DNA of 64,000 nt from Flavobacterium sp. KACC 22763 (GTDB lineage Bacteria > Bacteroidota > Bacteroidia > Flavobacteriales > Flavobacteriaceae), in the NCBI RefSeq assembly GCF_028736155.1, contig NZ_CP117879.1:310001-374000 (forward strand). The letters are read 5' to 3'. The notes beneath the pieces were generated by a model that did no database searches, was not told the DNA's origin, and was given only the letters and a program-made list of their open reading frames with translations. Each line of letters begins with the position of its first letter. The stretch's first letter is position 1. Below are positions 1 to 64,000 of this stretch, in pieces. The position numbers and the translations under genes were made by a program.

Positions 1-558
1 ATGGGTATTTCCAGTGGTTCCAGGAAAACGGAAAGAACCAGAATCAGTCAAAATTCCAGTATAAATGCAAGTTGCAATGGTTTTATCAATATCCTCTTTT
101 TTGTTTAAAAAGGCAATGAAATTGTAAACCATTTCACAAGTAGACCCGAACGAAGTGTCTGAGTACGTATAGGCAGCATAATCATGAGGTTTTTCATGAT
201 GATCAATCATAATGAATGGAGCTGTAAGTTTTGCTAGAGTATGCTCCATTTCGCCAGTGCGATGAAAAGCATTAAAATCTAACGTAAAAATAAGCTCGGC
301 TTCTTCTAATATTTTAATGCAGTTTTGAGTATCTTTTTCATAGATTTTTACTGTTTCTGAACCTGGGAGCCAAGCTAAAAAATCAGGAAAATCATTAGGA
401 GAAATAACGGTTGGCTGATGATTATTTTTGAGTAAAAAATGGTACAAAGCTAGAGTAGAACCCATGGCATCACCGTCTGGTCCTCTGTGCGGAATTATCG
501 CGATTTTCTTTGGCGCAGCAAGCAATAATTGAATCGCTTGAATATCTTGTATTTTCAT
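1..558 (-). CDS. DHH-family phosphoesterase (NrnA-like), C-terminus beyond window
   Basis: This is the N-terminal 186 codons of a DHH/DHHA1 phosphoesterase, the family that includes nanoRNase/pAp phosphatase NrnA. Such enzymes degrade short oligoribonucleotides and may also dephosphorylate 3'-phosphoadenosine 5'-phosphate in the cytoplasm. The visible motifs are HRGPDGDAMGS near residue 24, a single Asp in TLDFN, IDHHEKPHD (the DHH motif), and TGILTDSGSFRFP near the window edge. All belong to the metal-binding N-terminal domain. The DHHA1 substrate-binding domain is cut off by the window edge. ATG at 558 is used as the start because the conserved core begins soon after it. The family is sure; the exact substrate is not visible. 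Confidence 0.9.
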   Translation of the reverse strand, partial: MKIQDIQAIQLLLAAPKKIAIIPHRGPDGDAMGSTLALYHFLLKNNHQPTVISPNDFPDFLAWLPGSETVKIYEKDTQNCIKILEEAELIFTLDFNAFHRTGEMEHTLAKLTAPFIMIDHHEKPHDYAAYTYSDTSFGSTCEMVYNFIAFLNKKEDIDKTIATCIYTGILTDSGSFRFPGTTGNTH

Positions 559-658
559 AGTGTGCGAATTTACATTTTTTTAATGTAATGCTGAAAATAA
601 TTTTAGTATTCAAGTCTCAGTGGCTAGCGGACTGGATTGGCTTTCTTTTGAAATTAGA

Positions 659-714
659 ACACAGATGACGCGGATTCGCTATCGCGAAAACACTGATTGG
701 CGCGGATTTTTTTA
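659..714. repeat. Intergenic repeat of the 'acacagat...cgcggatt' type
   Basis: The 559-759 gap holds no gene. It contains ACACAGATGACGCGGATT, a short TTCGC/GCGAA hairpin, and then GATTGGCGCGGATTTTTTT. The halves repeat the same GCGGATT element. It resembles the dispersed non-coding repeats common between genes in Flavobacterium. No promoter is evident. Confidence 0.45.
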
Positions 715-759
715 TTTAAGTTCTGCAGGAACGACTTATGTAGATTGGAATTTGGAATT

Positions 760-2004
760 TTAAAAATTGGTATTTAACCTTTGGTATAATTTATATTTCG
801 CACCTTTTACAATCTGAGATTTATAAATTCCAACAGAACCTGAAGAGAAATAAGCAATTGTGCAGGCAATTGCAATGAAGATTCCAGGAGCAATTCCGAA
901 TAATTCCATTCCCATAATGGTACAGGCAATAGGAGTGTGGGTTGCGCCAGAGAAAACCGCAACAAATCCGATTCCTGCCAAAAGAGCAATGGGCATTGGG
1001 ATTACGGTTGATAATGCGCTTCCTAAAGTAGCTCCAACAAAAAATAAAGGAGTTACTTCACCGCCCTTAAAACCTGCTCCAAGTGTAAAACCTGTAAATA
1101 AGATTTTAAGCAGAAAGTCATACCACTGATTTGGATTTGAAAAGGAATCAACTATAACAGGAACACCTAATCCTGAGAATTTTGTAAATCCTAAACCGGC
1201 AATAGCAATAGCTAAAACTACACCGCCAATTACAGGACGAAGCGGTGGATATTTAATGTTTTTTGAAAAAAGAGAACCCCAAAAATGTGTACTTCTAGAA
1301 AATAATAAAGCAGCAAACCCAGATAAAATTCCAACAATAAGAGTAAAAATAATATTATTTAAACTTAGTTCTGGAACAACCGGAATGCCGTAATGCGTAT
1401 GCTTTATTTCCCAGAATTCTACAGTAAAATAAGCAGCGTAAGCCACTAGAAAAGAAAGTAAAACGCTTTTAAAATTGATTTTACTGAAATATAAAACCTC
1501 CAAGGCGAAAATAGCTCCTGTTAGAGGCGTTCCGAAAACAGAAGCGAAACCTGCACTGATTCCGAGAATGATTAAAATTCGACGTTCTGAATTATCAAGA
1601 TTAAAAAGCTTGGTAAATTGATCGGCAATTGCGCCTCCCATTTGTACCGCAGTTCCTTCTCGCCCTGCAGATCCTCCAAATAAATGTGTCAAAAGTGTTC
1701 CTAAAAGGACTAAAGGAGCCATTTTAAAAGGAATAACTTTTTTAGGATTTTCGTATTCTTCAAGTAAAAGATTATTTCCTTTTGCAACCGATTCTCCCCA
1801 ATGGTAATAACTCAATCCTACCAAAAATCCGCCGAAAGGCAAAAGCCAGATAATCCAGTTGTGCTGCATTCTAAATTGCGTAACCCATTCTAAAGAAACT
1901 AAAAAGAAAGCAGATGCAGAACCTGAAAGTATACCAATTAAAGCACAGATAAGAATCCACTTGGGAAGTGAAAATAAGAATTGTTTTGGGTTTTGGGAAA
2001 TCAT
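760..2004 (-). CDS. ClC-family chloride channel/transporter
   Basis: A 414-residue polytopic membrane protein of the voltage-gated chloride channel family, which moves chloride (or fluoride, in some subgroups) across the inner membrane as a channel or proton antiporter. The sequence has the selectivity-filter motif GGSAGREGTAVQMGG near residue 110, with the gating Glu of GREG present. It also has GAGFKGGEVTPLF near residue 315, and many hydrophobic helices with an inverted-repeat arrangement. No CBS domains follow the core, so this is the short bacterial form. The start MISQNPKQF is the only good ATG before the first helix. The gene stands alone between the DHH gene and a repeat-filled gap. 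Whether it is a channel or an antiporter cannot be read here. Confidence 0.93.
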   Translation of the reverse strand: MISQNPKQFLFSLPKWILICALIGILSGSASAFFLVSLEWVTQFRMQHNWIIWLLPFGGFLVGLSYYHWGESVAKGNNLLLEEYENPKKVIPFKMAPLVLLGTLLTHLFGGSAGREGTAVQMGGAIADQFTKLFNLDNSERRILIILGISAGFASVFGTPLTGAIFALEVLYFSKINFKSVLLSFLVAYAAYFTVEFWEIKHTHYGIPVVPELSLNNIIFTLIVGILSGFAALLFSRSTHFWGSLFSKNIKYPPLRPVIGGVVLAIAIAGLGFTKFSGLGVPVIVDSFSNPNQWYDFLLKILFTGFTLGAGFKGGEVTPLFFVGATLGSALSTVIPMPIALLAGIGFVAVFSGATHTPIACTIMGMELFGIAPGIFIAIACTIAYFSSGSVGIYKSQIVKGAKYKLYQRLNTNF

Positions 2005-2021
2005 TAATGAATTCTAAAAGT

Positions 2022-2149
2022 TTGCCACGAATTTCGCCAATTTTCACGAATTAAAAGGAAAAAAAATATTTTAAATCCATTATCCCGATAGCTATCGGGA
2101 GTGGCATAAAAAAATAATTAGTGTAAATCCGTGAAATTCGTGGCAAAAA
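2022..2149. repeat. Nested inverted repeat around an 18-bp perfect palindrome
   Basis: The gap between the ClC and RidA genes carries outer arms that read TTTGCCACGAATTTC on the left and its near complement GAAATTCGTGGCAAA on the right. Between them, at 2083-2100, lies the perfect palindrome TCCCGATAGCTATCGGGA. Both elements look like dispersed flavobacterial intergenic repeats. They could act as a bidirectional transcript end, because both neighbouring genes are on the minus strand and the palindrome follows the RidA gene. Confidence 0.6.
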
Positions 2150-2154
2150 AAATA

Positions 2155-2535
2155 TTATACTACAGCAGTAAATTCTATTTCCACCAAATATTCTGGAGCA
2201 ACCAATTTACTGATTCCGTAAAATCCTGTTGTTGGTTTTACATCTTTAAAGAAAGAAGAGTGCGCTCTTGCCACTTCTTCGAAAGTAGAAACGTCTGTTG
2301 TAAAAATTCTTGTTCTAATAACATCTTTCATTCCCACATTTAAATCTTCTAAAACTTTTTCAACTCGTTCCAAAATATTATACGTTTGAGCATAAGCGTC
2401 ATCAGCTTTTACTTTATCGCCGTCAACAATGGCTACAGTTCCAGAAACTTCAACAATATTGCCAATTCTTACGGCACGGCAATATCCCATTTTGTCTTCC
2501 CACGGAGATCCAGTCAAGATGTTTTCTCTTTTCAT
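2155..2535 (-). CDS. RidA family (YjgF/YER057c/UK114) protein
   Basis: A RidA-family protein of 126 residues from the chosen start MKRENILTG. Members hydrolyse reactive enamine/imine intermediates made by PLP enzymes, although some subgroups have other roles. Visible family features are YCRAVRIGNIVEVSGTVA, the helix AYAQTYNILERVEKVLEDLN, the conserved Arg in IRTRIFTTD, and the C-terminal YLVEIEFTAVV with its conserved Glu. An upstream ATG at 2580 would add 15 basic residues not typical of the family, so the inner ATG at 2535 is preferred. It looks monocistronic. The family is secure; the exact metabolite is unknown. Confidence 0.88.
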   Translation of the reverse strand: MKRENILTGSPWEDKMGYCRAVRIGNIVEVSGTVAIVDGDKVKADDAYAQTYNILERVEKVLEDLNVGMKDVIRTRIFTTDVSTFEEVARAHSSFFKDVKPTTGFYGISKLVAPEYLVEIEFTAVV

Positions 2536-2686
2536 TTTTTTATAATTTTTGCGAATTTGTCTGTATGGTTTTAAAAGCAAATTCAGGTTAATTAAAGATG
2601 CTGCAATTTAAGAATTATGGTTTTGACAGCGATTAAAAAAAGCTTGAAATCAATTCAGAAATTCAAGCTTTTTGTGATATTAATCT

Positions 2687-2992
2687 TTATTCGGTTTCTT
2701 TTTCTTCGTACAGTCGAAGCTTGTTTTGTACCGTATTTAAGTTTTGCTGCAAGGTTTCAATCTTATTCAAAAGGTTTGCAATAGCGTCAATTCCTTCCAG
2801 ATTTATTTTGAGATCATAATGCATTCTGATCATTTTTTCAACCGTTGGAAGCTGTTCTGGTTCTAAATATTCGTCGTTTTCTTCCGTTATAATATGTATG
2901 AGTCCATAATTATTAAGTTCGGTTATGAAAGTATTTTCAATTTCGTGGTAAATACAAAACTGTTTGATCTGGATTAAATTTTTATTTTTCAT
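2687..2992 (-). CDS. CbpM-like chaperone modulator
   Basis: A 101-residue protein matching the CbpM/MerR-HTH-like family. In Escherichia coli, CbpM binds the J domain of CbpA and inhibits it. The N-terminal part ([24 protein letters not shown]) has the CbpM helix pattern, followed by the acidic segment [20 protein letters not shown] and a C-terminal coiled coil (residues about 70-101) rich in Leu, Gln and Glu. Its start codon overlaps the end of the upstream DnaJ-like gene by 4 bases, so the two are almost certainly co-translated. This pairing supports the assignment better than the sequence alone. Confidence 0.82.
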
Positions 2993-3915
2993 GACTTTCT
3001 TAGTTTTGCTAATTCTTCAAATAACTCTTTTTCTTTATCCGACAGTTTTGTTGGAAGTTTTATGGTGTACGTAATGTATAAATCGCCAAACTGATTTTCT
3101 TTTTTATAAACTGGGAAGCCTTTTCCTTTCAGCTTCACTTTGGTTCCCGGCTGAGTTTCTGCGGGTACTTTAATTTTTACTTTTCCGTCAAAAGTATTGA
3201 TGTAAGTTTCTCCGCCTAAAATTGCAGTGTACAAATCAATGGGAGCGTCGGCATATAAATTATTGCCTTCACGTTTAAAATCTGAATTATTAGAAATTAT
3301 AAATGTGATGTATAAATCGCCGTTTGGTCCACCATTTACACCAGGTCCCCCATGATTCGGAATTTTAATAATCTGTCCGTTTTCTACACCAGCAGGAATT
3401 GTAATTCGGATATTCTTTCCGTTTACCGTTAAGTTTTGTTTGTGTGTTGTATACGCGGCTTTAAGATCTAATTCCAGTTCGGCATTAAAATCCTGTCCTC
3501 TATATTTAGCCTGCGATCTGCTTCTGCCTGCATTTTGGCCATACATAGAATTGAAGAATTCAGAAAAATCGCTTCCAGAAAAATCTCCGCCTCCAAAACC
3601 AGAGAAATCGCCTTCAGAATATTGATACCCGCCTTGCTGTCTGTTTTGCTGCTGATTAGGATCGTAACCCGCTTTTTCAAATTCGTCAGCATGTTTCCAG
3701 TCTTTTCCGTATTTATCGTATTTTTTTCGATTTTCTGGATTGCTTAAAACTTCGTTGGCTTCATTTATTTCCTTGAATTTTTTCTCGGCTTCTTTATCAT
3801 TCGGATTCAAATCGGGATGATATTTCCTCGCCAGTTTTCGATATGCTTTTTTGATGTCTGCCTCAGTTGCAGATTTGGTAACATCCAATACTTTGTAATA
3901 ATCGATATAATCCAT
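2989..3915 (-). CDS. DnaJ/CbpA-type J-domain co-chaperone
   Basis: A 308-residue curved-DNA-binding-protein-A-type Hsp40. Residues 1-70 form a J domain with the HPD motif (RKYHPDLNP). A Gly/Phe/Gln-rich linker follows at about 85-130 ([14 protein letters not shown]). The C-terminal region has two beta-sandwich substrate-binding domains ([13 protein letters not shown], then [16 protein letters not shown]). There is no CxxCxGxG zinc finger, so it is a type II J protein that stimulates DnaK rather than DnaJ itself. The CbpM-like gene follows with a 4-base overlap, giving the known cbpA-cbpM operon arrangement. Start [10 protein letters not shown] is the standard J-domain start. Confidence 0.93.
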
Positions 3916-4210
3916 TTTCTTTAGATTTTAAATGGTAAAATAAAGTCTTGAAGTTAAGAATAAGTTGTTAATAATCAAAATGCTGAATGTTTTTGTAATA
4001 TTGGATTTTGGAATTTTTAAAATTTTAGATTTGAATTTTATTTTTTACAAAGTAAAAAATCTTGGCAGGTTTTTTGATTCCAAAAATTAGCTTAATTTAA
4101 TGTTATAAAACTCCTAAAGTTGTAGCAAGTAAGTAAATTATACTATTTTTGTGAAGCTGGACTTTTGGTTTGTATTAATTATAAAAGGCGATTCGATAAT
4201 ACTTTTTTCA

Positions 4211-4924
4211 ATGAAGCACATTTTATTTTTCATATTATTTTTTACTGCAATATCAGTATCAGCCCAAATTGAGTCTAGTACTAAATTCAAAACTATTCCT
4301 GGGGGAAAATTTACTGCCAAGCCTAAAAAGACTCCAGTTCCTGAAGTCAAAGATCCATTGGCAGAATTTAATGATATGCCAGCGATTAAAACTCCAAATG
4401 TTTTTGAAAATACTACTATAACTCCGAAATCAAAATTTCAGATTGGAGAAGAGAAAAGTAAATTTACCATGTCTACAGAAACCGATTTTGCCAATCCAGG
4501 CGATAGATATGTAGCTAAGATGGAAAAGGATTTGGATAAATCTTTAAAAGATGCTGGTTTAAGGGAAGGTCGAGGTGTTTTGGTAAAGAGAAATATTTCA
4601 CTAGGAGATTTTAAAACTAAATCAGAATACTTTATTGTCAAGTTCCGTGATTTCGGAGCAATTGACGGTGATTTGGTAAAAGTTTCTTCAAATGATTACG
4701 TAATTCGCGATAGAATTTTACTGGATTCTAATTTTCAACAAGTAAAAATAAACCTTACTCCAGGTTTTAATAAATTAGATTTTGAAGCTCTAAATATTGG
4801 TTCGCTAGGAGGAAATACAGCAGAAATACAAGTTTACGACGATAAAGGCAATTTAGTGACAAATGATTATTGGGATAACCTTGCTGCAGGATTTAAGGCT
4901 TCTATTGTTGTGACTAAGGAGTGA
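4211..4924 (+). CDS. Secreted protein of unknown function
   Basis: A 237-residue protein from ATG 4211 with a clear signal peptide (MKHILFFILFFTAISVSAQ). Earlier in-frame codons would put 20 hydrophilic residues in front of that signal, so the inner ATG is chosen. The mature protein starts with a low-complexity Pro/Lys/Thr stretch (GGKFTAKPKKTPVPEVKD). It ends in a beta-rich domain (LTPGFNKLDFEALNIGSLGGNTAEIQVYDDKGN) that resembles a small beta-sandwich. No catalytic motif is recognised. It stands between oppositely directed genes, and its 3' end runs into a strong hairpin terminator and a repeat array. Function unknown; probably periplasmic or cell-surface. Confidence 0.75.
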   Translation: MKHILFFILFFTAISVSAQIESSTKFKTIPGGKFTAKPKKTPVPEVKDPLAEFNDMPAIKTPNVFENTTITPKSKFQIGEEKSKFTMSTETDFANPGDRYVAKMEKDLDKSLKDAGLREGRGVLVKRNISLGDFKTKSEYFIVKFRDFGAIDGDLVKVSSNDYVIRDRILLDSNFQQVKINLTPGFNKLDFEALNIGSLGGNTAEIQVYDDKGNLVTNDYWDNLAAGFKASIVVTKE

Positions 4925-4994
4925 TTTTTTAAAGATGCTAAGATGCTGAGATTCTAAGTTGCTAAGTTTTTTTAGAAGTTTAAAGTATAAACAG

Positions 4995-5028
4995 AAAAGG
5001 AGATTCTAATTTTAGAATCTCCTTTTTT
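4995..5028. terminator. Bidirectional intrinsic terminator
   Basis: A 14-bp perfect stem (GGAGATTCTA against TAGAATCTCC, extended by A:T pairs) is flanked by an A-run on the left and TTTTTT on the right. It lies between the convergent ends of the secreted protein (ends 4924) and the lipoprotein gene (ends 5110), so it can serve both directions. Confidence 0.8.
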
Positions 5029-5040
5029 ATAATCTGAGTA

Positions 5041-5104
5041 GAATCTCAGTAACTTAGAATCTCAGTAACTTAGAATCTCAGTAACTTAGAATCTCAGTAT
5101 CTTA
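5041..5104. repeat. Four tandem 16-bp units of the CTTAG/CTCAG repeat
   Basis: The unit GAATCTCAGTAACTTA is repeated four times head to tail, the last copy with one change. The array abuts the stop codon of the minus-strand lipoprotein gene. A related array in the opposite orientation (4935-4975) follows the stop of the plus-strand gene at 4924. Both belong to a family seen at several other gene ends in this window. Confidence 0.85.
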
Positions 5105-5109
5105 GTGTC

Positions 5110-5637
5110 TTAGAATGGATCCGCAGTTACCTTAAACTTCATTTCTGCTTTTACCGTTACATCTTGCGTTAAGGTTTCTTTTAAAGTTACTTTAGTTCTT
5201 ATCTTGTAACTATCTGCTTTAATATAATCGTCTAATCTTTTATCTGTACAAATCAAATCAACAGAATTGCTCGATACATTAATATTGTCAGCATACGCCA
5301 ATTCGATTTCTTCTGAATTTGCTGTTGAGATATACAAATGAACCGATTTTAAAAATGTAAATGTTTTATCAGACGGATCTGTAATGGATAATTTCAGTGA
5401 TCTGATTTTAACATCTTTTACCAAACTAGCTTTTGTTTTATTATTTTCAAACTCAGCCGAAGAATTGGTTGTAACTTCTGGAGTGATTATTTCCGAAGGC
5501 AGATTGATTGGTGAAGTGCTTTGAATTTTAATCGAAGCGTTATTCGAAATAGTAAATGTCAATAAATCATCGACCGTATTACAAGAAGATAAAAAAGCCG
5601 ACATAAAAACAGTCAGGGCAATAATTTTTGATTTCAT
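5110..5637 (-). CDS. Predicted lipoprotein of unknown function
   Basis: A 175-residue protein with a lipoprotein signal: MKSKIIALTVFMSAFLSSC, with the lipobox Cys at residue 19. The mature part is mostly predicted beta-strand (ISNNASIKIQSTSPINLPSE, LKLSITDPSDKTFTFLKSV, VKAEMKFKVTADPF). There is no catalytic motif; the overall look is of an Ig- or transthyretin-like fold, which is only an impression. It is monocistronic, with a repeat array directly downstream and a long inverted repeat upstream, between it and the divergent guaA. Probably anchored in the outer membrane or the periplasmic face. Confidence 0.75.
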   Translation of the reverse strand: MKSKIIALTVFMSAFLSSCNTVDDLLTFTISNNASIKIQSTSPINLPSEIITPEVTTNSSAEFENNKTKASLVKDVKIRSLKLSITDPSDKTFTFLKSVHLYISTANSEEIELAYADNINVSSNSVDLICTDKRLDDYIKADSYKIRTKVTLKETLTQDVTVKAEMKFKVTADPF

Positions 5638-5698
5638 AGTTAAATTTAAAATTGGGTTTTTGTTAGATACGATTTTTTAAGTTGTTTGGATTTTTTTT

Positions 5699-5804
5699 GC
5701 GAAGATACTAAGTCTCTAAGTTACTAAGATGCTAAGATTTTAAGTTTTTAGTTTTGCGAAGAAAAAAGCTTAGAATCTTAGCATCTTAGTTTCTTAGTAT
5801 CTTT
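5699..5804. repeat. Imperfect inverted repeat built from CTAAG/CTTAG units
   Basis: The left arm (5699-5744) is a run of units such as AAGATGCTAAGAT. The right arm (5769-5804) reads CTTAGAATCTTAGCATCTTAG and onward, the near complement of the left. The two arms can form a long stem with a loop of about 25 bases. It sits in the divergent gap before guaA and is the only member of this family here that is not next to a stop codon. Confidence 0.7.
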
Positions 5805-5833
5805 CGGTGAAAAAAAAATATTTTTTTTCACCG
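5805..5833. other. Perfect A/T-rich hairpin upstream of guaA promoter
   Basis: A 13-bp perfect stem of CGGTGAAAAAAAA against TTTTTTTTCACCG surrounds a 3-base loop, ten bases upstream of the guaA -33 element. It has the form of a bidirectional terminator and may insulate guaA from upstream transcription. A regulatory role is possible but nothing here shows it. Confidence 0.6.
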
Positions 5834-5842
5834 TTCCGATTT

Positions 5843-5871
5843 TTGAATTTCGAATATAAAAAGTACTTTTG
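5843..5871 (+). promoter_or_regulatory. Promoter of guaA, start site at or beside the ATG
   Basis: TTG at 5843-5845 and TACTTTTG at 5864-5871 match the Bacteroidota sigma-ABfr consensus (TTG, then TAnnTTTG) with an 18-base spacer. The -7 box ends only three bases before the guaA ATG at 5875, so the predicted transcript would have almost no leader. Confidence 0.7.
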
Positions 5872-5874
5872 CGC

Positions 5875-7404
5875 ATGCAACACAACGTACTTATTTTAGA
5901 TTTCGGATCGCAATATACTCAGCTTATTGCGCGTAGAGTTCGCGAATTAAATATATTCTGCGAAATTTTTCCTTACAATCACATTCCAAGTGATTTATCA
6001 AGTTATAAAGCCGTAATTTTAGGAGGAAGCCCTTTCTCTGTTAGAGGAGAAGATGCACCGCATCCTGATTTATCGCAAATTAGAGGTAAAATGCCTTTAC
6101 TTGCTGTTTGTTACGGAGCACAATATTTAGCACACTTTAGTGGTGGAGAAGTTGCTGCTTCAAACACGAGAGAATACGGAAGAGCAAACTTGTCTTATAT
6201 TAAAGAAGGTGAAACTTTCTTTGAAGGAGTTTCAGAAAATAGCCAAGTTTGGATGAGCCATAGCGATAGTATCAAAGCGCTTCCAACAAATGCTGTAAAG
6301 CTTGCAAGCACGCATGATGTAGAATATGCAGCTTACAAAATTGAAGGCGAAACTACTTATGCAATTCAATACCACCCAGAAGTTTACCATTCAACAGATG
6401 GAAAACAGATGTTGGAAAACTTCTTAGTAAAAATTGCTGAAGTTCCTCAAAACTTTACTCCAAATGCTTTCGTTGACGAAATGGTAGCAGAATTAAAAGA
6501 AAAATTAGGAAACGATAAAGTGGTTCTTGGTTTATCTGGAGGAGTAGATTCTACAGTAGCAGCAGTTTTATTAAACAAAGCAATAGGACAAAACTTATAC
6601 TGTATCTTCGTTAACAATGGACTTTTACGTAAAAACGAATTCCAGAATGTATTAGATCAATACAAAGGAATGGGATTAAATGTAAAAGGAGTAGATGCTG
6701 GAGATCGTTTCCTTGGTGAATTAGCAGGAATTAGTGATCCAGAAACAAAACGTAAAACAATCGGTCGTGTATTTATCGAAGTTTTTGATGATGAATCGCA
6801 CTTATTAGAAGACGTAAAATGGTTAGCTCAAGGAACAATTTACCCAGACGTTATCGAGTCTGTTTCGGTAAAAGGACCATCTGCAACTATTAAATCACAC
6901 CACAACGTTGGTGGATTGCCAGATTATATGAAATTAAAAATTGTAGAACCGCTTAGAATGCTTTTCAAAGATGAAGTGAGAAGAGTAGGAGCTACATTAG
7001 GAATAGATCCTGAATTATTAGGAAGACACCCTTTCCCAGGACCAGGATTATCAATTAGAATTTTAGGAGATATTACTCCAGAGAAAGTTAGAATTTTACA
7101 AGATGTAGATTCTGTATTTATTGAAGGATTAAAATCTTGGGGATTATACGATAAAGTTTGGCAGGCTGGAGCAATTTTGCTTCCTGTAAACAGTGTTGGT
7201 GTTATGGGTGACGAGCGTACTTACGAAAAAGTAGTAGCGCTTAGAGCTGTAGAATCGACAGACGGTATGACTGCTGACTGGGTTCATTTACCTTACGATT
7301 TCTTGATGAAAGTGTCTAATGATATCATCAATAAAGTAAAAGGCGTGAATCGTGTAGTTTACGATATTAGTTCAAAACCACCTGCAACAATTGAGTGGGA
7401 ATAG
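5875..7404 (+). CDS. guaA: GMP synthase (glutamine-hydrolysing)
   Basis: GMP synthase converts XMP, ATP and glutamine to GMP in the cytoplasm, the last step of guanine nucleotide synthesis. It has 509 residues from the ATG at 5875; a TTG two codons earlier lies inside the promoter -7 box and is rejected. The class I glutamine amidotransferase domain comes first, with catalytic Cys79 in [10 protein letters not shown] and the His/Glu of QYHPEVYHS. The ATP-pyrophosphatase P-loop [13 protein letters not shown] follows at about residue 220, then the C-terminal dimerisation domain with [10 protein letters not shown] and the terminal KPPATIEWE. All parts are intact and the length is normal. The gene is monocistronic, bounded by a hairpin upstream and a terminator downstream. 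Confidence 0.98.
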
Positions 7405-7417
7405 TAGTATAATTTAA

Positions 7418-7453
7418 AATTAAGGTCTTACATTTGTAAGGCCTTAATTTTTT
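7418..7453 (+). terminator. Intrinsic terminator of guaA
   Basis: A 14-bp stem with one G:T pair (AATTAAGGTCTTAC against GTAAGGCCTTAATT), a 4-base loop and a T-run begins 13 bases after the guaA stop. The loop and flanks contain TACATTTG (7429-7436), a match to the -7 consensus, but no TTG lies at the right distance upstream. Confidence 0.8.
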
Positions 7454-7467
7454 ATAACCTACTATTT

Positions 7468-9381
7468 ATGAGAGAACTTTTAACAATTTCTCTTGTCTTT
7501 ATTTTGTCTTTTAACAAAATAACTGCGCAAGATTCAATTATCGAGCACAAGATTCAAAAAGGTGAAACCGCTTATTTTATTGCCCAAAAGTATAAGGTTT
7601 CTATCGACGAGATTTACAAACTCAACCCCGAATCGCAAAACGGAATCAAAGACAATCAGGTTTTAAAGATTCCAATTCACCACTCAGAAAACACAACTTC
7701 AAAGCAGCAACCCCATATTGTTGCGCCAAAAGAAACATTGTTTGGTTTATCAAAACAATATCACGTTTCTGTAGAAGCTATTCAGAATGCCAATCAGGAA
7801 ATTTTGGCCAACGGACTTCAGATAGGTCAAGAACTGATTATTCCTCAAAATTCGGATCATTCTTCAAAACAAGAAAATGTAGTTTCTTCCAAAACTACGC
7901 ATCAAGTCATGGCTAAAGAATCTTTGTTCAGCATTGCCAGACAATACAATGTTTCGGTTCAGGACTTAGAAAACCTCAATAAAGACATTTTAATTAATGG
8001 ATTACAGATTGGCCAGACCATTTCAATTCCGAACAAGAGAAAAACTTTAGACGGAAGGGTTCGTGTCATCAATCAGGAAACGGTTTTTCATGTGGTTGAA
8101 CCAAAAGAAACCAAATTTTCAATTGCTAAAAAATACGGAATCTCAATTGATCAATTAGAATCTCAGAATCCTGAAATTGTAAACGGATTAATCGTTGGAA
8201 ATAAATTAGCCATCAATACCGCAGCAATAAAACCAACAAATGAAAGCGAAGAATTAATGCTGGCTTTGGCGGAAAAACAGGTTGTAGTTGAAAAAACAAA
8301 AGCCAAAACAGTCGAAATTGAAGATTTAAAAGATCGTTTGGTTGTTCAGAAAGAAATGAATCAGAAAATTATAAAGATTAATGATTTGAAAGTGAATTTG
8401 AACGATATGAATGGTTCTAAAGAAAACTCGGTTGAAAAACTGCGTCTGGTTTTAGAAGCCAATAAAAATGTACAGGATGTTTTAATGGCAAAATTAGATT
8501 CACTTGTCAATTCAATGAATGATGATTTGAAAGAATTGAAGCGAATGGATATTTTGAATGTTGAAGAATCTAAAAGATTAGAAAAACAATCTTCTGAGGG
8601 AATTAATAAAACCAATGAATTATCATCTCAACTGAAAAAAGAGTTGGCAGAAAACAGAAAAGTTTATGCCGGATTGATGAATAAAGTAGAGAAAATTGCG
8701 GTTGAAGAAAATCAGGAGTATAAGAAGAAAATCCGCGAAAACGAGAAAAAGGCCAATACAGAACCTTTACAGCAACGCTTGTCTTTAGAGGAAATTAATC
8801 GCTATAAAGAAGACCAGAAAAAAGGAGATGAAAAGAATCAACTTTTGATTGCAAAAATTGATTCGCTTGATAATCAGAAAAAAATTGAAGTAAAAAGACA
8901 CATCAGCAAAGCTTCCTATTACAGCATGGAAGCTCGAAAGTTTGATGATAAATTGGCTTTGGTGAAACTGAAAAAATATCAGGACGAAGCGGTCAAAAAA
9001 CAGAAAAAGAATAATACTGTCGAAAATTCAAAAACAATTTCGCTGGAAGAAATGAAACAAGAATTGAAAGACAATCCGTTACGACCTGACAAAACAGTAA
9101 AAGTAGAAGTTTATGATAATCTTAGAGAAGTTTCGAATGGGTATTACTTAGTTTTGGGTATATTTACAGGCGCAGTTGACCGAGATAAGCTTATTATGAA
9201 ACTCATTGATTCTGGTGATTTTAACGCTAGTTTCTTTTTCAATATTAACAGTCTTTCGTACTATGTTTACAGCGATAAATTCGAAAACATGGAAGAAGTG
9301 CTTTATAAATGCAAGAAAAAAGAAGAAGATGAGTTATATAAAGAAATTATAATTGCCAAAGTAGAAATCGATTTGAGATGA
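7468..9381 (+). CDS. Exported protein with four LysM domains and a long coiled coil
   Basis: A 637-residue protein with a signal peptide (MRELLTISLVFILSFNKITAQ). Four LysM domains follow at about residues 25-70, 82-128, 147-192 and 208-252; each keeps the pattern KGET/KET...IAxxYxVS...LN. LysM binds peptidoglycan glycan chains, so the protein probably sits on the periplasmic wall. Residues about 265-520 are highly charged and helical, typical of a coiled coil (KDRLVVQKEMNQKI). The last 90 residues (YYLVLGIFTGAVDRDKLI, YYVYSDKFENMEEVLYK) resemble a SPOR-like fold, as in some flavobacterial envelope proteins; that is an inference. It lies just upstream of a second four-LysM protein, suggesting related roles in envelope organisation. 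Confidence 0.85.
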   Translation: MRELLTISLVFILSFNKITAQDSIIEHKIQKGETAYFIAQKYKVSIDEIYKLNPESQNGIKDNQVLKIPIHHSENTTSKQQPHIVAPKETLFGLSKQYHVSVEAIQNANQEILANGLQIGQELIIPQNSDHSSKQENVVSSKTTHQVMAKESLFSIARQYNVSVQDLENLNKDILINGLQIGQTISIPNKRKTLDGRVRVINQETVFHVVEPKETKFSIAKKYGISIDQLESQNPEIVNGLIVGNKLAINTAAIKPTNESEELMLALAEKQVVVEKTKAKTVEIEDLKDRLVVQKEMNQKIIKINDLKVNLNDMNGSKENSVEKLRLVLEANKNVQDVLMAKLDSLVNSMNDDLKELKRMDILNVEESKRLEKQSSEGINKTNELSSQLKKELAENRKVYAGLMNKVEKIAVEENQEYKKKIRENEKKANTEPLQQRLSLEEINRYKEDQKKGDEKNQLLIAKIDSLDNQKKIEVKRHISKASYYSMEARKFDDKLALVKLKKYQDEAVKKQKKNNTVENSKTISLEEMKQELKDNPLRPDKTVKVEVYDNLREVSNGYYLVLGIFTGAVDRDKLIMKLIDSGDFNASFFFNINSLSYYVYSDKFENMEEVLYKCKKKEEDELYKEIIIAKVEIDLR

Positions 9382-9475
9382 TTTTTGAATGAAATAACAA
9401 ACGGCTCGAATTTTGCTTTTGGATAAATCTGTGAGATATTTTTAAATTAGAAATTAAATTGTTTTAAGCCATATT

Positions 9476-11548
9476 ATGAAATACTATTTAACATTATTGT
9501 CTCTTGTATTCTTTATCAGTTCAAGTGCTTTTTCTCAGGAAAAAGTGGTGAAATATAAAGTGTCAAGCGGTGAAACTATTAATCAGATTGCTCAAAAATT
9601 TAAGGTTACGCCTTATGATATTTATAAGCTGAATCCAGATGCCAGAACAGGATTAAGTCCAAATACAGTATTGTTGATTCCGACAACTGGAGAGGCAAAA
9701 AAAGAAGTTTCTGAAACTAAAACAGCTGTAGCTTCTGGAAAAGAAATTATTCATGAAGTACAGCCAAAAGAAACCTTTTACAGCATTGAGAAAAAATACG
9801 GAATCTCTGATGAAGCTTTAAAAGCCGCAAATCCGTTTTTAGAAAAAACAGGTGTTCAGATTGGACAGAAATTGGTTATTCCTGCAAAAGGATCTGCTCC
9901 AAAAACAGCTGCTAAACCTGCTAAAGAAAAAGGTGCTGAGAAATATGTGTATCATGATGTTCAGCCAAAAGAAACAAAATTTGGAATTGCAAAACAGTAT
10001 GATATGACTGTTGACGAATTGGAAAAACGCAATCCGGATATTGTTAACAGTTTGCCAGTTGGCTATAGATTGACCATAAAAGGAACAGCTCCAAAGACTG
10101 AACATGTTGCAACAGAAACAGCAAAGCCTGCTGAAAATAAGAAACCAGCTGAATCTTCAAAAAAAGCGGTGACTTATATGGAGTATCAGGTAAAACCAAA
10201 AGAAACGTTTTATAGTTTAGGAAGAGTTTTTCATTTATCACAAGACGAATTAGTAGCATTAAATCCGTCACTTTCTGAAGGGGTAAAAGAAGGAATGGTT
10301 CTGAAAGTTCCTGCTGGATACATAGCTCCTGCACCAATTATAGCGGCTCAAGTTCCTACTGAAAAGCCAGCAGATTCTTCAGTAAACAAACCAGTAGAAA
10401 GTACTGGTGGCGGAATTAAGATTGTTGATAAAGTAAAATCAACGGAAAACGAAAATGTAGAAATTGTAGAATTAACCAAAAAAAGAGGTGTTAACGAGCG
10501 TAAAAAAGTAGTTTTATTGCTTCCTTTTAATATGGCAAAAGTGCAAAGTGACACATCTGGAAAAACTAATAGAATTAAAAACGACAAGTTCTTAAATATG
10601 ACTTTAGATTTTTATTCTGGAGCTTTGATGGCGATTGATTCGGCAAAAACATTGAAGCTGCCAATTGATGTTGCGATTTATGATTCGCAAGAAACAAAAA
10701 CAACTTCGAGCATTGTAAGTTTAGTTCCAAAACTTCAGGATGCAGATGCTGTAATTGGGCCGTTTTATCAGAATAATGCAGAAGTAGCAGCCAATATGCT
10801 TCGCTCTAGCAATGTGCCAGTTATTTCTCCTTTATCAAAAGATGGCGCAAATCCGATTGACAATTTGTACCAGACTGTACCTGCAAATGATATCATCAGA
10901 AATTCAGTTTTTGATTATATGCGTTCTAAAAATGGAAATATCATAGCGGTTGTTGATAAGAAAAAAGAGTCGGTTATTAATTATATCAAACAAAACCAAA
11001 AAGGAGTTGCGTTTGCATCTTTGACTGAAACTGGAGGTTTAGATGTGGCTAACTTAAAAAGCTTATTATTGCCAAACCGAATGAATTATGTTGTAATGGA
11101 AACAGGAAATACAGCAATGGTTAAAGCTACAATCAAAGCTTTGTTAGATTCTCAGAAAACATGTCAGGTTCAGTTGGTAATTTTGGAACCAAATAGCACA
11201 TTAGATACTGATGAAATTAGTTTTGATAATTTGGTGAAACTGAAATTGATGTATCCTTCTGTTACTCGTGAAAACGACGAGCAGCCAGTTTTAATTTATG
11301 AAAAACAGTATCGTTTGAAAAATAAAGCTAATCCGACCACTTATGCAACTAGAGGTTTTGATGTAACGTTTGACACGATGATGCGTTTGATGCAAGGAAA
11401 AACATTTCAGGAAACAGCTGATTTGATGACGACTCAGCAAGTAGATAATAAATTTCAATATTATAGAAAAGAAGATGGCGGACACGCTAACAAAGGTGTT
11501 TACATCTTGTATTATGATACTGACTTAACTTTAAAAGTAGCAAATTAA
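9476..11548 (+). CDS. LysM protein with periplasmic-binding-protein-like domain
   Basis: A 690-residue exported protein. After the signal peptide (MKYYLTLLSLVFFISSSAFSQ) come four LysM domains at about residues 24-70, 92-138, 158-202 and 228-275, separated by Ala/Pro/Lys/Thr linkers. The C-terminal part, from about residue 345, resembles type I periplasmic binding proteins of the LivJ kind (KKVVLLLPFNMAKVQ, DFYSGALMAIDSA, DADAVIGPFYQNNAEVAANML, VISPLSKDGANPIDNLYQTVPA). Family proteins of this layout are common in Flavobacteriia with no assigned role. The domains suggest a wall-bound protein that binds a small ligand or acts as a scaffold. Its last codon overlaps the start of the OsmC gene, so the two are translationally coupled. 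Confidence 0.87.
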   Translation: MKYYLTLLSLVFFISSSAFSQEKVVKYKVSSGETINQIAQKFKVTPYDIYKLNPDARTGLSPNTVLLIPTTGEAKKEVSETKTAVASGKEIIHEVQPKETFYSIEKKYGISDEALKAANPFLEKTGVQIGQKLVIPAKGSAPKTAAKPAKEKGAEKYVYHDVQPKETKFGIAKQYDMTVDELEKRNPDIVNSLPVGYRLTIKGTAPKTEHVATETAKPAENKKPAESSKKAVTYMEYQVKPKETFYSLGRVFHLSQDELVALNPSLSEGVKEGMVLKVPAGYIAPAPIIAAQVPTEKPADSSVNKPVESTGGGIKIVDKVKSTENENVEIVELTKKRGVNERKKVVLLLPFNMAKVQSDTSGKTNRIKNDKFLNMTLDFYSGALMAIDSAKTLKLPIDVAIYDSQETKTTSSIVSLVPKLQDADAVIGPFYQNNAEVAANMLRSSNVPVISPLSKDGANPIDNLYQTVPANDIIRNSVFDYMRSKNGNIIAVVDKKKESVINYIKQNQKGVAFASLTETGGLDVANLKSLLLPNRMNYVVMETGNTAMVKATIKALLDSQKTCQVQLVILEPNSTLDTDEISFDNLVKLKLMYPSVTRENDEQPVLIYEKQYRLKNKANPTTYATRGFDVTFDTMMRLMQGKTFQETADLMTTQQVDNKFQYYRKEDGGHANKGVYILYYDTDLTLKVAN

Positions 11549-11949
11549 TGACATCAAAAGTAACCTATTTAGGAGATCTAAGAACAAGTTCAATCCATGT
11601 GCAGTCAGGAAGCGAAATCATTTCTGACGCACCAGTAGATAATAACGGAAAAGGAGAAGCATTTTCTCCAACAGATACTGTAGCAAACGCATTAGCAAGC
11701 TGTATGATGACGATTATGGGAATTAAAGCCCGTGATTTAGAAGTAGATTTTGTGGGTTCTACAGCAGAAGTAACTAAAATTATGAATGCAGAGCCAAGAA
11801 GAATTGGAGCAATCGAAATTGTGTTTCAAATGAAAAGCAATGCTGATGAAAAAAGCAAAACTATTTTGGAACGTGCAGCAATGACTTGCCCAGTATTTCT
11901 AAGTTTAAGCAGTGAAATAGAAAAGAAAATTACTTTCAACTGGAATTAG
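11548..11949 (+). CDS. OsmC/Ohr-family protein
   Basis: A 133-residue OsmC-family protein. Family members reduce organic hydroperoxides with a pair of Cys residues. Here the first Cys is in ANALASCMMTIMGIKA (about residue 52) and the second in ERAAMTCPVFLSLS (about 115), the expected places. The rest follows the family: ISDAPVDNNGKGEAFSPTD near the N-terminus and IEIVFQMKSN in the middle. The ATG overlaps the TAA of the LysM gene by one base, so it is probably read from the same message. The link to an envelope protein is not explained. A terminator follows. Confidence 0.9.
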   Translation: MTSKVTYLGDLRTSSIHVQSGSEIISDAPVDNNGKGEAFSPTDTVANALASCMMTIMGIKARDLEVDFVGSTAEVTKIMNAEPRRIGAIEIVFQMKSNADEKSKTILERAAMTCPVFLSLSSEIEKKITFNWN

Positions 11950-11970
11950 TTTTTTATCAAAAATAAAAGA

Positions 11971-12004
11971 AGCCATCTGAGAAAATCAGGTGGCTTTTTT
12001 GTTT
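11971..12004 (+). terminator. Intrinsic terminator after the OsmC gene
   Basis: A 10-bp stem with one G:T pair, AGCCATCTGA against TCAGGTGGCT, has a 5-base loop and is followed by TTTTTTGTTTT. It closes the LysM-OsmC operon. The minus-strand GH109 gene ends about 75 bases further on. Confidence 0.85.
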
Positions 12005-12080
12005 TACGAATTGTCTAAAACAGACAAGAGAGCAACATCTACTTTGCCCTCTTGTCCCTTACTAACTAACCAATAATATT

Positions 12081-13460
12081 TTATTCTGAAAACTCTAATT
12101 TTTTAAGTTTGTTCCAGCCTCCACGAGTAAAATCTGGGATCTCAACGGGAGCAGAATTATTGTCAAGAGAAATCTCTGTTAATGGCCCTAAACAAGACCA
12201 TTCCGCTAAATCGTAAACGTCCATATCAAGAGGAAGTCCTTTTTGCAGACAGTGAATTAAACGATAATCCATAATGAAATCCATTCCGCCGTGACCGCCT
12301 ACTTTTTTGGCTTGTTCTTCAATTCCTTTTGCAATTGGATGTTTGTATTTTTCCATTAAAGCTTTTTTTACTTCTTCAGGAACAAAAGAGTGTGCACTCA
12401 ATTTTTCGTGGTTTGGTTTTACATCATCACCTAACTCTTTTCCGTCAAGCGCATAACCTTCCAATGGATATTTGTTAGCAAATCCTTTTGTACCGCTCAA
12501 CTGATACATTCTGCTATAGGGACGAGGAGAAGTAACATCGTGCTGAATGTGGATTGTTTTTCCGTTTTCAGTGCGAATCATTGTCATCGTGTGATCTCCG
12601 TTTCTAAAATCTTTAATTTCCTGTCCTGATTTTTCTTTAATGTAAGCAGGATTTCCAACGGCTTTTGTATCCATAGAAACCAAGAAATTCATTTTGTCAC
12701 CACGGTGAATGTTTAATGCCTGGCACGCAGGCCCCATCCCGTGTGTCGCATAAACATCCCCGCGGTGTTTGATGTTGTAGTCCATTCTCCAGTTATTCCA
12801 GTATTCTCCCCAGAATGGCTGTAAACCGTGAATGTATGAACCTTCTGCATGTAGAATTTCTCCAAAAACGCCTTGCTGTGCCATGTTTAGAGTAGTCAAT
12901 TCGAAGAAATCATAAACACAATTTTCCAATTGCATGCAGTGTTTTCTCGTTTTTTCCGAAGTATCAATCAGTTCCCAGATTTCTTTCATGGTTAAAGCGC
13001 CTGGAACTTCAATCGCAACGTGTTTTCCGTCTTTCATGGCTTGAACTCCAATAATAGCATGATGTTTCCAATCTGTAGCAATATATACCAAATCTACGTT
13101 TGGCAAGGCTGTAACTTTTCTCCAAGCATTTTCATCGCCATAGAATTCTTGCGCTTTTGGAAAACCAGCTTTCGTTAAAATTTCATTCGATTTTGAAGTA
13201 TTTTCCTGAGTCATGTCGCACAACGCCACAATTTCTACACCGGGAATATGTGTCATACGTTCAACCGCGCCCGGACCGCGCATTCCCAGTCCGATAAAGG
13301 CAACACGAACCGTCGGAATTGGATCTGCAGCCATTCTTAATACGTCTTGCTGTCCTTTTGGGCGAGAAGGAGTTTTGGTCTTAATCATTTGTGCAGAAGC
13401 AATCGTCCATCCAAACAAAAGAAAAAGAACTATTGCCGATTTAAAAAATGTAGTTTTCAT
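12081..13460 (-). CDS. GH109-type alpha-N-acetylgalactosaminidase (Gfo/Idh/MocA fold)
   Basis: A 459-residue exported enzyme from ATG 13460, chosen because MKTTFFKSAIVLFLLFGWTIASAQ is a clean signal peptide; a more upstream ATG adds 10 polar residues. The NAD-binding Rossmann motif is VAFIGLGMRGPGAVERM. The body carries long stretches typical of Bacteroidota GH109 proteins, such as HCMQLENCVYDFFELTTLNM, YATHGMGPACQALNIHRGD and KKVGGHGGMDFIMDYRL. GH109 enzymes remove terminal alpha-GalNAc (for example from blood-group A) by an NAD-dependent redox mechanism in which the cofactor stays bound. It is the last gene of the minus-strand glycan locus and pairs with the DUF3472 gene 41 bases upstream. 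Family assignment is strong; the natural glycan is inferred. Confidence 0.9.
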   Translation of the reverse strand: MKTTFFKSAIVLFLLFGWTIASAQMIKTKTPSRPKGQQDVLRMAADPIPTVRVAFIGLGMRGPGAVERMTHIPGVEIVALCDMTQENTSKSNEILTKAGFPKAQEFYGDENAWRKVTALPNVDLVYIATDWKHHAIIGVQAMKDGKHVAIEVPGALTMKEIWELIDTSEKTRKHCMQLENCVYDFFELTTLNMAQQGVFGEILHAEGSYIHGLQPFWGEYWNNWRMDYNIKHRGDVYATHGMGPACQALNIHRGDKMNFLVSMDTKAVGNPAYIKEKSGQEIKDFRNGDHTMTMIRTENGKTIHIQHDVTSPRPYSRMYQLSGTKGFANKYPLEGYALDGKELGDDVKPNHEKLSAHSFVPEEVKKALMEKYKHPIAKGIEEQAKKVGGHGGMDFIMDYRLIHCLQKGLPLDMDVYDLAEWSCLGPLTEISLDNNSAPVEIPDFTRGGWNKLKKLEFSE

Positions 13461-13501
13461 GAGTAAATTAATTTGTTTTTTGTTGATCAATACTTCGTCA
13501 A

Positions 13502-14821
13502 TTATGGCAGAGTATTGAAATTTATTTCTGGTTTTTTATTGTTTAATGGTCTTGTAAATATTGTTTTTGGTGTTGTGAATGCGTCAAAGAAACCGCCATC
13601 TTTTAAGTAAAATGAATCATTTTCCAGTCCGCCCGCAAAGTCCATTCGATATCCTTTTGCTCCTGTATTGTCTGTTGTAAAACGAGCTGAATTAACTTCA
13701 GTCCAATTCCCCTTTTCATCGCAAACCCATTGACTGTTGAATAGAACTTTTCGTGATAAATTACCTTGTTCCGGAATGAAATTTTCTAAAAAGGAATGAA
13801 ATCTTTTTAAATAAGTATGTGTTTGCGGACGATTAAAACTCGCAATCAACAACCATTTTTTTAATTCTGGCGCATAAAAATAAGCGGTATAAATTGTTGA
13901 ATTATTGCTTTGAGGAGTTCCTCTTAATAAGAATTTATATGTTGTTTCAGCTTTCCAGTTGTATTTCAAATAACTTTGACCTCCTGAACCTTCACTTCCA
14001 AATTCGCCAGTGTGAACATCTTCTCCTTTTTTGAGCATTTTAATTCTTTGATTTTCAGGAATACTTTTGGGATCATCTGTTGTAAATGGACTCCAAACTG
14101 AAAATAGAATTCTTCTTTCTGACGCAGAGTTGACTTGAATTCCAAAGTAGCCTTCGCCAAAACCATTTGCCATAAAGTAAGAACCTATTTTATCTTCATT
14201 TTTAGGAACAGTAATTTCGTTGTAATACCATTCTGCATTGACATTTTCTGGAACCTGATAGTTCAAATGAACAGAAGGCCCGCGACGTCCCCAATGATAA
14301 AAGTTACCTTCATTGTTTGGCACATAAGATATTTTTCCATTAAAATCTTTGCTTGAAATTTCTAAACGATTTATAGAAGGAAAGCGATCACCAGTTTTAC
14401 TGATTCCTTTTATCTTTAAAGCAACATAGCCTTCTTTTTTTATTGTCCAAGTTCCAATGGAAATAGCTTTTTTTGAAGAGCTGAACGCTACTTTTTTAGA
14501 TTCGTTATTTATAGAAAATTCAACTTCTGATTTTCCAAAAACTTCAACAGATTCTTCAACCGTAAATTGAAAAATTCCAGGTTTTGAAATCTTAAAATAT
14601 AAAGTGAAAAACTCATTAGGGTTTGTCCAATTTTCAATGCCATTATCTGTAATGGTATTGCTTCCGTCAATATGTTCAGAACTGAAGGCATTTCCTGCAA
14701 GCGGCAGTGAAATTTTTGTTTTTGGGTCTTCTATTGTGTTCCTTTCAACGAAAGAAGCATCTTTTATAGGAGAAAAAGAAATTAATGCCAAAGCAAGTAA
14801 TAAGTATACAATTTTTTTCAT
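13502..14821 (-). CDS. Secreted DUF5077/DUF3472 protein
   Basis: A 439-residue exported protein from ATG 14821 (signal MKKIVYLLLALALISFSP). The N-terminal half (LPLAGNAFSSEHIDGS, IENWTNPNEFFTLYFKIS) resembles DUF5077, a carbohydrate-binding-like beta-sandwich. The C-terminal half (HWGRRGPSVHLNYQVPE, ANGFGEGYFGIQVNS, LLIASFNRPQTHTYLKRFHS) matches DUF3472. Proteins with this layout occur in Bacteroidota glycan loci, but no activity is established to my knowledge. It is the first gene after the promoter at 15021-15051, with GH109 immediately downstream, so it probably helps bind or process the same glycan. No catalytic residues can be named. Confidence 0.82.
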   Translation of the reverse strand: MKKIVYLLLALALISFSPIKDASFVERNTIEDPKTKISLPLAGNAFSSEHIDGSNTITDNGIENWTNPNEFFTLYFKISKPGIFQFTVEESVEVFGKSEVEFSINNESKKVAFSSSKKAISIGTWTIKKEGYVALKIKGISKTGDRFPSINRLEISSKDFNGKISYVPNNEGNFYHWGRRGPSVHLNYQVPENVNAEWYYNEITVPKNEDKIGSYFMANGFGEGYFGIQVNSASERRILFSVWSPFTTDDPKSIPENQRIKMLKKGEDVHTGEFGSEGSGGQSYLKYNWKAETTYKFLLRGTPQSNNSTIYTAYFYAPELKKWLLIASFNRPQTHTYLKRFHSFLENFIPEQGNLSRKVLFNSQWVCDEKGNWTEVNSARFTTDNTGAKGYRMDFAGGLENDSFYLKDGGFFDAFTTPKTIFTRPLNNKKPEINFNTLP

Positions 14822-15020
14822 TTGATTGATGAATTCGTTTCTTTTTTTGAATTGCCTCTGTAACAAATCGAATTAAAGAGGTTTTAAAAATCAAAAACGT
14901 ATGTTTTAAATCTAATTATGTTTTTTAAATACTTTGTTTTTTTATGTTGTAATCTGTTAATGAGATAGTTGAGGTGTTGTGAGATGGCAAATAAAACAAT
15001 GCTTGCTTTTAATTATTTAA

Positions 15021-15051
15021 CGAAACTATTGAATATATTTTGATTAAACAA
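15021..15051 (-). promoter_or_regulatory. Promoter before the DUF3472-GH109 pair
   Basis: On the minus strand, TTG (15051-15049), a 20-base spacer and TAGTTTCG (15028-15021) form a Bacteroidota-type promoter. Exactly the same elements and spacing recur at 33133-33163 and 35627-35657. The predicted start lies near 15016, giving a leader of about 195 bases. The 14822-15169 gap holds only this promoter, its operators and A/T-rich sequence. Confidence 0.75.
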
Positions 15052-15066
15052 GAAAAAACATAAATA

Positions 15067-15103
15067 TGTGCTCGAACACACTTATTATGTGTTCTCGAGC
15101 ACA
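15067..15103 (-). promoter_or_regulatory. Tandem LacI-type operators, site A
   Basis: Two 14-bp palindromes with a central CG, TGTGCTCGAACACA (15067-15080) and TGTTCTCGAGCACA (15090-15103), have centres 23 bp apart. They lie upstream of the minus-strand -33 element, the nearer one 15 bases from it. The same pair occurs at 33180-33216 and 35575-35611. The LacI-type gene at 34475-35515 is the likely binder. Confidence 0.8.
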
Positions 15104-15169
15104 TAAAAAAAAGGATCTTTACCAAGAGACTATAAAAAATGCATATTCTTTTTAAATTCGAAGTAGAAT

Positions 15170-17029
15170 TTAATTTGGTTTTGCTATCTCAACACTTAAT
15201 TCTGTATTCTTTAAGTTTAGCTCCGTTGGCTGCATTCCTGTCAGAAGAATATTTTTTCCTAATACATCTTTTTCAATTTTGTTTCCGCTAATTTCTACAT
15301 TTTTGCAGGCCTCAATTCTAAAGTTGTATTTCTCTGGATACCAAGGAGTAAAAGCATAACTACGCTTGATCAAATTGTTTTTAAAACTTAATCCGTCTAC
15401 AGAAACGGCGTAAAGAATAGGGTAGTCTGAAGGGTTAAAACTGTTATTTTCTATTTTTATATTTTTATGAAATGGCTGCAAAGCATTTGGTGCTGGAATT
15501 TCAGGATAAATGCTTATAATTGCTTCGCAAAATTGATAATAAGAGGAATTGCAAGGAAATCTAAATTCATTGTTTTTGATGGTAATATCTTTTACAGCAC
15601 CGCTTTCGAACCAATAATTTGCATCTCCCGCTATAAGAATGGCCGAGCCACTGGTTTCGAAAATATTATTAGATATTACCACTTTTCCTGGAGTAGATAT
15701 TAAATAACCACGCGCACGATTGCTGCCCACAAAGCAATTTGTAATTGTAGCATTTGGCGTCCAACTTAGATTTTCCAGAACAAAATTGGCATCTATATCG
15801 GTCGGAATTTTTTCTTTGAATCTGATAATAAAATGATCTACATCTAACGGTTCAAAACTTGAAACAATTCCGTAAGACATCGTGTTCATTTCTTTTTTCT
15901 GAATAAAGCCAACTTTATCTCCAGTCACAGCCCATAATAATCCGTGAGACATATTTTGTCCAAAGTTACATTTTACCGAATAGTCGTCTATTTTTTGCAT
16001 TACCGGCACATAGGTTCCATGAATGTTAATAGGATCATCCATTAGGCCTTGTGCGTCACAATTGTCTATTATGATTTCGCCCTTGCATCCCATAAAATGC
16101 AAACCATCATCATGTCCGCTGAGATATCGATTTTTTTTAGGATTTGGAATCATATTTACTTTTCTCATCTCAATATTTTCGCAGTATTGAGATAGAATTC
16201 CTAATCCAGAAGTATGGTAAACATTAATATTCTCTAGTTTAGTGTTTTTGCTATGAAATAAAAACATTCCAGCGTGATCACGTTTTCCGTGTCTTAATAT
16301 TACAAAGTTTCCAACGGCGGGTGTTTTGGTAAAATTTCCTTTCATTACTACCAATCCTGGTTTTACTTCGCTGTAAATTACATTCTTTAAATCTCCTTTT
16401 ACACAACCATTATCACCGGTATTTGCTGGAATAATATGGTTTTTGTCAAATTCAATTAACCACGAACCTTCAGAGAGCGCCCAGTTTTCATTAGTATTTT
16501 CTCCTATAAAAGTCAAACCTTTTTCATGGATTTTGTAGGGAGATTGAGCTATATCAATTTTCATTAGAATGTGATTTTCATCTGCTTCAATAATTTCGGC
16601 TTCAGATGTTAGAGGAACATCCCAATCGATGTTTACATTTTTGATTGTGATGTTTTCTGCATTATCTAATGTAAAAGGCTGAATATGCTCATGGTACACA
16701 AAATCAGATTGCTGAGCATCAATCGTAATATTTTTTTTGTTTTTTATGAGAATGGCCAGTTTTCTGGTATCGGCATCATAAGTATTGCTCTCATAATAAG
16801 TTCTGTAATAATTGGCATCAGGATAGAAATCATAACGTCCTTTCTGAAAAATTATTTCTACAGATTCGCTTCCCAATCCTTCAATAAGCTGATTAACTTT
16901 TGCAGTTAAATTTTCTTTGGTATTAGCCATAATACCATAATCTTTTACGTTTATTTTTTTTACCTTATTTTGAGCAGTGCAAATGGTTAACAAAAAAAAT
17001 GAGATGGATGTTAAAAAGAATTTTTGCAT
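15170..17029 (-). CDS. GH110-type alpha-1,3-galactosidase
   Basis: A 619-residue exported right-handed beta-helix enzyme of GH110, which inverts and releases terminal alpha-1,3-linked galactose, as in blood-group B or linear alpha-Gal. The signal peptide is MQKFFLTSISFFLLTICTAQ. Family hallmarks are HTSGLGILSQYCENIEMRKV, PNPKKNRYLSGHDDGLHF and GLMDDPINIHGTYVPV; the paired Asp residues in GHDDG and MDDP are the likely catalytic region. C-terminal parallel-beta-helix repeats continue (ITIKNNEFRF, IKIENNSFNP). Together with the GH109 gene it suggests attack on both A- and B-type caps. A terminator separates it from the M1 peptidase gene upstream, so it may need its own promoter, which I could not identify. 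Confidence 0.9.
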   Translation of the reverse strand: MQKFFLTSISFFLLTICTAQNKVKKINVKDYGIMANTKENLTAKVNQLIEGLGSESVEIIFQKGRYDFYPDANYYRTYYESNTYDADTRKLAILIKNKKNITIDAQQSDFVYHEHIQPFTLDNAENITIKNVNIDWDVPLTSEAEIIEADENHILMKIDIAQSPYKIHEKGLTFIGENTNENWALSEGSWLIEFDKNHIIPANTGDNGCVKGDLKNVIYSEVKPGLVVMKGNFTKTPAVGNFVILRHGKRDHAGMFLFHSKNTKLENINVYHTSGLGILSQYCENIEMRKVNMIPNPKKNRYLSGHDDGLHFMGCKGEIIIDNCDAQGLMDDPINIHGTYVPVMQKIDDYSVKCNFGQNMSHGLLWAVTGDKVGFIQKKEMNTMSYGIVSSFEPLDVDHFIIRFKEKIPTDIDANFVLENLSWTPNATITNCFVGSNRARGYLISTPGKVVISNNIFETSGSAILIAGDANYWFESGAVKDITIKNNEFRFPCNSSYYQFCEAIISIYPEIPAPNALQPFHKNIKIENNSFNPSDYPILYAVSVDGLSFKNNLIKRSYAFTPWYPEKYNFRIEACKNVEISGNKIEKDVLGKNILLTGMQPTELNLKNTELSVEIAKPN

Positions 17030-17058
17030 TTTTAGTTGAGATTTTTAGTTAAAAAAAC

Positions 17059-17083
17059 AACCTCTCTAATGAACCAAATTAGA
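17059..17083 (-). terminator. Intrinsic terminator between M1 peptidase and GH110
   Basis: On the minus strand a 12-bp perfect stem (ATTAGAGAGGTT with its complement) is followed by a run of T residues. It would stop or reduce transcription from the M1 peptidase gene before GH110, splitting the locus into at least two expression units. Confidence 0.75.
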
Positions 17084-17126
17084 GAGGTTTTCAAAAACAA
17101 AAACAGACCTAAAGGATTCTTACTAA

Positions 17127-19310
17127 TTATTTTTGACTACTAAATCTTTTCATTAATGGCGTTACATGTTTTTGGGTATCGTCATCTAATGAAGCTAATG
17201 CTTTATCTGCTTCGGCTGGCGCGTATTTTGTTAATCCTGATAATCCAGCTGCAATTACGTTGTATGATTGTTCTTTTATGCTTTCTTCCATTAAGCTTTT
17301 ATAAGAAGCATCGCCTGTAGAAGCTAATTTTACAATAGCATTTGCTCTTGCAATAGTTTTTTTGTCGTTTTTAGCAATATCAAGAAGTGTTTTTAAAACC
17401 TGATCTTTGGTTTGTTTTTCATTTAAATCAATTGCTTTGATGCTCAATACTCTTAAATCTTCTTGTGGATCTTTTAAACCTTCCAGTAAAATAAGCTGTG
17501 ATTCCTGACTTCTGTCTTTTGACGCAAATTTTATAGCTTCAATTCGGTTGTAATACGATGGCGCATTTTTATATTGATAAAGATAATCAGCAGCCGTTTT
17601 TTTATCTACATTAACTTCTCCAACTAAGATCTTATCTGGATCTAAATCTATAAATTCAGGTTTTGAAGAAATGTCAAAACTGAAGCTTTGCTGTCTTTTA
17701 TTAATTAAAATATCCTTTCTGATTTTAGTTCCGTTTACGTAAAAATCAACTTTTAAAGGCAGTGTAAAGGTTTGCACCGAACTATCCTGAGATTGATTTA
17801 TTGTAATGATAACTTTTCCATTGGCATATTTGTAAGTCACATCCAGAATCGGACTTCCAGCATTATAATACCATTGTTCAAAATAAGGCAACCAGTCTTT
17901 TCCAGTCACTTCTTCCATCGATAAACGCAATTGATGCGGTTCGCCAGATTTATAAGCATTTGTGGTTAAATAATGATTTAGTCCTTTAAAGAATGCTTCA
18001 TCACCCATTTGATTTTTCATGGCATATAAAATAATCGAACCTTTAGAATAGCTGATATTATCAAACATATCGTCTGCATTTTTGTAATGAAAACGTGCTA
18101 AAATAGGACTGTCACCATTTTTTTGAGAACGCAAATAATTCTGCAATTTTTCATAACGCGATCTGTCTTCCGCATCTTGTCCGGCATCGTGCCCGTGCCA
18201 AAGCACTTCTCCAAAAGTGGCAAACGATTCATTCATGGTTAAGTTTGACCAAGATTCAGCCGTTACATAATCTCCAAACCATTGATGAAAAAGCTCGTGA
18301 GCAATGGTGCTTTCTTGATTATCATCTAATAATTCTCGTTCTGTTTTCTGAACATATTCACCATGAACGGTTGCTGATGTATTTTCCATTGCACCACCAA
18401 AATAATCTTTCACCACAATCTGCGCATATTTCGCCCAAGGATATTCTACGCCAAGCATTTTGCCGTAAAAATTCATCATATCTGGCGTTTTATAAAAAAT
18501 CTGTTTGGCATACGGCGCATATTTTGGCTCTAAATAATAGCTGACTTCTTTACCTTTATAAGAATCTTTATAGATTTTAAAATCACCAACGGCCATCATA
18601 AACAAATAAGGCGCATTTGGCTGTTCCATTTTCCAGATATCCGTTCTTGTTCCGTCTTTATTTACTTTTTGCGAAGCCAATTTACCGTTTGAAAGTGTAG
18701 TATATTTAGCCTCAACAGTCATAGCAAGTTCAGAAGTTGTTTTCTGATTTGGTTTGTCAATTGTTGGGAACCAGCAAGACGAAGCTTCTGTTTCGCCTTG
18801 CGTCCATATTTGTATTGGTTTGTCTCCCTTTCCATCAGGATTAATAAAATACAATCCGTTTGAGTTGGTAATCGATTCGCCGGCTTTGCTTTTTAGTTCT
18901 GCTGGTTTGGCAGTGTAATTAATGAAAATCGTGTACTTTTCAGTTTTTTTGTATTTTCTGTTTAAAGCGATAGAAAGTTCCTCGTTATCGTATTTGTATT
19001 GTAACGGAATACTTTTTTTGCCGTCGATAATAGCAATTTCTTTAAAATCCATTCCTTTTGCATCTAGCTTAAGCGAATCAGTTTCGTAGAAATGCGGTTT
19101 TAAAGTAATCCATTCCTTTCCATACAAATAGCGTTTTCCATAATCGAAAGAAACTTCCAGTTTGGTATGAATTAAATCGTGTGTTTTTAAAGGAGTAGCG
19201 CGATAAATGGATAATTCATCAACCTTTTCTGCTTTGTTTTGTGCCTCAATTTTTGGACTCATCAAAACGACAAGACCCAAAAAAATATATTTTAAAAAAT
19301 GGTTTTTCAT
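17127..19310 (-). CDS. M1-family zinc aminopeptidase with HEAT-like C-terminus
   Basis: A 727-residue exported metallopeptidase (signal MKNHFLKYIFLGLVVLMSPKIEAQ). The M1 exopeptidase motif GAMEN is at residues 306-310. The zinc site HELFH is at 338-342 with the third ligand Glu361 in NESFA, exactly the HExxH-x18-E spacing. The region after about residue 590 has alpha-helical HEAT-like repeats (QLILLEGLKDPQEDLRVLSI, IARANAIVKLASTGDASYKS). It would trim peptides from their N-termini in the periplasm or at the surface. Within a glycan locus it could process the peptide part of glycoproteins released by the glycosidases; that link is inferred from position only. Ends 98 bases before the GH110 gene, with a terminator between. 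Confidence 0.93.
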   Translation of the reverse strand: MKNHFLKYIFLGLVVLMSPKIEAQNKAEKVDELSIYRATPLKTHDLIHTKLEVSFDYGKRYLYGKEWITLKPHFYETDSLKLDAKGMDFKEIAIIDGKKSIPLQYKYDNEELSIALNRKYKKTEKYTIFINYTAKPAELKSKAGESITNSNGLYFINPDGKGDKPIQIWTQGETEASSCWFPTIDKPNQKTTSELAMTVEAKYTTLSNGKLASQKVNKDGTRTDIWKMEQPNAPYLFMMAVGDFKIYKDSYKGKEVSYYLEPKYAPYAKQIFYKTPDMMNFYGKMLGVEYPWAKYAQIVVKDYFGGAMENTSATVHGEYVQKTERELLDDNQESTIAHELFHQWFGDYVTAESWSNLTMNESFATFGEVLWHGHDAGQDAEDRSRYEKLQNYLRSQKNGDSPILARFHYKNADDMFDNISYSKGSIILYAMKNQMGDEAFFKGLNHYLTTNAYKSGEPHQLRLSMEEVTGKDWLPYFEQWYYNAGSPILDVTYKYANGKVIITINQSQDSSVQTFTLPLKVDFYVNGTKIRKDILINKRQQSFSFDISSKPEFIDLDPDKILVGEVNVDKKTAADYLYQYKNAPSYYNRIEAIKFASKDRSQESQLILLEGLKDPQEDLRVLSIKAIDLNEKQTKDQVLKTLLDIAKNDKKTIARANAIVKLASTGDASYKSLMEESIKEQSYNVIAAGLSGLTKYAPAEADKALASLDDDTQKHVTPLMKRFSSQK

Positions 19311-19331
19311 TTTATTGTTTTTGAAAGTTCT

Positions 19332-22300
19332 TTACAATTTTTCAATAATTCTGACTTCGCCGTCTTTTTCATCTTCACTCAAAATATTCGATGATTTTTT
19401 GGTGTAAGACAATAAAGTCCACTGAATTATTTTATTAGTTGGATATAAATTGGCCTGAGTTTTAATCCATTTTTCAGCCTCTTGTGAGGAAGAAGTTTTC
19501 TCAATTGCCCAAGCCGAAACAAGATTGTTTGCCGGAAGGAAGTTCATAACCGTATTATCAACTACCGGTTTGAAAGCCACTATTTTATCTAAAGATTTAG
19601 AAGCCATTTCTTTATTTCCAAGACTGCTATAACATTGATGATCCAGCCAGTTTTCTAGTCTTTCATCTATGTTTTCGTCATACGGTTTTCCAACGCCTAA
19701 ATTCTCTGGAAACAGTTTGGCATCGGCAATAAATTGTAACGCTTTTTTGTACTGCTTGTTTTTGATTTCTGCTAAAGCCTGCATCAATTTAGCTTCATGA
19801 TACAATTGTCTTCCTGCTGTTGCACCTTCAAACGGAAGAATTTGCAATTTGGTTAAGAACGAATCGGCTTCACGGTATTTTTTATTTAGCAATAAAGTTT
19901 TAGCGTAAAGCATTCCAATCAAATAATTGTCTTGATGTTTTTTATAGAAAGATTCAGCCGTTGTAAGCGCTTTATCAAATTGTTTTTGAGCGATGTAATG
20001 TTCTGCCAGCATTTTATGGTATCTCCAGCCTTGCGGATCCAATTTTATTGCCTGCTGAAGACTTACCAATACTATTGAAGCATCGTCTTTGAATAAAGAA
20101 GCTTTAGCTCCATAAAACGCAGGATCATTTGGTTTTGAACCGCATTCTGAAAACAATCTTTTAGCTTCTGAAATGCTGTTACGATTCCATTCAATTAAAC
20201 CTAAATGATATTTTAATTGGTATTGATCATTCGTTTTAATTAATGATTTCAAAATTTCAGCAGTTTCATTTCTGAAAGGAAAACTTGTTCCAGGTTTGAT
20301 TTTGCTTACATCAACCGATTTATTTTCTAAAAAGGCTTTCCAATAGATAATTTCAGCACTAGGTTCTGCAATAGAAAACACTTTAAGAGCATCTTCTTTT
20401 CGACTGATATTATTATACCAGATTCCTAATTCAAGAAAAGTCTGTTCTGGCATTTCGTTTTGAATAGCAGAAGTAAAGGCATTTTTAGAATCGTTTGAAT
20501 TGTTCCAAAGATATTTTTCAAAATCAGCGAAATGATTCAGCGGATCTAATTTTGTAATGGTTTTTAAAACCGAATTTGCTTTATCGGAATTATTCTGTAG
20601 ACGATATAAAACCGCTAAAACCTGTAAACCTTCTACATTGTATTGATTATAGATTAAGCTTTTTTCAGCATATTCAACCGCTTTTGAAAGATCGTTTTCT
20701 GCTAAATAAATTTTGCTTAAAGCGGTGTAAGCAGGACTGCGAAATTCAACGCTTGCAGCCGCAATATCAAAACCATCTTTTGCATCGGTATTATTTCCTA
20801 AATGGAAATTAGCCAAAGCATAAAAATAATTGGCAGAAGGATCGTACGTATCAATTGACAAAGCTTTGCTTGCTGTATTTACAGCAGCTTTGTAATCTAA
20901 TTTTCTGATTTGCAAAGAAGCTAATGCGGAAAGAGCAGGAGCGTAGTTAGCATCTAATTTTAAACAGGCATTTAGTTTTTCTTCGGCAAGTACATAATCT
21001 TTAAAACTGATGTAATTTTTCCCCTGCAAATACAATCCGTAAATCGAATTATGGTCAAAATCTTTTGGAATTTCGACAGGACGATTAATATTTCCGTCTT
21101 CAGGAGCAGAATTCCAAACGAGTTTATTTCCGCCTAAAACAAATTTCAATTTATTAGAATCGACTTTTACCTGAATTGAATCTTTGAAAGTTTGCATGGT
21201 ATTCAAAGCAATATCTTTAGAATACACTTTTTTATCGTTTTCAAAAACTTCAATTTTTTCATTTAATTTTTGAAGCGGAGAAAAATAGATTTTTAGCCAG
21301 CCGTTTTCGTTTTTAATATTAACAGAACCATAATTATTCGCTTTTACAAAACCTTTCGTCTGCTTTACAGGAAACCAATATTCGGTCCAAGTATCCGTTT
21401 GATAAGGCGCAAATGAGCGCTGTTTGAAAGGTGTAAGATTACTTCCTTCGCTCGCTTGATTAAACAGTCTTCCGCTTTGCACTTCTACATATTGTCCGTC
21501 GGTATCGGTTAATAATTTTTCCCAAATCATTCCTTGCTGAGACAATCCCCAAATCCATATTTTTTTGCCCGGTTTATCATCGTGATTGCCGTATCTTCCC
21601 ATTCCGAAATCTTCGTCATGATAATATCCTCCAAAGAAATCATCATATTTCCCGAATACGTGATACGATTTGTAACCGCCAAAATTGTTGTTTTTGTAGA
21701 ATGATAAATCTTTACCGTTTTCTTTGTCAATTGGCCACGAATTGTATTCTCCGTTATGACCAATGTAAGTCTGTCCTGGGTAAATAAACTGCAGATTTTC
21801 GGCTGCTTTTATTCCCGTATTCATCCAAGTATAATAAGGCTGTTCAAATTCGGTTGTGTTTGACCAAAACGAATTTGTGGTAAAATAGGCTTTGTCTTTT
21901 GGCAGATTGATGTCTAATTTCCAAGAAGTTCTTGTCAATAAATCTAAAACTCCAATGACACAGCTAATGCTTCCGTCTTCTCGATTTATGATTTTATAAT
22001 CGACAGGAGTAGCGCAGTTTGGCGTGTGGCCGATAATTCCGTAATTGCCTTCAACACCGCCGCTTGTCCACGGTCCGCGCATGGCAATGTCTCTAAATTT
22101 TACCACATGATTATTGTAAACAATATCTTTTCCTGTAGATTTTTCTATAGCCGACCAGACTTTTCCGCCAATTTCTGGTAGAATCATCAGTTTGATATAA
22201 TCGTTTTCAATTTCGATTACTTTCCATTCTTTCTGAATCGGTTTATCGGTAAAACCATCAAAACGGAAATACGGATAAAACTTGGTATCTGGTTTCGGAA

Positions 22301-22427
22301 TCGGATCAGGATCTGAGAACGGATATGTGGTAAATACTTTTTTGTATTCTTTTATAGTGGGGTTGTTTTGTGCAGTGACAAAAAGGCTTCCAAGGAGTAA
22401 AAAGGATAGTAATGGTCTAAATTTCAT
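19332..22427 (-). CDS. DUF5107 and tetratricopeptide-repeat exported protein
   Basis: A 1031-residue exported protein (signal MKFRPLLSFLLLGSLFVTAQ). Residues about 40-370 match DUF5107, with a galactose-mutarotase-like beta-supersandwich look (NDYIKLMILPEIGGKVWSAI, GIIGHTPNCATPVDYKI). From about residue 450 to the end there are TPR helices (ALSALASLQIRKLDYKAAVN, AVEYAEKSLIYNQYNVEG, LDPQGWRYHKMLAEHYIAQK). The domain is frequent in Bacteroidota sugar loci and probably binds or rearranges a carbohydrate while the TPR part holds partners; neither role is proven. It is 21 bases upstream of the M1 peptidase gene, so the two are co-transcribed. Confidence 0.85.
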   Translation of the reverse strand: MKFRPLLSFLLLGSLFVTAQNNPTIKEYKKVFTTYPFSDPDPIPKPDTKFYPYFRFDGFTDKPIQKEWKVIEIENDYIKLMILPEIGGKVWSAIEKSTGKDIVYNNHVVKFRDIAMRGPWTSGGVEGNYGIIGHTPNCATPVDYKIINREDGSISCVIGVLDLLTRTSWKLDINLPKDKAYFTTNSFWSNTTEFEQPYYTWMNTGIKAAENLQFIYPGQTYIGHNGEYNSWPIDKENGKDLSFYKNNNFGGYKSYHVFGKYDDFFGGYYHDEDFGMGRYGNHDDKPGKKIWIWGLSQQGMIWEKLLTDTDGQYVEVQSGRLFNQASEGSNLTPFKQRSFAPYQTDTWTEYWFPVKQTKGFVKANNYGSVNIKNENGWLKIYFSPLQKLNEKIEVFENDKKVYSKDIALNTMQTFKDSIQVKVDSNKLKFVLGGNKLVWNSAPEDGNINRPVEIPKDFDHNSIYGLYLQGKNYISFKDYVLAEEKLNACLKLDANYAPALSALASLQIRKLDYKAAVNTASKALSIDTYDPSANYFYALANFHLGNNTDAKDGFDIAAASVEFRSPAYTALSKIYLAENDLSKAVEYAEKSLIYNQYNVEGLQVLAVLYRLQNNSDKANSVLKTITKLDPLNHFADFEKYLWNNSNDSKNAFTSAIQNEMPEQTFLELGIWYNNISRKEDALKVFSIAEPSAEIIYWKAFLENKSVDVSKIKPGTSFPFRNETAEILKSLIKTNDQYQLKYHLGLIEWNRNSISEAKRLFSECGSKPNDPAFYGAKASLFKDDASIVLVSLQQAIKLDPQGWRYHKMLAEHYIAQKQFDKALTTAESFYKKHQDNYLIGMLYAKTLLLNKKYREADSFLTKLQILPFEGATAGRQLYHEAKLMQALAEIKNKQYKKALQFIADAKLFPENLGVGKPYDENIDERLENWLDHQCYSSLGNKEMASKSLDKIVAFKPVVDNTVMNFLPANNLVSAWAIEKTSSSQEAEKWIKTQANLYPTNKIIQWTLLSYTKKSSNILSEDEKDGEVRIIEKL

Positions 22428-22513
22428 GATGGAGAGCTTGGTTATTTGTGGTTATTTTTTTGCCACAGATTAAATATATTTCAATGATTTAATAGGCATT
22501 AATTGGTGTTAAA

Positions 22514-22669
22514 GTGCCGTTAGGCACTATATATTGGTAGAAAAACATGAGTCGGAATAGATTTAGCGTGCCGTAGGTACGCAACAAAACGATAATTATT
22601 GCGTACCTACGGCACGCTTGATATACTCTAAACATATATTTTCTACCAATATATAGTGCCTAATGGCAC
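22514..22669. repeat. Two nested perfect or near-perfect inverted repeats
   Basis: The outer arms, 22514-22544 and 22639-22669, are 31 bases with one G:T difference; each begins or ends with the small hairpin GTGCC-GTTA-GGCAC. The inner arms, 22565-22584 and 22599-22618, are a perfect 20-bp match (AGCGTGCCGTAGGTACGCAA). The whole 156-bp block folds into one long interrupted hairpin. It fills the gap between the GH-like gene and the DUF5107 gene. This layout resembles paired REP elements moved by REP-associated transposases, though no such transposase gene is in the window. Confidence 0.8.
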
Positions 22670-22689
22670 AAAAATCTTGAATCAGATTA

Positions 22690-25600
22690 TTACTTCACAA
22701 TCAACAACCATCCTTTTCCTTTAGGAACAGTTATTTCGTCTTTTGTTGTGAATGTTTTTGCAGACTGGAAATTGGTAACTTCTGGAGCCGTAATAGTTGC
22801 TTTTGCAGCATTGATTCCTAGTTTTTTCCAGTCGATGTTTAGTTTCACATTTACATCAGCATCTGCCCAGCTTGCGATTGAAATTAAAGCTGTTCCATTC
22901 TTTTTGTAAACTGTTGCCAGAACTTTGTCGTTGTTTGTTTTTATAGGACAGTTTTCGCTCCAGTATCCAATCATTTCAGAACCTTTAATTCCGAAAGAAT
23001 CCCAAACTTTCCAGATGTTTCTTGGGTCAGCACCGTCGCTCCAAGGCAATCTGTTTGTCATTCCATAAACCATTCCTCTCCACGGATTTCCACCATCTTG
23101 AAGCATTTCTCCCATTAATCCAAACGGAATTCCGCTTACTTCAGTCAAGAAAAAGTCAGGCTGATTTTTTTCGTAATCAAAGTATTCTCCAAACCATAAT
23201 TTGTTGATGTACGGAAAGTGCTCCATATATAAGTTGGCACTGTTGTTAAAACCGTCACTTTTGTTGTATTGGTTCGCACTATGCAAATCGATAATTCCAG
23301 GATGTCCGTCTTTCGTCAAAACTCTTTTGATACGTTTCATTGTGATTCTGTCAAAAGCAACGTCGTCTAGATAAATTCCGTCGATACCAACGTTTTGAGT
23401 TAGCCAGTTCATACCTTCAACATAGTAATTGTGCCAACGATTCATACCGCTGTTTACAATTGCAGCATCTTTAATTTCAGGAACAAACCAAGCTGCGATA
23501 TAATCGTCGCCAACATGTTCTTGCAACCAAGAGAATCCGCCGCCTTTTCCTGGAGAATAGATTTCGTGACCTAAACTTCTAAGAGCGAAAGTCTCATAAG
23601 CCTTGTTAGAAACCTCTCTAACTGTATTGTAGATTTTTACTTTTAATCCTTTTTCATGCGCTTCATCGATATAGGTTTTCATCTTTTTAAATTCGATAAA
23701 AGGATAATTGATATACGGATTGATCGCATTTGCGTGATGAATATTGATTACCGTTGCGCCAGTTTTAGCAATAGAATCGATTGGGCTGTATCTGTGGTAA
23801 AACTTTGTATCCCATTGAAAATCTGTGTTAATTGTATGGAAAGGGGTAATTAACAAATTGAAATTATAGTATAACACTTCTCCTTTTTTCATTGTTCTAG
23901 CACCGCTGTAGGCGTTTACTAAAACTGACTTTTGGTTAGGTGTAATTGTAATTCCCCCTTTATTTTCGTTACCCCAAGAAGTTGGCAATAACAAAGGTTT
24001 TTGTAAATAGAAATTCGTGTTTAATGGACGGCTGTATTTTTCGTCTCTCAAAGAAAATTGCAATCCAGAGTTTACAGCACCAATCCAAGCGCCGTCTTGG
24101 TTTTTATGTGCTACATCCCATTTCCAGTCGAAAGTTGCAGGGCGATCTCCACCTTTTTGACCTAATCCCATCATGTATTTTGCAGATGTTGGCTGCATTG
24201 GCATTTGGAAATTAATGTCATTAAAGGCAACATCTTCAAGAGCTGTAACTTTCACGATATAATGTACGAAACCATCAAATTCAACAGAAGCATTTACATC
24301 CATTTGAACTGATTTTGAAGTTGAAGTGCTTTCCCAAGAAACCGTTCCAGCTTCTTTTTTGGTGAATTTTACACCGCTGTTTTTCCATTGCACTTCTTTT
24401 CCTGATGCATCAACAAAATGAAAATCGATTGGTGAGCTTAAAACATCATTTGCTTTTGTTGTTACAGAAGTCATTTCTGGAGTAAAGAAAGTCTGAATTT
24501 GCGCAGGGAATCCGTTTGGAGCTACAATCAGTTTTCTTCCTAATAATGAAATTTCAGAATTGTTTACTGTTAATGGAGTGTAAGGAGCAATAACTGTATT
24601 TTCCTGAGCTAAAGTTGAGTTTAACCATTTTAGACGAGTCATTTTTTCTGGACTGTCGATGCCTCCGTTTTTCGTTACTTGGTTAGAAACCGTAATTTGT
24701 AGATTGATTTCTTTTGATTTTCCGTCAGCAATTACAGTTGCTTTTCCGTTGTAAGTTCCAGCAGCAGCGGTTTGCGGAACATCGATACCGCACCACATTG
24801 CCTGAATTTTTCCTTTTGAAACAGAAACAGTATTGGTGAAAGGATTACCGTCATATTTCGTTCCGTCAGTGTTGATACAGCTGATATCTTTCGCTTCGAT
24901 TGTTGCGCCAGTTGTACTTACTAAATTGGTAAAAGTTACTTTTATGTTTTTTAAATCTTCAAGAGCATAAACGCCTAATTGAAAAGCTAAATATTCACCT
25001 TTCATTGCTGTATCAGAAAAACTGTTTTGAACACCTTTCTGAATCCATCTTTGTGGCAAATCTGATTTTAATTTGATCGAATGTTCTCTGTCTTCTGGGA
25101 AAACTAAAAATGAATTCCCGCTATTTTTTGCTACAAGAGCCGAAGTTTCAGCAGCTGTTGCAATTACTTCCATTGGGTAAAAGCTGTTGAAAGCATTTAC
25201 ACTCTGAATTTCTGTTACAGCCGCATTGTCTTTTAAGTTTGTCTTTACATTAGTAAGCCATTTAGCATCGGCTTTGTTTTCTGGTTTCTGATAAATTCCT
25301 TTAGGGTAATTAGCCGTTCCTTCGTCTACATAAGGCATATAATAAACGTAGTATGTTCCTTTTCCTGAAATAGGTTCAAAGAAAATAGTTCCGTTTTCTC
25401 TATTGATATTTTCGGTTTTTATGTTCTGAATTTCTTTTCCAGACGCATCTTGAACGATAATTTTTTTAAGTTCTGGATTCGTGTCTCTTCTTCGCCATTC
25501 GATTGTTGTTTTAGCAACATTTCCTGAACCAGAAAAAGCAACTACAGCACGGTGATTTCCTAATTGATTCGGATTCCAGCTGTCATTTCCGTCTGAATAT

Positions 25601-25692
25601 TTTATTTGTGCAGTTAGCGGAATACTGATTGCGAAAAGACACATTATCATTATTCTGCTTAAAAGCGTTGTGTTGTTTAGGTTTAGTTTCAT
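22690..25692 (-). CDS. Exported glycoside-hydrolase-like protein (DUF6067/GH123-N type)
   Basis: A 1000-residue exported protein (N-terminal signal ending near IPLTAQ). Residues about 30-345 hold beta-sandwich modules like the N-terminal region of GH123-type enzymes (MKGEYLAFQLGVYALEDLKN, IQAMWCGIDVPQTAAAGTYN). Residues about 620-900 look like a TIM barrel with strand-end acidic residues, in GIDGIYLDDVAFDRITMKRI, GIIDLHSANQYN and FLTEVSGIPFGLMGEML. The barrel is followed by a C-terminal beta-domain (residues 920-1000). I recognise the layout from unassigned Bacteroidota proteins rather than from a defined CAZy family. Its place between the cytochrome and the DUF5107 gene in the glycan locus makes a glycosidase acting on the same target likely. 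Catalytic residues are guesses: Asp in YLDD and Glu in LTEV. Confidence 0.75.
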   Translation of the reverse strand: MKLNLNNTTLLSRIMIMCLFAISIPLTAQIKYSDGNDSWNPNQLGNHRAVVAFSGSGNVAKTTIEWRRRDTNPELKKIIVQDASGKEIQNIKTENINRENGTIFFEPISGKGTYYVYYMPYVDEGTANYPKGIYQKPENKADAKWLTNVKTNLKDNAAVTEIQSVNAFNSFYPMEVIATAAETSALVAKNSGNSFLVFPEDREHSIKLKSDLPQRWIQKGVQNSFSDTAMKGEYLAFQLGVYALEDLKNIKVTFTNLVSTTGATIEAKDISCINTDGTKYDGNPFTNTVSVSKGKIQAMWCGIDVPQTAAAGTYNGKATVIADGKSKEINLQITVSNQVTKNGGIDSPEKMTRLKWLNSTLAQENTVIAPYTPLTVNNSEISLLGRKLIVAPNGFPAQIQTFFTPEMTSVTTKANDVLSSPIDFHFVDASGKEVQWKNSGVKFTKKEAGTVSWESTSTSKSVQMDVNASVEFDGFVHYIVKVTALEDVAFNDINFQMPMQPTSAKYMMGLGQKGGDRPATFDWKWDVAHKNQDGAWIGAVNSGLQFSLRDEKYSRPLNTNFYLQKPLLLPTSWGNENKGGITITPNQKSVLVNAYSGARTMKKGEVLYYNFNLLITPFHTINTDFQWDTKFYHRYSPIDSIAKTGATVINIHHANAINPYINYPFIEFKKMKTYIDEAHEKGLKVKIYNTVREVSNKAYETFALRSLGHEIYSPGKGGGFSWLQEHVGDDYIAAWFVPEIKDAAIVNSGMNRWHNYYVEGMNWLTQNVGIDGIYLDDVAFDRITMKRIKRVLTKDGHPGIIDLHSANQYNKSDGFNNSANLYMEHFPYINKLWFGEYFDYEKNQPDFFLTEVSGIPFGLMGEMLQDGGNPWRGMVYGMTNRLPWSDGADPRNIWKVWDSFGIKGSEMIGYWSENCPIKTNNDKVLATVYKKNGTALISIASWADADVNVKLNIDWKKLGINAAKATITAPEVTNFQSAKTFTTKDEITVPKGKGWLLIVK

Positions 25693-25729
25693 TGTATTGT
25701 ATAATCAGGTTAAATAGTATATTTTGAGT

Positions 25730-26731
25730 TTAGTAAACGGCTTTCCATCCTTGTTTTTTCCAGTAAGCAATAATGGGTTTGTAAGGTCCATACTTATGCT
25801 GTTCTTCAGAGAAATTATCATTAAACGGACTGTGTGCATAATCGATAGGTTTACCCATTTTATCCGGATAATCAAATGTTTTAGGATTTGGTCTTGTATG
25901 CTGTGAATCGTCATTTACATAAGCTGCAATATCAAGCGCTTGTTTGTCTGTAAGATACGGTTTTCCTAGTTGAACTTTATCATAAGGCATATTGCTTTTT
26001 AGCCATTGTGCCTGTTTGATCACGCGGTGCATGCTTGAACCAGGCTGATAACCGTATTGTCCCCAAAGTGGAGGATAAGTATAGCCTGATTTATCTGCAT
26101 TATAAACTCCTTCACCATTATTTCCGTGGCATCTTGCGCAGTTTTCAGCAAATAAAACTTTTCCTCTTTCTGGGCTTGCGGCAACATCTGGAAATTCGAT
26201 TTCTAAATTTTTAGCTCCTTTAAACTTACCGTCTTTTGGAACAAATTTACTGATCCATTTAAAGTAGGATAAAAACGCCACCATTTCTTTACTATCCAAC
26301 GGAAGCGGTTTTCCAGAATGCGGACGCATAATGCAGTTATTAACTCTTTCTGCTAAAGTAAGTACTTTGTTTTCGCGCCCGCGATATTGTGGATAATTGT
26401 CATGCGAAGACATTAAATTGAATGCATGAGGTTTTGTTCCCGCATCTTGGTGACAATTGGTGCAGTTCATTTTATTGCCTAAGTATTGTCCGTTTTTTCC
26501 GTTTGGACCAATATAATAAGCCGTTTTCATCATTAATTCTCTACCATAGCGAACCGATTCTCCAAATTGATCATCTGGAATTTGAGAAGTATCAATTGTG
26601 ATGTAACCTTCATCTTCTTCTCCTTCTTCGATTGCTTTTGAAGCTAAAGTTTGAGAATTGGTTTTAGTACAGGAATTGAAAACAGCTATTGAAAATGCTG
26701 AAAAAAGTCCGATAAGAATTGTTTTTTTCAT
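25730..26731 (-). CDS. Diheme cytochrome c lipoprotein, TsdA-like
   Basis: A 333-residue lipoprotein (lipobox Cys21 in FNSC) with two class I cytochrome domains. The heme motifs are CTNCH at residues 90-94 and CARCH at 198-202. The first domain (NCTNCHQDAGTKPHAF, DNYPQYRGRENKVLTLAERV, SGKPLPLDSKEMVAFLSYFK) closely resembles TsdA-type thiosulfate dehydrogenases. Cys133 in VNNCIM stands where TsdA has its axial Cys. TsdA couples two thiosulfate molecules to tetrathionate or the reverse. Its role within a glycan locus, next to a sulfotransferase-like gene, is not clear and may involve another redox partner. It lies 13 bases after the arylsulfotransferase-like gene, so the two are in one operon. 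Confidence 0.85.
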   Translation of the reverse strand: MKKTILIGLFSAFSIAVFNSCTKTNSQTLASKAIEEGEEDEGYITIDTSQIPDDQFGESVRYGRELMMKTAYYIGPNGKNGQYLGNKMNCTNCHQDAGTKPHAFNLMSSHDNYPQYRGRENKVLTLAERVNNCIMRPHSGKPLPLDSKEMVAFLSYFKWISKFVPKDGKFKGAKNLEIEFPDVAASPERGKVLFAENCARCHGNNGEGVYNADKSGYTYPPLWGQYGYQPGSSMHRVIKQAQWLKSNMPYDKVQLGKPYLTDKQALDIAAYVNDDSQHTRPNPKTFDYPDKMGKPIDYAHSPFNDNFSEEQHKYGPYKPIIAYWKKQGWKAVY

Positions 26732-26744
26732 GGGTACTATTTTT

Positions 26745-28151
26745 TTAATTTAGAAGAAAAGGTTTTAGTTTTTCTTCAGGAATAAAGATGGTTCTGTATG
26801 GCGGAATTTCAGATTCTAAAGCCCATAACAAAACACCTTTTTTATTGGTTAAAACGGTAATATGTCTTTTAGAACAACAAACCAAAAAGAGGTCTTTATT
26901 GATCATATACGCACTTCCCATTCGGTCGTTGTAAATATCTTTTGGCAATTTTATATGAAAATCCAGATTTACTGAATTAGTTTTTTCATCTACTTTTAAG
27001 GCAAAAACAGAAGATTGTTTTATATCGACACCATTGTCAAAAAACAATAAACTTCCTTCTTGATCAATATGTGCGGCATGCGCCTGAGAGAAATTGGTGT
27101 CCGGAGCCATTTTCATTGTGCCCCCTTTTCCTAATTTCCAGATTACTTTCCCTGTTTTAGAATTGATTTTCCAAATCTGACCATTGTTGTAGAAAGAAAT
27201 TAAAAAGTTTCCATCTGTATCGTAGCTCAAGCTGTTGGCGTGTGTCCAATCCTTTTTAGTTTTTATTAAATCTTTATCTTTAAACGGATCTAAGTCATCA
27301 AAAACACTCCATTTCCAGAGTTGTTTTCCTTTTTTATTTAAGATTACAATTCCGTCTCCGTTGATCGTATCTTGTTTTTTTCCTCCAATAGAAGTTAAAT
27401 CAATTATTTTTTGTTCAACAGTTAAAGCGACAATTTCGTCAGCCGATTTTTTTATGATTTCGTGATGAAGAACTTGCTTCAAATCGCCTTCACCTTTTTT
27501 GATGTGAGTTAAAGTATCGCCTTGAAGGTTAATTTCTAGAATTTCGCTTCCATAACTTGTTGGTTCGTCATTTGTTCCTAAAATGGAAAGAATGGTTTGG
27601 TCTTTTGTAAAATGAGTAACTTTAAATCCAGTTCCTTCAAGCGTATGGTACCATCTTAAATTTCCTTTGTAATCTACAATATAAGCCGTTCCGGGAGTTT
27701 CTCTTTTCGCTAAAAGCATAAAGCCTTTTTTGAAATTTTCAGGAAGCAATTCTGGTTTCGGACAATTGGCTTTGAATTGTTTTTGAAGCCATTCTGGAAG
27801 TTTTCTAGATTTGAAATTATAAACTTTACTAGTTTGTTTGTTTCCGTCTTGAACTGTAACTAGTTGATAACTATACTTAGTTTCTGGAGTGATGTTGCAA
27901 AGTACCAGCGAGTGTTTAAGACCAGATTTTGAAATAGGAGAGGTTATTTTATTTTGATTTCCTTCTTTGTCCGACCAATATTCTGCATATACCTGCGCTT
28001 GGTCATTCGTAGTAACATCGATCTGAATTTTCAATTCGTTGTTGCTATGAGTGCCAATATTGATATTAGAGATAATTTGGCTTTTAGAACAGCTAGCGAA
28101 TGCCAGCAAGACTAAAATAAAACTTCCTTTTACTATTATTTTTTTAATCAT
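26745..28151 (-). CDS. Arylsulfotransferase (ASST)-like lipoprotein
   Basis: A 468-residue lipoprotein (lipobox Cys21 in LLAFASC). After a small fibronectin-like domain (about residues 30-115, TPETKYSYQLVTVQDGN) comes a beta-propeller of the arylsulfotransferase type (GTAYIVDYKGNLRWYHTLEG, DWTHANSLSYDTDGNFLISF, NFSQAHAAHIDQEGSLLFFD, MGSAYMINKDLFLVCCSKRH). Known ASSTs move a sulfate group between phenolic compounds through a His intermediate. The His residues in WTHAN and AHAAHID are in plausible places, but which one is catalytic is not clear. It is the first gene after the terminator that follows susD. Many Bacteroidota members of this family have no tested activity. Confidence 0.8.
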   Translation of the reverse strand: MIKKIIVKGSFILVLLAFASCSKSQIISNINIGTHSNNELKIQIDVTTNDQAQVYAEYWSDKEGNQNKITSPISKSGLKHSLVLCNITPETKYSYQLVTVQDGNKQTSKVYNFKSRKLPEWLQKQFKANCPKPELLPENFKKGFMLLAKRETPGTAYIVDYKGNLRWYHTLEGTGFKVTHFTKDQTILSILGTNDEPTSYGSEILEINLQGDTLTHIKKGEGDLKQVLHHEIIKKSADEIVALTVEQKIIDLTSIGGKKQDTINGDGIVILNKKGKQLWKWSVFDDLDPFKDKDLIKTKKDWTHANSLSYDTDGNFLISFYNNGQIWKINSKTGKVIWKLGKGGTMKMAPDTNFSQAHAAHIDQEGSLLFFDNGVDIKQSSVFALKVDEKTNSVNLDFHIKLPKDIYNDRMGSAYMINKDLFLVCCSKRHITVLTNKKGVLLWALESEIPPYRTIFIPEEKLKPFLLN

Positions 28152-28202
28152 CTGAAAAGCTTCTTTTTGTGAAACAGAAAAATACTTTTATTGTTATTAA
28201 AA

Positions 28203-28240
28203 ATCAAGAATAGACAGACATTTAACTGTCTATTCTTGAT
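28203..28240 (-). terminator. Terminator or attenuator after susD
   Basis: A 15-bp perfect stem (ATCAAGAATAGACAG with its complement) surrounds an 8-base loop ten bases after the susD stop. On the minus strand it is followed by a T-rich run. It would keep expression of the downstream glycan-locus genes lower than that of susCD. Confidence 0.8.
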
Positions 28241-28249
28241 AGGTATTCT

Positions 28250-29761
28250 TTATTGTCTGTCGGCGTTGCTTAAATTTGGATTAAGGTCAACCTGACTTTG
28301 TGGATAAGTATAATATTTGTTTTGTGGCATTTTGATTAAAGCTGCCTCTCCAACTCTAAGGTGGTACGCATTTACTAAAACATCATATTTGTTCATTCTG
28401 ATCAAATCTGCACGGCGTTTTCCTTCATAGAAAAGTTCCCAGCCTCTTTCTTGCAAAATAGCATCTCTTAAACTAGTTTGCGTTTGGCCAGATAAAACTA
28501 AAAGCTTAGCATGCGATCTTCCTTTGACCTTATTGATAAGATCAATTGCTTCCTGAGTTGGTCCACTGATTTCGTTTAAGGCTTCAGCTCTGCTCAATAA
28601 AACATCGGCATAACGAAGGATATTTACACTATGGCCATCATAATAAGTTGTAGTTTCATCATCAGCATATTTTTTTGTAGAAACGTCTTGCATATATAAT
28701 TCTCCAGCTGGTGGCTGAGCTCCCAATGAAGGTGCTTGTTTATGAAGAAGACCATCTGTACCCATAAATTCTGGGAAAAAGCATTGTTTTCTCTCATCTT
28801 CATCACCAAAAGTGTTGTAGAAATCCCAGTTTACAGTATAATACTGCCATCTGTTTTGAACTACAGGGTGATCAACAGGGCCAAAGTGGTTTAATAACTC
28901 TGTTCCGTTTGTGTTGGCGTCACTTAAAGAAGAAAAGATGTTTTCGCTGCACCATTTGTTACTTTCTTTAAACAAACCTAAGTAAGAAGGATAAAGTTGG
29001 TATTCGTTTAAATCCATTACTTTTTGAGTATAGGTAACTACTTTTTGCCAATCGTGGCTTCTCAAGTATAATTTTGCTAATAATGTAAGTGCTGCACCTT
29101 TTGTAGCACGTCCTACATCATTTGTACCGTAAATATCATTGTTTTTGTAATTAACAGGAAGTACATCAGCAGCTTCAGTTAATTCTTTAATCATAAAAGC
29201 ATCGATTTCTTCAACAGATGAAGGCGGAGTTTGATCTAAATACCCAGGGTTTCCTAAGTTTGCTTCTGTAATTAGAATTACAGGACCCCAAGAGTCTGTC
29301 AAATCCATATAAGCAGAACATCTTAAGAATTTAGCTTCTGCAATAAATTGTGCTTTTTCTGCAGCTGTAATACCGCCCATTGGTGTAATGTTGAAAATAG
29401 CGTTGTTTGCATTGGCAATCAATTTGTACATCGCGTTCCAGTCTTCTCTTAAAAGACCGTTTGCAGAATTCCAAGTTCCCAATGATAATTGTCCTGGATC
29501 TCCTCCAAATTGACAGTGTCCTAAATCTGTAGCAATATCAGTCAAAGCAAAGTGCCTTGTAGCCCAATACGAGAAGTTATCGCCTACAGATGGCCCTTTT
29601 AATCTTCCATAAATGGAATTGATAGCCGCAATAGCATCCGACTTTGTCTGATACCCATTGGTATTAGTCAAGCTGCTATATACCGTGGGATCAAGATCCT
29701 GATTGCAAGAGACTTGTGTTCCAGCGGCAAGTAAAAGTAATAAGATTGTATATTTTTTCAT
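28250..29761 (-). CDS. RagB/SusD-family outer membrane lipoprotein
   Basis: A 503-residue surface lipoprotein from ATG 29761. MKKYTILLLLLAAGTQVSC has the lipobox Cys at residue 19, so an upstream ATG is rejected. Typical SusD features follow: NGYQTKSDAIAAINSIYGRL, FIAEAKFLRCSAYMDLTDSW, KGAALTLLAKLYLRSHDWQK, VNILRYADVLLSRAEALNEI and LRDAILQERGWELFYEGKRR. SusD proteins form a lid over the SusC barrel and bind the glycan substrate at the cell surface. It follows susC by 36 bases as usual. The glycan bound is inferred from the neighbouring GH109 and GH110 genes. Confidence 0.97.
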   Translation of the reverse strand: MKKYTILLLLLAAGTQVSCNQDLDPTVYSSLTNTNGYQTKSDAIAAINSIYGRLKGPSVGDNFSYWATRHFALTDIATDLGHCQFGGDPGQLSLGTWNSANGLLREDWNAMYKLIANANNAIFNITPMGGITAAEKAQFIAEAKFLRCSAYMDLTDSWGPVILITEANLGNPGYLDQTPPSSVEEIDAFMIKELTEAADVLPVNYKNNDIYGTNDVGRATKGAALTLLAKLYLRSHDWQKVVTYTQKVMDLNEYQLYPSYLGLFKESNKWCSENIFSSLSDANTNGTELLNHFGPVDHPVVQNRWQYYTVNWDFYNTFGDEDERKQCFFPEFMGTDGLLHKQAPSLGAQPPAGELYMQDVSTKKYADDETTTYYDGHSVNILRYADVLLSRAEALNEISGPTQEAIDLINKVKGRSHAKLLVLSGQTQTSLRDAILQERGWELFYEGKRRADLIRMNKYDVLVNAYHLRVGEAALIKMPQNKYYTYPQSQVDLNPNLSNADRQ

Positions 29762-29797
29762 TTTAATCAATTTAATGTTACTATAAAGCATTTTAGA

Positions 29798-32700
29798 CTA
29801 GTGAATTGCTACTTTAATTCCAAGTATAAAAGTTCTCGAAGCTGGGAATGAGTTAAAATCGATTCCACCGCCTAAATTGTTCGTAGAGTGTCCATTTACT
29901 TCAGGATCATTTCCAGAATAATTTGTAATCGTCAATAAATTTTGTCCGATTGCATATAATCTGATGTTGTCAATAAACTTCACAGTTTTTAATGCACTTT
30001 CTGGAATTGTATATCCGATAGAAACATTTTTTAGACGTAAGTAAGAAGCTTCTTCTACAAATTTAGAATTCACATAACTTCCGTATTTGCTTTTGTAATA
30101 TCCGTCTCTCGGAATATCTGTATTCTCATTTTTTCCAGCAACCCAACGATTTAATGCATCAGTGCTTGTAGAAGACTCTCCCACCATTGCAGTCATATTG
30201 TAAACTGAATAATCAAAAGCGCCTTGGAAAAAGATATTCATATCAAAATTTCTATATCTGAAATCGTTATTAAAACCAGCTACATAATGAGGAATAGTAT
30301 TTCCTAAATAGGTTCTGTCTTTTGCTGTAATAGTACCATCGCCATCAATGTCTACATATTTAGGATCTCCAGGTGCAGATAAAGGCTGAGGCGCGTAAGT
30401 TTCTCCTGTTTTGATAACTCCTGCATATTTATAACCATATAAAACTCCCATTTCTTTTCCAGGCTCCAATCTTGTAAATTCTTGACCAGAAACTACTCCA
30501 CTTGGGTTAGAAGTATTTGTACTAATAATTTTAACGTTATCAGCAAGAGATACAATTTCTTGTTTATTGTAAGCTACATTTAATGAAGTAGTCCAAGTAA
30601 ATTTATCCGTTCTAAAGTTCGTAGTGCTTATTCCTAACTCAATACCATGATTGTCAATAACTCCAGAGTTAATTCTTTGAGTGCCAAATCCCCACCATCC
30701 TCCAACAGGAACATTTAAAAGAGCATCTGTAGTTCTTTTTTTGTAGTAATCGAATGTAATAGAAAGCTTGTCATTAAATAAACCTAAATCTAAACCGATA
30801 TCAGTTTGAGCTGTTTCTTCCCATTTTAGATTTGGGTTAGCTAGGTTTGCTGGTTCTGTTCCTGCAACAAATTCATCTGGAGCAATAGTAACACCCCAAG
30901 AAGACAAACGGCTCATGTAAGCATAATCCCCAATACCATCGCTACCTGTAATACCATAACTCGCTCTCAATTTAAGTTCAGAAACTGCTTTTACGTTTTG
31001 CATAAAAGATTCGTTAGAAATTTTCCAAGCAACAGCTCCAGAAGGGAAAATACCAAATCTATTGTTTGGACCAAAACGAGAAGAACCGTCTTTTCTAATA
31101 GTGAAAGTGGCTAAGTATTTATCGTTGAATGCATAATTTAACCTTCCAAAATAAGAAGTCAATTTCGTTTCTGTTTTTTCCGTTTCAGGTTTTAAATAAA
31201 CTGAAGCACCTTGCAGATTGTAATAAGTCAATAAGTCGCTAGAGAAACCTGTTCCAGCCGCTCTTACTCGCTCGTATGTATCTTTTTGGTTAGAAGTACC
31301 AATCATTGCTGTAATGGCATGTACTTCTTTAATGTCAAATTTATACGTTAAATACTGTTCTGTACTCCATCTGAAATAGGTTTTGTTTTCCTCAGAACCT
31401 GAACCTTTTAACGCAGCTCCAGCTACTAAAGTACTAGGAGTATATTTTCCTTCAATATTTTCCTGCCATTCAGCACCAGCGCCAAAGTGGTATGTTAAAC
31501 CTTTAATAATCTGATAATCTAAAAACATGTTTCCGTTTACCAATCTATTAATAATGTGGTCAGTAGGTTCCAGTAAAAGTGCTAAGGCATTGTCTTTTCC
31601 TTGGAATTTATAGTATGAACCATCAGCATTGTAAATTGGAATAGTTGGAGGAGCAGTCTGAATAGAGAACATTGGAGATAAAATATTATCGCCAAAATCG
31701 CTATTATTTCCTTCAGCAACAGCACCATAAGCATTCATACCCATGTTCAGCTTATCGTTGAATTTTTTCTCAGCTCCCATTCTCACACTGTATCTTTCAA
31801 AATCAGTGTTTACGATAGCTCCAGTTTGTTTTAAATAGTTTCCAGAAAGAAAGAATTTTGAAGTTTGGTCACTTCCGCTAAATGTAAGCGTTCTATTAAG
31901 CACTTCTCCTGTACGAGTTGCAGCGTCAAACCAGTTAGTGTTGGCAACAGGAAAACTAGAAGGGAAAAGTGGTGGTCGTCCGTTTTCAGTATTAAGAGCA
32001 TTCTGATAATCGGCATATTGCTGTCCAGTCATTAAAGAAGGCTCTTTTATGATATTTTGAAAACCATCAGAAATCTCAGCCTCAACATTCATTTTTCCAG
32101 CCTTTCCTTTTTTTGTTGTAATCAAAATTACCCCATTTCCTCCACGAGCACCGTAAATTGCTGTAGAAGCGGCATCTTTAAGAATCTGAATGTTTTCAAT
32201 GTCATTTGGGCTTATCGAAGCTCCAGTACTGGTAATGAATCCGTCAACAACATACAACGGAGCATTAGAAGTATTGATAGAGTTTCCTCCTCTAATTATT
32301 ACTGACGGATTTGTTCCTGGCGCATAACTATTTTGCTGAACCTGTACTCCAGAAGCACGTCCTTGAAGAGCTTGTCCGACGTTTGCAACCGTTCCGCCTA
32401 AGTTTAAATTGTCTTTGCTAAGAGAACTTACAGAGCCCGTAAGGTCTTTTTTCTTAGACTTTCCGTATCCAATAACAACTTCGTCTAATTTTTGTCCAGC
32501 TTCTTTCATGACAATTTTTAGAGGAGAACTTCCAATGCTTACTTCTTGATCTTCCATACCAATGTAAGTAATCACCAATTTTGTTGCATTGTCAGGAACT
32601 GTAATAACAAAACTTCCGTCTACATCAGTCTGAACGCCCTTCGTGCTACCTTTAACCACAACATTGGCGCCTGGAAGAGGCATACCGTTCTGATCTTTTA

Positions 32701-32884
32701 CTGTACCTTTTACAGTTTTTTCAAAAAACAGCGCTGTATTGGTTTTTTCAGAAATATTTATAGAAGAAGCTGCAGAAGCTTGAAATGTAAAAACTAATAA
32801 CGAGAGAACTGTTATTCCGATTTCTTTGCGGGATAAATTGTTAAGCCGAAAATCTCTTGGCTTTTTTTGGGTTAATAATTTCAT
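29798..32884 (-). CDS. SusC/RagA-family TonB-linked outer membrane transporter
   Basis: A 1028-residue TonB-dependent importer. After a signal (ending near ASAA) come a carboxypeptidase-regulatory-like domain (KGTVKDQNGMPLPGANVVVK), a TonB box (DEVVIGYG) near residue 136, and the plug (ALQGRASGVQVQQ, VIIRGGNSIN, LKDAASTAIYGARG). A 22-strand-type barrel ends in a beta-strand with a terminal aromatic region (RTFILGIKVAIH). Together with the SusD lipoprotein it takes up oligosaccharides through the outer membrane. Its 5' leader is about 245 bases, and the promoter with tandem operators at 33133-33216 controls it. Contrast the plugless barrel at 58027-60804. Confidence 0.98.
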   Translation of the reverse strand: MKLLTQKKPRDFRLNNLSRKEIGITVLSLLVFTFQASAASSINISEKTNTALFFEKTVKGTVKDQNGMPLPGANVVVKGSTKGVQTDVDGSFVITVPDNATKLVITYIGMEDQEVSIGSSPLKIVMKEAGQKLDEVVIGYGKSKKKDLTGSVSSLSKDNLNLGGTVANVGQALQGRASGVQVQQNSYAPGTNPSVIIRGGNSINTSNAPLYVVDGFITSTGASISPNDIENIQILKDAASTAIYGARGGNGVILITTKKGKAGKMNVEAEISDGFQNIIKEPSLMTGQQYADYQNALNTENGRPPLFPSSFPVANTNWFDAATRTGEVLNRTLTFSGSDQTSKFFLSGNYLKQTGAIVNTDFERYSVRMGAEKKFNDKLNMGMNAYGAVAEGNNSDFGDNILSPMFSIQTAPPTIPIYNADGSYYKFQGKDNALALLLEPTDHIINRLVNGNMFLDYQIIKGLTYHFGAGAEWQENIEGKYTPSTLVAGAALKGSGSEENKTYFRWSTEQYLTYKFDIKEVHAITAMIGTSNQKDTYERVRAAGTGFSSDLLTYYNLQGASVYLKPETEKTETKLTSYFGRLNYAFNDKYLATFTIRKDGSSRFGPNNRFGIFPSGAVAWKISNESFMQNVKAVSELKLRASYGITGSDGIGDYAYMSRLSSWGVTIAPDEFVAGTEPANLANPNLKWEETAQTDIGLDLGLFNDKLSITFDYYKKRTTDALLNVPVGGWWGFGTQRINSGVIDNHGIELGISTTNFRTDKFTWTTSLNVAYNKQEIVSLADNVKIISTNTSNPSGVVSGQEFTRLEPGKEMGVLYGYKYAGVIKTGETYAPQPLSAPGDPKYVDIDGDGTITAKDRTYLGNTIPHYVAGFNNDFRYRNFDMNIFFQGAFDYSVYNMTAMVGESSTSTDALNRWVAGKNENTDIPRDGYYKSKYGSYVNSKFVEEASYLRLKNVSIGYTIPESALKTVKFIDNIRLYAIGQNLLTITNYSGNDPEVNGHSTNNLGGGIDFNSFPASRTFILGIKVAIH

Positions 32885-33132
32885 ACTTTGAATTGGTTTT
32901 GGTTAATGTTTAATTGTTTTTTCTTTGTTTGTAGGTTTTAGATTTCTTTTTTGATCTGGAAATTCATTTTGTCTTTTTAGTTGTGTTTTCGATTGAACTG
33001 TTTTTTATACAAACCCGATGCTTCTTTTTTGCTTCTAAACACTGCTTGTTTAGTTCGTTTTTCTTCTTTTTTTAAGCTTAAAAATCACCTGAAATTTTGC
33101 ATAATTAACTTAGTTTTAAGATTAATCTCTGA

Positions 33133-33163
33133 CGAAACTAGAGATTATATTTTTATAAAACAA
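33133..33163 (-). promoter_or_regulatory. Promoter of susC
   Basis: On the minus strand, TTG (33163-33161), a 20-base spacer and TAGTTTCG (33140-33133) match the module at 15021-15051. The predicted start is near 33128. The 32885-33564 gap is otherwise A/T-rich with no gene; only this promoter and its operators are recognised. Confidence 0.78.
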
Positions 33164-33179
33164 GAAAAAACACAAAAAA

Positions 33180-33216
33180 TGTGCTCGAACACACAAAATT
33201 CATGTTCTCGAGCACA
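33180..33216 (-). promoter_or_regulatory. Tandem LacI-type operators, site B
   Basis: TGTGCTCGAACACA (33180-33193) and TGTTCTCGAGCACA (33203-33216) are identical to the pair at site A, again with centres 23 bp apart. They are upstream of the susC promoter. Confidence 0.8.
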
Positions 33217-33564
33217 TAAAATTATGCGAATCGTTTTTTTTGACTTAAATTGCTGTGATATTTTTAAAATAATTTTGAAAAAGCAGTGTATGCGAAATTG
33301 ATGGTTTTTTGAATTATAAATAAGGATTTATTAAAAACTTATGAATTTCGCAATCACTAAACTAAAAACGTAAAAATTAAACAGTCTTTTCTTATCTTAG
33401 AAAGGGGTAGAATTTTAGATTTAATTATGAATTTGATTTGTTTTTCTATTCAATTTTTGAACTATATTGGTCATGGTGAAAAAAGTCAAAATTGAGAAAT
33501 GAATTAATGGTCATTTTGACCTTTTTTGAAAATGAAAAATTAACAGATTTTAAGAAGCGGAATT

Positions 33565-34203
33565 TTGAAAGAATATCACGTACAAATAATAGATAAAAAT
33601 CAAAAGAGTGAAACTCAGATTTTAGATTCCTTTTTTTGGGAAAAAGCAGATTGTCTAACCGATTTTACTTCTCCATGGAATAATAATTCGGTTTTAAGAA
33701 TTGAATTTCGTGCGCTTTGGGATCAAGAAAACTTATATTTCAATTTTCGAGTTTTTGATACTGAAGTATATATTGATCGGAAAGATGATAGTGTAGATAG
33801 TATTTGTAATTCAGATCGGGTAGAGCTGTTTTTTAGAAGTAATGACAAACTGAATCCTTATTATTGCTTGGAAATTGATCCTTCGACAAGATTGCTAGAT
33901 TTTTATGCTCTTCCAAATAAAATTTTTGATTACGAATGGAAATGGCCTGAAAATCATATTAAATTGGAATCTTCTTCAGATGAAGTTTCTTTTACAGTTG
34001 CAGGAGTAATTAGTATTGCATCTTTAGAAAAACTAGATTTAATACATGATAATGTTATTGAAACAGGAGTTTACAGAGCAAAATTTTCCAAAGATAAAAA
34101 TGGCAACTACGAGCCAACCTGGATTACATGGGTAGATCCAAATACTGTAGAGCCAAATTTTCATATTGCCTCTTCTTTTGGAAAGTTTGTTTTGGTGAAA
34201 TAA
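33565..34203 (+). CDS. CBM9-like carbohydrate-binding protein
   Basis: A 212-residue protein resembling carbohydrate-binding module family 9-like proteins found in Bacteroidota sugar loci (LRIEFRALWDQENLYFNFRV, DRVELFFRSNDKLNPYYCLE, YRAKFSKDKNGNYEPTWITW). There is no signal peptide, so it is probably cytoplasmic, which is odd for a CBM. No ATG is present in frame before the conserved part; the TTG at 33565, preceded by AAGAAGCGG, is the best start. It lies between the susC control region and the LacI gene. A promoter was not identified. Function is inferred from family and location only. Confidence 0.75.
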   Translation: MKEYHVQIIDKNQKSETQILDSFFWEKADCLTDFTSPWNNNSVLRIEFRALWDQENLYFNFRVFDTEVYIDRKDDSVDSICNSDRVELFFRSNDKLNPYYCLEIDPSTRLLDFYALPNKIFDYEWKWPENHIKLESSSDEVSFTVAGVISIASLEKLDLIHDNVIETGVYRAKFSKDKNGNYEPTWITWVDPNTVEPNFHIASSFGKFVLVK

Positions 34204-34205
34204 TT

Positions 34206-34432
34206 AGCCACAAAGGCGCGAAGACGCAAAGTTTTTTTACATTATAATTTTAATTGCCTCCAGCTTTAGCTGGAGGTTTTAGAATATCAACCAAAATGGC
34301 TTTAGCCAAACTTGAGTAGTTTGGCTAAAGCCATTTCCTATCTTATTTTAGCACCTCCAGCTAAAGCTGGAGGCAATTCAAATTTCTTTTTTTCCAAAAA
34401 AAACCTTGGGCCTCTGCGACTTTGCGAGATTC
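34206..34432. repeat. Composite nested palindromes
   Basis: Three perfect hairpins lie between the CBM9-like gene and the LacI gene. They are CCTCCAGCT-TT-AGCTGGAGG (34257-34276), a 19-bp stem around TGAGT (34294-34336), and CCTCCAGCT-AA-AGCTGGAGG (34354-34373). The outer hairpins are themselves a perfect 25-bp inverted repeat (34252-34276 and 34354-34378). A further weaker pair of arms (CACAAAGGCGCGAAG against GCGACTTTGCG) encloses the whole. The design resembles that at 22514-22669 although the sequence differs. It lies between convergent genes. Confidence 0.85.
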
Positions 34433-34474
34433 AAAAAAACCTTCGTATCTTATTGCATTAGCGGCAAAACCCCT

Positions 34475-35515
34475 TTAACTAACATAAAAAGAAGCATTCT
34501 CTACATTGATAATGTCAATAGGAAGCAAAATAGTTTCTGGAATATCTTTTCTGAATAAAAAGTGCTCTACTAAAGTGCTGACGCCTAAATAAGCCTGTCT
34601 CTTTTGATTTTGATGGATTAAAAAATGAACCAACCCCTGATTTAAGAAGCTGACGTTTTTGTCAATTAAATCATAACCAATTAAGGCGATTTTTTTGTCT
34701 GTTAAATTAAACAGAGTAGAAGCAATTTGATAAGCTTTTGAAGTGGTGATGAAAATACCGCACAAATCTGGATTTTCATTTATAAAAGCGGGTAGCTTAG
34801 TTTCTATATTGGAATATTTCAGTTTTAATGTGGTTAAAGAAAAATCGGGAAGATCTTTTTCTTCAAAATAACTCCTAAAGCCTCGTTCTTTTTCCTGCAT
34901 GTGAACCGCGTTTTTAAGACTCTCGTCAATATGGATAATTGCGATTTGGCCTTTCGGCAGAATTAAATTCATTAAACTCGCGGCAACACGACCGCTTTTG
35001 TATAAATCCTGTCCAACAAAACTTTTTATTGATGAAGATTCCACCTGGTTATTAAAAGTGTTTACTATAATTCCCAGTTCGTCATATTGTTTTATGATTT
35101 CTACAGTCTCTTTATGGAAAAGAGGTGCTAATAAAACAGCGTCTGGTGATCGAGTTATAATAGTTTCATGAACTTTAAGGAAAGATTTTGTGCTTTCTGG
35201 ATTAAAATAATGTGTTTCGATGACAACATTATAAGCTTTATATTCTGTTATTGCATCTTGAATTCCGTTTACACATGGAAGCCAGTAAGGGTCAAATACA
35301 GGATCTGGAAGTAAAACGCAAATGCGGTACACTTTTGTGCTTTTTAAATTTCGCGCAATTAAGTTGGGTTCGTAATCAATTACATTTAGAACTTCATTGA
35401 TTTTTTCGAGCGCAGCAGGAGAGACTTTTCCTCTGTTGTGCAGCACGCGGTCTACAGTTCCTTTAGAAACTCCAGCCATTTGTGCTATATCCTTAATTGT
35501 GTACTTTTTATCCAT
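34475..35515 (-). CDS. LacI-family transcriptional regulator
   Basis: A 346-residue regulator with an N-terminal LacI helix-turn-helix (YTIKDIAQMAGVSKGTVDRV) and hinge (VIDYEPNLIARNLKSTK). A periplasmic-binding-protein-like effector domain follows (YRICVLLPDPVFDPYWLPCV, TTSKAYQIASTLFNLTDKKI, ALIGYDLIDKNV). Its likely operators are the tandem 14-bp CG-centred palindromes at three places, including the gap just upstream of this gene (35575-35611), which also allows self-regulation. The effector is probably a sugar such as GalNAc, Gal or a phosphorylated form; the sequence does not tell. It is read divergently from the sugar kinase operon. Confidence 0.92.
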   Translation of the reverse strand: MDKKYTIKDIAQMAGVSKGTVDRVLHNRGKVSPAALEKINEVLNVIDYEPNLIARNLKSTKVYRICVLLPDPVFDPYWLPCVNGIQDAITEYKAYNVVIETHYFNPESTKSFLKVHETIITRSPDAVLLAPLFHKETVEIIKQYDELGIIVNTFNNQVESSSIKSFVGQDLYKSGRVAASLMNLILPKGQIAIIHIDESLKNAVHMQEKERGFRSYFEEKDLPDFSLTTLKLKYSNIETKLPAFINENPDLCGIFITTSKAYQIASTLFNLTDKKIALIGYDLIDKNVSFLNQGLVHFLIHQNQKRQAYLGVSTLVEHFLFRKDIPETILLPIDIINVENASFYVS

Positions 35516-35574
35516 ATGAGCAAATATAAAAACTTTGAGTTAATAAACGTGAATTTTTTGTAAGAATTACATAA

Positions 35575-35611
35575 TGTGCTCGAGAACATAAAAAAAGTGT
35601 GTTCGAGCACA
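35575..35611 (+). promoter_or_regulatory. Tandem LacI-type operators, site C
   Basis: TGTGCTCGAGAACA (35575-35588) and TGTGTTCGAGCACA (35598-35611) are the reverse complements of the operators at sites A and B, with the same 23-bp centre spacing. They lie between the LacI gene start (35515) and the kinase promoter, so they can serve both. Confidence 0.82.
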
Positions 35612-35626
35612 TTTTTTGTTTTTTTC

Positions 35627-35657
35627 TTGTTTTATAAAAATATAATCTCTAGTTTCG
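35627..35657 (+). promoter_or_regulatory. Promoter of the sugar kinase operon
   Basis: TTG (35627-35629), a 20-base spacer and TAGTTTCG (35650-35657) repeat the module of the other two sites. The predicted start is near 35662, giving a leader of about 85 bases to the kinase start. Confidence 0.78.
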
Positions 35658-35746
35658 TGAAATCAAAACCGAAAAACTAGAATAAAAATATAACCTAATA
35701 ATGTTGTAATTTGTTGAATTACAATATTTTAACACAATGTGTTTAC

Positions 35747-36838
35747 GTGAAAAAAATTACATCATTAGCTCCCGGCCGAACTTGTCTGTTTGGTGATCAT
35801 CAGGATTATTTAGGGTTGCCTGTCATTGCTTGTGCGATAGATCGAAGCATTAAATTAATAGCAAAAGAAAATCAGACTGACACATTTGTTCTGAATATGA
35901 TTGATATTAATGAAATTAGGATCATCGATATACATGAGACTTTCGAAAAATTAGAATCTAGAGATTATTTTGCATCCTCATTGCGTGTCTTGCGCAGATA
36001 TGGATGCAAACCAACTTCAGGTTACACAATTACAATTACTGGAGATATTCCGATTAATTCAGGTACATCGAGTTCATCGGCTTTATTGATGGCTTGGATT
36101 CGTTTTCTAATAGAAGCTTTTGGAATCGATCATGAAGTTACGCCTGCATTTCTCTCAAAATTAGGCTACGAGTCTGAAGTATTGGAGCATGGAGAACCTG
36201 GCGGGATGATGGATCATTTTAGTATTGGAGTTGGAAATATTGTTTACATTAATACTAAAAAGCCTTTTTCTTTTGATGTTATAGGAACAGAGCTGAAAGG
36301 ATTGATTACTGGAGTTTCGGGTGTTCCAAAGGAAACTATCGGACTTCTTGGTGAGTTGAAAGGAAATGCTTTAATGGCGATTGATTTGGTTAAACGCAAT
36401 TATCCGCAATTTGATTTGAATGCTTCGGAAATTGAAGATTTAGATAAATATAGAAATTGTCTCCCTGACCGTCTGATTCCATTTTTTGAAGCGGCTGTAA
36501 AAAATTACCATTATACAAAAGAAGCTTTAAAGGAATTTCAAAAGCCAGTTTTAGATCTAAAGAAGATTGGCGCTTTAATGAATGGTCATCATGAAGTTTT
36601 GCGTGATTTGCTGAAAATAACGGTTCCTAGAATTGATGCAATGGTCAATGCTGCATTGAAAGCAGGAGCATACGGAGCAAAAATCGTGGGCTCTGGCGGT
36701 GGCGGAAGTATCGTGGTAATTGCCGATCCTAGGAATGAAGATGCGGTTATTAAGGCAATTTTAGATGCAGGAGCACAAGAAGCGTATGGGGTAAATGTTG
36801 ATCCAGGAGTACGAATTATTGATAATATTGAAAATTAA
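35747..36838 (+). CDS. GHMP-family sugar kinase (galactokinase-like)
   Basis: A 363-residue cytoplasmic kinase from the GTG at 35747, which places SLAPGRTCLFGDHQDYLG next to the N-terminus as in galactokinases; an upstream TTG adds 12 unrelated residues. Other motifs are PINSGTSSSSALLMAW (the ATP loop), GEPGGMMDHFSIGVGN and GAKIVGSGGGGSIVVIA. GHMP galactokinases phosphorylate C1 of galactose or GalNAc. The NTP transferase gene follows 6 bases on, and no GalT-type uridylyltransferase or epimerase is in the window. The substrate is probably Gal or GalNAc given the GH109/GH110 enzymes; L-fucose or another hexose is possible. Confidence 0.85.
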   Translation: MKKITSLAPGRTCLFGDHQDYLGLPVIACAIDRSIKLIAKENQTDTFVLNMIDINEIRIIDIHETFEKLESRDYFASSLRVLRRYGCKPTSGYTITITGDIPINSGTSSSSALLMAWIRFLIEAFGIDHEVTPAFLSKLGYESEVLEHGEPGGMMDHFSIGVGNIVYINTKKPFSFDVIGTELKGLITGVSGVPKETIGLLGELKGNALMAIDLVKRNYPQFDLNASEIEDLDKYRNCLPDRLIPFFEAAVKNYHYTKEALKEFQKPVLDLKKIGALMNGHHEVLRDLLKITVPRIDAMVNAALKAGAYGAKIVGSGGGGSIVVIADPRNEDAVIKAILDAGAQEAYGVNVDPGVRIIDNIEN

Positions 36839-36844
36839 AATAAA

Positions 36845-37726
36845 ATGCACGACAGTTTAGTGATTTTAGCCGGCGGAGCTTCTTCTCGTATGAAAAAAGA
36901 AGCGGTTACAGATAATTTATCTCCAGAAGAAATTGCGCAGGCCAACGAAAGAAGTAAAGGTTTAATTGGTGTTGGCGCAAGCGGAAGACCTCTTTTAGAT
37001 TACCTTTTGTGGAATGCGAAAAAAGCAGGCTATAAAAACATCTATATTATAATAGGAGAACAAGGAGAGTTGTTTAAAGAGTTTTATGGCAGTAAAATGA
37101 AGGATAATGATTTTCACGGGCTTAATATTTCATTTGCGATTCAATATATTCCTGAAGGAAGAGTAAAGCCTTTTGGGACTGCAGATGCTTTGTTTCAGGC
37201 TGTAGAGCAATATCCAGAGTTGAATTCGCAATTTTATTCGGTTTGCAACAGTGATAATTTGTATTCTGCTGAAGCATTGCGCGCTTTGAGAGAAACTGAA
37301 AGTCCAAATGCTTTTATTAGTTATGATCGTGATGCAATGGATTTCCCGTTAGAGCGTATTTCTCGTTTTGCCATTGCCAAATTAGATCAAAACAATCAGC
37401 TGTTGAATATTTTGGAAAAGCCTACAGAAGAAGATTTGGAGCAATATAAAGATTCAGAAGGTAAGATTCGTGTCAGTATGAATGCTTTTAAGTTTAACGG
37501 CAAGACCTTATATATACATCTTAAAAATTGCCCTGTTCATCCAGAACGTGATGAAAAGGAGCTTCCAACGGTTCTTTTGAACTCAGTTAAAGAAAATCCG
37601 CAAACTACTATCGGAATTCCGTTTTCTGAGCACGTACCAGACTTAACAGCTAAAGAAGATATTGCCGAAGTAAAAACATATTTAGCAAAATATTATCCTG
37701 ATTTAAATTGGAATAATAAAAATTAA
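36845..37726 (+). CDS. Nucleotidyltransferase (sugar-1-phosphate type)
   Basis: A 293-residue nucleotidyltransferase of the GT-A-like fold. The N-terminal VILAGGASSRM is the nucleotide-binding loop, followed by RSKGLIGVGASGRPLLDYLL and the metal-binding CNSDNLYSAEALR. Such enzymes join a sugar-1-phosphate to an NTP. The gene begins 6 bases after the GHMP kinase gene, so the pair may turn a free sugar into an NDP-sugar. The insert KEAVTDNLSPEEIAQANERS after the loop is longer than usual. Which nucleotide and sugar are used cannot be read here. The C-terminus ends without a hexapeptide repeat domain. Confidence 0.82.
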   Translation: MHDSLVILAGGASSRMKKEAVTDNLSPEEIAQANERSKGLIGVGASGRPLLDYLLWNAKKAGYKNIYIIIGEQGELFKEFYGSKMKDNDFHGLNISFAIQYIPEGRVKPFGTADALFQAVEQYPELNSQFYSVCNSDNLYSAEALRALRETESPNAFISYDRDAMDFPLERISRFAIAKLDQNNQLLNILEKPTEEDLEQYKDSEGKIRVSMNAFKFNGKTLYIHLKNCPVHPERDEKELPTVLLNSVKENPQTTIGIPFSEHVPDLTAKEDIAEVKTYLAKYYPDLNWNNKN

Positions 37727-37771
37727 CAAAACTTTCATATCTAAATTAGAGAATAAGGAAATTTAATGTAG

Positions 37772-37779
37772 TACTTTTG
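37772..37779 (+). promoter_or_regulatory. Possible promoter -7 box before the permease gene
   Basis: TACTTTTG fits the TAnnTTTG consensus 113 bases before the permease ATG. No TTG stands at the usual distance upstream, so this is tentative. If real, the permease gene can be expressed apart from the kinase. Confidence 0.45.
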
Positions 37780-37891
37780 TTTTGCAAAAAAAATGCAGAT
37801 ATTTGCATAAATTACGCAATCAATAATGTGAGAGTTGATTCTAATTTAGATTTTGAATTAAATAAATCTATAACTAAATCAACCAAAAATT

Positions 37892-39265
37892 ATGACAAAC
37901 ATTCAAAGTACATTACAGGTAGAGAAAAAAAGTGCCATTGTTCCGATGGTAATTTTAACCTTATTGTTTTTTATTCTAGGATTTGTAACCTGGCTTAACG
38001 GACCATTAATTCCGTTTTTTGAATTAGCTTGCGAACTAACTTCTTCGCAAGCCTATTTTGTGACTTTCGCATTTTATATTGCCTATTTTGTTATGGCAGT
38101 TCCTTCTTCGTATATCATTGAAAAAGTGGGTTATAAAAACGGAATTTCTCTAGGATTATTGGTTATTGCTGCAGGAGCTTTTATGTTTTATCCAGCAGCT
38201 TCAAGCCGTACATTTCTGCTGTTTTTATTAGCCTTATTTATCATGGGAACTGGTTTGGCGGTTTTGCAGACAGCTTCAAATCCCTATGTTGTTGTAATTG
38301 GTCCAAGAGAAAGTGCTGCGGCAAGAATCAGTGTTTTAGGAATTGCAAATAAACTGGCAGGATTTGTAGCGCCGATTGTGCTTACGGTTCTTGTTTTGTC
38401 TAATATGCAGGACTTTACAGCAGACAAAATTGCCTTGATGGATGAAGCTGCAAAAACGAGTGCGTTAAATTCTCTTGCATTACAATTACAAACACCGTAT
38501 CTTTATATGGGGTTGATTATTACTGTTTTAGCTCTTATGGTGAAATTTTCTCCTCTGCCAGAAATTGATTTGGATGAAGAAGGGAATGTATCGAATTTAA
38601 GTGTTTTTAAGCAGATTAAAAATGCTTTTCAGCACCCACAGTTGGTTTTAGGAGTAATTACTCTAATGCTGTATTTATCTGCCGAAGTTTTAGCGGGAGA
38701 TTCTATCGGAGCTTTCGGAAAACAGCTTGGAGTATACGGTGAAGGAGGGAATTTCTATCTAAAACTAACATCATTTACCATGTCAGCAATGGTTATTGGA
38801 TACGTTCTTGGAATAGTCCTGATTCCTAAATATGTTTCGCAAGTCACTGCTTTAAAAGTGTCTGGATTGCTAGGTTTGGTGCTGGTTTTAGCGATTGTTT
38901 TGATTTCTCCGAAAATAATGATTGCATTGCCTGGAACTCCAAATATACCATTGGTAATATTTTTAGTAGCACTTTTAGGATTGGCAAATGCATTATGCTG
39001 GCCGGCAATCTGGCCAATGGCATTAGAGGATTTAGGAGGGTATACAAAAATAGGAAGCGCTATTTTGATTATGGGAATTATTGGCGGTGCAGTTTTTCCA
39101 CTTTTTTACGGAATGATCACTGAAAGCATTAATTCTGCAAATCTTGCAAAAAATATGCAAGGTGTTTCAAAAAGCGGTAATCAATTGGCATATCTAATGC
39201 TGCTGCCTTCTTATGCAATGATTTTGTTTTATGCTGTTAAAGGGCATAAATACAGGAAATGGTAG
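37892..39265 (+). CDS. MFS sugar permease (FucP/GluP/NagP type)
   Basis: A 457-residue inner membrane transporter of the fucose-galactose-glucose:H+ symporter branch of the major facilitator superfamily. About 12 hydrophobic helices are visible. Typical signatures are FILGFVTWLNGPLIPFFELA, TGLAVLQTASNPYVVVIGPR, ESAAARISVLGIANKLAGFV and NALCWPAIWPMALEDLGGYT. It would bring the sugars released in the periplasm into the cell; the neighbours suggest Gal, GalNAc or GlcNAc. It follows the nucleotidyltransferase gene by 165 bases that include a possible promoter. Confidence 0.92.
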   Translation: MTNIQSTLQVEKKSAIVPMVILTLLFFILGFVTWLNGPLIPFFELACELTSSQAYFVTFAFYIAYFVMAVPSSYIIEKVGYKNGISLGLLVIAAGAFMFYPAASSRTFLLFLLALFIMGTGLAVLQTASNPYVVVIGPRESAAARISVLGIANKLAGFVAPIVLTVLVLSNMQDFTADKIALMDEAAKTSALNSLALQLQTPYLYMGLIITVLALMVKFSPLPEIDLDEEGNVSNLSVFKQIKNAFQHPQLVLGVITLMLYLSAEVLAGDSIGAFGKQLGVYGEGGNFYLKLTSFTMSAMVIGYVLGIVLIPKYVSQVTALKVSGLLGLVLVLAIVLISPKIMIALPGTPNIPLVIFLVALLGLANALCWPAIWPMALEDLGGYTKIGSAILIMGIIGGAVFPLFYGMITESINSANLAKNMQGVSKSGNQLAYLMLLPSYAMILFYAVKGHKYRKW

Positions 39266-39302
39266 CTGAAGAATACATTGGGTGATTAAAAAAAAGTAAA
39301 TA

Positions 39303-39446
39303 TTAACACATAGAAACATAGATCTTTATCTTTAAAAAGAAGAGAGTAAAAGAAACTGGTTTCCACACATAGATAAGCTATGTGCATTTAAATTAGTGAA
39401 ACGCCTTTTTTAATTAAGCAAAAAAACTATGCTTCTATGTGTTAAA
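39303..39446. repeat. Inverted repeat TTAACACATAGAA...TTCTATGTGTTAA
   Basis: TTAACACATAGAAACATAG (39303-39321) is matched by its near complement at 39427-39446 (CTATGCTTCTATGTGTTAA), with a second CATAGATAAGCTATG palindrome between. It fills the 39266-39498 gap between the permease and the NagB-LmbE gene. No promoter was recognised for the downstream gene. Confidence 0.65.
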
Positions 39447-39498
39447 AATATTCACCAATGGGTTTGTTTAGAAAGAAAAAAATAAAAATTAATATATC

Positions 39499-41427
39499 AT
39501 GTTAAAAAGTAAAATCGACAAAGCAACAGGTTTCGAAAAACGATTCGAAAACATTAACACAGTTGTTTTTGAAAATTCAACAGATGCTTCAAAAGAGGTA
39601 GCGCAAGAAATTGCAGCTTTAATTAAAGAAAAACAAAAAGAAGGAAAACCATGTATTTTAGGATTAGCTACTGGTTCTTCTCCAAAAGGTTTGTATGCAG
39701 AATTAGTGCGTCTTCATAAAGAAGAAGGTTTGAGTTTCAAAAACGTAATCAGTTTTAACTTGGATGAGTATTATCCAATGGAACCAAATTCAATCAACAG
39801 TTATGTTCGTTTCATGAAAGAACTTTTGTTTGATCATGTCGATATTTTACCTGAAAACGCTCACGTTCCAGACGGACTTTTAACAAAAGAACAAATTGCA
39901 GATTATTGCCACGAATATGAAGCTAAAATCGAAGCTTTAGGCGGAATCGATCTTCAGATTCTTGGAATTGGAGGAAACGGACACATCGGATTTAATGAGT
40001 CTGGATCGCTTCAAAACTCTAAAACGCGTTTAGTGGCTTTAGATCATATTACAAGAGTGGCTGCAAGTAAAGATTTCTTTGGTTTAAATAATACACCAAG
40101 AACAGCAATTACGCTTGGGGTTAAAAAAATCATGGAAGCAAAAAGAGTGATCTTGTTGGCTTGGGGTGAAGGAAAAGCAAACATTGTAAAAAAATCTGTT
40201 GAGGATGAAGTTACAAACCGAGTTCCTGCTTCATTCTTGCAAGAGCATAACAACGCAGTTTTTGTTTTAGATAAAGAAGCTTCTTCAAAATTAACGAGAA
40301 TCAACAAGCCTTGGTTGGTTGAAAAAATCGTTTGGACAGACAAATTAACTCGTAAAGCAGTTTTAGGATTGGCATTAGATCTTAAAAAACCAATTTTAAT
40401 GCTTACTGATGCTGATTATATCGAAAATGGTATGAGTGATTTGTTGGCAGATTCAGGTCCAGCTTACGATACTAACATTAAGATATTTAATAAATTACAA
40501 AACACAATCACGGGTTGGCCAGGTGGAAAACCAAATGCAGACGATACAAATCGTCCTGAAAGAGCAGAACCTGCTAAAAAACGTGTGTTGATTTTCAGCC
40601 CGCACCCTGATGATGATATTATCAGTATGGGAGGAACTTTTATGCGTCTGCAAGAACAAGGGCATGAAGTGCACGTAGCATACCAGACATCTGGAAACAT
40701 TGCAGTTGCTGATGATGAAGCTTTACGTTTTGCAAGATTCGTAATTGATTACAATGAGAAATTCGGAATCAAAAGCGAAGAAGCAGATAACATCTACAAA
40801 AAAGCAGAAGCATTTTTACAGAACAAAAAGAATAGTGAAATTGATATTCCAGAAGTTCGTTACATTAAAGGTTTAATCAGAAAAGGAGAGGCGAGAGCTA
40901 CAAGTTATTTTGTAGGTCTTCCAGATTCTCAAATTCACTTTATGGAATTGCCTTTCTACGAAACAGGAACAATCGAGAAAAAACCAATTGGACCAGAAGA
41001 TATTCAATTGACAGTTGATTTGATTGAGAAAATTAAACCACATCAAATTTATGCAGCTGGAGATTTAGCAGATCCACACGGAACGCACAAAGTTTGTTTG
41101 GATGCGATTTTTGAAGCGGTTAAAGTTTTAAAACCAAAAGAATTCATGAACGACTGCTGGTTGTGGTTGTACCGTGGAGCTTGGCAAGAGTGGGGAATTG
41201 ACGAAGTTGAAATGGCAGTTCCGATGAGTCCAGATCAGGTTTTGGCAAAACGTCACGGAATCTTCAAACACCAATCTCAGAAAGATGGAGTTGTTTTTCA
41301 AGGAACAGACGCAAGAGAGTTCTGGCAGAGAGCAGAAGACAGAAACCGCGAAACAGCAGAATTATACTACCAATTAGGTCTTGCGACTTATGCGGCAATG
41401 GAGGCTTTCGTGAGATGGCATTACTAA
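39499..41427 (+). CDS. nagB: NagB-LmbE fusion (amino-sugar deaminase plus PIG-L deacetylase)
   Basis: A 642-residue cytoplasmic fusion. Residues about 20-285 are a glucosamine-6-phosphate deaminase-type isomerase (LGLATGSSPKGLYAELV, NLDEYYPMEPNS, LGIGGNGHIGFNES). Residues about 365-640 are a LmbE/PIG-L N-deacetylase with metal site motifs FSPHPDDDIISMGGTF and GDLADPHGTHKVC. The deacetylase part would remove acetate from an N-acetyl-hexosamine (perhaps phosphorylated) and the NagB part would deaminate and isomerise it to a ketohexose phosphate. Such fusions are common in Bacteroidota. Here it would complete use of GalNAc or GlcNAc released by GH109 and partners. Its link to the kinase operon is by position. 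Confidence 0.93.
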   Translation: MLKSKIDKATGFEKRFENINTVVFENSTDASKEVAQEIAALIKEKQKEGKPCILGLATGSSPKGLYAELVRLHKEEGLSFKNVISFNLDEYYPMEPNSINSYVRFMKELLFDHVDILPENAHVPDGLLTKEQIADYCHEYEAKIEALGGIDLQILGIGGNGHIGFNESGSLQNSKTRLVALDHITRVAASKDFFGLNNTPRTAITLGVKKIMEAKRVILLAWGEGKANIVKKSVEDEVTNRVPASFLQEHNNAVFVLDKEASSKLTRINKPWLVEKIVWTDKLTRKAVLGLALDLKKPILMLTDADYIENGMSDLLADSGPAYDTNIKIFNKLQNTITGWPGGKPNADDTNRPERAEPAKKRVLIFSPHPDDDIISMGGTFMRLQEQGHEVHVAYQTSGNIAVADDEALRFARFVIDYNEKFGIKSEEADNIYKKAEAFLQNKKNSEIDIPEVRYIKGLIRKGEARATSYFVGLPDSQIHFMELPFYETGTIEKKPIGPEDIQLTVDLIEKIKPHQIYAAGDLADPHGTHKVCLDAIFEAVKVLKPKEFMNDCWLWLYRGAWQEWGIDEVEMAVPMSPDQVLAKRHGIFKHQSQKDGVVFQGTDAREFWQRAEDRNRETAELYYQLGLATYAAMEAFVRWHY

Positions 41428-41597
41428 GATGCTAAGGTTCTGAGATTCTAAGTTTTTTTAGTCTTTTAGAAAATTAGTAATAAAGTTTAAATAATATTTT
41501 TGAAGCAGGAAGAGGGAACGGAAATAGGTTCTTTTTTCTTGCTTCTTTTTTTGTTTAGATTCTAAGTTGCTGAGTTGCTGAGAGACTAAGTTTTAAT
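41424..41597 (+). repeat. CTAAG repeat array with a terminator in its middle
   Basis: The array starts inside the NagB-LmbE stop codon (CTAAGATGCTAAGG, 41424 on). At 41502-41548 an imperfect stem, GAAGCAGGAAGAGGGAAC against GTTCTTTTTTCTTGCTTC, is followed by T residues and probably ends transcription. A second array of the same unit and orientation follows at 41556-41594. The 41428-41713 gap has no other feature than a short CTGTGAGAATCC/ATCTGTGGCAAAAG repeat at 41600-41630. Confidence 0.7.
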
Positions 41598-41713
41598 CTG
41601 TGAGAATCCTTTTAATCTGTGGCAAAAGAAAAAATAAATGGTAGTTTTGCATGAAATGAAATAAGCAGAAAATCTATTAAATCTTTCCTCTTGCTTCTTT
41701 CTTCTTAAAAACC

Positions 41714-41944
41714 ATGGATCAAGACAAAAAACAACTCATAAAATTAGCACACACCAAAATGCCTTTCGGGAAATATGAAGGGCGATATTTAATTGATCTT
41801 CCAGAATATTATGTGGTTTGGTATCATAATAAAGGATTTCCAAAAGGAGAATTAGGGCAGCAATTGCAATTGATTTATGAGTTGAAATTAAATGGATTGG
41901 AGGAATTGATTCGAAATATCAAAAAACAATATCCAAAACCTTAA
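41714..41944 (+). CDS. DUF3820 family protein
   Basis: A 76-residue protein matching DUF3820. The core KMPFGKYEGRYLIDLPEYYV and WYHNKGFPKGELGQQL is characteristic. The family is small, cytoplasmic and of unknown function; similar segments are found in exonuclease-associated proteins. It is monocistronic. Confidence 0.88.
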   Translation: MDQDKKQLIKLAHTKMPFGKYEGRYLIDLPEYYVVWYHNKGFPKGELGQQLQLIYELKLNGLEELIRNIKKQYPKP

Positions 41945-42048
41945 TTCAGAAAAAGAAGGTTAATTTAATTGTTGATAACTTAGATTGGATCGCCCTAGTT
42001 TGTGTTAGTCGTTTTCTATTTTTGTCAGAACTAACAAAACAATTTTTT

Positions 42049-42459
42049 ATGGAAAACAATTTACCTTCTTCAAATGCTGGCCAGTCACTAGGTATTATCG
42101 CTTTAATTTTTGGTATTATCGGTGTATTAGCGGCATTTATCCCTTGCTTTGGTTTTATTGCAGTTTTATTCGGAATTCTTGCAATTGTATTTGGAGCAAT
42201 TGCTTTAAATCAAGCAAAAAAAGAAAATGCATCGACTTCTTTGCCAAAAGCTGGTCTTTATTTAGGAATTGCGGCAACAATCTTTGTTATTATCTGGGTT
42301 GCAATTTTTGTAGGTTCAGTAGGTTCTATGGCTTTAGAACATAAAGATGAGATTCAGAGAGCGTTAGATTCTGTCAAAGTGGAACAAATACAAACAGATG
42401 ATTCTTTAAATGTAAAAGTGCAGGTAGATTCTACTACAATTGAAACTACTGTAAAATAA
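42049..42459 (+). CDS. DUF4190-like small membrane protein
   Basis: A 136-residue membrane protein from ATG 42049; an in-frame TTG upstream lies inside the likely -7 box TATTTTTG (42017-42024) and is rejected. It has a hydrophobic hairpin (IALIFGIIGVLAAFIPCFGF, VLFGILAIVFGAIALNQAKK), a third helix (GLYLGIAATIFVIIWVAIFV) and a hydrophilic tail. The pattern is that of DUF4190-type proteins. The DUF2752 gene begins 13 bases downstream, and the two often occur together in Bacteroidota, probably in one envelope function that is not known. Confidence 0.8.
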   Translation: MENNLPSSNAGQSLGIIALIFGIIGVLAAFIPCFGFIAVLFGILAIVFGAIALNQAKKENASTSLPKAGLYLGIAATIFVIIWVAIFVGSVGSMALEHKDEIQRALDSVKVEQIQTDDSLNVKVQVDSTTIETTVK

Positions 42460-42472
42460 CTTCTTGAATAAA

Positions 42473-42862
42473 ATGTCTGTTTATCAAGAAATTGATTCTT
42501 ATAAAAAGATAAATGTAATTTTGATTTTCATAATTATGTTTATCTTTTTTTATTGCTTTTTTCTTCCCTATTTAAATTTCGGTTTGCAATCATCTTGTGA
42601 AGGATTGCCGTTGGTATACTGTAAAAGCCGCGGACTTACTAGGGCTTTTTCTCAGATACTTAGACTTCATTTTCAGGAAGCAATCGTTTTAAACCCGTTT
42701 TCTATTAAAATTTTTTGTTTCTTTTTCTTTCAGCTTATTGCTAGGTTTTTGATCAATTGGATCATTTCTTTTCCTCTATTCAAAAGGGTATTAATTTTTG
42801 ATGTATCAATAAGTGTAATTTTTTTCCTTTTTTGTTTTTATAATTTAATACTTCCTTACTAG
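42473..42862 (+). CDS. DUF2752 membrane protein
   Basis: A 129-residue membrane protein from ATG 42473, 13 bases after the DUF4190 gene. Hydrophobic segments near residues 12-32, 60-85 and 100-125 surround a small motif, YCKSRGLTRAFSQILRL, like the C-P-x-C-G-L-T-R pattern of DUF2752, but with one of the two Cys positions replaced by other residues. The function of the family is unknown. It follows the DUF4190 gene in an operon. The gap after it, 42863-43078, holds the pyrG promoter and no gene. Confidence 0.8.
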   Translation: MSVYQEIDSYKKINVILIFIIMFIFFYCFFLPYLNFGLQSSCEGLPLVYCKSRGLTRAFSQILRLHFQEAIVLNPFSIKIFCFFFFQLIARFLINWIISFPLFKRVLIFDVSISVIFFLFCFYNLILPY

Positions 42863-42979
42863 AAATTAATTAGATTGTATTTTTGAGTTTTAGTTGTGGA
42901 TTTTTAGCTAATAATGATAAAAAGCATTCATTTTGATAATATAATTGATAGGGAAGTATATAAAATAAAATGTGCTTAA

Positions 42980-44692
<1,713 letters not shown>

Positions 44693-44773
44693 TAATTATA
44701 TTCTGTGAAGATGTAACATTTGAGTTAAACTCATTACTAATAACCTTCAACGAGTAACTTTTTTAAATTAATA

Positions 44774-46687
44774 ATGGAAGAAAAAAAATTAGACCTCAAT
44801 TCAATCATTGGTTTTGTATTGATCTTTGGAATTTTGATTTGGATTATGTACCAAAATCAGCCTTCTGAAAAAGAAATCGCTGCTGAAAAAGCCAAGAAAG
44901 AATTGGTTGCTAAACAAGAAGCACAAGCAAAAGCAGATAAAGCTAAAACTGCGTCATTACCAGCTGCAGCTGTAACTCCTGGAGATACAGTTCAATTGGC
45001 TCAATTGCAAAAAACTTTAGGAGGATTTGCTTATTCTGCAACACTTCCTTCTGCAAAAGAAGCTTTTACTACAATCGAAAACGAAAAATTAAGATTGAAG
45101 ATTGCTAATAAAGGTGGATATATTGTTGAAGCTACTTTAAAAGAATTTGAAAAATTTAAAAAAGGTTCTGGGCAGTTGGTTGAGTTAATCAAAAACAACA
45201 ACTCAAACTTAAATTTACAGCTTCTTACTACAGATAATAGAACATTAAACTCTAAAGATTTGTACTTTGAACCAACATTAGAAAAAATTGGTGCAGACCA
45301 AGTTCTTTCCATGCGTTTGAAAGCTGGAGCAAATGAATTTTTAGAGTACAAATACATTCTTAAACCAAACGATTATTTGGTTGGTTTTGATATCCGTTCT
45401 CAAGGTTTGAACAGAGTTTTAAATTCTGCTAAACCATTAAATTTGGCATGGGATTTAAAAACATACAGAAACGAAAAAAGTGTTTCTTATGAAAATCGTT
45501 TTGCTGAAATTAATTACAAGTATGGAGATGCAAAATACAGTTATGTAAATAGTCATGGACAAGGAAAAGAAGAAACGCCTGAGAAACTAAGTTATGTAGC
45601 TTTCAAACAGCACTTCTTTGCTACTATTTTATCTACAGAAAAGCCTTTTGAAACTTCTAAATTACAATCTGACGATTTAGTTAAAGACGAAAAAATCGAT
45701 ACTGTTTTTACTAAACAGTTTAGAGCAAATTTACCTTTAGCGTTTACAAACGGAGAGATCGATTACAAAATGAATTTGTACATGGGTCCTGTAGACTATA
45801 AAACATTAAAAGCTTACGATAAAAATTTCGATAAAATCATTCCTTTAGGATGGGGAATTTTTGGATGGATTAACAAACTAATCTTCATCCCATTATTCGG
45901 ATTCTTAAGTTCAACAGTTGGATTGTCATTAGGAATTGCAATCATTATTTTTACCATTATCATCAAATTGGCTATGTCGCCAATTACCTATAAGTCATTC
46001 TTGTCTCAGGCTAAAATGAAAGTTTTAAGACCTGATATCGCTGAGTTGGGAGAGAAATTCAAAAAAGACCCAATGAAGAAACAACAGGAGACAATGAAAT
46101 TGTACAACAAAGCAGGTGTAAACCCAATGGCAGGATGTATCCCGGCATTGATTCAGTTGCCATTTATGTATGCATCGTTCCAGTTTTTCCCTGCAGCGTT
46201 TGAATTAAGACAAAAAAGCTTCCTTTGGGCAGACGATTTATCTTCTTTTGACTCAATTGTAAAATTACCATTCAATATTCCAATGTATGGAGATCATATC
46301 AGTTTGTTCCCAATCTTGGCAGCAATTGCGATTTTCTTCTACATGAAAATGACTTCAGGAGATCAGCAAATGGCAGCGCCTCAGCAAGAAGGTATGCCAG
46401 ATATGGCAAAAATGATGAAAATCATGATTTATGTTTCGCCATTAATGATGTTAATTTTCTTCAATAGTTACGGAGCTGGATTGAGTTTGTACAACTTTAT
46501 TTCAAACTTAATTACAATCGGAATTATGTTTGTGATCAAGAATTATATTGTAGACAGTGATAAAATTCACGCTCAGATTCAAGAAAACAAACAAAGAGAG
46601 CCTAAGAAACCAAGTAAGTTTCAACAGCGTCTTCAAGAAGTAATGGAACAACAAGAAGCAGCAAAAGCTCAGAATAAGAAAAAATAA
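44774..46687 (+). CDS. yidC: Membrane protein insertase YidC
   Basis: YidC inserts and folds inner membrane proteins, alone or with SecYEG. The protein has 637 residues: an N-terminal helix (SIIGFVLIFGILIWIM), a charged Ala/Lys linker, a large periplasmic domain (about residues 80-355), and the conserved insertase core (LSLGIAIIIFTIIIKLAMSP, GVNPMAGCIPALIQLPFMYA, ISNLITIGIMFVIKNY). The C-terminal tail is basic (KKPSKFQQRLQEVMEQQEAA), as expected for ribosome contact. Full length and intact. It follows pyrG and ends at a clear terminator. Confidence 0.98.
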   Translation: MEEKKLDLNSIIGFVLIFGILIWIMYQNQPSEKEIAAEKAKKELVAKQEAQAKADKAKTASLPAAAVTPGDTVQLAQLQKTLGGFAYSATLPSAKEAFTTIENEKLRLKIANKGGYIVEATLKEFEKFKKGSGQLVELIKNNNSNLNLQLLTTDNRTLNSKDLYFEPTLEKIGADQVLSMRLKAGANEFLEYKYILKPNDYLVGFDIRSQGLNRVLNSAKPLNLAWDLKTYRNEKSVSYENRFAEINYKYGDAKYSYVNSHGQGKEETPEKLSYVAFKQHFFATILSTEKPFETSKLQSDDLVKDEKIDTVFTKQFRANLPLAFTNGEIDYKMNLYMGPVDYKTLKAYDKNFDKIIPLGWGIFGWINKLIFIPLFGFLSSTVGLSLGIAIIIFTIIIKLAMSPITYKSFLSQAKMKVLRPDIAELGEKFKKDPMKKQQETMKLYNKAGVNPMAGCIPALIQLPFMYASFQFFPAAFELRQKSFLWADDLSSFDSIVKLPFNIPMYGDHISLFPILAAIAIFFYMKMTSGDQQMAAPQQEGMPDMAKMMKIMIYVSPLMMLIFFNSYGAGLSLYNFISNLITIGIMFVIKNYIVDSDKIHAQIQENKQREPKKPSKFQQRLQEVMEQQEAAKAQNKKK

Positions 46688-46694
46688 TTCTCAA

Positions 46695-46727
46695 TAAAAA
46701 AATCTCGATTTATCGGGATTTTTTTAT
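46695..46727 (+). terminator. Intrinsic terminator of yidC
   Basis: A stem of AATCTCGAT against ATCGGGATT with one G:T pair is preceded by A residues and followed by TTTTTTT. It lies 8 bases after the yidC stop. Confidence 0.85.
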
Positions 46728-46780
46728 ACCATTATAATTTATAATTAAGATTTTCGTTAAGCTTAAAAATAGAATTTACC

Positions 46781-47506
46781 ATGATCTCAAAAAAAATCAT
46801 ATTTGGATTATTATTCCTAACCACATTAGTTTCGAATGCGCAAACTGATATTAATAAAGTCGACGCAGCAGGAAAAAAAGACGGACTTTGGAAAGGAACT
46901 TATACTGAATCTAAACGCCCTCGCTACGAAGGAACTTTTGATCACGGAAAAGAAACTGGTGTTTTTAAATTTTTTGATGATACAAAAAAAGGTGACATTG
47001 TAGCGACAAGAGATTTTAGTGCAAATGATGGGAGTTCATACACTATTTTTTATGATCAGAACAAAAACAAAGTAAGCGAAGGAAAAGAGATAGGAAAAGC
47101 TCGCGAAGGTGAATGGAAATATTACCATAAAGCTTCTAAAGTTTTGATGACGGTTGAGAATTATAAAAATGGGAAGCTAGAAGGTTTGAAATCTATTTAT
47201 TATCCAAATGCTCAATTAGCAGAAGAGATGACATATAAAAATGGTTTGAAAGAAGGTCCTTATAAAAAAATAGGACAGGACGGAACACTTTTGGAAGAAT
47301 CCTATTTTATAAATAACGAATACAACGGACAGACTGTTTTCTATGATTCAGACAAATCTGTTGCTTCCAAAGGGAAATTTGTAAATGGTAAAAAGGCGGG
47401 AATCTGGCAGTTTTATCAAAAAGGGAAATTGGTAAAAGAAGTAAATATGAGTGATCCTAAAAACACGAATAAAGCTTCAGAGAAAGGTGCTGCACCGAAA
47501 AAGTAG
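46781..47506 (+). CDS. Exported MORN-repeat (YwqK-like) protein
   Basis: A 241-residue exported protein (signal MISKKIIFGLLFLTTLVSNAQ). It consists mainly of MORN-type repeats: GLWKGTYTESKRPRYEGTFD, GKAREGEWKYYHKASKVL, GLKEGPYKKIGQDGTLLEES and GKKAGIWQFYQKGKLVKEV. Annotation pipelines often label such proteins YwqK-family antitoxin, but no toxin gene is adjacent, so I take it as a MORN envelope protein of unknown role. It is monocistronic, between the yidC terminator and the DUF4956 gene. Confidence 0.8.
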   Translation: MISKKIIFGLLFLTTLVSNAQTDINKVDAAGKKDGLWKGTYTESKRPRYEGTFDHGKETGVFKFFDDTKKGDIVATRDFSANDGSSYTIFYDQNKNKVSEGKEIGKAREGEWKYYHKASKVLMTVENYKNGKLEGLKSIYYPNAQLAEEMTYKNGLKEGPYKKIGQDGTLLEESYFINNEYNGQTVFYDSDKSVASKGKFVNGKKAGIWQFYQKGKLVKEVNMSDPKNTNKASEKGAAPKK

Positions 47507-47596
47507 TAGTCTAATAAGTTCAGAATTCATTCATTAAAAAATAAAATAGGTAAAGAATAAATTGTTTACATTTGAGTAACCAATTTATTCTAACCA

Positions 47597-48154
47597 ATGG
47601 ATTTAAATGAACTTTTAGGACGATTTTCACTGCTGTTTTGCTCAATTTTAGTTCTGTATTTTTTTTCCAACAGAAAAGATAATGCAACCATAAATCCGTT
47701 GATGGTTATTGTTGGACTTTGTACTTTTTCTCTTTGTTACCTTTTTACTAAAATCGAAATTGGAGTCGGAATCGGGTTTGGATTATTTGCGATTTTTTCG
47801 ATACTTCGTTTTAGAACACAATCCTTTACTGTAAACGCAATCATCTTTCTATTTGCAACAATCACGTTGTCTATTTTAGACATTATGTATCCGTTTGAAA
47901 AGATTGAATTGTTATTATTCTTTCAGATTATAATCATCGGATTTTACATAGCAGCTTCGATTATTGTCAATAAAAAAGCTTCGAAATATCTGAATTCTGT
48001 AGATCTGAAAATTCCGCTTGACGATAATTTTTCTTTAAATTCAGAAGCAATTCGAAAATCAATTCAAGAGAAAATTAAGATTGAAGATTTTGATTTTAGA
48101 ATTGTCTTAATCAATACAGCGGCCAACGAAATAGATTTGTTAGTATTCTATTAA
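47597..48154 (+). CDS. DUF4956 membrane protein
   Basis: A 185-residue inner membrane protein. Four hydrophobic helices are visible (LLFCSILVLYFFSN, MVIVGLCTFSLCYLFTK, AIIFLFATITLSILDIMYPF, LLLFFQIIIIGFYIAASI) with the conserved GFGLFAIFSILRFRTQSF. The last 50 residues form a cytoplasmic ferredoxin-like segment. The family is DUF4956, which in other organisms is found with polyphosphate or inorganic phosphate polymerase genes; none is here. A possible -7 box, TACATTTG, is at 47567-47574. Its stop overlaps by 4 bases with the end of the convergent gene. Confidence 0.85.
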   Translation: MDLNELLGRFSLLFCSILVLYFFSNRKDNATINPLMVIVGLCTFSLCYLFTKIEIGVGIGFGLFAIFSILRFRTQSFTVNAIIFLFATITLSILDIMYPFEKIELLLFFQIIIIGFYIAASIIVNKKASKYLNSVDLKIPLDDNFSLNSEAIRKSIQEKIKIEDFDFRIVLINTAANEIDLLVFY

Positions 48155-50028
48155 TCGTTAAAAGGACGAACTTGTTTGATGTATAAATCTCTTTTTTCGC
48201 CTACAATTTTAAACTCGATATCTACAGGATGAAATTGGTTTTTGCGCCAATAGCGATACATTTTGGTTTCAATTTTTTTACTGACATCATACAGATTGCT
48301 CATTTCTTTTCTGGTCAATAAAGGCTCGTTATTGTTTAAATTTGAATTGGAAGTATAATCGATATCAAAATCGGTTTCGTCTTTTCCGTCATTAAAATGA
48401 TAGGCAACAAATTGCTCGCAGATTTCTCCTTTTTCGGGTTTTACAACAGAGTTTTCTCCTTTTTGAACATTCACTGTAATTCCTGGAAAGTTCTCTCTAA
48501 ATATATTTTTAGTGATAATAACGCCATTTGCTAATTCGTCAGGAAATGAGCGATGCACTAAAACGCCCATTGCAATATTCTGCTGGTCAATTCCAAAAAG
48601 TTCTCTTTCGTTATACGAAGCCTCGTTCCAGACACTTGCCCAGACTTGTTTAATAGCTTTTTCGAAAGTTTTGATAGAATCGCCTATAATTCCTGTTTTC
48701 GAGTCATATAATCCGGCGCCATTAAAATCATCTAGATCTTCTGCGTTTGTAGAAGAACGGAATCTGAAGTTTTTGAATTTTGCATCTTTAAAAGCGATGT
48801 TTAATTTCGAAATTAATTCAGGATCAATAGGTTCTTTTTTTATAGCATCTCTAATCTTTTTAAGCTGATTATTAATCCAAACTGTAGAATCTTTTTGAGG
48901 AAAAGCCAAAAGCTCTGCGATTAAAGGAGAAATAGAAGGTTTCTGAATATGTTTCGTATAAAAATAAAACGGAATAGCATGCGCATTTTCGGGTACTTTA
49001 AATGGAATTTCTTTTGAAATAGCAATTAAATACGCCATGTTTTGAGCTTTCGAGCCAATATAATTCACTCCTTTTTTTGGGATTTCAGATAAGTTGACTA
49101 ATTCGGTAACGCTATTATCAATAATTAGGTTTTTCTTTTTTCCAGATGTTTTTACTGGAATCTTTTTGGTTGTTTCTTTAATGAAAAAAGTATCGACTTC
49201 GATTTTTAGTTCTACTTTTTTAGATAGCAGTTTCTTGATGTTATTATCCTTTTCAATATCGGTGTAAGCCATAATAGGAATCTTTCTGTTTTTTCCCAGA
49301 AGTACCAAATGGCTTAACGGAGTTTGAAGTTCATTTACAATAATTCCTCGAACATTTGGAAGAATATCTGGCGTTCCGTCTAAAATAATGATTTCATCAG
49401 CATTAGGTTTTACGCTCTCTAATTCTTTGATTTTGTATTTTTTGAGAATTCCAACATTAGTTCCTCGAACAACTTCTTGATATTTGATTTCGCCAAAAAT
49501 ATAATCTGATTTTATACACGGAATTTTGAATTTCTGCTGTTGAAACCATTCCATCATTTCTGGATTATTCAGATAAAATTTTAGTTTTTCGCCTATACAT
49601 GTGGAATTTTTGACCATATTGAAAAAACGTTCAATCAATGGCAGAGGCATGTGATCGGAAGCGGCGAGTTCAAAAATCCATTTATCGGTTCCTTTTATGT
49701 GGTTTAAATTTCCGAGAAGAAAATCTCTATTTTTTTCTGTATCGCTATAATTTTCATTATTGAAAACTTCGAGATCTTGGCTGTAGCCTAAATAATTAAC
49801 TACAAAATCGTAATGAAGCGGAATAACGCTGCTGTTGAAATAATACATTTTCTGTTTTCGAAGGTCATAAATCACTTTTACAGATTCGATATTCGAAAAT
49901 TTATCAGACAAAGGTTTTCCTCTAAATGCCTTGTAAGCTTCATAATTTGGTAGTGACGCGCTAAATCGCTGCGCACTTAAAGAAGTCAGGGCAAGAAAGA
50001 AAAACAAGCTGTAAATGTATTTTTTCAT
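48151..50028 (-). CDS. Exported PEP/pyruvate-binding (PPDK-N) dikinase-like protein
   Basis: A 625-residue protein with a signal peptide (MKKYIYSLFFFLALTSLSAQ). Residues about 215-270 resemble the His-bearing swivel domain of PEP-utilising enzymes (VRGIIVNELQTPLSHLVLLG, with His in the usual TxxSH-like position). Residues about 330-625 match the PPDK N-terminal ATP-grasp (IGSKAQNMAYLIAISK, FRFRSSTNAEDLDDFNGAGL, WASVWNEASYNERELFGID, IEFKIVGEKRDLYIKQVRP). This order, swivel before ATP-grasp, is the reverse of PEP synthase. An ATP-using fold in an exported protein is unexpected. Dikinase-like phosphate transfer, or a binding-only role, are both possible. Confidence 0.8.
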   Translation of the reverse strand: MKKYIYSLFFFLALTSLSAQRFSASLPNYEAYKAFRGKPLSDKFSNIESVKVIYDLRKQKMYYFNSSVIPLHYDFVVNYLGYSQDLEVFNNENYSDTEKNRDFLLGNLNHIKGTDKWIFELAASDHMPLPLIERFFNMVKNSTCIGEKLKFYLNNPEMMEWFQQQKFKIPCIKSDYIFGEIKYQEVVRGTNVGILKKYKIKELESVKPNADEIIILDGTPDILPNVRGIIVNELQTPLSHLVLLGKNRKIPIMAYTDIEKDNNIKKLLSKKVELKIEVDTFFIKETTKKIPVKTSGKKKNLIIDNSVTELVNLSEIPKKGVNYIGSKAQNMAYLIAISKEIPFKVPENAHAIPFYFYTKHIQKPSISPLIAELLAFPQKDSTVWINNQLKKIRDAIKKEPIDPELISKLNIAFKDAKFKNFRFRSSTNAEDLDDFNGAGLYDSKTGIIGDSIKTFEKAIKQVWASVWNEASYNERELFGIDQQNIAMGVLVHRSFPDELANGVIITKNIFRENFPGITVNVQKGENSVVKPEKGEICEQFVAYHFNDGKDETDFDIDYTSNSNLNNNEPLLTRKEMSNLYDVSKKIETKMYRYWRKNQFHPVDIEFKIVGEKRDLYIKQVRPFND

Positions 50029-50135
50029 GTTTTAAAAATGTATGGCTAAATGTAATTAAAAAAGTAATAAGTTTTATCTACTTCGAGATTGCTTAAACTA
50101 ATGAAAACCATGGTGAAATTTTCTATTATTTGGTG

Positions 50136-50143
50136 TACCTTTG
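50136..50143 (+). promoter_or_regulatory. Likely -7 box of mnmA
   Basis: TACCTTTG fits TAnnTTTG and lies 28 bases before the mnmA ATG. The upstream -33 region has TGG but no TTG at the right distance, so only the -7 box is supported. Confidence 0.5.
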
Positions 50144-50170
50144 CAACCTTAAAAAATTAAACATTTTAAA

Positions 50171-51358
50171 ATGAAACGAGTAGTTGTTGGACTTTCAGGT
50201 GGAGTAGATTCTAGTGTTGCAGCATATTTATTGCAGCAGCAGGGATACGAAGTTATTGGTCTTTTCATGAAGAACTGGCACGATGATTCTGTTACTATTT
50301 CGAACGAATGTCCGTGGCTGGAAGACAGTAACGATGCTTTGCTTGTTGCTGAGAAACTTGGAATCCCGTTTCAGACTGTTGATTTAAGCGAAGAATACAA
50401 AGAAAAAATCGTTGACTACATGTTTAACGAATACGAAAAAGGGAGAACTCCAAATCCTGACGTCCTTTGTAACCGCGAAATCAAATTTGATGTTTTTATG
50501 AAAATCGCTCTAAGTCTTGGAGCAGATTACGTAGCAACAGGGCATTACTGCCAAAAAAGTGAAATTGAAGTAGACGGAAAAACGGTTTATCAATTGATTG
50601 CCGGAAATGATGTGAACAAAGACCAATCTTATTTCTTATGCCAGTTGTCTCAAGAACAATTGTCAAAAGCTTTGTTTCCTATTGGAGCTTTAACCAAACC
50701 AGAAGTACGCGAAATTGCTGCTGAAATGGAATTGGTTACAGCAGAAAAGAAAGATTCTCAAGGTTTATGTTTCATCGGGAAAGTTCGCCTTCCAGAATTT
50801 TTGCAACAAAAATTACAGCCAAAAGAAGGTAAAATTGTTCAAGTAGATAAAAATGATCCTATCTATACTATTGAGAAATCGGCTGAACTTTCTTTGGAAG
50901 AAAGACTAAAATTAGAATCTCAAAAATTAGACTATATTCCAACAATGGGTAAAGTGGTTGGAAAACATCAGGGTGCTCATTATTTTACAGTTGGACAAAG
51001 AAAAGGTCTTAATGTAGGAGGTACAACAGATCCTTTATTTGTAATTGCTACCGATGTTGAAACCAATACTATTTATACAGGTATGTCGAGTCAGCATCCG
51101 GGTTTGTTTAAAAAAGCACTTTTTGTTGGAGAATCTGAAGTGCACTGGATTAGAGAAGACATGACTCTGAAAGCTGGTGAGAAAATGGATGTAATGGCAA
51201 GAATACGTTACCGTCAACCTTTGCAAAAAGCAGTTTTATATCAATTTGAAGACGGAATGTATGTGGAGTTTGAAGAACCGCAGTCTGCTATTACAGAAGG
51301 ACAATTTGTTGCTTGGTATTTAGAAAATGAATTAGTTGGTTCGGGAGTAATTTCTTAG
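50171..51358 (+). CDS. mnmA: tRNA 2-thiouridine(34) synthase MnmA
   Basis: MnmA adds sulfur to U34 in the anticodon of tRNA for Lys, Glu and Gln. The protein has 395 residues. The ATP-binding PP-loop is at the start ([18 protein letters not shown]). The first catalytic Cys is in [13 protein letters not shown] (about residue 102), and the second in [13 protein letters not shown] (about residue 200). The C-terminal tRNA-binding part ends in [20 protein letters not shown]. It includes an extra segment of about 30 residues after GKVRLPEF ([20 protein letters not shown]...), found also in other Bacteroidota versions. Intact. Confidence 0.97.
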
Positions 51359-51402
51359 CTTTATACTTTATTTGGGACTAAATCCCTAAAAGGTATAAAT
51401 AG

Positions 51403-53010
51403 ATGAGATATAAATTTACTATTCTTTTATTACTTCTTTCGTTTACGGTATTTTCACAAGAAGATGCATGGGTTTATTTTAATGGAAAACCTAATGCACA
51501 AGCTTTCTATGATAATCCGCTAACCGAACTTTCGCAAAGGGCTTTGGATCGAAGAACGAACCAAAATATCCCGTTAGTTATTACAGATGCTCCTCTTGAA
51601 ACTTCATATGTAAATCAAATTACTTCAAGTACAGGAATTGCCGTAAAAGCACAGTCTAAGTGGCTAAATGCTCTCCATATTCAAGGAACTCAGGCTAATA
51701 TTAATGCTTTAAAATCGTTGGCTTTTGTTTCTAGAATAGAGTTTGCGGACAAAACTTTAAATACTACAGGAAAAAAAGTTTCTCAAACTTCGATAAGCCA
51801 AGCCCATGAACAATTAAAAGAAGCAATTGATTATTCGTATGGAAATTCTGCAAATCAAATTCAGATGCTGAACGGACAGGTTTTGCATCAGCAGAATTTT
51901 ACAGGAGAAGGGAAAATTATTGCAGTTATGGATGGAGGTTTTCCAGGGGTAAATACGGCTGCGCCATTTGAAAATCTTAGGATCAACAACAAAATTCTAG
52001 GCGGTTACGATTATACTACAAGAAACAGTAATTTCTATACAGGTGATTCGCATGGAACTTCTGTGCTTTCCACAATGGGAGGTTATAAAGCAAATTCTTT
52101 AGTAGGAACAGCTCCAAATGCGTCGTATTATCTTTTTATCACAGAAATTCAAGCTCAAGAGATTCCGTTAGAAGAGTCACTGTGGGTAGAAGCTGCGGAA
52201 AAGGCAGATGCTTTGGGTGTTGATATAATTACTACTTCATTGGGATATTTTTTGGATAGAGATGAAATTAGGTACAATCATACGTATAGTGAGATGAACG
52301 GAATCACGACTTTTATTTCTCGTGGTGCTGAAATTGCTTTTAGTAAAGGTATTTTGGTTTTGGCATCTGCTGGAAATGAAGGAACTCAACCAGAAAAGCA
52401 CGTTGGCGCTCCTGCAGATGCTGTTTCAGTGTTGGCAATAGGTTCTGTTAATGCTTCTAAAGTAAGAGCTAGTTCAAGTTCAATCGGGCCAAGTTACGAT
52501 GGCAGAATAAAGCCAGATGTTATGGCACAAGGAGTATCGGCTGTGGTCTCTGACGCAAATGGGAATATTGGTACAGCAAACGGAACTTCATTTTCTTGCC
52601 CGATAATGGCAGGAATGGCAGCTTCTTTATGGCAGGCATTTCCAACTAAAACCAATAAAGAAATTAGACAAATGATTTTGGCTTCTGCTGATAGATATGC
52701 CAACCCTGATAATAATTACGGATACGGAATTCCAAATTTTGGTGCAACATTAAGCGTTGACAGCTTTATTGCAGAAGCTTCGTTTGCGGTGTATCCAAAT
52801 CCAGCTAAAAATGAGGTTTCGTTTTCTTTTTTAAATGAAAATAATACGGCATCAATAACCATTTATTCTATCTTAGGACAAAAATTGATAGAAGAAAAAA
52901 TTAATAGTTCAAATCCAGTTCTTTCCTTACAATCACTTCAAAGCGGATTGTATCTTTATAGTTTTGATGCCGATAATCTGCATAAAACAGGAAAAATAAT
53001 TAAGCAATAA
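51403..53010 (+). CDS. Secreted subtilisin-like serine protease with T9SS sorting domain
   Basis: A 535-residue S8-family protease. After the signal peptide (MRYKFTILLLLLSFTVFSQ) and a propeptide region (about residues 20-150) comes the catalytic domain. It has Asp in IIAVMDGGFPGVNT, His in TGDSHGTSVLSTMG and Ser in GTANGTSFSCPIMAG. The last 75 residues (FAVYPNPAKNEVSFSF... ILGQKLIEEK... GLYLYSF) are a type A type IX secretion sorting domain, so the enzyme is moved to the cell surface or outside by the T9SS. It is monocistronic, just upstream of the nitronate monooxygenase gene. Confidence 0.96.
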   Translation: MRYKFTILLLLLSFTVFSQEDAWVYFNGKPNAQAFYDNPLTELSQRALDRRTNQNIPLVITDAPLETSYVNQITSSTGIAVKAQSKWLNALHIQGTQANINALKSLAFVSRIEFADKTLNTTGKKVSQTSISQAHEQLKEAIDYSYGNSANQIQMLNGQVLHQQNFTGEGKIIAVMDGGFPGVNTAAPFENLRINNKILGGYDYTTRNSNFYTGDSHGTSVLSTMGGYKANSLVGTAPNASYYLFITEIQAQEIPLEESLWVEAAEKADALGVDIITTSLGYFLDRDEIRYNHTYSEMNGITTFISRGAEIAFSKGILVLASAGNEGTQPEKHVGAPADAVSVLAIGSVNASKVRASSSSIGPSYDGRIKPDVMAQGVSAVVSDANGNIGTANGTSFSCPIMAGMAASLWQAFPTKTNKEIRQMILASADRYANPDNNYGYGIPNFGATLSVDSFIAEASFAVYPNPAKNEVSFSFLNENNTASITIYSILGQKLIEEKINSSNPVLSLQSLQSGLYLYSFDADNLHKTGKIIKQ

Positions 53011-53015
53011 TTTTA

Positions 53016-53960
53016 ATGAATAAAATCACCCAGCTTTTTAATATAAAATATCCAATCATTCAAGGCGGAATGATCTGGAACAGTGGTTACAAATTGGCTT
53101 CGGCCGTAAGTAATGCAGGAGGTTTAGGACTTATTGGAGCAGGTTCTATGTATCCAGAAGTTTTAAGAGAACACATTCAAAAATGCAAAAAAGCAACAGA
53201 TAAACCTTTTGGAGTAAACATTCCGATGTTATATCCAAACATTGAAGAGATTATGAATATAGTAGTCGAGGAAGGCGTAAAGATTGTCTTTACTTCGGCT
53301 GGGAATCCTAAGACTTGGACTTCTTTTTTGAAAGAAAGAGGAATTACAGTTGTTCATGTAGTTAGTAGCAGTGCTTTTGCTTTGAAAGCGCAAGATGCCG
53401 GAGTAGATGCAGTAGTAGCCGAAGGTTTTGAAGCGGGCGGGCATAACGGTCGTGAAGAAACTACAACACTGACTTTGATTCCGATGGTAAAAGAAAAAAT
53501 TAAGATTCCGTTGATTGCTGCAGGAGGAATCGCTACAGGAAGAGGAATGCTAGCTGCAATGATTTTGGGAGCAGATGGAGTTCAGGTTGGAAGTCGTTTT
53601 GCTGCTTCTATAGAATCTTCTTCACACAATAATTTTAAAGAAACCATAGTTAATACTATAGAAGGAGGTACGCAGCTGACTTTGAAAGAATTAGCGCCTG
53701 TTCGATTGATAAAGAACAAATTTTATCAGGACGTTCAGGATCTGTATCAAAAATGCCCTTCTAAAGAAGAATTAGCTCAGCTTTTAGGAAGAGCAAGAGC
53801 TAAAAGAGGAATGTTTGAAGGAGATTTGGAAGAGGGAGAATTAGAAATTGGACAAGTGGCAGGTCTGATTCATAAAATTTTGCCAGTTGAAGAAATTGTT
53901 CAACAAATGATAGCCGAATTTGAAACCGCATCCAAAGAAAAGATTACATTTGAGTTTTAA
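53016..53960 (+). CDS. Nitronate monooxygenase-type FMN protein
   Basis: A 314-residue FMN-dependent TIM-barrel protein of the nitronate monooxygenase/enoyl reductase-like group. Motifs are NIKYPIIQGGMIWNSGYKLA, GLGLIGAGSMYPE, GVDAVVAEGFEAGGHNGREE (glycine-rich FMN site with the conserved His) and IPLIAAGGIATGRGMLAAMI. It would oxidise alkyl nitronates or act on a related substrate in the cytoplasm. It begins 5 bases after the stop of the protease gene; the pairing may be only incidental co-transcription. A small secreted protein follows 20 bases downstream. Confidence 0.93.
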   Translation: MNKITQLFNIKYPIIQGGMIWNSGYKLASAVSNAGGLGLIGAGSMYPEVLREHIQKCKKATDKPFGVNIPMLYPNIEEIMNIVVEEGVKIVFTSAGNPKTWTSFLKERGITVVHVVSSSAFALKAQDAGVDAVVAEGFEAGGHNGREETTTLTLIPMVKEKIKIPLIAAGGIATGRGMLAAMILGADGVQVGSRFAASIESSSHNNFKETIVNTIEGGTQLTLKELAPVRLIKNKFYQDVQDLYQKCPSKEELAQLLGRARAKRGMFEGDLEEGELEIGQVAGLIHKILPVEEIVQQMIAEFETASKEKITFEF

Positions 53961-53980
53961 TTACCTGCAAGAAATATTTT

Positions 53981-54391
53981 ATGAATTCCCTACGCCCCTA
54001 CATATTGTTATTGTTTTTAGCTTTTGGATTGCAACAGGTTCAGAGTCAGTCTTATCATTTTAAAACTTCAGGATTTAGTGTTCTGGAAAAAAATGAAAGA
54101 GGAAAGTGGGGTGAATGGTCTAATCTAGATTTGGTAAATCTTTCGGTGGTTTTAGATACCAATAAGCATAGAATTGTAGTTTATTCTCAAGAAATCCAAC
54201 TTTATAATATTTTAGATTATATCGAAAGAGAAGAAAATGATACCGATATTGTATATTCTTTTATGTGTAAGGATAATGATGGCAGAGAGTGCAAATTGTC
54301 AATCATAACTCGAAAAAAACAAGATTACAGAAAACAGCTTTATATCAATTACGATGATCATATAATTGTGTATAATATTATTACTGTGTAG
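53981..54391 (+). CDS. Small secreted protein of unknown function
   Basis: A 136-residue protein with a signal peptide (MNSLRPYILLLFLAFGLQQVQSQ). The mature chain is beta-rich (NLSVVLDTNKHRIVVYSQEI, SFMCKDNDGRECKLSIITR, LYINYDDHIIVYNI) with one Cys pair. No family is recognised. It comes 20 bases after the nitronate monooxygenase gene and is probably in that operon. Its stop is directly followed by a CTAAG repeat. Confidence 0.65.
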   Translation: MNSLRPYILLLFLAFGLQQVQSQSYHFKTSGFSVLEKNERGKWGEWSNLDLVNLSVVLDTNKHRIVVYSQEIQLYNILDYIEREENDTDIVYSFMCKDNDGRECKLSIITRKKQDYRKQLYINYDDHIIVYNIITV

Positions 54392-54521
54392 TTAAGGTTC
54401 TAAGATGCTTAGTTTTTTTAGGATTTAGATAAAATAATAAACCCGACAGGTTTTTAAAACCTGTCGGGTTTGCTATATAAAGTCAGAGCTTAGTAACTCA
54501 GTACCTTAGCATCTTAGAACC
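54392..54521. repeat. Perfect palindromic terminator flanked by inverted CTAAG repeats
   Basis: The centre (54440-54470) is a perfect 15-bp stem of ACCCGACAGG with A/T extensions and a 1-base loop; it can end both convergent transcripts. Left of it (54394-54418) is GTTCTAAGATGCTTAG, right of it (54486-54527) are CTTAGTAACTCAG and CTTAGCATCTTAG, in the opposite direction. Each CTAAG array begins within a few bases of the adjacent stop codon. Confidence 0.8.
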
Positions 54522-54959
54522 TCAATTCTCTACGTCTTTAATAAACTCATCATATTCTAAATAGAACATTTCTAGAGCGTGCATATTTTCATTGAAGAAA
54601 TCAAAAATAGTATCCCAAGTGTTTTTATTGCTGAAACCAACGCCAAGTTTTTCAACCCAGATTCTGCTGATGTTTTTGCCGCTTTCAAGAGTATAGTTTT
54701 TTTCAAAAACTAGATCTTTAATAAATTCTTCTTCCAGAATATTTTTTAAAGCTTCTAGTTTTTCAAAATAAGCAATGCGTTTTTCATCGCTTCTTTGTTC
54801 GATGTCAATTAAAACCTGAGCTTTTTTATTGTCAACATAAAACTTAAAAGAAAAGTCTTTAATCTTTGTATCATAAAGCACCCATTTACGAGGATATTTT
54901 TCGGCAAAAGCTACCCAAAATTCTCTTTTTATTCTTTGCGATTCTTCTTTGCTGTACAT
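54522..54959 (-). CDS. DUF4268 family protein
   Basis: A 145-residue cytoplasmic protein of the DUF4268 type (QRIKREFWVAFAEKYPRKWV, YVDNKKAQVLIDIEQRSDEK, WDTIFDFFNENMHALEMFYL). Members include standalone proteins and C-terminal parts of nuclease-like proteins, and no activity is assigned here. It stands divergently from the NUDIX gene with about 90 bases between. Confidence 0.83.
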   Translation of the reverse strand: MYSKEESQRIKREFWVAFAEKYPRKWVLYDTKIKDFSFKFYVDNKKAQVLIDIEQRSDEKRIAYFEKLEALKNILEEEFIKDLVFEKNYTLESGKNISRIWVEKLGVGFSNKNTWDTIFDFFNENMHALEMFYLEYDEFIKDVEN

Positions 54960-55051
54960 TTTTTTAGGCTTTAATAATAGAAAACTTGTAGCACTGCGTT
55001 TTCTGGAGTATATTTATGTTTTATTTGAAAGTACAAAAATAAGCTTTGATT

Positions 55052-55696
55052 ATGAATTTTCAAGACTTTTTGAAATATGTTCCCAATATAATTCCAGTAG
55101 AGCTGCCAGCTGTAACATCGCACTTAAAAATGGCTCCAAAAGAGCGTATAGAGGGATTAAAAAATCTTGATATTAATACGTTAAACGCCAGAATGGCGGG
55201 AGTAATGATGTTGTTTTATCCCAAACAGGAAAAAACACATCTGGTTTTAATTGTTAGAAATGCTTATGAAGGTGTTCATTCGGCACAGATTGCATTTCCT
55301 GGCGGGAAGTATGAAAAAGAAGATTTAAATTTTGAAACCACAGCACTTAGAGAAACCCATGAAGAGGTCGGAATTACTAGCGATAAAATAGACATTATTA
55401 AGCATTTCTCACCGATGTATATTCCGCCAAGCAACTTTTTGGTGCATCCGTTTTTGGGAATTGCCAAAGAAGAACTTTCTTTTTACCCCGATATAAGAGA
55501 AGTTGCCGGAATTATCGAACTGCCTTTATCTGTTTTTTTAAATGATGATATTATTATCGAAGCCAGATTATCAACTTCTTATGGGGCAAATATTTTAGTT
55601 CCTGCTTTTAATATTCAGAATCATGTTGTTTGGGGAGCCACGGCAATGATTTTGAGCGAATTGCGAGATGTCTTAAAAGAAGCGATGGCAAAATAA
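55052..55696 (+). CDS. NUDIX hydrolase, CoA pyrophosphatase-like
   Basis: A 214-residue hydrolase from ATG 55052, with a TTG two codons earlier rejected. The NUDIX box is GGKYEKEDLNFETTALRETHEEVGI, with the usual REXXEE-type pattern (RETHEEVG). Upstream sits VRNAYEGVHSAQIAFPGG, with the motif seen in CoA pyrophosphatases (HSGQIAFPGG). Such enzymes hydrolyse CoA and its derivatives to 4'-phosphopantetheine and adenosine 3',5'-diphosphate. Monocistronic, next to the acyltransferase gene. Confidence 0.93.
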   Translation: MNFQDFLKYVPNIIPVELPAVTSHLKMAPKERIEGLKNLDINTLNARMAGVMMLFYPKQEKTHLVLIVRNAYEGVHSAQIAFPGGKYEKEDLNFETTALRETHEEVGITSDKIDIIKHFSPMYIPPSNFLVHPFLGIAKEELSFYPDIREVAGIIELPLSVFLNDDIIIEARLSTSYGANILVPAFNIQNHVVWGATAMILSELRDVLKEAMAK

Positions 55697-55768
55697 ATTT
55701 AATAAAGTTTATTTAATGATTTGATATTCATTTGGATATCTATTAGTTGGAGAAAATGTTTTATAGTG

Positions 55769-55797
55769 TTGCTAAAAGAATAATTTTTGTATGTTTG
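55769..55797 (+). promoter_or_regulatory. Promoter of the acyltransferase gene
   Basis: TTG (55769-55771) and TATGTTTG (55790-55797) are separated by 18 bases and match the Bacteroidota consensus. The leader to the ATG at 55829 would be about 27 bases. Confidence 0.7.
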
Positions 55798-55828
55798 CGA
55801 CCTAACAAAAAAATAAGATAAATTAGTT

Positions 55829-56638
55829 ATGGGATTGTTTAAACGAAATCCTTTTGGGCATATATTATTCATCAAGAAATGGTTGATCCGAGTTCTAGGT
55901 GCCATGACTCATAAGAGATATAGAGGTTTTAATGAATTGCAGATTGAAGGATCTGAAATTATTAAGACACTTCCAGATACTAATGTTTTATTTATTTCCA
56001 ATCACCAGACTTATTTTGCAGACGTTGTAGCGATGTTTCATGTTTTTAATGCCAGTTTATCAGGGCGTCAAGACACGATTAAAAATATCGGTTATTTGTG
56101 GCAACCCAAAATGAATATTTATTACGTTGCAGCAAAAGAAACCATGCAAGCTGGATTGTTACCAAGAATTTTAGCTTATGTTGGAGCAATTACAGTCGAG
56201 AGAACTTGGCGAGCAAAAGGCGTTGATGTTACTGAAAAAAGAGAAGTAAACCCGAACGACACAGAAAATATCAGGATTGCGCTTGAAGACGGCTGGGTTA
56301 TTACTTTTCCGCAAGGAACTACAAAATCATTTAAGCCCGTTCGTAAAGGAACGGCTCATATCATTAAACAGCACAAACCGCTTGTTATTCCAATTGTAAT
56401 TGATGGTTTCCGCAGATCATTCGATAAAAAAGGACTTCGAATGAAGAAAAAAGGAATCCTGCAGTCTTTCATCATCAAAGAACCTCTTGATATTGATTAT
56501 GAAAATGATACAATCGAACAAATTGTAGAGAAAGTAGAATACGCAATTGAACAGCATCCTTCATTTTTAAAAGTTATTCCTGCTGAAGAAATTAAAGCAC
56601 AAGAAGAACTTAACAAAATGAGACAATGGGATTATTAA
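55829..56638 (+). CDS. 1-acyl-glycerol-3-phosphate acyltransferase-like (PlsC family)
   Basis: A 269-residue peripheral membrane acyltransferase of the PlsC/LPLAT family, acting in phospholipid synthesis or another acyl transfer. The core has SNHQTYFADVVAMF, then VGAITVERTWRAKG and FPQGTTKSFKPVRKGTAHII (the EGT/FPxGTRS region). In the first motif the usual H-x4-D reads H-QTYF-A-D, so the Asp is one residue further away than expected. The remaining motifs look intact. The protein ends with a conserved C-terminal helical tail. It has its own promoter. Confidence 0.9.
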   Translation: MGLFKRNPFGHILFIKKWLIRVLGAMTHKRYRGFNELQIEGSEIIKTLPDTNVLFISNHQTYFADVVAMFHVFNASLSGRQDTIKNIGYLWQPKMNIYYVAAKETMQAGLLPRILAYVGAITVERTWRAKGVDVTEKREVNPNDTENIRIALEDGWVITFPQGTTKSFKPVRKGTAHIIKQHKPLVIPIVIDGFRRSFDKKGLRMKKKGILQSFIIKEPLDIDYENDTIEQIVEKVEYAIEQHPSFLKVIPAEEIKAQEELNKMRQWDY

Positions 56639-56645
56639 AAGTTGG

Positions 56646-56673
56646 TTTTGTTTTGTTTTGTTTTGTTTTGTTT
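56646..56673. repeat. TTTTG pentanucleotide repeat
   Basis: Five TTTTG units in a row plus a partial unit lie 8 bases after the acyltransferase stop. It could vary in number by slipped-strand replication. It is not inside a gene, so an effect on expression would be through transcript end or the CTTAG repeat that follows at 56701-56729. Confidence 0.85.
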
Positions 56674-56737
56674 CAAGTTTAAGGTTTCAAGTTGAAAAAG
56701 CTTAGAATCTTAGCATCTCAGAACCTTAGAAACTTTT

Positions 56738-57370
56738 TCAGAAATCTATCTTCTTCAATTCCTTATAATTAGCGTACAATCGTCTTAAAAGAGTTCCGTA
56801 GATGATTCTGTAAAAGCACCAGAACAATCCGAAGAATCCTAAAATTACTAGGAACAATATTCCGATTGTAACAAACATAGCTTTTCCGTTCATGGCTAAT
56901 TTTTCTCTCAGAAATTCCATATCTGGATTGTAGACAAAAGCAATAAAGAAACTTAGAATGGCTGTAATTACAATCATTCCTAAATTGTACCAAACATAAT
57001 ATTGCACCGTTTTACGGGTTTTTAGGATAGCGCTCATCAAAGACTTTGTGGCTATTGTGGTCGAAATTGTTTTATAATTTTTGTAGAAGATGTAAACAAA
57101 AATTAAAACAACCACATAATTGAAATAGGTAAGGAACTCTAAGGCAGTTACGATTTCAGGGTGATTCATTTTGTGCAAGACATCATCTGTATTGATAAAA
57201 ATGTTTGAAAAAGTCCAAAACGAAATTTCCAAAATACTGATAATCAAAATCCATTTTACAATGGAAGATGATTTTCTATGAATCATCTTATAGATTTCGT
57301 TTTCAGAAATTTGTTGAAAAGAATCAGAGTTCTTTTGCCAGTCTTTTTTTAATAAATCCAGTTCTTTCAT
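56738..57370 (-). CDS. Membrane protein paired with an ECF sigma factor
   Basis: A 210-residue protein with a short hydrophilic N-terminal part (ELDLLKKDWQKNSDSFQQIS) and four membrane segments (IVKWILIISILEISFWTFSN, ALEFLTYFNYVVVLIFVYIF, YYVWYNLGMIVITAILSFFI, FVTIGILFLVILGFFGLFWC). It follows the sigma factor gene by 8 bases and so may be its anti-sigma or a partner. Genes at this place in Flavobacterium are often labelled beta-carotene monooxygenase in databases, which is not supported by any motif here. Family is not otherwise recognised. Confidence 0.7.
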   Translation of the reverse strand: MKELDLLKKDWQKNSDSFQQISENEIYKMIHRKSSSIVKWILIISILEISFWTFSNIFINTDDVLHKMNHPEIVTALEFLTYFNYVVVLIFVYIFYKNYKTISTTIATKSLMSAILKTRKTVQYYVWYNLGMIVITAILSFFIAFVYNPDMEFLREKLAMNGKAMFVTIGILFLVILGFFGLFWCFYRIIYGTLLRRLYANYKELKKIDF

Positions 57371-57378
57371 AATAATTT

Positions 57379-57873
57379 TTAAGGATTTAGTATTTTTTTA
57401 AGTTTCCCCTTAATTCTGTTCATTTTCACGCGCGCATTCACTTCGCTGATCCCTAAGGTTTCAGCTATTTCTTGATAATCTTTGTCTTCTAAATACATAA
57501 AAACTAATGCCTTTTCGATGTCATTTAATTGATAAACCGCTTTATACATCAGTTTAATCTGTTCTTCTTCTTCATAATTGTAGTCAACATCTTTTACAAA
57601 ATGCTGATGATTTTCATAATCTACGGTCGATATAGTTCTTTTGGTTTTGCGATATAAGGTAATCGCTGTGTTTAAGGCAACACGATACGTCCAAGTCGAA
57701 AATTTACTGTCGCCTCTAAATTTTGGATAAGCTTTCCAAAGCTGAATGGTAATCTCTTGAAACAGATCTTTATGAGCATCTTCGCCAGCAGTATATAATC
57801 TACAAATCTTGTGGATTATATTCTGATTTGCTTGCAGCTGCGCAACAAAAGATTGTTCTAGATTTTCGCTCAT
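57379..57873 (-). CDS. ECF-type RNA polymerase sigma factor
   Basis: A 164-residue sigma-70-like factor of the extracytoplasmic function group. Region 2 is visible in NQNIIHKICRLYTAGEDAHKDLFQEITIQL and WTYRVALNTAITLYRK. Region 4 is in YLEDKDYQEIAETLGISEVNARVKMNRIKG. Its partner is probably the membrane protein 8 bases downstream. The targets are not known; the plugless barrel gene starts 154 bases away in the opposite direction and is a possible target, but only by position. Confidence 0.93.
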   Translation of the reverse strand: MSENLEQSFVAQLQANQNIIHKICRLYTAGEDAHKDLFQEITIQLWKAYPKFRGDSKFSTWTYRVALNTAITLYRKTKRTISTVDYENHQHFVKDVDYNYEEEEQIKLMYKAVYQLNDIEKALVFMYLEDKDYQEIAETLGISEVNARVKMNRIKGKLKKILNP

Positions 57874-58026
57874 ATTTTAATTAGTAGTATTGCAACCGAT
57901 TTTGTTACAGTTTTAAAAGTAAAAAAAAACATTAAATAAAAATATTAGTATTAATCTTGTTTTTTTTTGATCTTTCCCAACCTTTTGCAAAAAGTAGCCC
58001 TCTATATATAAAAATAACCAGCCAAT

Positions 58027-60804
58027 ATGAATAAATTATTACTCTTACTTTTTGTAACCACAGCCAGTTTTTCGCAAAAAATCTATAAGGGAAATGTAAG
58101 TGATAAAGGAACACCTATTCCAGGCGTATCTGTATGTGTTGTAAACACTTCAAGATGCACATTTACAGATTTTAATGGAAATTATTCTATAGAAGTTAAT
58201 TATGGAGATAAACTCCGTATCTCATATCTTGGAATGAAAACTCAAACTATTACAATTGGGGCTAATATGGTATTAGAAGGTAAAAATGACAATTATGCTA
58301 ACCCAATAATAAGTAATGATTATGTAGAAAATTTAAAAAAGCCAAAAGATTCTATAAAAGCGACTCAATCATCAGGCGATTATTATTTTGATCTTGTCGA
58401 ATACCTTTACAATTACAATCAATCTTTAATGAAAATTAATAGGGATAATTCGGGTGTTTATAATGCTAAAACGTATCATCAATATTCGAAAGTAGCATTT
58501 CAGGTAAATCATGATTTTGTTTATTCCACACCAATGCGTCTTCCAAAATATCAAAATCAATTCGCACAAGGTAGAAGTTTAAATGGAAACTTGGCTTATC
58601 AATCACCTCAAACTAATGAAATTTTCAGCTGGGGACCAAATGTGAGTACATTGCAATATTCTGCAAATCCTTCAGAATATTATCCGCAGGGAGATATTAT
58701 CAATAGAAATTCTAGCAACGGAAATCCATTACAGCTTTTTAATTCTAACAACTTTTTCCAGGACACGCAGGATAATAAAGTGTCTTTCAGCGCACAAATT
58801 CAAAGTCCAGAGATGAATATTCTTAAGTTTGATTTTGGATATAAAACAGGAAATATTGTAATTCCGACTAGTCGAAATAATGAGATTTCAGCTTCCTTAA
58901 AATATTTCAGAACACTTTCTTTCAATAGCAAAATAGATGCGATTTTGTCTTATAATGATTTCGAAAACAATTTTTCAAATTCAAACTTTGGAATAAATAA
59001 AGTCATTTTTGCCAATGCTGTAACTCCAATTCATTTTGACAATCATTTTGCTTCAACTTTATCAAACGGATTGCAGAGAAGTTATTCTGCAAATGAGAAC
59101 AATCCGTATTATTTGATTGAGAATAATTTAGATAAAAATAAAAGTAAAACGATCTCTTTCAACTTTAATCATATCTATTCTTATAATAATTATTTGAACA
59201 CGTTTAACGCTAATTTTCAATCGTCAGAAATTAAAAATAAAAACGGTCAGGGATTTTATTTTGCCGAAATTAATACGCCAAATTTTGACAGGAGATTTGA
59301 GGGATTTATAAGCTATTCTCTCTCAGATGTTTTTAGACGCAATTTTGGATATGCGAAATTTGTAGAATCTAAAATCGATTTTAGATTTCAGCAAAGAGAT
59401 TTAGATCGTAGTTTTTATTCTGGTTTTTCAGCGCCATCAGACATTCCTGATAATGGAACAATTCAAAATAAAATGGATGTTTTGCAGAAAAGATTTGAAA
59501 TTTTCTACAATATAAATGGAGCATATAATATTAGTAATGCTTTAGGATCGAATGAAGAACTTACCCTAAAAGCAAGTTCAAACTTAAATTATTCTTCTAC
59601 TGTAAATAGCAATTTTTTGTTTAACTATTCTGGCTCTGCTGAAATAAAAAGATTATTTGATACATCTTTCAATTTCACAGCAAGTCACACTTTTACGCAA
59701 ACAGAACCATCATTGCAGAATAATAATTTGAATTTTAATTCTTTGCAATATCAAGTAAGTCAATTTAAAGAGCTTAGAAATAATTTAGAACTTATAACTC
59801 CAAAGAATGCAATTCCGACAAAAGAAAATATTACAAACTTAACATTAACATACAGACCTAGTTATTATTGGAATTTCTATGTAGAATATTACCATAAAAA
59901 TGTTCAGGATTTGTATACGCCAGTTGTTAATCTTAATTCTTTTAATTGGTCTCCAGATGTGAATTATAAGCAAAATGGAGTTGAATTTGAAATTGAAAAA
60001 CAGACAGAACGAAATAGAGATTTTAATTGTGGTTTCAATTTGAACTTTACTTATTATAAAAATAAAGTAACGAGTTTGAATAACAATCAAACCAGAATTC
60101 CATTTGCAGGATTTGCAGATGTCAATAAAAACTATATCGTTGGGCAACCGCTTGGAGTTCTTGTTGGAAGCGGTTATTTAAGAGATCAAAATCAAAATAT
60201 AGTTATTGATAATGAAGGTTTTCCGATGGTAGACCCTCAGCAAAAGATTTTAGGAGATCCGAATCCAGATTTTGTTGTCGGATTCTTTAATTCATTTTGT
60301 TACAAAGAATTTAGTCTAAGCCTTTCTTTTGATTGGAGTAAAGGAGGAGAAATCTGGAACGGAACTGAGCAGACTTTAAACTACTACGGTAAATCTCAAT
60401 TAACAGGAAACCAGAGAGATATTACGAATTATGTTTTTAATGGAGTCACACAATCTGGCGATGTAAATACCAAAGTAGTTTCGTTTTATGACAGCAATCT
60501 TCCGGTTGAACAAAATCGTTGGGTGAGGTATGGAGTTTCTGGTGTAGCCGAAGACGCTATTCAAGATGCTAGTTATTTTAGGCTTAATTCAATCAATTTA
60601 TCATATAAAAGTGATTATGGCATTTTTAGAGGGAAACTAATGTTTACTATTTCGGTCTTTATGAACAATGTTTTTGTTGTTTCCAAAAGTAAAACGGCAT
60701 TTAGCAATAATGCGATGTTCGGGTCTATAGATACAAGCGGTTTAGAATATTTCAACTCGCCAATGATGAAAAGTTTCGGTTCTTCTTTAACTGTAAAATT
60801 TTAA
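58027..60804 (+). CDS. SusC/RagA-like outer membrane barrel lacking a plug domain
   Basis: A 925-residue outer membrane protein with a signal peptide (MNKLLLLLFVTTASFSQ) and a carboxypeptidase-regulatory-like domain (about residues 18-80, KGNVSDKGTPIPGVSVCVV, ISYLGMKTQTITIG). Where SusC proteins then have a TonB box and plug of about 130 residues, this one goes almost directly into barrel strands (from about residue 120). The barrel continues with typical SusC C-terminal features: GQPLGVLVGSGYLRDQNQNI, KILGDPNPDFVVGFFNSFCY, DASYFRLNSINLSYKSD, and a terminal Phe. The next gene starts one base after the stop and carries the missing plug. The two probably form one complex. Confidence 0.88.
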   Translation: MNKLLLLLFVTTASFSQKIYKGNVSDKGTPIPGVSVCVVNTSRCTFTDFNGNYSIEVNYGDKLRISYLGMKTQTITIGANMVLEGKNDNYANPIISNDYVENLKKPKDSIKATQSSGDYYFDLVEYLYNYNQSLMKINRDNSGVYNAKTYHQYSKVAFQVNHDFVYSTPMRLPKYQNQFAQGRSLNGNLAYQSPQTNEIFSWGPNVSTLQYSANPSEYYPQGDIINRNSSNGNPLQLFNSNNFFQDTQDNKVSFSAQIQSPEMNILKFDFGYKTGNIVIPTSRNNEISASLKYFRTLSFNSKIDAILSYNDFENNFSNSNFGINKVIFANAVTPIHFDNHFASTLSNGLQRSYSANENNPYYLIENNLDKNKSKTISFNFNHIYSYNNYLNTFNANFQSSEIKNKNGQGFYFAEINTPNFDRRFEGFISYSLSDVFRRNFGYAKFVESKIDFRFQQRDLDRSFYSGFSAPSDIPDNGTIQNKMDVLQKRFEIFYNINGAYNISNALGSNEELTLKASSNLNYSSTVNSNFLFNYSGSAEIKRLFDTSFNFTASHTFTQTEPSLQNNNLNFNSLQYQVSQFKELRNNLELITPKNAIPTKENITNLTLTYRPSYYWNFYVEYYHKNVQDLYTPVVNLNSFNWSPDVNYKQNGVEFEIEKQTERNRDFNCGFNLNFTYYKNKVTSLNNNQTRIPFAGFADVNKNYIVGQPLGVLVGSGYLRDQNQNIVIDNEGFPMVDPQQKILGDPNPDFVVGFFNSFCYKEFSLSLSFDWSKGGEIWNGTEQTLNYYGKSQLTGNQRDITNYVFNGVTQSGDVNTKVVSFYDSNLPVEQNRWVRYGVSGVAEDAIQDASYFRLNSINLSYKSDYGIFRGKLMFTISVFMNNVFVVSKSKTAFSNNAMFGSIDTSGLEYFNSPMMKSFGSSLTVKF

Positions 60805-60805
60805 A

Positions 60806-63800
60806 ATGATGAAAAATATACTCTCAATATTGTTTTTGCTGTTATTTACGGCTCTGACAGCTCAAAATATAGAAGCCGACTGGAATACTGTTTACAAAAA
60901 TTCTAAAACAGAAAAAGTATATGTGCAGTTAAATAATGTTTTGTATAATCCTGGCGAAACTGTTTTTTTTAAAGCATTTATTACCGAAAGCGACAATAGG
61001 CCAACTACATTAAGTGCATACTTATATGTTGAATTTTTTCAAGGTAATAAAAAAGTATTTAGCCAGAATTATGAAATAGAAAACGGCAGCGCTGTATGCT
61101 CGTATAAAATTCCGAGTGATGCAGTTGCCGGTTTGTACAAAATAAAAGCTTACACTAAAATTCAAAATCAGTTATCTGAAAATATTTTTGAGAAGACCTT
61201 TTTTGTGCAAAAAGTAGTTTCTCCAAGAATTTTGATGACGCTGGATTTTAAGAAAAAAGCATATGGAAAAGGGGAAACCTGTGAAGCCGATTTTGTACTT
61301 AAAAATCTGGATAATGAGCCAATTCGAAATTACGATTTTAAATATGATGTATTTGTTTCGGGAAAAAAAATCGATTCGCTGAAAGGAAAAACAGATGATT
61401 TAGGAAAAGCTGTAGTTCAATTTAAATTGCCAGCAAATTTAGATTCTAATGACGGAATTCTAAATGTAATGCTCGATTATGATAATTTTAAAGAATCTGT
61501 AACGCGTTCGATTCCAATTAGTTTAGATTTTGTTGACTTGCAATTTTTAGCAGAAAGTGGCAATATGATTTTAAACGAATTATCATCCTTATATTTTATT
61601 GCTAAAAATGAATTTGGTCTTCCAATGGATGTTGCAGGATTTATTGAAGATGAAAATGGAAATAAAATAACAGATTTTAAATGCATTCATGACGGAATGG
61701 GAAATGTAATGCTGAAAACCGAAGGAACTAAAAAATATTTTGCAGTTGTAACTTCTCCTTTTAAATCAAATGAAAAAATCGCTCTGCCAATAGCAGAAGA
61801 AAATGTCTTTACCATAAATGCTAAAAGGAAAACAGAAACAGTTTTGCTTAATATTTATGCTCCATTAGAAATTGAAGGAAAAGTTTTGGTTAGAAACCTG
61901 GCTCAAATTTGCAAAACAATTAACTTGAATTTGAAAAAAGGATGGAATGTTATTGAAGTAAACACAAAAGATTTTCCTGTCGGAATTCATTCTTTTTCGT
62001 TACTAATAAAAGATAATGTTGTTGCAGAAAGATTGGTTTTTCTAAACTATCAAAACGGACTAAAAATCGAAATTAAAACCGATAAAGAAACGTATTTGCC
62101 TAGAGAAAAGGTAAATGTTTCAATTGTAACAAAGGACAAAAATAATATGCCGATTCCGTCAAGTTTGTCAGTTTCTGTAGTCGATTCAAAATTACTCACT
62201 TATATTGATGATAAACAGGATAATATTTTGTCATGGCTTTTTCTTGGATTTGAGTTAAAAGGAAAAATACATGAACCAAGATTTTATTTTGATGATAATA
62301 AAACTCAGGAAATAAAAGAAGAAGCAATTGATTTACTGTTGAATACACACGGATGGAGAAAGTACAATCAAAAAAATCTTCAAAATTTAGTGTCAGAAGT
62401 AAAAAACGGAATCTTACCAGAACAAAATAATGGGATAGCAGGTTTTGTTACAAATCAAAGAAAAAAAGGAGTTTCAAAAAAAGTGCTTCTTTTTTCAGAT
62501 GGTGGAAAAGTTTATGAAACAAAAAGCAATTCCAGTGGCTATTTTATCTTTAATAAAGTTTCCTTCTCAAACTTTGCTTATTTGCTAGTTGAAGGGAAAA
62601 ACAATGGTGAAGAATATTTGATAACAAATTCATATACAAATAGTAGTAGGTTCTTGTTAATGAAAGATACACTTAGAAATAAAACACCGTTAGAAGTAAG
62701 TTTTAGACCAACTGAGACAAAAGAAACGATAACAGAAAGTGGTCAGATTAGGGGAACTCCAATTGTTATGTCATCAGATTCGGCTGAGTTATCAGACGTA
62801 GTAGTTGTAGGTTATGGAATGAGTAACAAAAAATTGATTTCTGGAGCCATTACAAAAATAAGTGCAACAGATATTATTAGTAGTTCTTTAAGCGGAAGAG
62901 TAGCTGGAGTTCAAATAACAGAATCTTCTGGACAGCCAGGATCTGCAGACAAAGTCAGAATTAGAGGTTTAAGTTCAGTCTATGGAAATAGAGCGGGAGG
63001 ACAGCCTTTAATTGTTGTAGACGGAATTGCTTATGTAAACAATGAAAACTCCTCGGTATTTGGCAATTTATCGGTAAATTCTATAGAATCGGTTACAATT
63101 CTGAAAGATGCTTCGGCAACCGCTATTTACGGATCTGCAGGCAGTTCTGGCGTAATTTTGATCACTACAAAAGGCAGACTCTTTCAAGGAAATATTCTTT
63201 TAGGAAAAAAATATAAATACTCTTATCAGGAAATAAATAAAACTTCGGCTAAAGCGATAAGTATAGCAGAAAGGTTTTATGTGCCAAAATATCAATCGAC
63301 AATCGTAGAAGAAAAAACAGATTTTAGAACTTGTATTTACTGGAATTCAATTATTCAGACCGATAAAAATGGTAAGGCTAATTTCGAATTTTATAATTCT
63401 GATGATAATACTTCTTTTAAAATTCTAGCCGAAGGAACATCTTATAAAGGTGATCTTGGAAAATCGGAAGCTGTTTTTTCTGTAAAAGAGCTAATTCAGA
63501 CAGATGTAAAAGTGCCGCTTTATGCTTCTCAGGAAGATGTAATTGCAGTGCCGCTTTGGCTGAAAAATAATTCAGACAAAGACTTAAACTTAACCTATAA
63601 AGTGAAGTTTTATGAAAAAAAGGATTTGATCGAACAAACTGCTTCTGTCGGGCTGAAACCAAATGAAACGAAAAGCATTAATATCAAATTAATTGCGTCT
63701 AAAATTGGAAAAGATATACCGTTGGAAATTGCCTTAACTGGAGACAATTATAAGACAACTATTAAAAAAACAATTGATGTATATTCAAAAGGATTTCCTG

Positions 63801-64000
63801 TAAATATTGATATTTCTGGGGTAAAATCTCAAACAACAGATTTTGTAATTCAAGATGTATTTCCGGGATCAATTACTTCTGATTTTAAATTGTTTTACAA
63901 TCCATTTTCTTCAATTTTCAGTACTCTCGAAGGAATGGTGCGTGAACCTTACGGATGTTTTGAGCAAGTTTCTTCTTCAAATTATCCTAATATCATGGCA
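60806..64000 (+). CDS. Alpha-2-macroglobulin-like protein with embedded TonB box and plug domain (partial)
   Basis: An open frame from ATG 60806 through the window edge, 1065 codons so far; a second ATG follows immediately. A signal peptide (MMKNILSILFLLLFTALTAQ) has no lipobox. Macroglobulin-like beta-domains occupy about residues 25-500 (LNNVLYNPGETVFFKAFI, VSIVTKDKNNMPIPSSLSVS), followed by AIDLLLNTHGWRKYN and a carboxypeptidase-regulatory-like domain (about 543-590). Residues 664-790 are a TonB box and SusC-type plug (SDVVVVGYG, SLSGRVAGVQITESSG, VRIRGLSSVYG, LIVVDGIAY, ILKDASATAIYGSAGSSG). Further macroglobulin-like domains lead to PYGCFEQVSSS, a C-x-E-Q thioester motif (Cys1051, Gln1054). 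It follows the plugless barrel by one base. Confidence 0.9.
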   Translation, partial: MMKNILSILFLLLFTALTAQNIEADWNTVYKNSKTEKVYVQLNNVLYNPGETVFFKAFITESDNRPTTLSAYLYVEFFQGNKKVFSQNYEIENGSAVCSYKIPSDAVAGLYKIKAYTKIQNQLSENIFEKTFFVQKVVSPRILMTLDFKKKAYGKGETCEADFVLKNLDNEPIRNYDFKYDVFVSGKKIDSLKGKTDDLGKAVVQFKLPANLDSNDGILNVMLDYDNFKESVTRSIPISLDFVDLQFLAESGNMILNELSSLYFIAKNEFGLPMDVAGFIEDENGNKITDFKCIHDGMGNVMLKTEGTKKYFAVVTSPFKSNEKIALPIAEENVFTINAKRKTETVLLNIYAPLEIEGKVLVRNLAQICKTINLNLKKGWNVIEVNTKDFPVGIHSFSLLIKDNVVAERLVFLNYQNGLKIEIKTDKETYLPREKVNVSIVTKDKNNMPIPSSLSVSVVDSKLLTYIDDKQDNILSWLFLGFELKGKIHEPRFYFDDNKTQEIKEEAIDLLLNTHGWRKYNQKNLQNLVSEVKNGILPEQNNGIAGFVTNQRKKGVSKKVLLFSDGGKVYETKSNSSGYFIFNKVSFSNFAYLLVEGKNNGEEYLITNSYTNSSRFLLMKDTLRNKTPLEVSFRPTETKETITESGQIRGTPIVMSSDSAELSDVVVVGYGMSNKKLISGAITKISATDIISSSLSGRVAGVQITESSGQPGSADKVRIRGLSSVYGNRAGGQPLIVVDGIAYVNNENSSVFGNLSVNSIESVTILKDASATAIYGSAGSSGVILITTKGRLFQGNILLGKKYKYSYQEINKTSAKAISIAERFYVPKYQSTIVEEKTDFRTCIYWNSIIQTDKNGKANFEFYNSDDNTSFKILAEGTSYKGDLGKSEAVFSVKELIQTDVKVPLYASQEDVIAVPLWLKNNSDKDLNLTYKVKFYEKKDLIEQTASVGLKPNETKSINIKLIASKIGKDIPLEIALTGDNYKTTIKKTIDVYSKGFPVNIDISGVKSQTTDFVIQDVFPGSITSDFKLFYNPFSSIFSTLEGMVREPYGCFEQVSSSNYPNIMA

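Follow-up and report, generated by a model that had tools for sequence, protein, structure and literature searches.

A SusC-type barrel without a plug and a macroglobulin that carries one: a putative split TonB-dependent transporter in Bacteroidota

The last 6 kb of the window analysed here, a 64,000-nucleotide stretch of Flavobacterium sp. KACC 22763 (contig NZ_CP117879.1, positions 310,001 to 374,000), present an unusual pair of genes. A SusC-type outer-membrane barrel is followed, after a single base between its stop and the next start, by a macroglobulin-like protein with a TonB box and plug in its middle. The locus raises the question of what a transporter plug is doing inside a macroglobulin, and whether the barrel next door is the one that it closes. 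The genome is a single contig of 5.56 Mb, and among the matches listed the closest named relatives of the macroglobulin-plug gene are from Flavobacterium. The features of the pair are as follows.

58027..60804, + strand: SusC-type barrel without a plug, 925 residues (SusC/RagA barrel match; AlphaFold2 mean pLDDT 89.3, pTM 0.81)
58087..58260, + strand: CarboxypepD_reg-like (NTE) domain of the barrel protein, residues 21-78 (CarbopepD_reg_2, PF13715, E 5.1e-12)
58486..60801, + strand: barrel proper, residues 154-925, aligning to SusC structures from just past their plug
60806..64000, + strand: macroglobulin-plug gene, residues 1-1065 of 1,513, continuing beyond the window (whole gene L009:8806-13347)
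60806..60862, + strand: probable signal peptide without a lipobox, judged by eye from the sequence
60869..62425, + strand: macroglobulin (MG) domains ahead of the insert
62432..62629, + strand: CarboxypepD_reg-like domain ahead of the TonB box, residues about 543-608, aligned with relatives
62789..62806, + strand: TonB box LSDVVV, residues 662-667
62795..63175, + strand: SusC-type plug, residues 664-790 (profile against BT1763, E 4.8e-44)
63338..63592, + strand: A2M domain (PF00207) after the insert, residues 845-929 (Pfam)
63923..64000, + strand: start of the thioester domain, with CFEQ at 63956-63967 and the remainder beyond the window

Domain architecture of the two proteins

The initial annotation described MG-type domains on both sides of a SusC-type TonB box and plug, followed by a GCFEQ thioester motif whose domain ran past position 64000. 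This architecture is borne out by Pfam and NCBIfam and by the best 80 of at least 528 relatives, 76 of which carry the plug and all 80 GCFEQ. The reading frame is open from 60806 through 64000 and closes at 1,513 residues in the surrounding genome, where a complete thioester domain is found. Pfam places MG2 at residues 37-124 (E 2.5e-15), Plug at 691-783 (E 2.1e-12), A2M at 845-929 (E 1.7e-5), TED at 1040-1310 (E 1.9e-22) and A2M_recep at 1423-1501 (E 7.9e-6). The NCBIfam SusC/RagA model covers residues 638-790 (E 2.1e-46), with the SusC signature at 760-789 (E 3.5e-15). The CXEQ thioester motif lies within the TED as CFEQ, residues 1051-1054, with Cys1051 as its cysteine, and the predicted model of the protein matches the keyring MG-domain fold. 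The CarboxypepD_reg-like domain is not significant in the Flavobacterium protein itself; PF13620 matches at the same place in relatives, from weakly to clearly. In phmmer comparisons the thioester part scores far higher with animal A2M/CD109 than with YfhM. No histidine shared with CD109 is aligned in the thioester part of the Flavobacterium protein, a weak hint of possible amine-type thioester reactivity on which no weight is placed. Misassembly, a frameshift or a chance fusion is ruled out by the recurrence of the same architecture in dozens of genomes.

The insert sits at the bait place of the macroglobulin. In three relatives Pfam puts it between the A2M_BRD and A2M domains, and the placement draws further on the fold match of the whole model and on plugless sisters, two of which (L137 and L169) hold 126-130 other residues in the plug slot. 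The disorder of the L137 linker was judged by eye, a crude composition measure giving no separation between it and the plug (0.66 versus 0.67). The MG part before the insert, taken alone, has no significant sequence match to solved A2Ms. In the single-chain model the plug region is of low confidence, with blocks of pLDDT 27-65. The plug occupies the place between the bait-region and A2M domains, and the linkers on its two sides could still be bait.

The upstream protein is the putative counterpart of this insert. NCBIfam finds SusC barrel similarity at residues 616-925 of its 925 residues, and AlphaFold2 predicts a confident SusC-type barrel with no plug. Pfam gives no plug match in it at E 0.05, and inspection by eye of residues 18-160 reveals no TonB box, which sits in the neighbouring protein instead. 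A permissive search of 71 barrels of the family found no plug (best E 0.36 with a first model and 0.004 with a larger one, whose three best weak hits fall at residues 687-750, off the plug position), which rules out that the barrel gene conceals a plug or the remains of one. As a control, the same plug model gave a hit in every one of the 20 ordinary SusCs tested from the Flavobacterium genome. The earlier statement that the neighbouring barrel lacks its own plug therefore stands on Pfam, on the AlphaFold2 model and on the 71-barrel search alike.

The two proteins meet at a single point of the SusC chain. The plug aligned to BT1763 ends at about chain index 230, or about residue 205 in the entry numbering (a 25-residue offset inferred from a chain length of 1041 against a last residue of 1016), and the barrel model aligns to BT1763 210-1016. 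With the plug covering SusC to about residue 205 and the barrel model starting at 210, the two halves are complementary. Complementary halves need not derive from one ancestral SusC, since, among these 20 ordinary SusCs, those closer to the barrel family tend to be farther from the plug family (Spearman -0.46, p 0.04). Across 32 thinned loci, barrel distances follow those of the MG part (r 0.88) and the TED (r 0.84), which is how co-inherited genes would be expected to behave. Plug distances track all other parts poorly (0.25-0.36), with a plug-barrel r of 0.36 and a partial correlation of 0.16, so that no special plug-barrel coevolution signal emerges from the distance analysis of these loci. 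A single ancestral SusC cut in two is accordingly not supported, given the negative Spearman value and the weak plug-barrel correlation.

Conservation of the gene pair and the relatives without a plug

Relatives were collected by using the part of the protein behind the plug, a query that keeps ordinary SusCs out, to scan one genome per GTDB species, and the best 80 of at least 528 were picked by similarity for analysis. They span Flavobacterium, Maribacter, Aquimarina, Winogradskyella, Moheibacter, Chitinophaga, Niastella, Sphingobacterium, Cesiribacter, Chryseolinea and Plebeiobacterium, among others; one metagenome-assembled genome labelled Limnohabitans is probably mis-binned. The plug is present in 76 of these 80. 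At least 2.4 kb of sequence upstream of the macroglobulin ORF picked was available for 71 of them, and a plugless barrel on the same strand precedes the macroglobulin in 69, all plug-bearing. Every plug-bearing relative with that much upstream sequence (69 of 69) is therefore paired with a plugless barrel. The two remaining loci, L082 and L137, are both plugless: L137 has no barrel upstream, and L082, a 4.9-kb contig with its gene in three ORFs and no sequence ahead of it, was dropped from the barrel count. Nine loci have less than 2.4 kb upstream; part of a barrel is visible in one of these, L113. With the nearest in-frame ATG taken as the start codon, and counting the Flavobacterium pair itself and L113, the macroglobulin start lies within 10 nt of the barrel stop in 64 of 71 pairs, and the two widest spacings are 322 and 1,199 nt.

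Two additional plug-bearing pairs, L170 and L171, come from genomes outside the best 80. Within the genus, 6 of 121 genomes have a full-length match at 61-100% identity; the five besides the genome under study are all plug-bearing, and an ORF sharing the C-terminal end of the barrel adjoins their start. An even draw across the phylum gave a strong match (E <1e-100) in 5 of 395 genomes, four of them plug-bearing. In a database search, 120 of 120 listed homologues (of 445 returned) are plug-bearing by the family's own plug model, under labels such as 'TonB-dependent receptor plug domain-containing', 'MG2 domain-containing' and 'alpha-2-macroglobulin-like'. The system is widespread yet patchy in Bacteroidota. 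Homologous pairs are conserved in other members of the phylum, as would be expected of a macroglobulin and a barrel that work together.

Macroglobulins of this family that lack the plug are the natural complement to this comparison. Four occur among the best 80. In L082, L108 and L136 the slot is taken by a TonB C-terminal domain (PF03544; E 5.1e-19, 2.0e-16 and 6.2e-13, respectively) together with a CarboxypepD domain, and in L137 by a plain linker. L108 and L136 also retain a TonB-box-like string in the slot. TonB C-terminal domains bind the TonB boxes of receptors, so that the plug and the TonB_C designs would both tie the macroglobulin to the Ton system at the bait place. The finding of TonB_C, as read from these sequences, favours a Ton link of the macroglobulin. 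The contigs of L082, L108 and L136 end too early to judge a barrel neighbour.

A fifth plugless protein, L169, lies outside the best 80. It is a full thioester macroglobulin with a plain linker in the plug slot, from a genome (G251) that is 100% complete, and it has no barrel neighbour. G251 holds no member of the barrel family, its best match reaching 71.5 bits where two pair-bearing genomes reach 1,079.6 and 1,103.8, and ordinary SusC-like matches are still present in it. The genome of L137, of unstated completeness, has a best barrel-family match of 46.6 bits. An order-level search of 98 genomes around G251 for more plugless relatives returned G251 alone. In a midpoint-rooted tree of the MG and A2M parts, from which the incomplete L082 and L108 were left out, L136, L137 and L169 group together (support 0.98) within the plugged proteins, as sister to the plugged L106 (0.92). 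When all five plugless proteins are included in a midpoint-rooted tree of the thioester part, L108, L136, L137 and L169 group together (0.978), again with L106 (0.952), and L082 falls near this group but apart, with weak support. Because the plugless proteins are nested among plugged ones, loss or replacement of the plug is the simplest reading. The plug and the barrel appear to have been lost jointly, as judged from two loci, L137 and L169.

These two loci also bear on how specific the partnership may be. The plug-bearing macroglobulin could in principle be a regulator that visits several SusC barrels, the adjoining barrel being one partner of many. The plug is of a fairly generic SusC type: each of the 20 ordinary SusCs tested from the genome matches its family model, at 99.7-155.8 bits. 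The same 20 barrels, however, already carry plugs of their own, and L137 and L169 lack plug and adjoining barrel alike, even though SusC-like matches remain in G251. A roaming regulator is therefore a very improbable account of the pair.

Another group of relatives has no thioester domain. These MG proteins (L016-L021 and L172-L183) are about 760-935 residues long and form a separate clade in the MG and A2M tree (support 1.0). Most keep a plug remnant in the same place, with a match to the plug model in 10 of 12 main ORFs of L172-L183; across these relatives the plug is degenerate or undetected. No plugless barrel was found near any of the 12 loci L172-L183. Receptor ORFs with both plug and barrel similarity lie near L173 and L177, and a 1,031-residue ORF with a plug lies near L175.

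A proposed plug in trans and its possible mechanism

The explanation that best accommodates these observations is that the pair is one SusC-type TonB-dependent transporter, naturally split, whose trans plug is a periplasmic thioester macroglobulin possibly coupling the gate to capture. We put the probability of this reading at about 0.6. Against it weigh the low confidence of the modelled plug region, the weak plug-barrel correlation, the negative correlation among ordinary SusCs, and the lack of any conspicuous protease gene or SusD-like lid in the neighbour clusters. The proposal that a macroglobulin-like subunit serves as a trans-acting plug, first made in the initial annotation, gains support from comparative genomics, in the 69 of 69 pairs and in the two loci that have neither plug nor barrel.

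In the proposed mechanism, the 925-residue protein would form the outer-membrane pore. The split would fall at the boundary between plug and barrel, with the plug and TonB box supplied in trans in place of the bait region. The macroglobulin would be exported, probably by an ordinary signal peptide, and fold in the periplasm, from which side its plug would enter the adjoining barrel. The two ends of a SusC plug both lie on the periplasmic side, which makes insertion of a plug held by two linkers feasible. The macroglobulin ring and its thioester domain would then hang below the pore. On arrival of cargo, TonB would pull the box and take the plug out. Extraction of the plug, or cleavage of a linker by an entering protease, would release the thioester arm; extraction should suffice because the plug occupies the element whose cleavage springs other macroglobulins. 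The released arm would covalently capture the incoming protein, which would then either be imported or, if it is an intruding protease, be held in the trap of a guarded gate.

Individual steps of this scheme have parallels in the literature. In E. coli A2M, bait cleavage untethers a disordered segment and leads to a large movement that exposes the thioester (PMC4498604). When the FpvAI plug is expressed separately as a soluble protein, it complements the plugless barrel in trans and partly restores uptake (PMC10994204). For SusC, TonB has been proposed to pull out the plug in its entirety, plug displacement has been observed in vitro, and deletion or replacement of the TonB box VDEVVV of BT1763 causes growth defects on levan (PMC7782687).

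Whether TonB acts on the plug at all separates this reading from a rival one, in which the plug is a mere anchor that docks the thioester macroglobulin beneath the barrel as a protease trap at the point of entry, with no TonB pull and no transport. E. coli A2M is tethered at the inner membrane (PMC4498604), and the present protein, having no visible lipobox, would need another tether: a loose lipobox pattern fits 5 of 75 N-termini, the Flavobacterium protein not among them, and none is seen in it by eye. The low-confidence stretches beside the plug in the model may also have kept a bait function. Anchoring, on the other hand, needs neither a TonB box nor the SusC motifs of a plug. All 77 plug-bearing sequences, the protein itself and 76 relatives from distant lineages, match a loose TonB-box pattern ahead of the plug, and the SusC motifs are retained in the aligned plug segments of relatives. 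A mere anchor is therefore unlikely.

The direction of transport is a further point of divergence. TonB-driven removal of the plug could open an export gate through which proteins, perhaps covalent macroglobulin adducts or a protease, leave the periplasm, and a TonB-dependent transporter, Oar, is needed for secretion of the PopC protease in Myxococcus (PMC6434023). Among the 25 largest neighbour clusters of 81 loci, however, no gene for a protease or a cargo was conspicuous next to the pair, and the nearest solved relatives of the barrel are the SusC/RagA importers. Export is thus quite improbable, more so than anchoring. The same clusters yield no third partner gene, and no SusD-like lid is conspicuous in them: none spans more than 13 of the 81 loci, and those of large size hold neighbours shared at the genus level or ORFs that run antisense to the macroglobulin. 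One cluster of 13 loci, sigma-factor-like, comprises 11 Flavobacterium-like loci together with L112 and L137.

The split-transporter reading admits a bolder form, which we offer tentatively and would not expect to hold in full. The pair may be a trap driven by the proton-motive force, in which the plug pulled by TonB is itself the bait, so that opening of the membrane and arming of covalent capture would be one mechanical event that seizes passing proteins; the TonB_C sister design would dock such a trap at ordinary receptors.

Relation to known systems and significance

Each half of the pair has familiar relatives. The SusC/RagA transporters (BT1763, BT2264 and RagA) share the barrel fold, the plug sequence and the TonB box, and in them too a CarboxypepD-like domain precedes the box; here, in contrast, plug and box are on another polypeptide, and no SusD-like gene stood out beside the pair. 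The type I bacterial A2Ms (E. coli YfhM/ECAM and Salmonella Sa-A2M) share the MG-domain fold and the CXEQ thioester but differ from the present protein, which has a SusC plug at the bait place, no lipobox that could be seen, and a barrel instead of PBP1c as its partner. A separately encoded protein is known to close an outer-membrane channel of Bacteroidota in the type 9 secretion system, where SprA is paired with a Plug protein; that protein is not known to be a TonB-receptor plug or to involve a macroglobulin.

Transporters have also been split in the laboratory. A separately supplied plug can reportedly work with a plugless barrel of FhuA. The engineered split FpvAI has a separate plug working with a plugless barrel (PMC10994204), as proposed here. 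Unlike these laboratory constructs, the present split is natural and its plug lies within a macroglobulin.

No description of a macroglobulin with a TonB plug was found in the titles and abstract openings of the open-licence literature, subscription journals and preprints being outside this scope, and the word 'macroglobulin' is absent from the available parts of PMC12611786 and PMC3482391. A barrel without plug and TonB box, and a macroglobulin with a plug for its bait, each fall outside the full definition of their family.

If the reading is true, the pair would be, within the literature searched, the first natural TonB-dependent transporter with a plug in trans, and it would for the first time connect the Ton energy system with complement-type thioester chemistry. 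How much of the plug TonB removes, all of it or only a part, has long been debated, and a plug that is a separate protein would allow this to be tested cleanly. The pair would also give bacterial macroglobulins a role at the outer membrane.

Domains in the insertion slot and shorter relatives

The insertion slot, the bait-region place that holds the TonB box and plug in the macroglobulin-plug protein, is occupied by a TonB C-terminal domain (PF03544) instead of a plug in plugless relatives at these loci:

L136:159-5198, thioester macroglobulin with internal TonB_C (PF03544)
L108:3-3143, thioester macroglobulin with internal TonB_C (PF03544)
L082:3-2480, thioester macroglobulin with internal TonB_C (PF03544)

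MG proteins of about 760-935 aa without a thioester occur at L016-L021 and L172-L183, and the plug is degenerate in most of them. Such thioester-less proteins are common in Bacteroidota; pooled with the full-length family, they account for matches of E 1e-40 or better in 38 of the 395 genomes scanned. The pair is also present on a contig (L068) of a MAG titled Limnohabitans, with about 50% identity to that of Flavobacterium sp. KACC 22763, an occurrence that is probably a binning error.

Additional plug and TonB-box proteins

At L171, a further pair from outside the best 80 relatives, the plugless barrel is directly preceded by a plug ORF that gave no match to the barrel model, and the macroglobulin plug is present as well. 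On L009, the locus of the KACC 22763 pair, a protein without a barrel combines a CarboxypepD-like N-terminus, recognized by eye, with the TonB-box-like string ALEEVVIAP.

L171:3878-6202, 775-aa ORF with plug (E 3e-27)
L009:16693-17475, minus strand, 260-aa protein

Genes divergent from the pair

Two genes lie upstream of the pair and diverge from it:

57379-57873, minus strand, ECF-type sigma factor
56738-57370, minus strand, membrane-like protein (no match in a Pfam search)

In the neighbour clusters, the membrane-like protein is common to 11 Flavobacterium-like loci, and the sigma-like cluster comprises the same 11 along with L112 and the plain-linker locus L137. Both products may regulate the pair.
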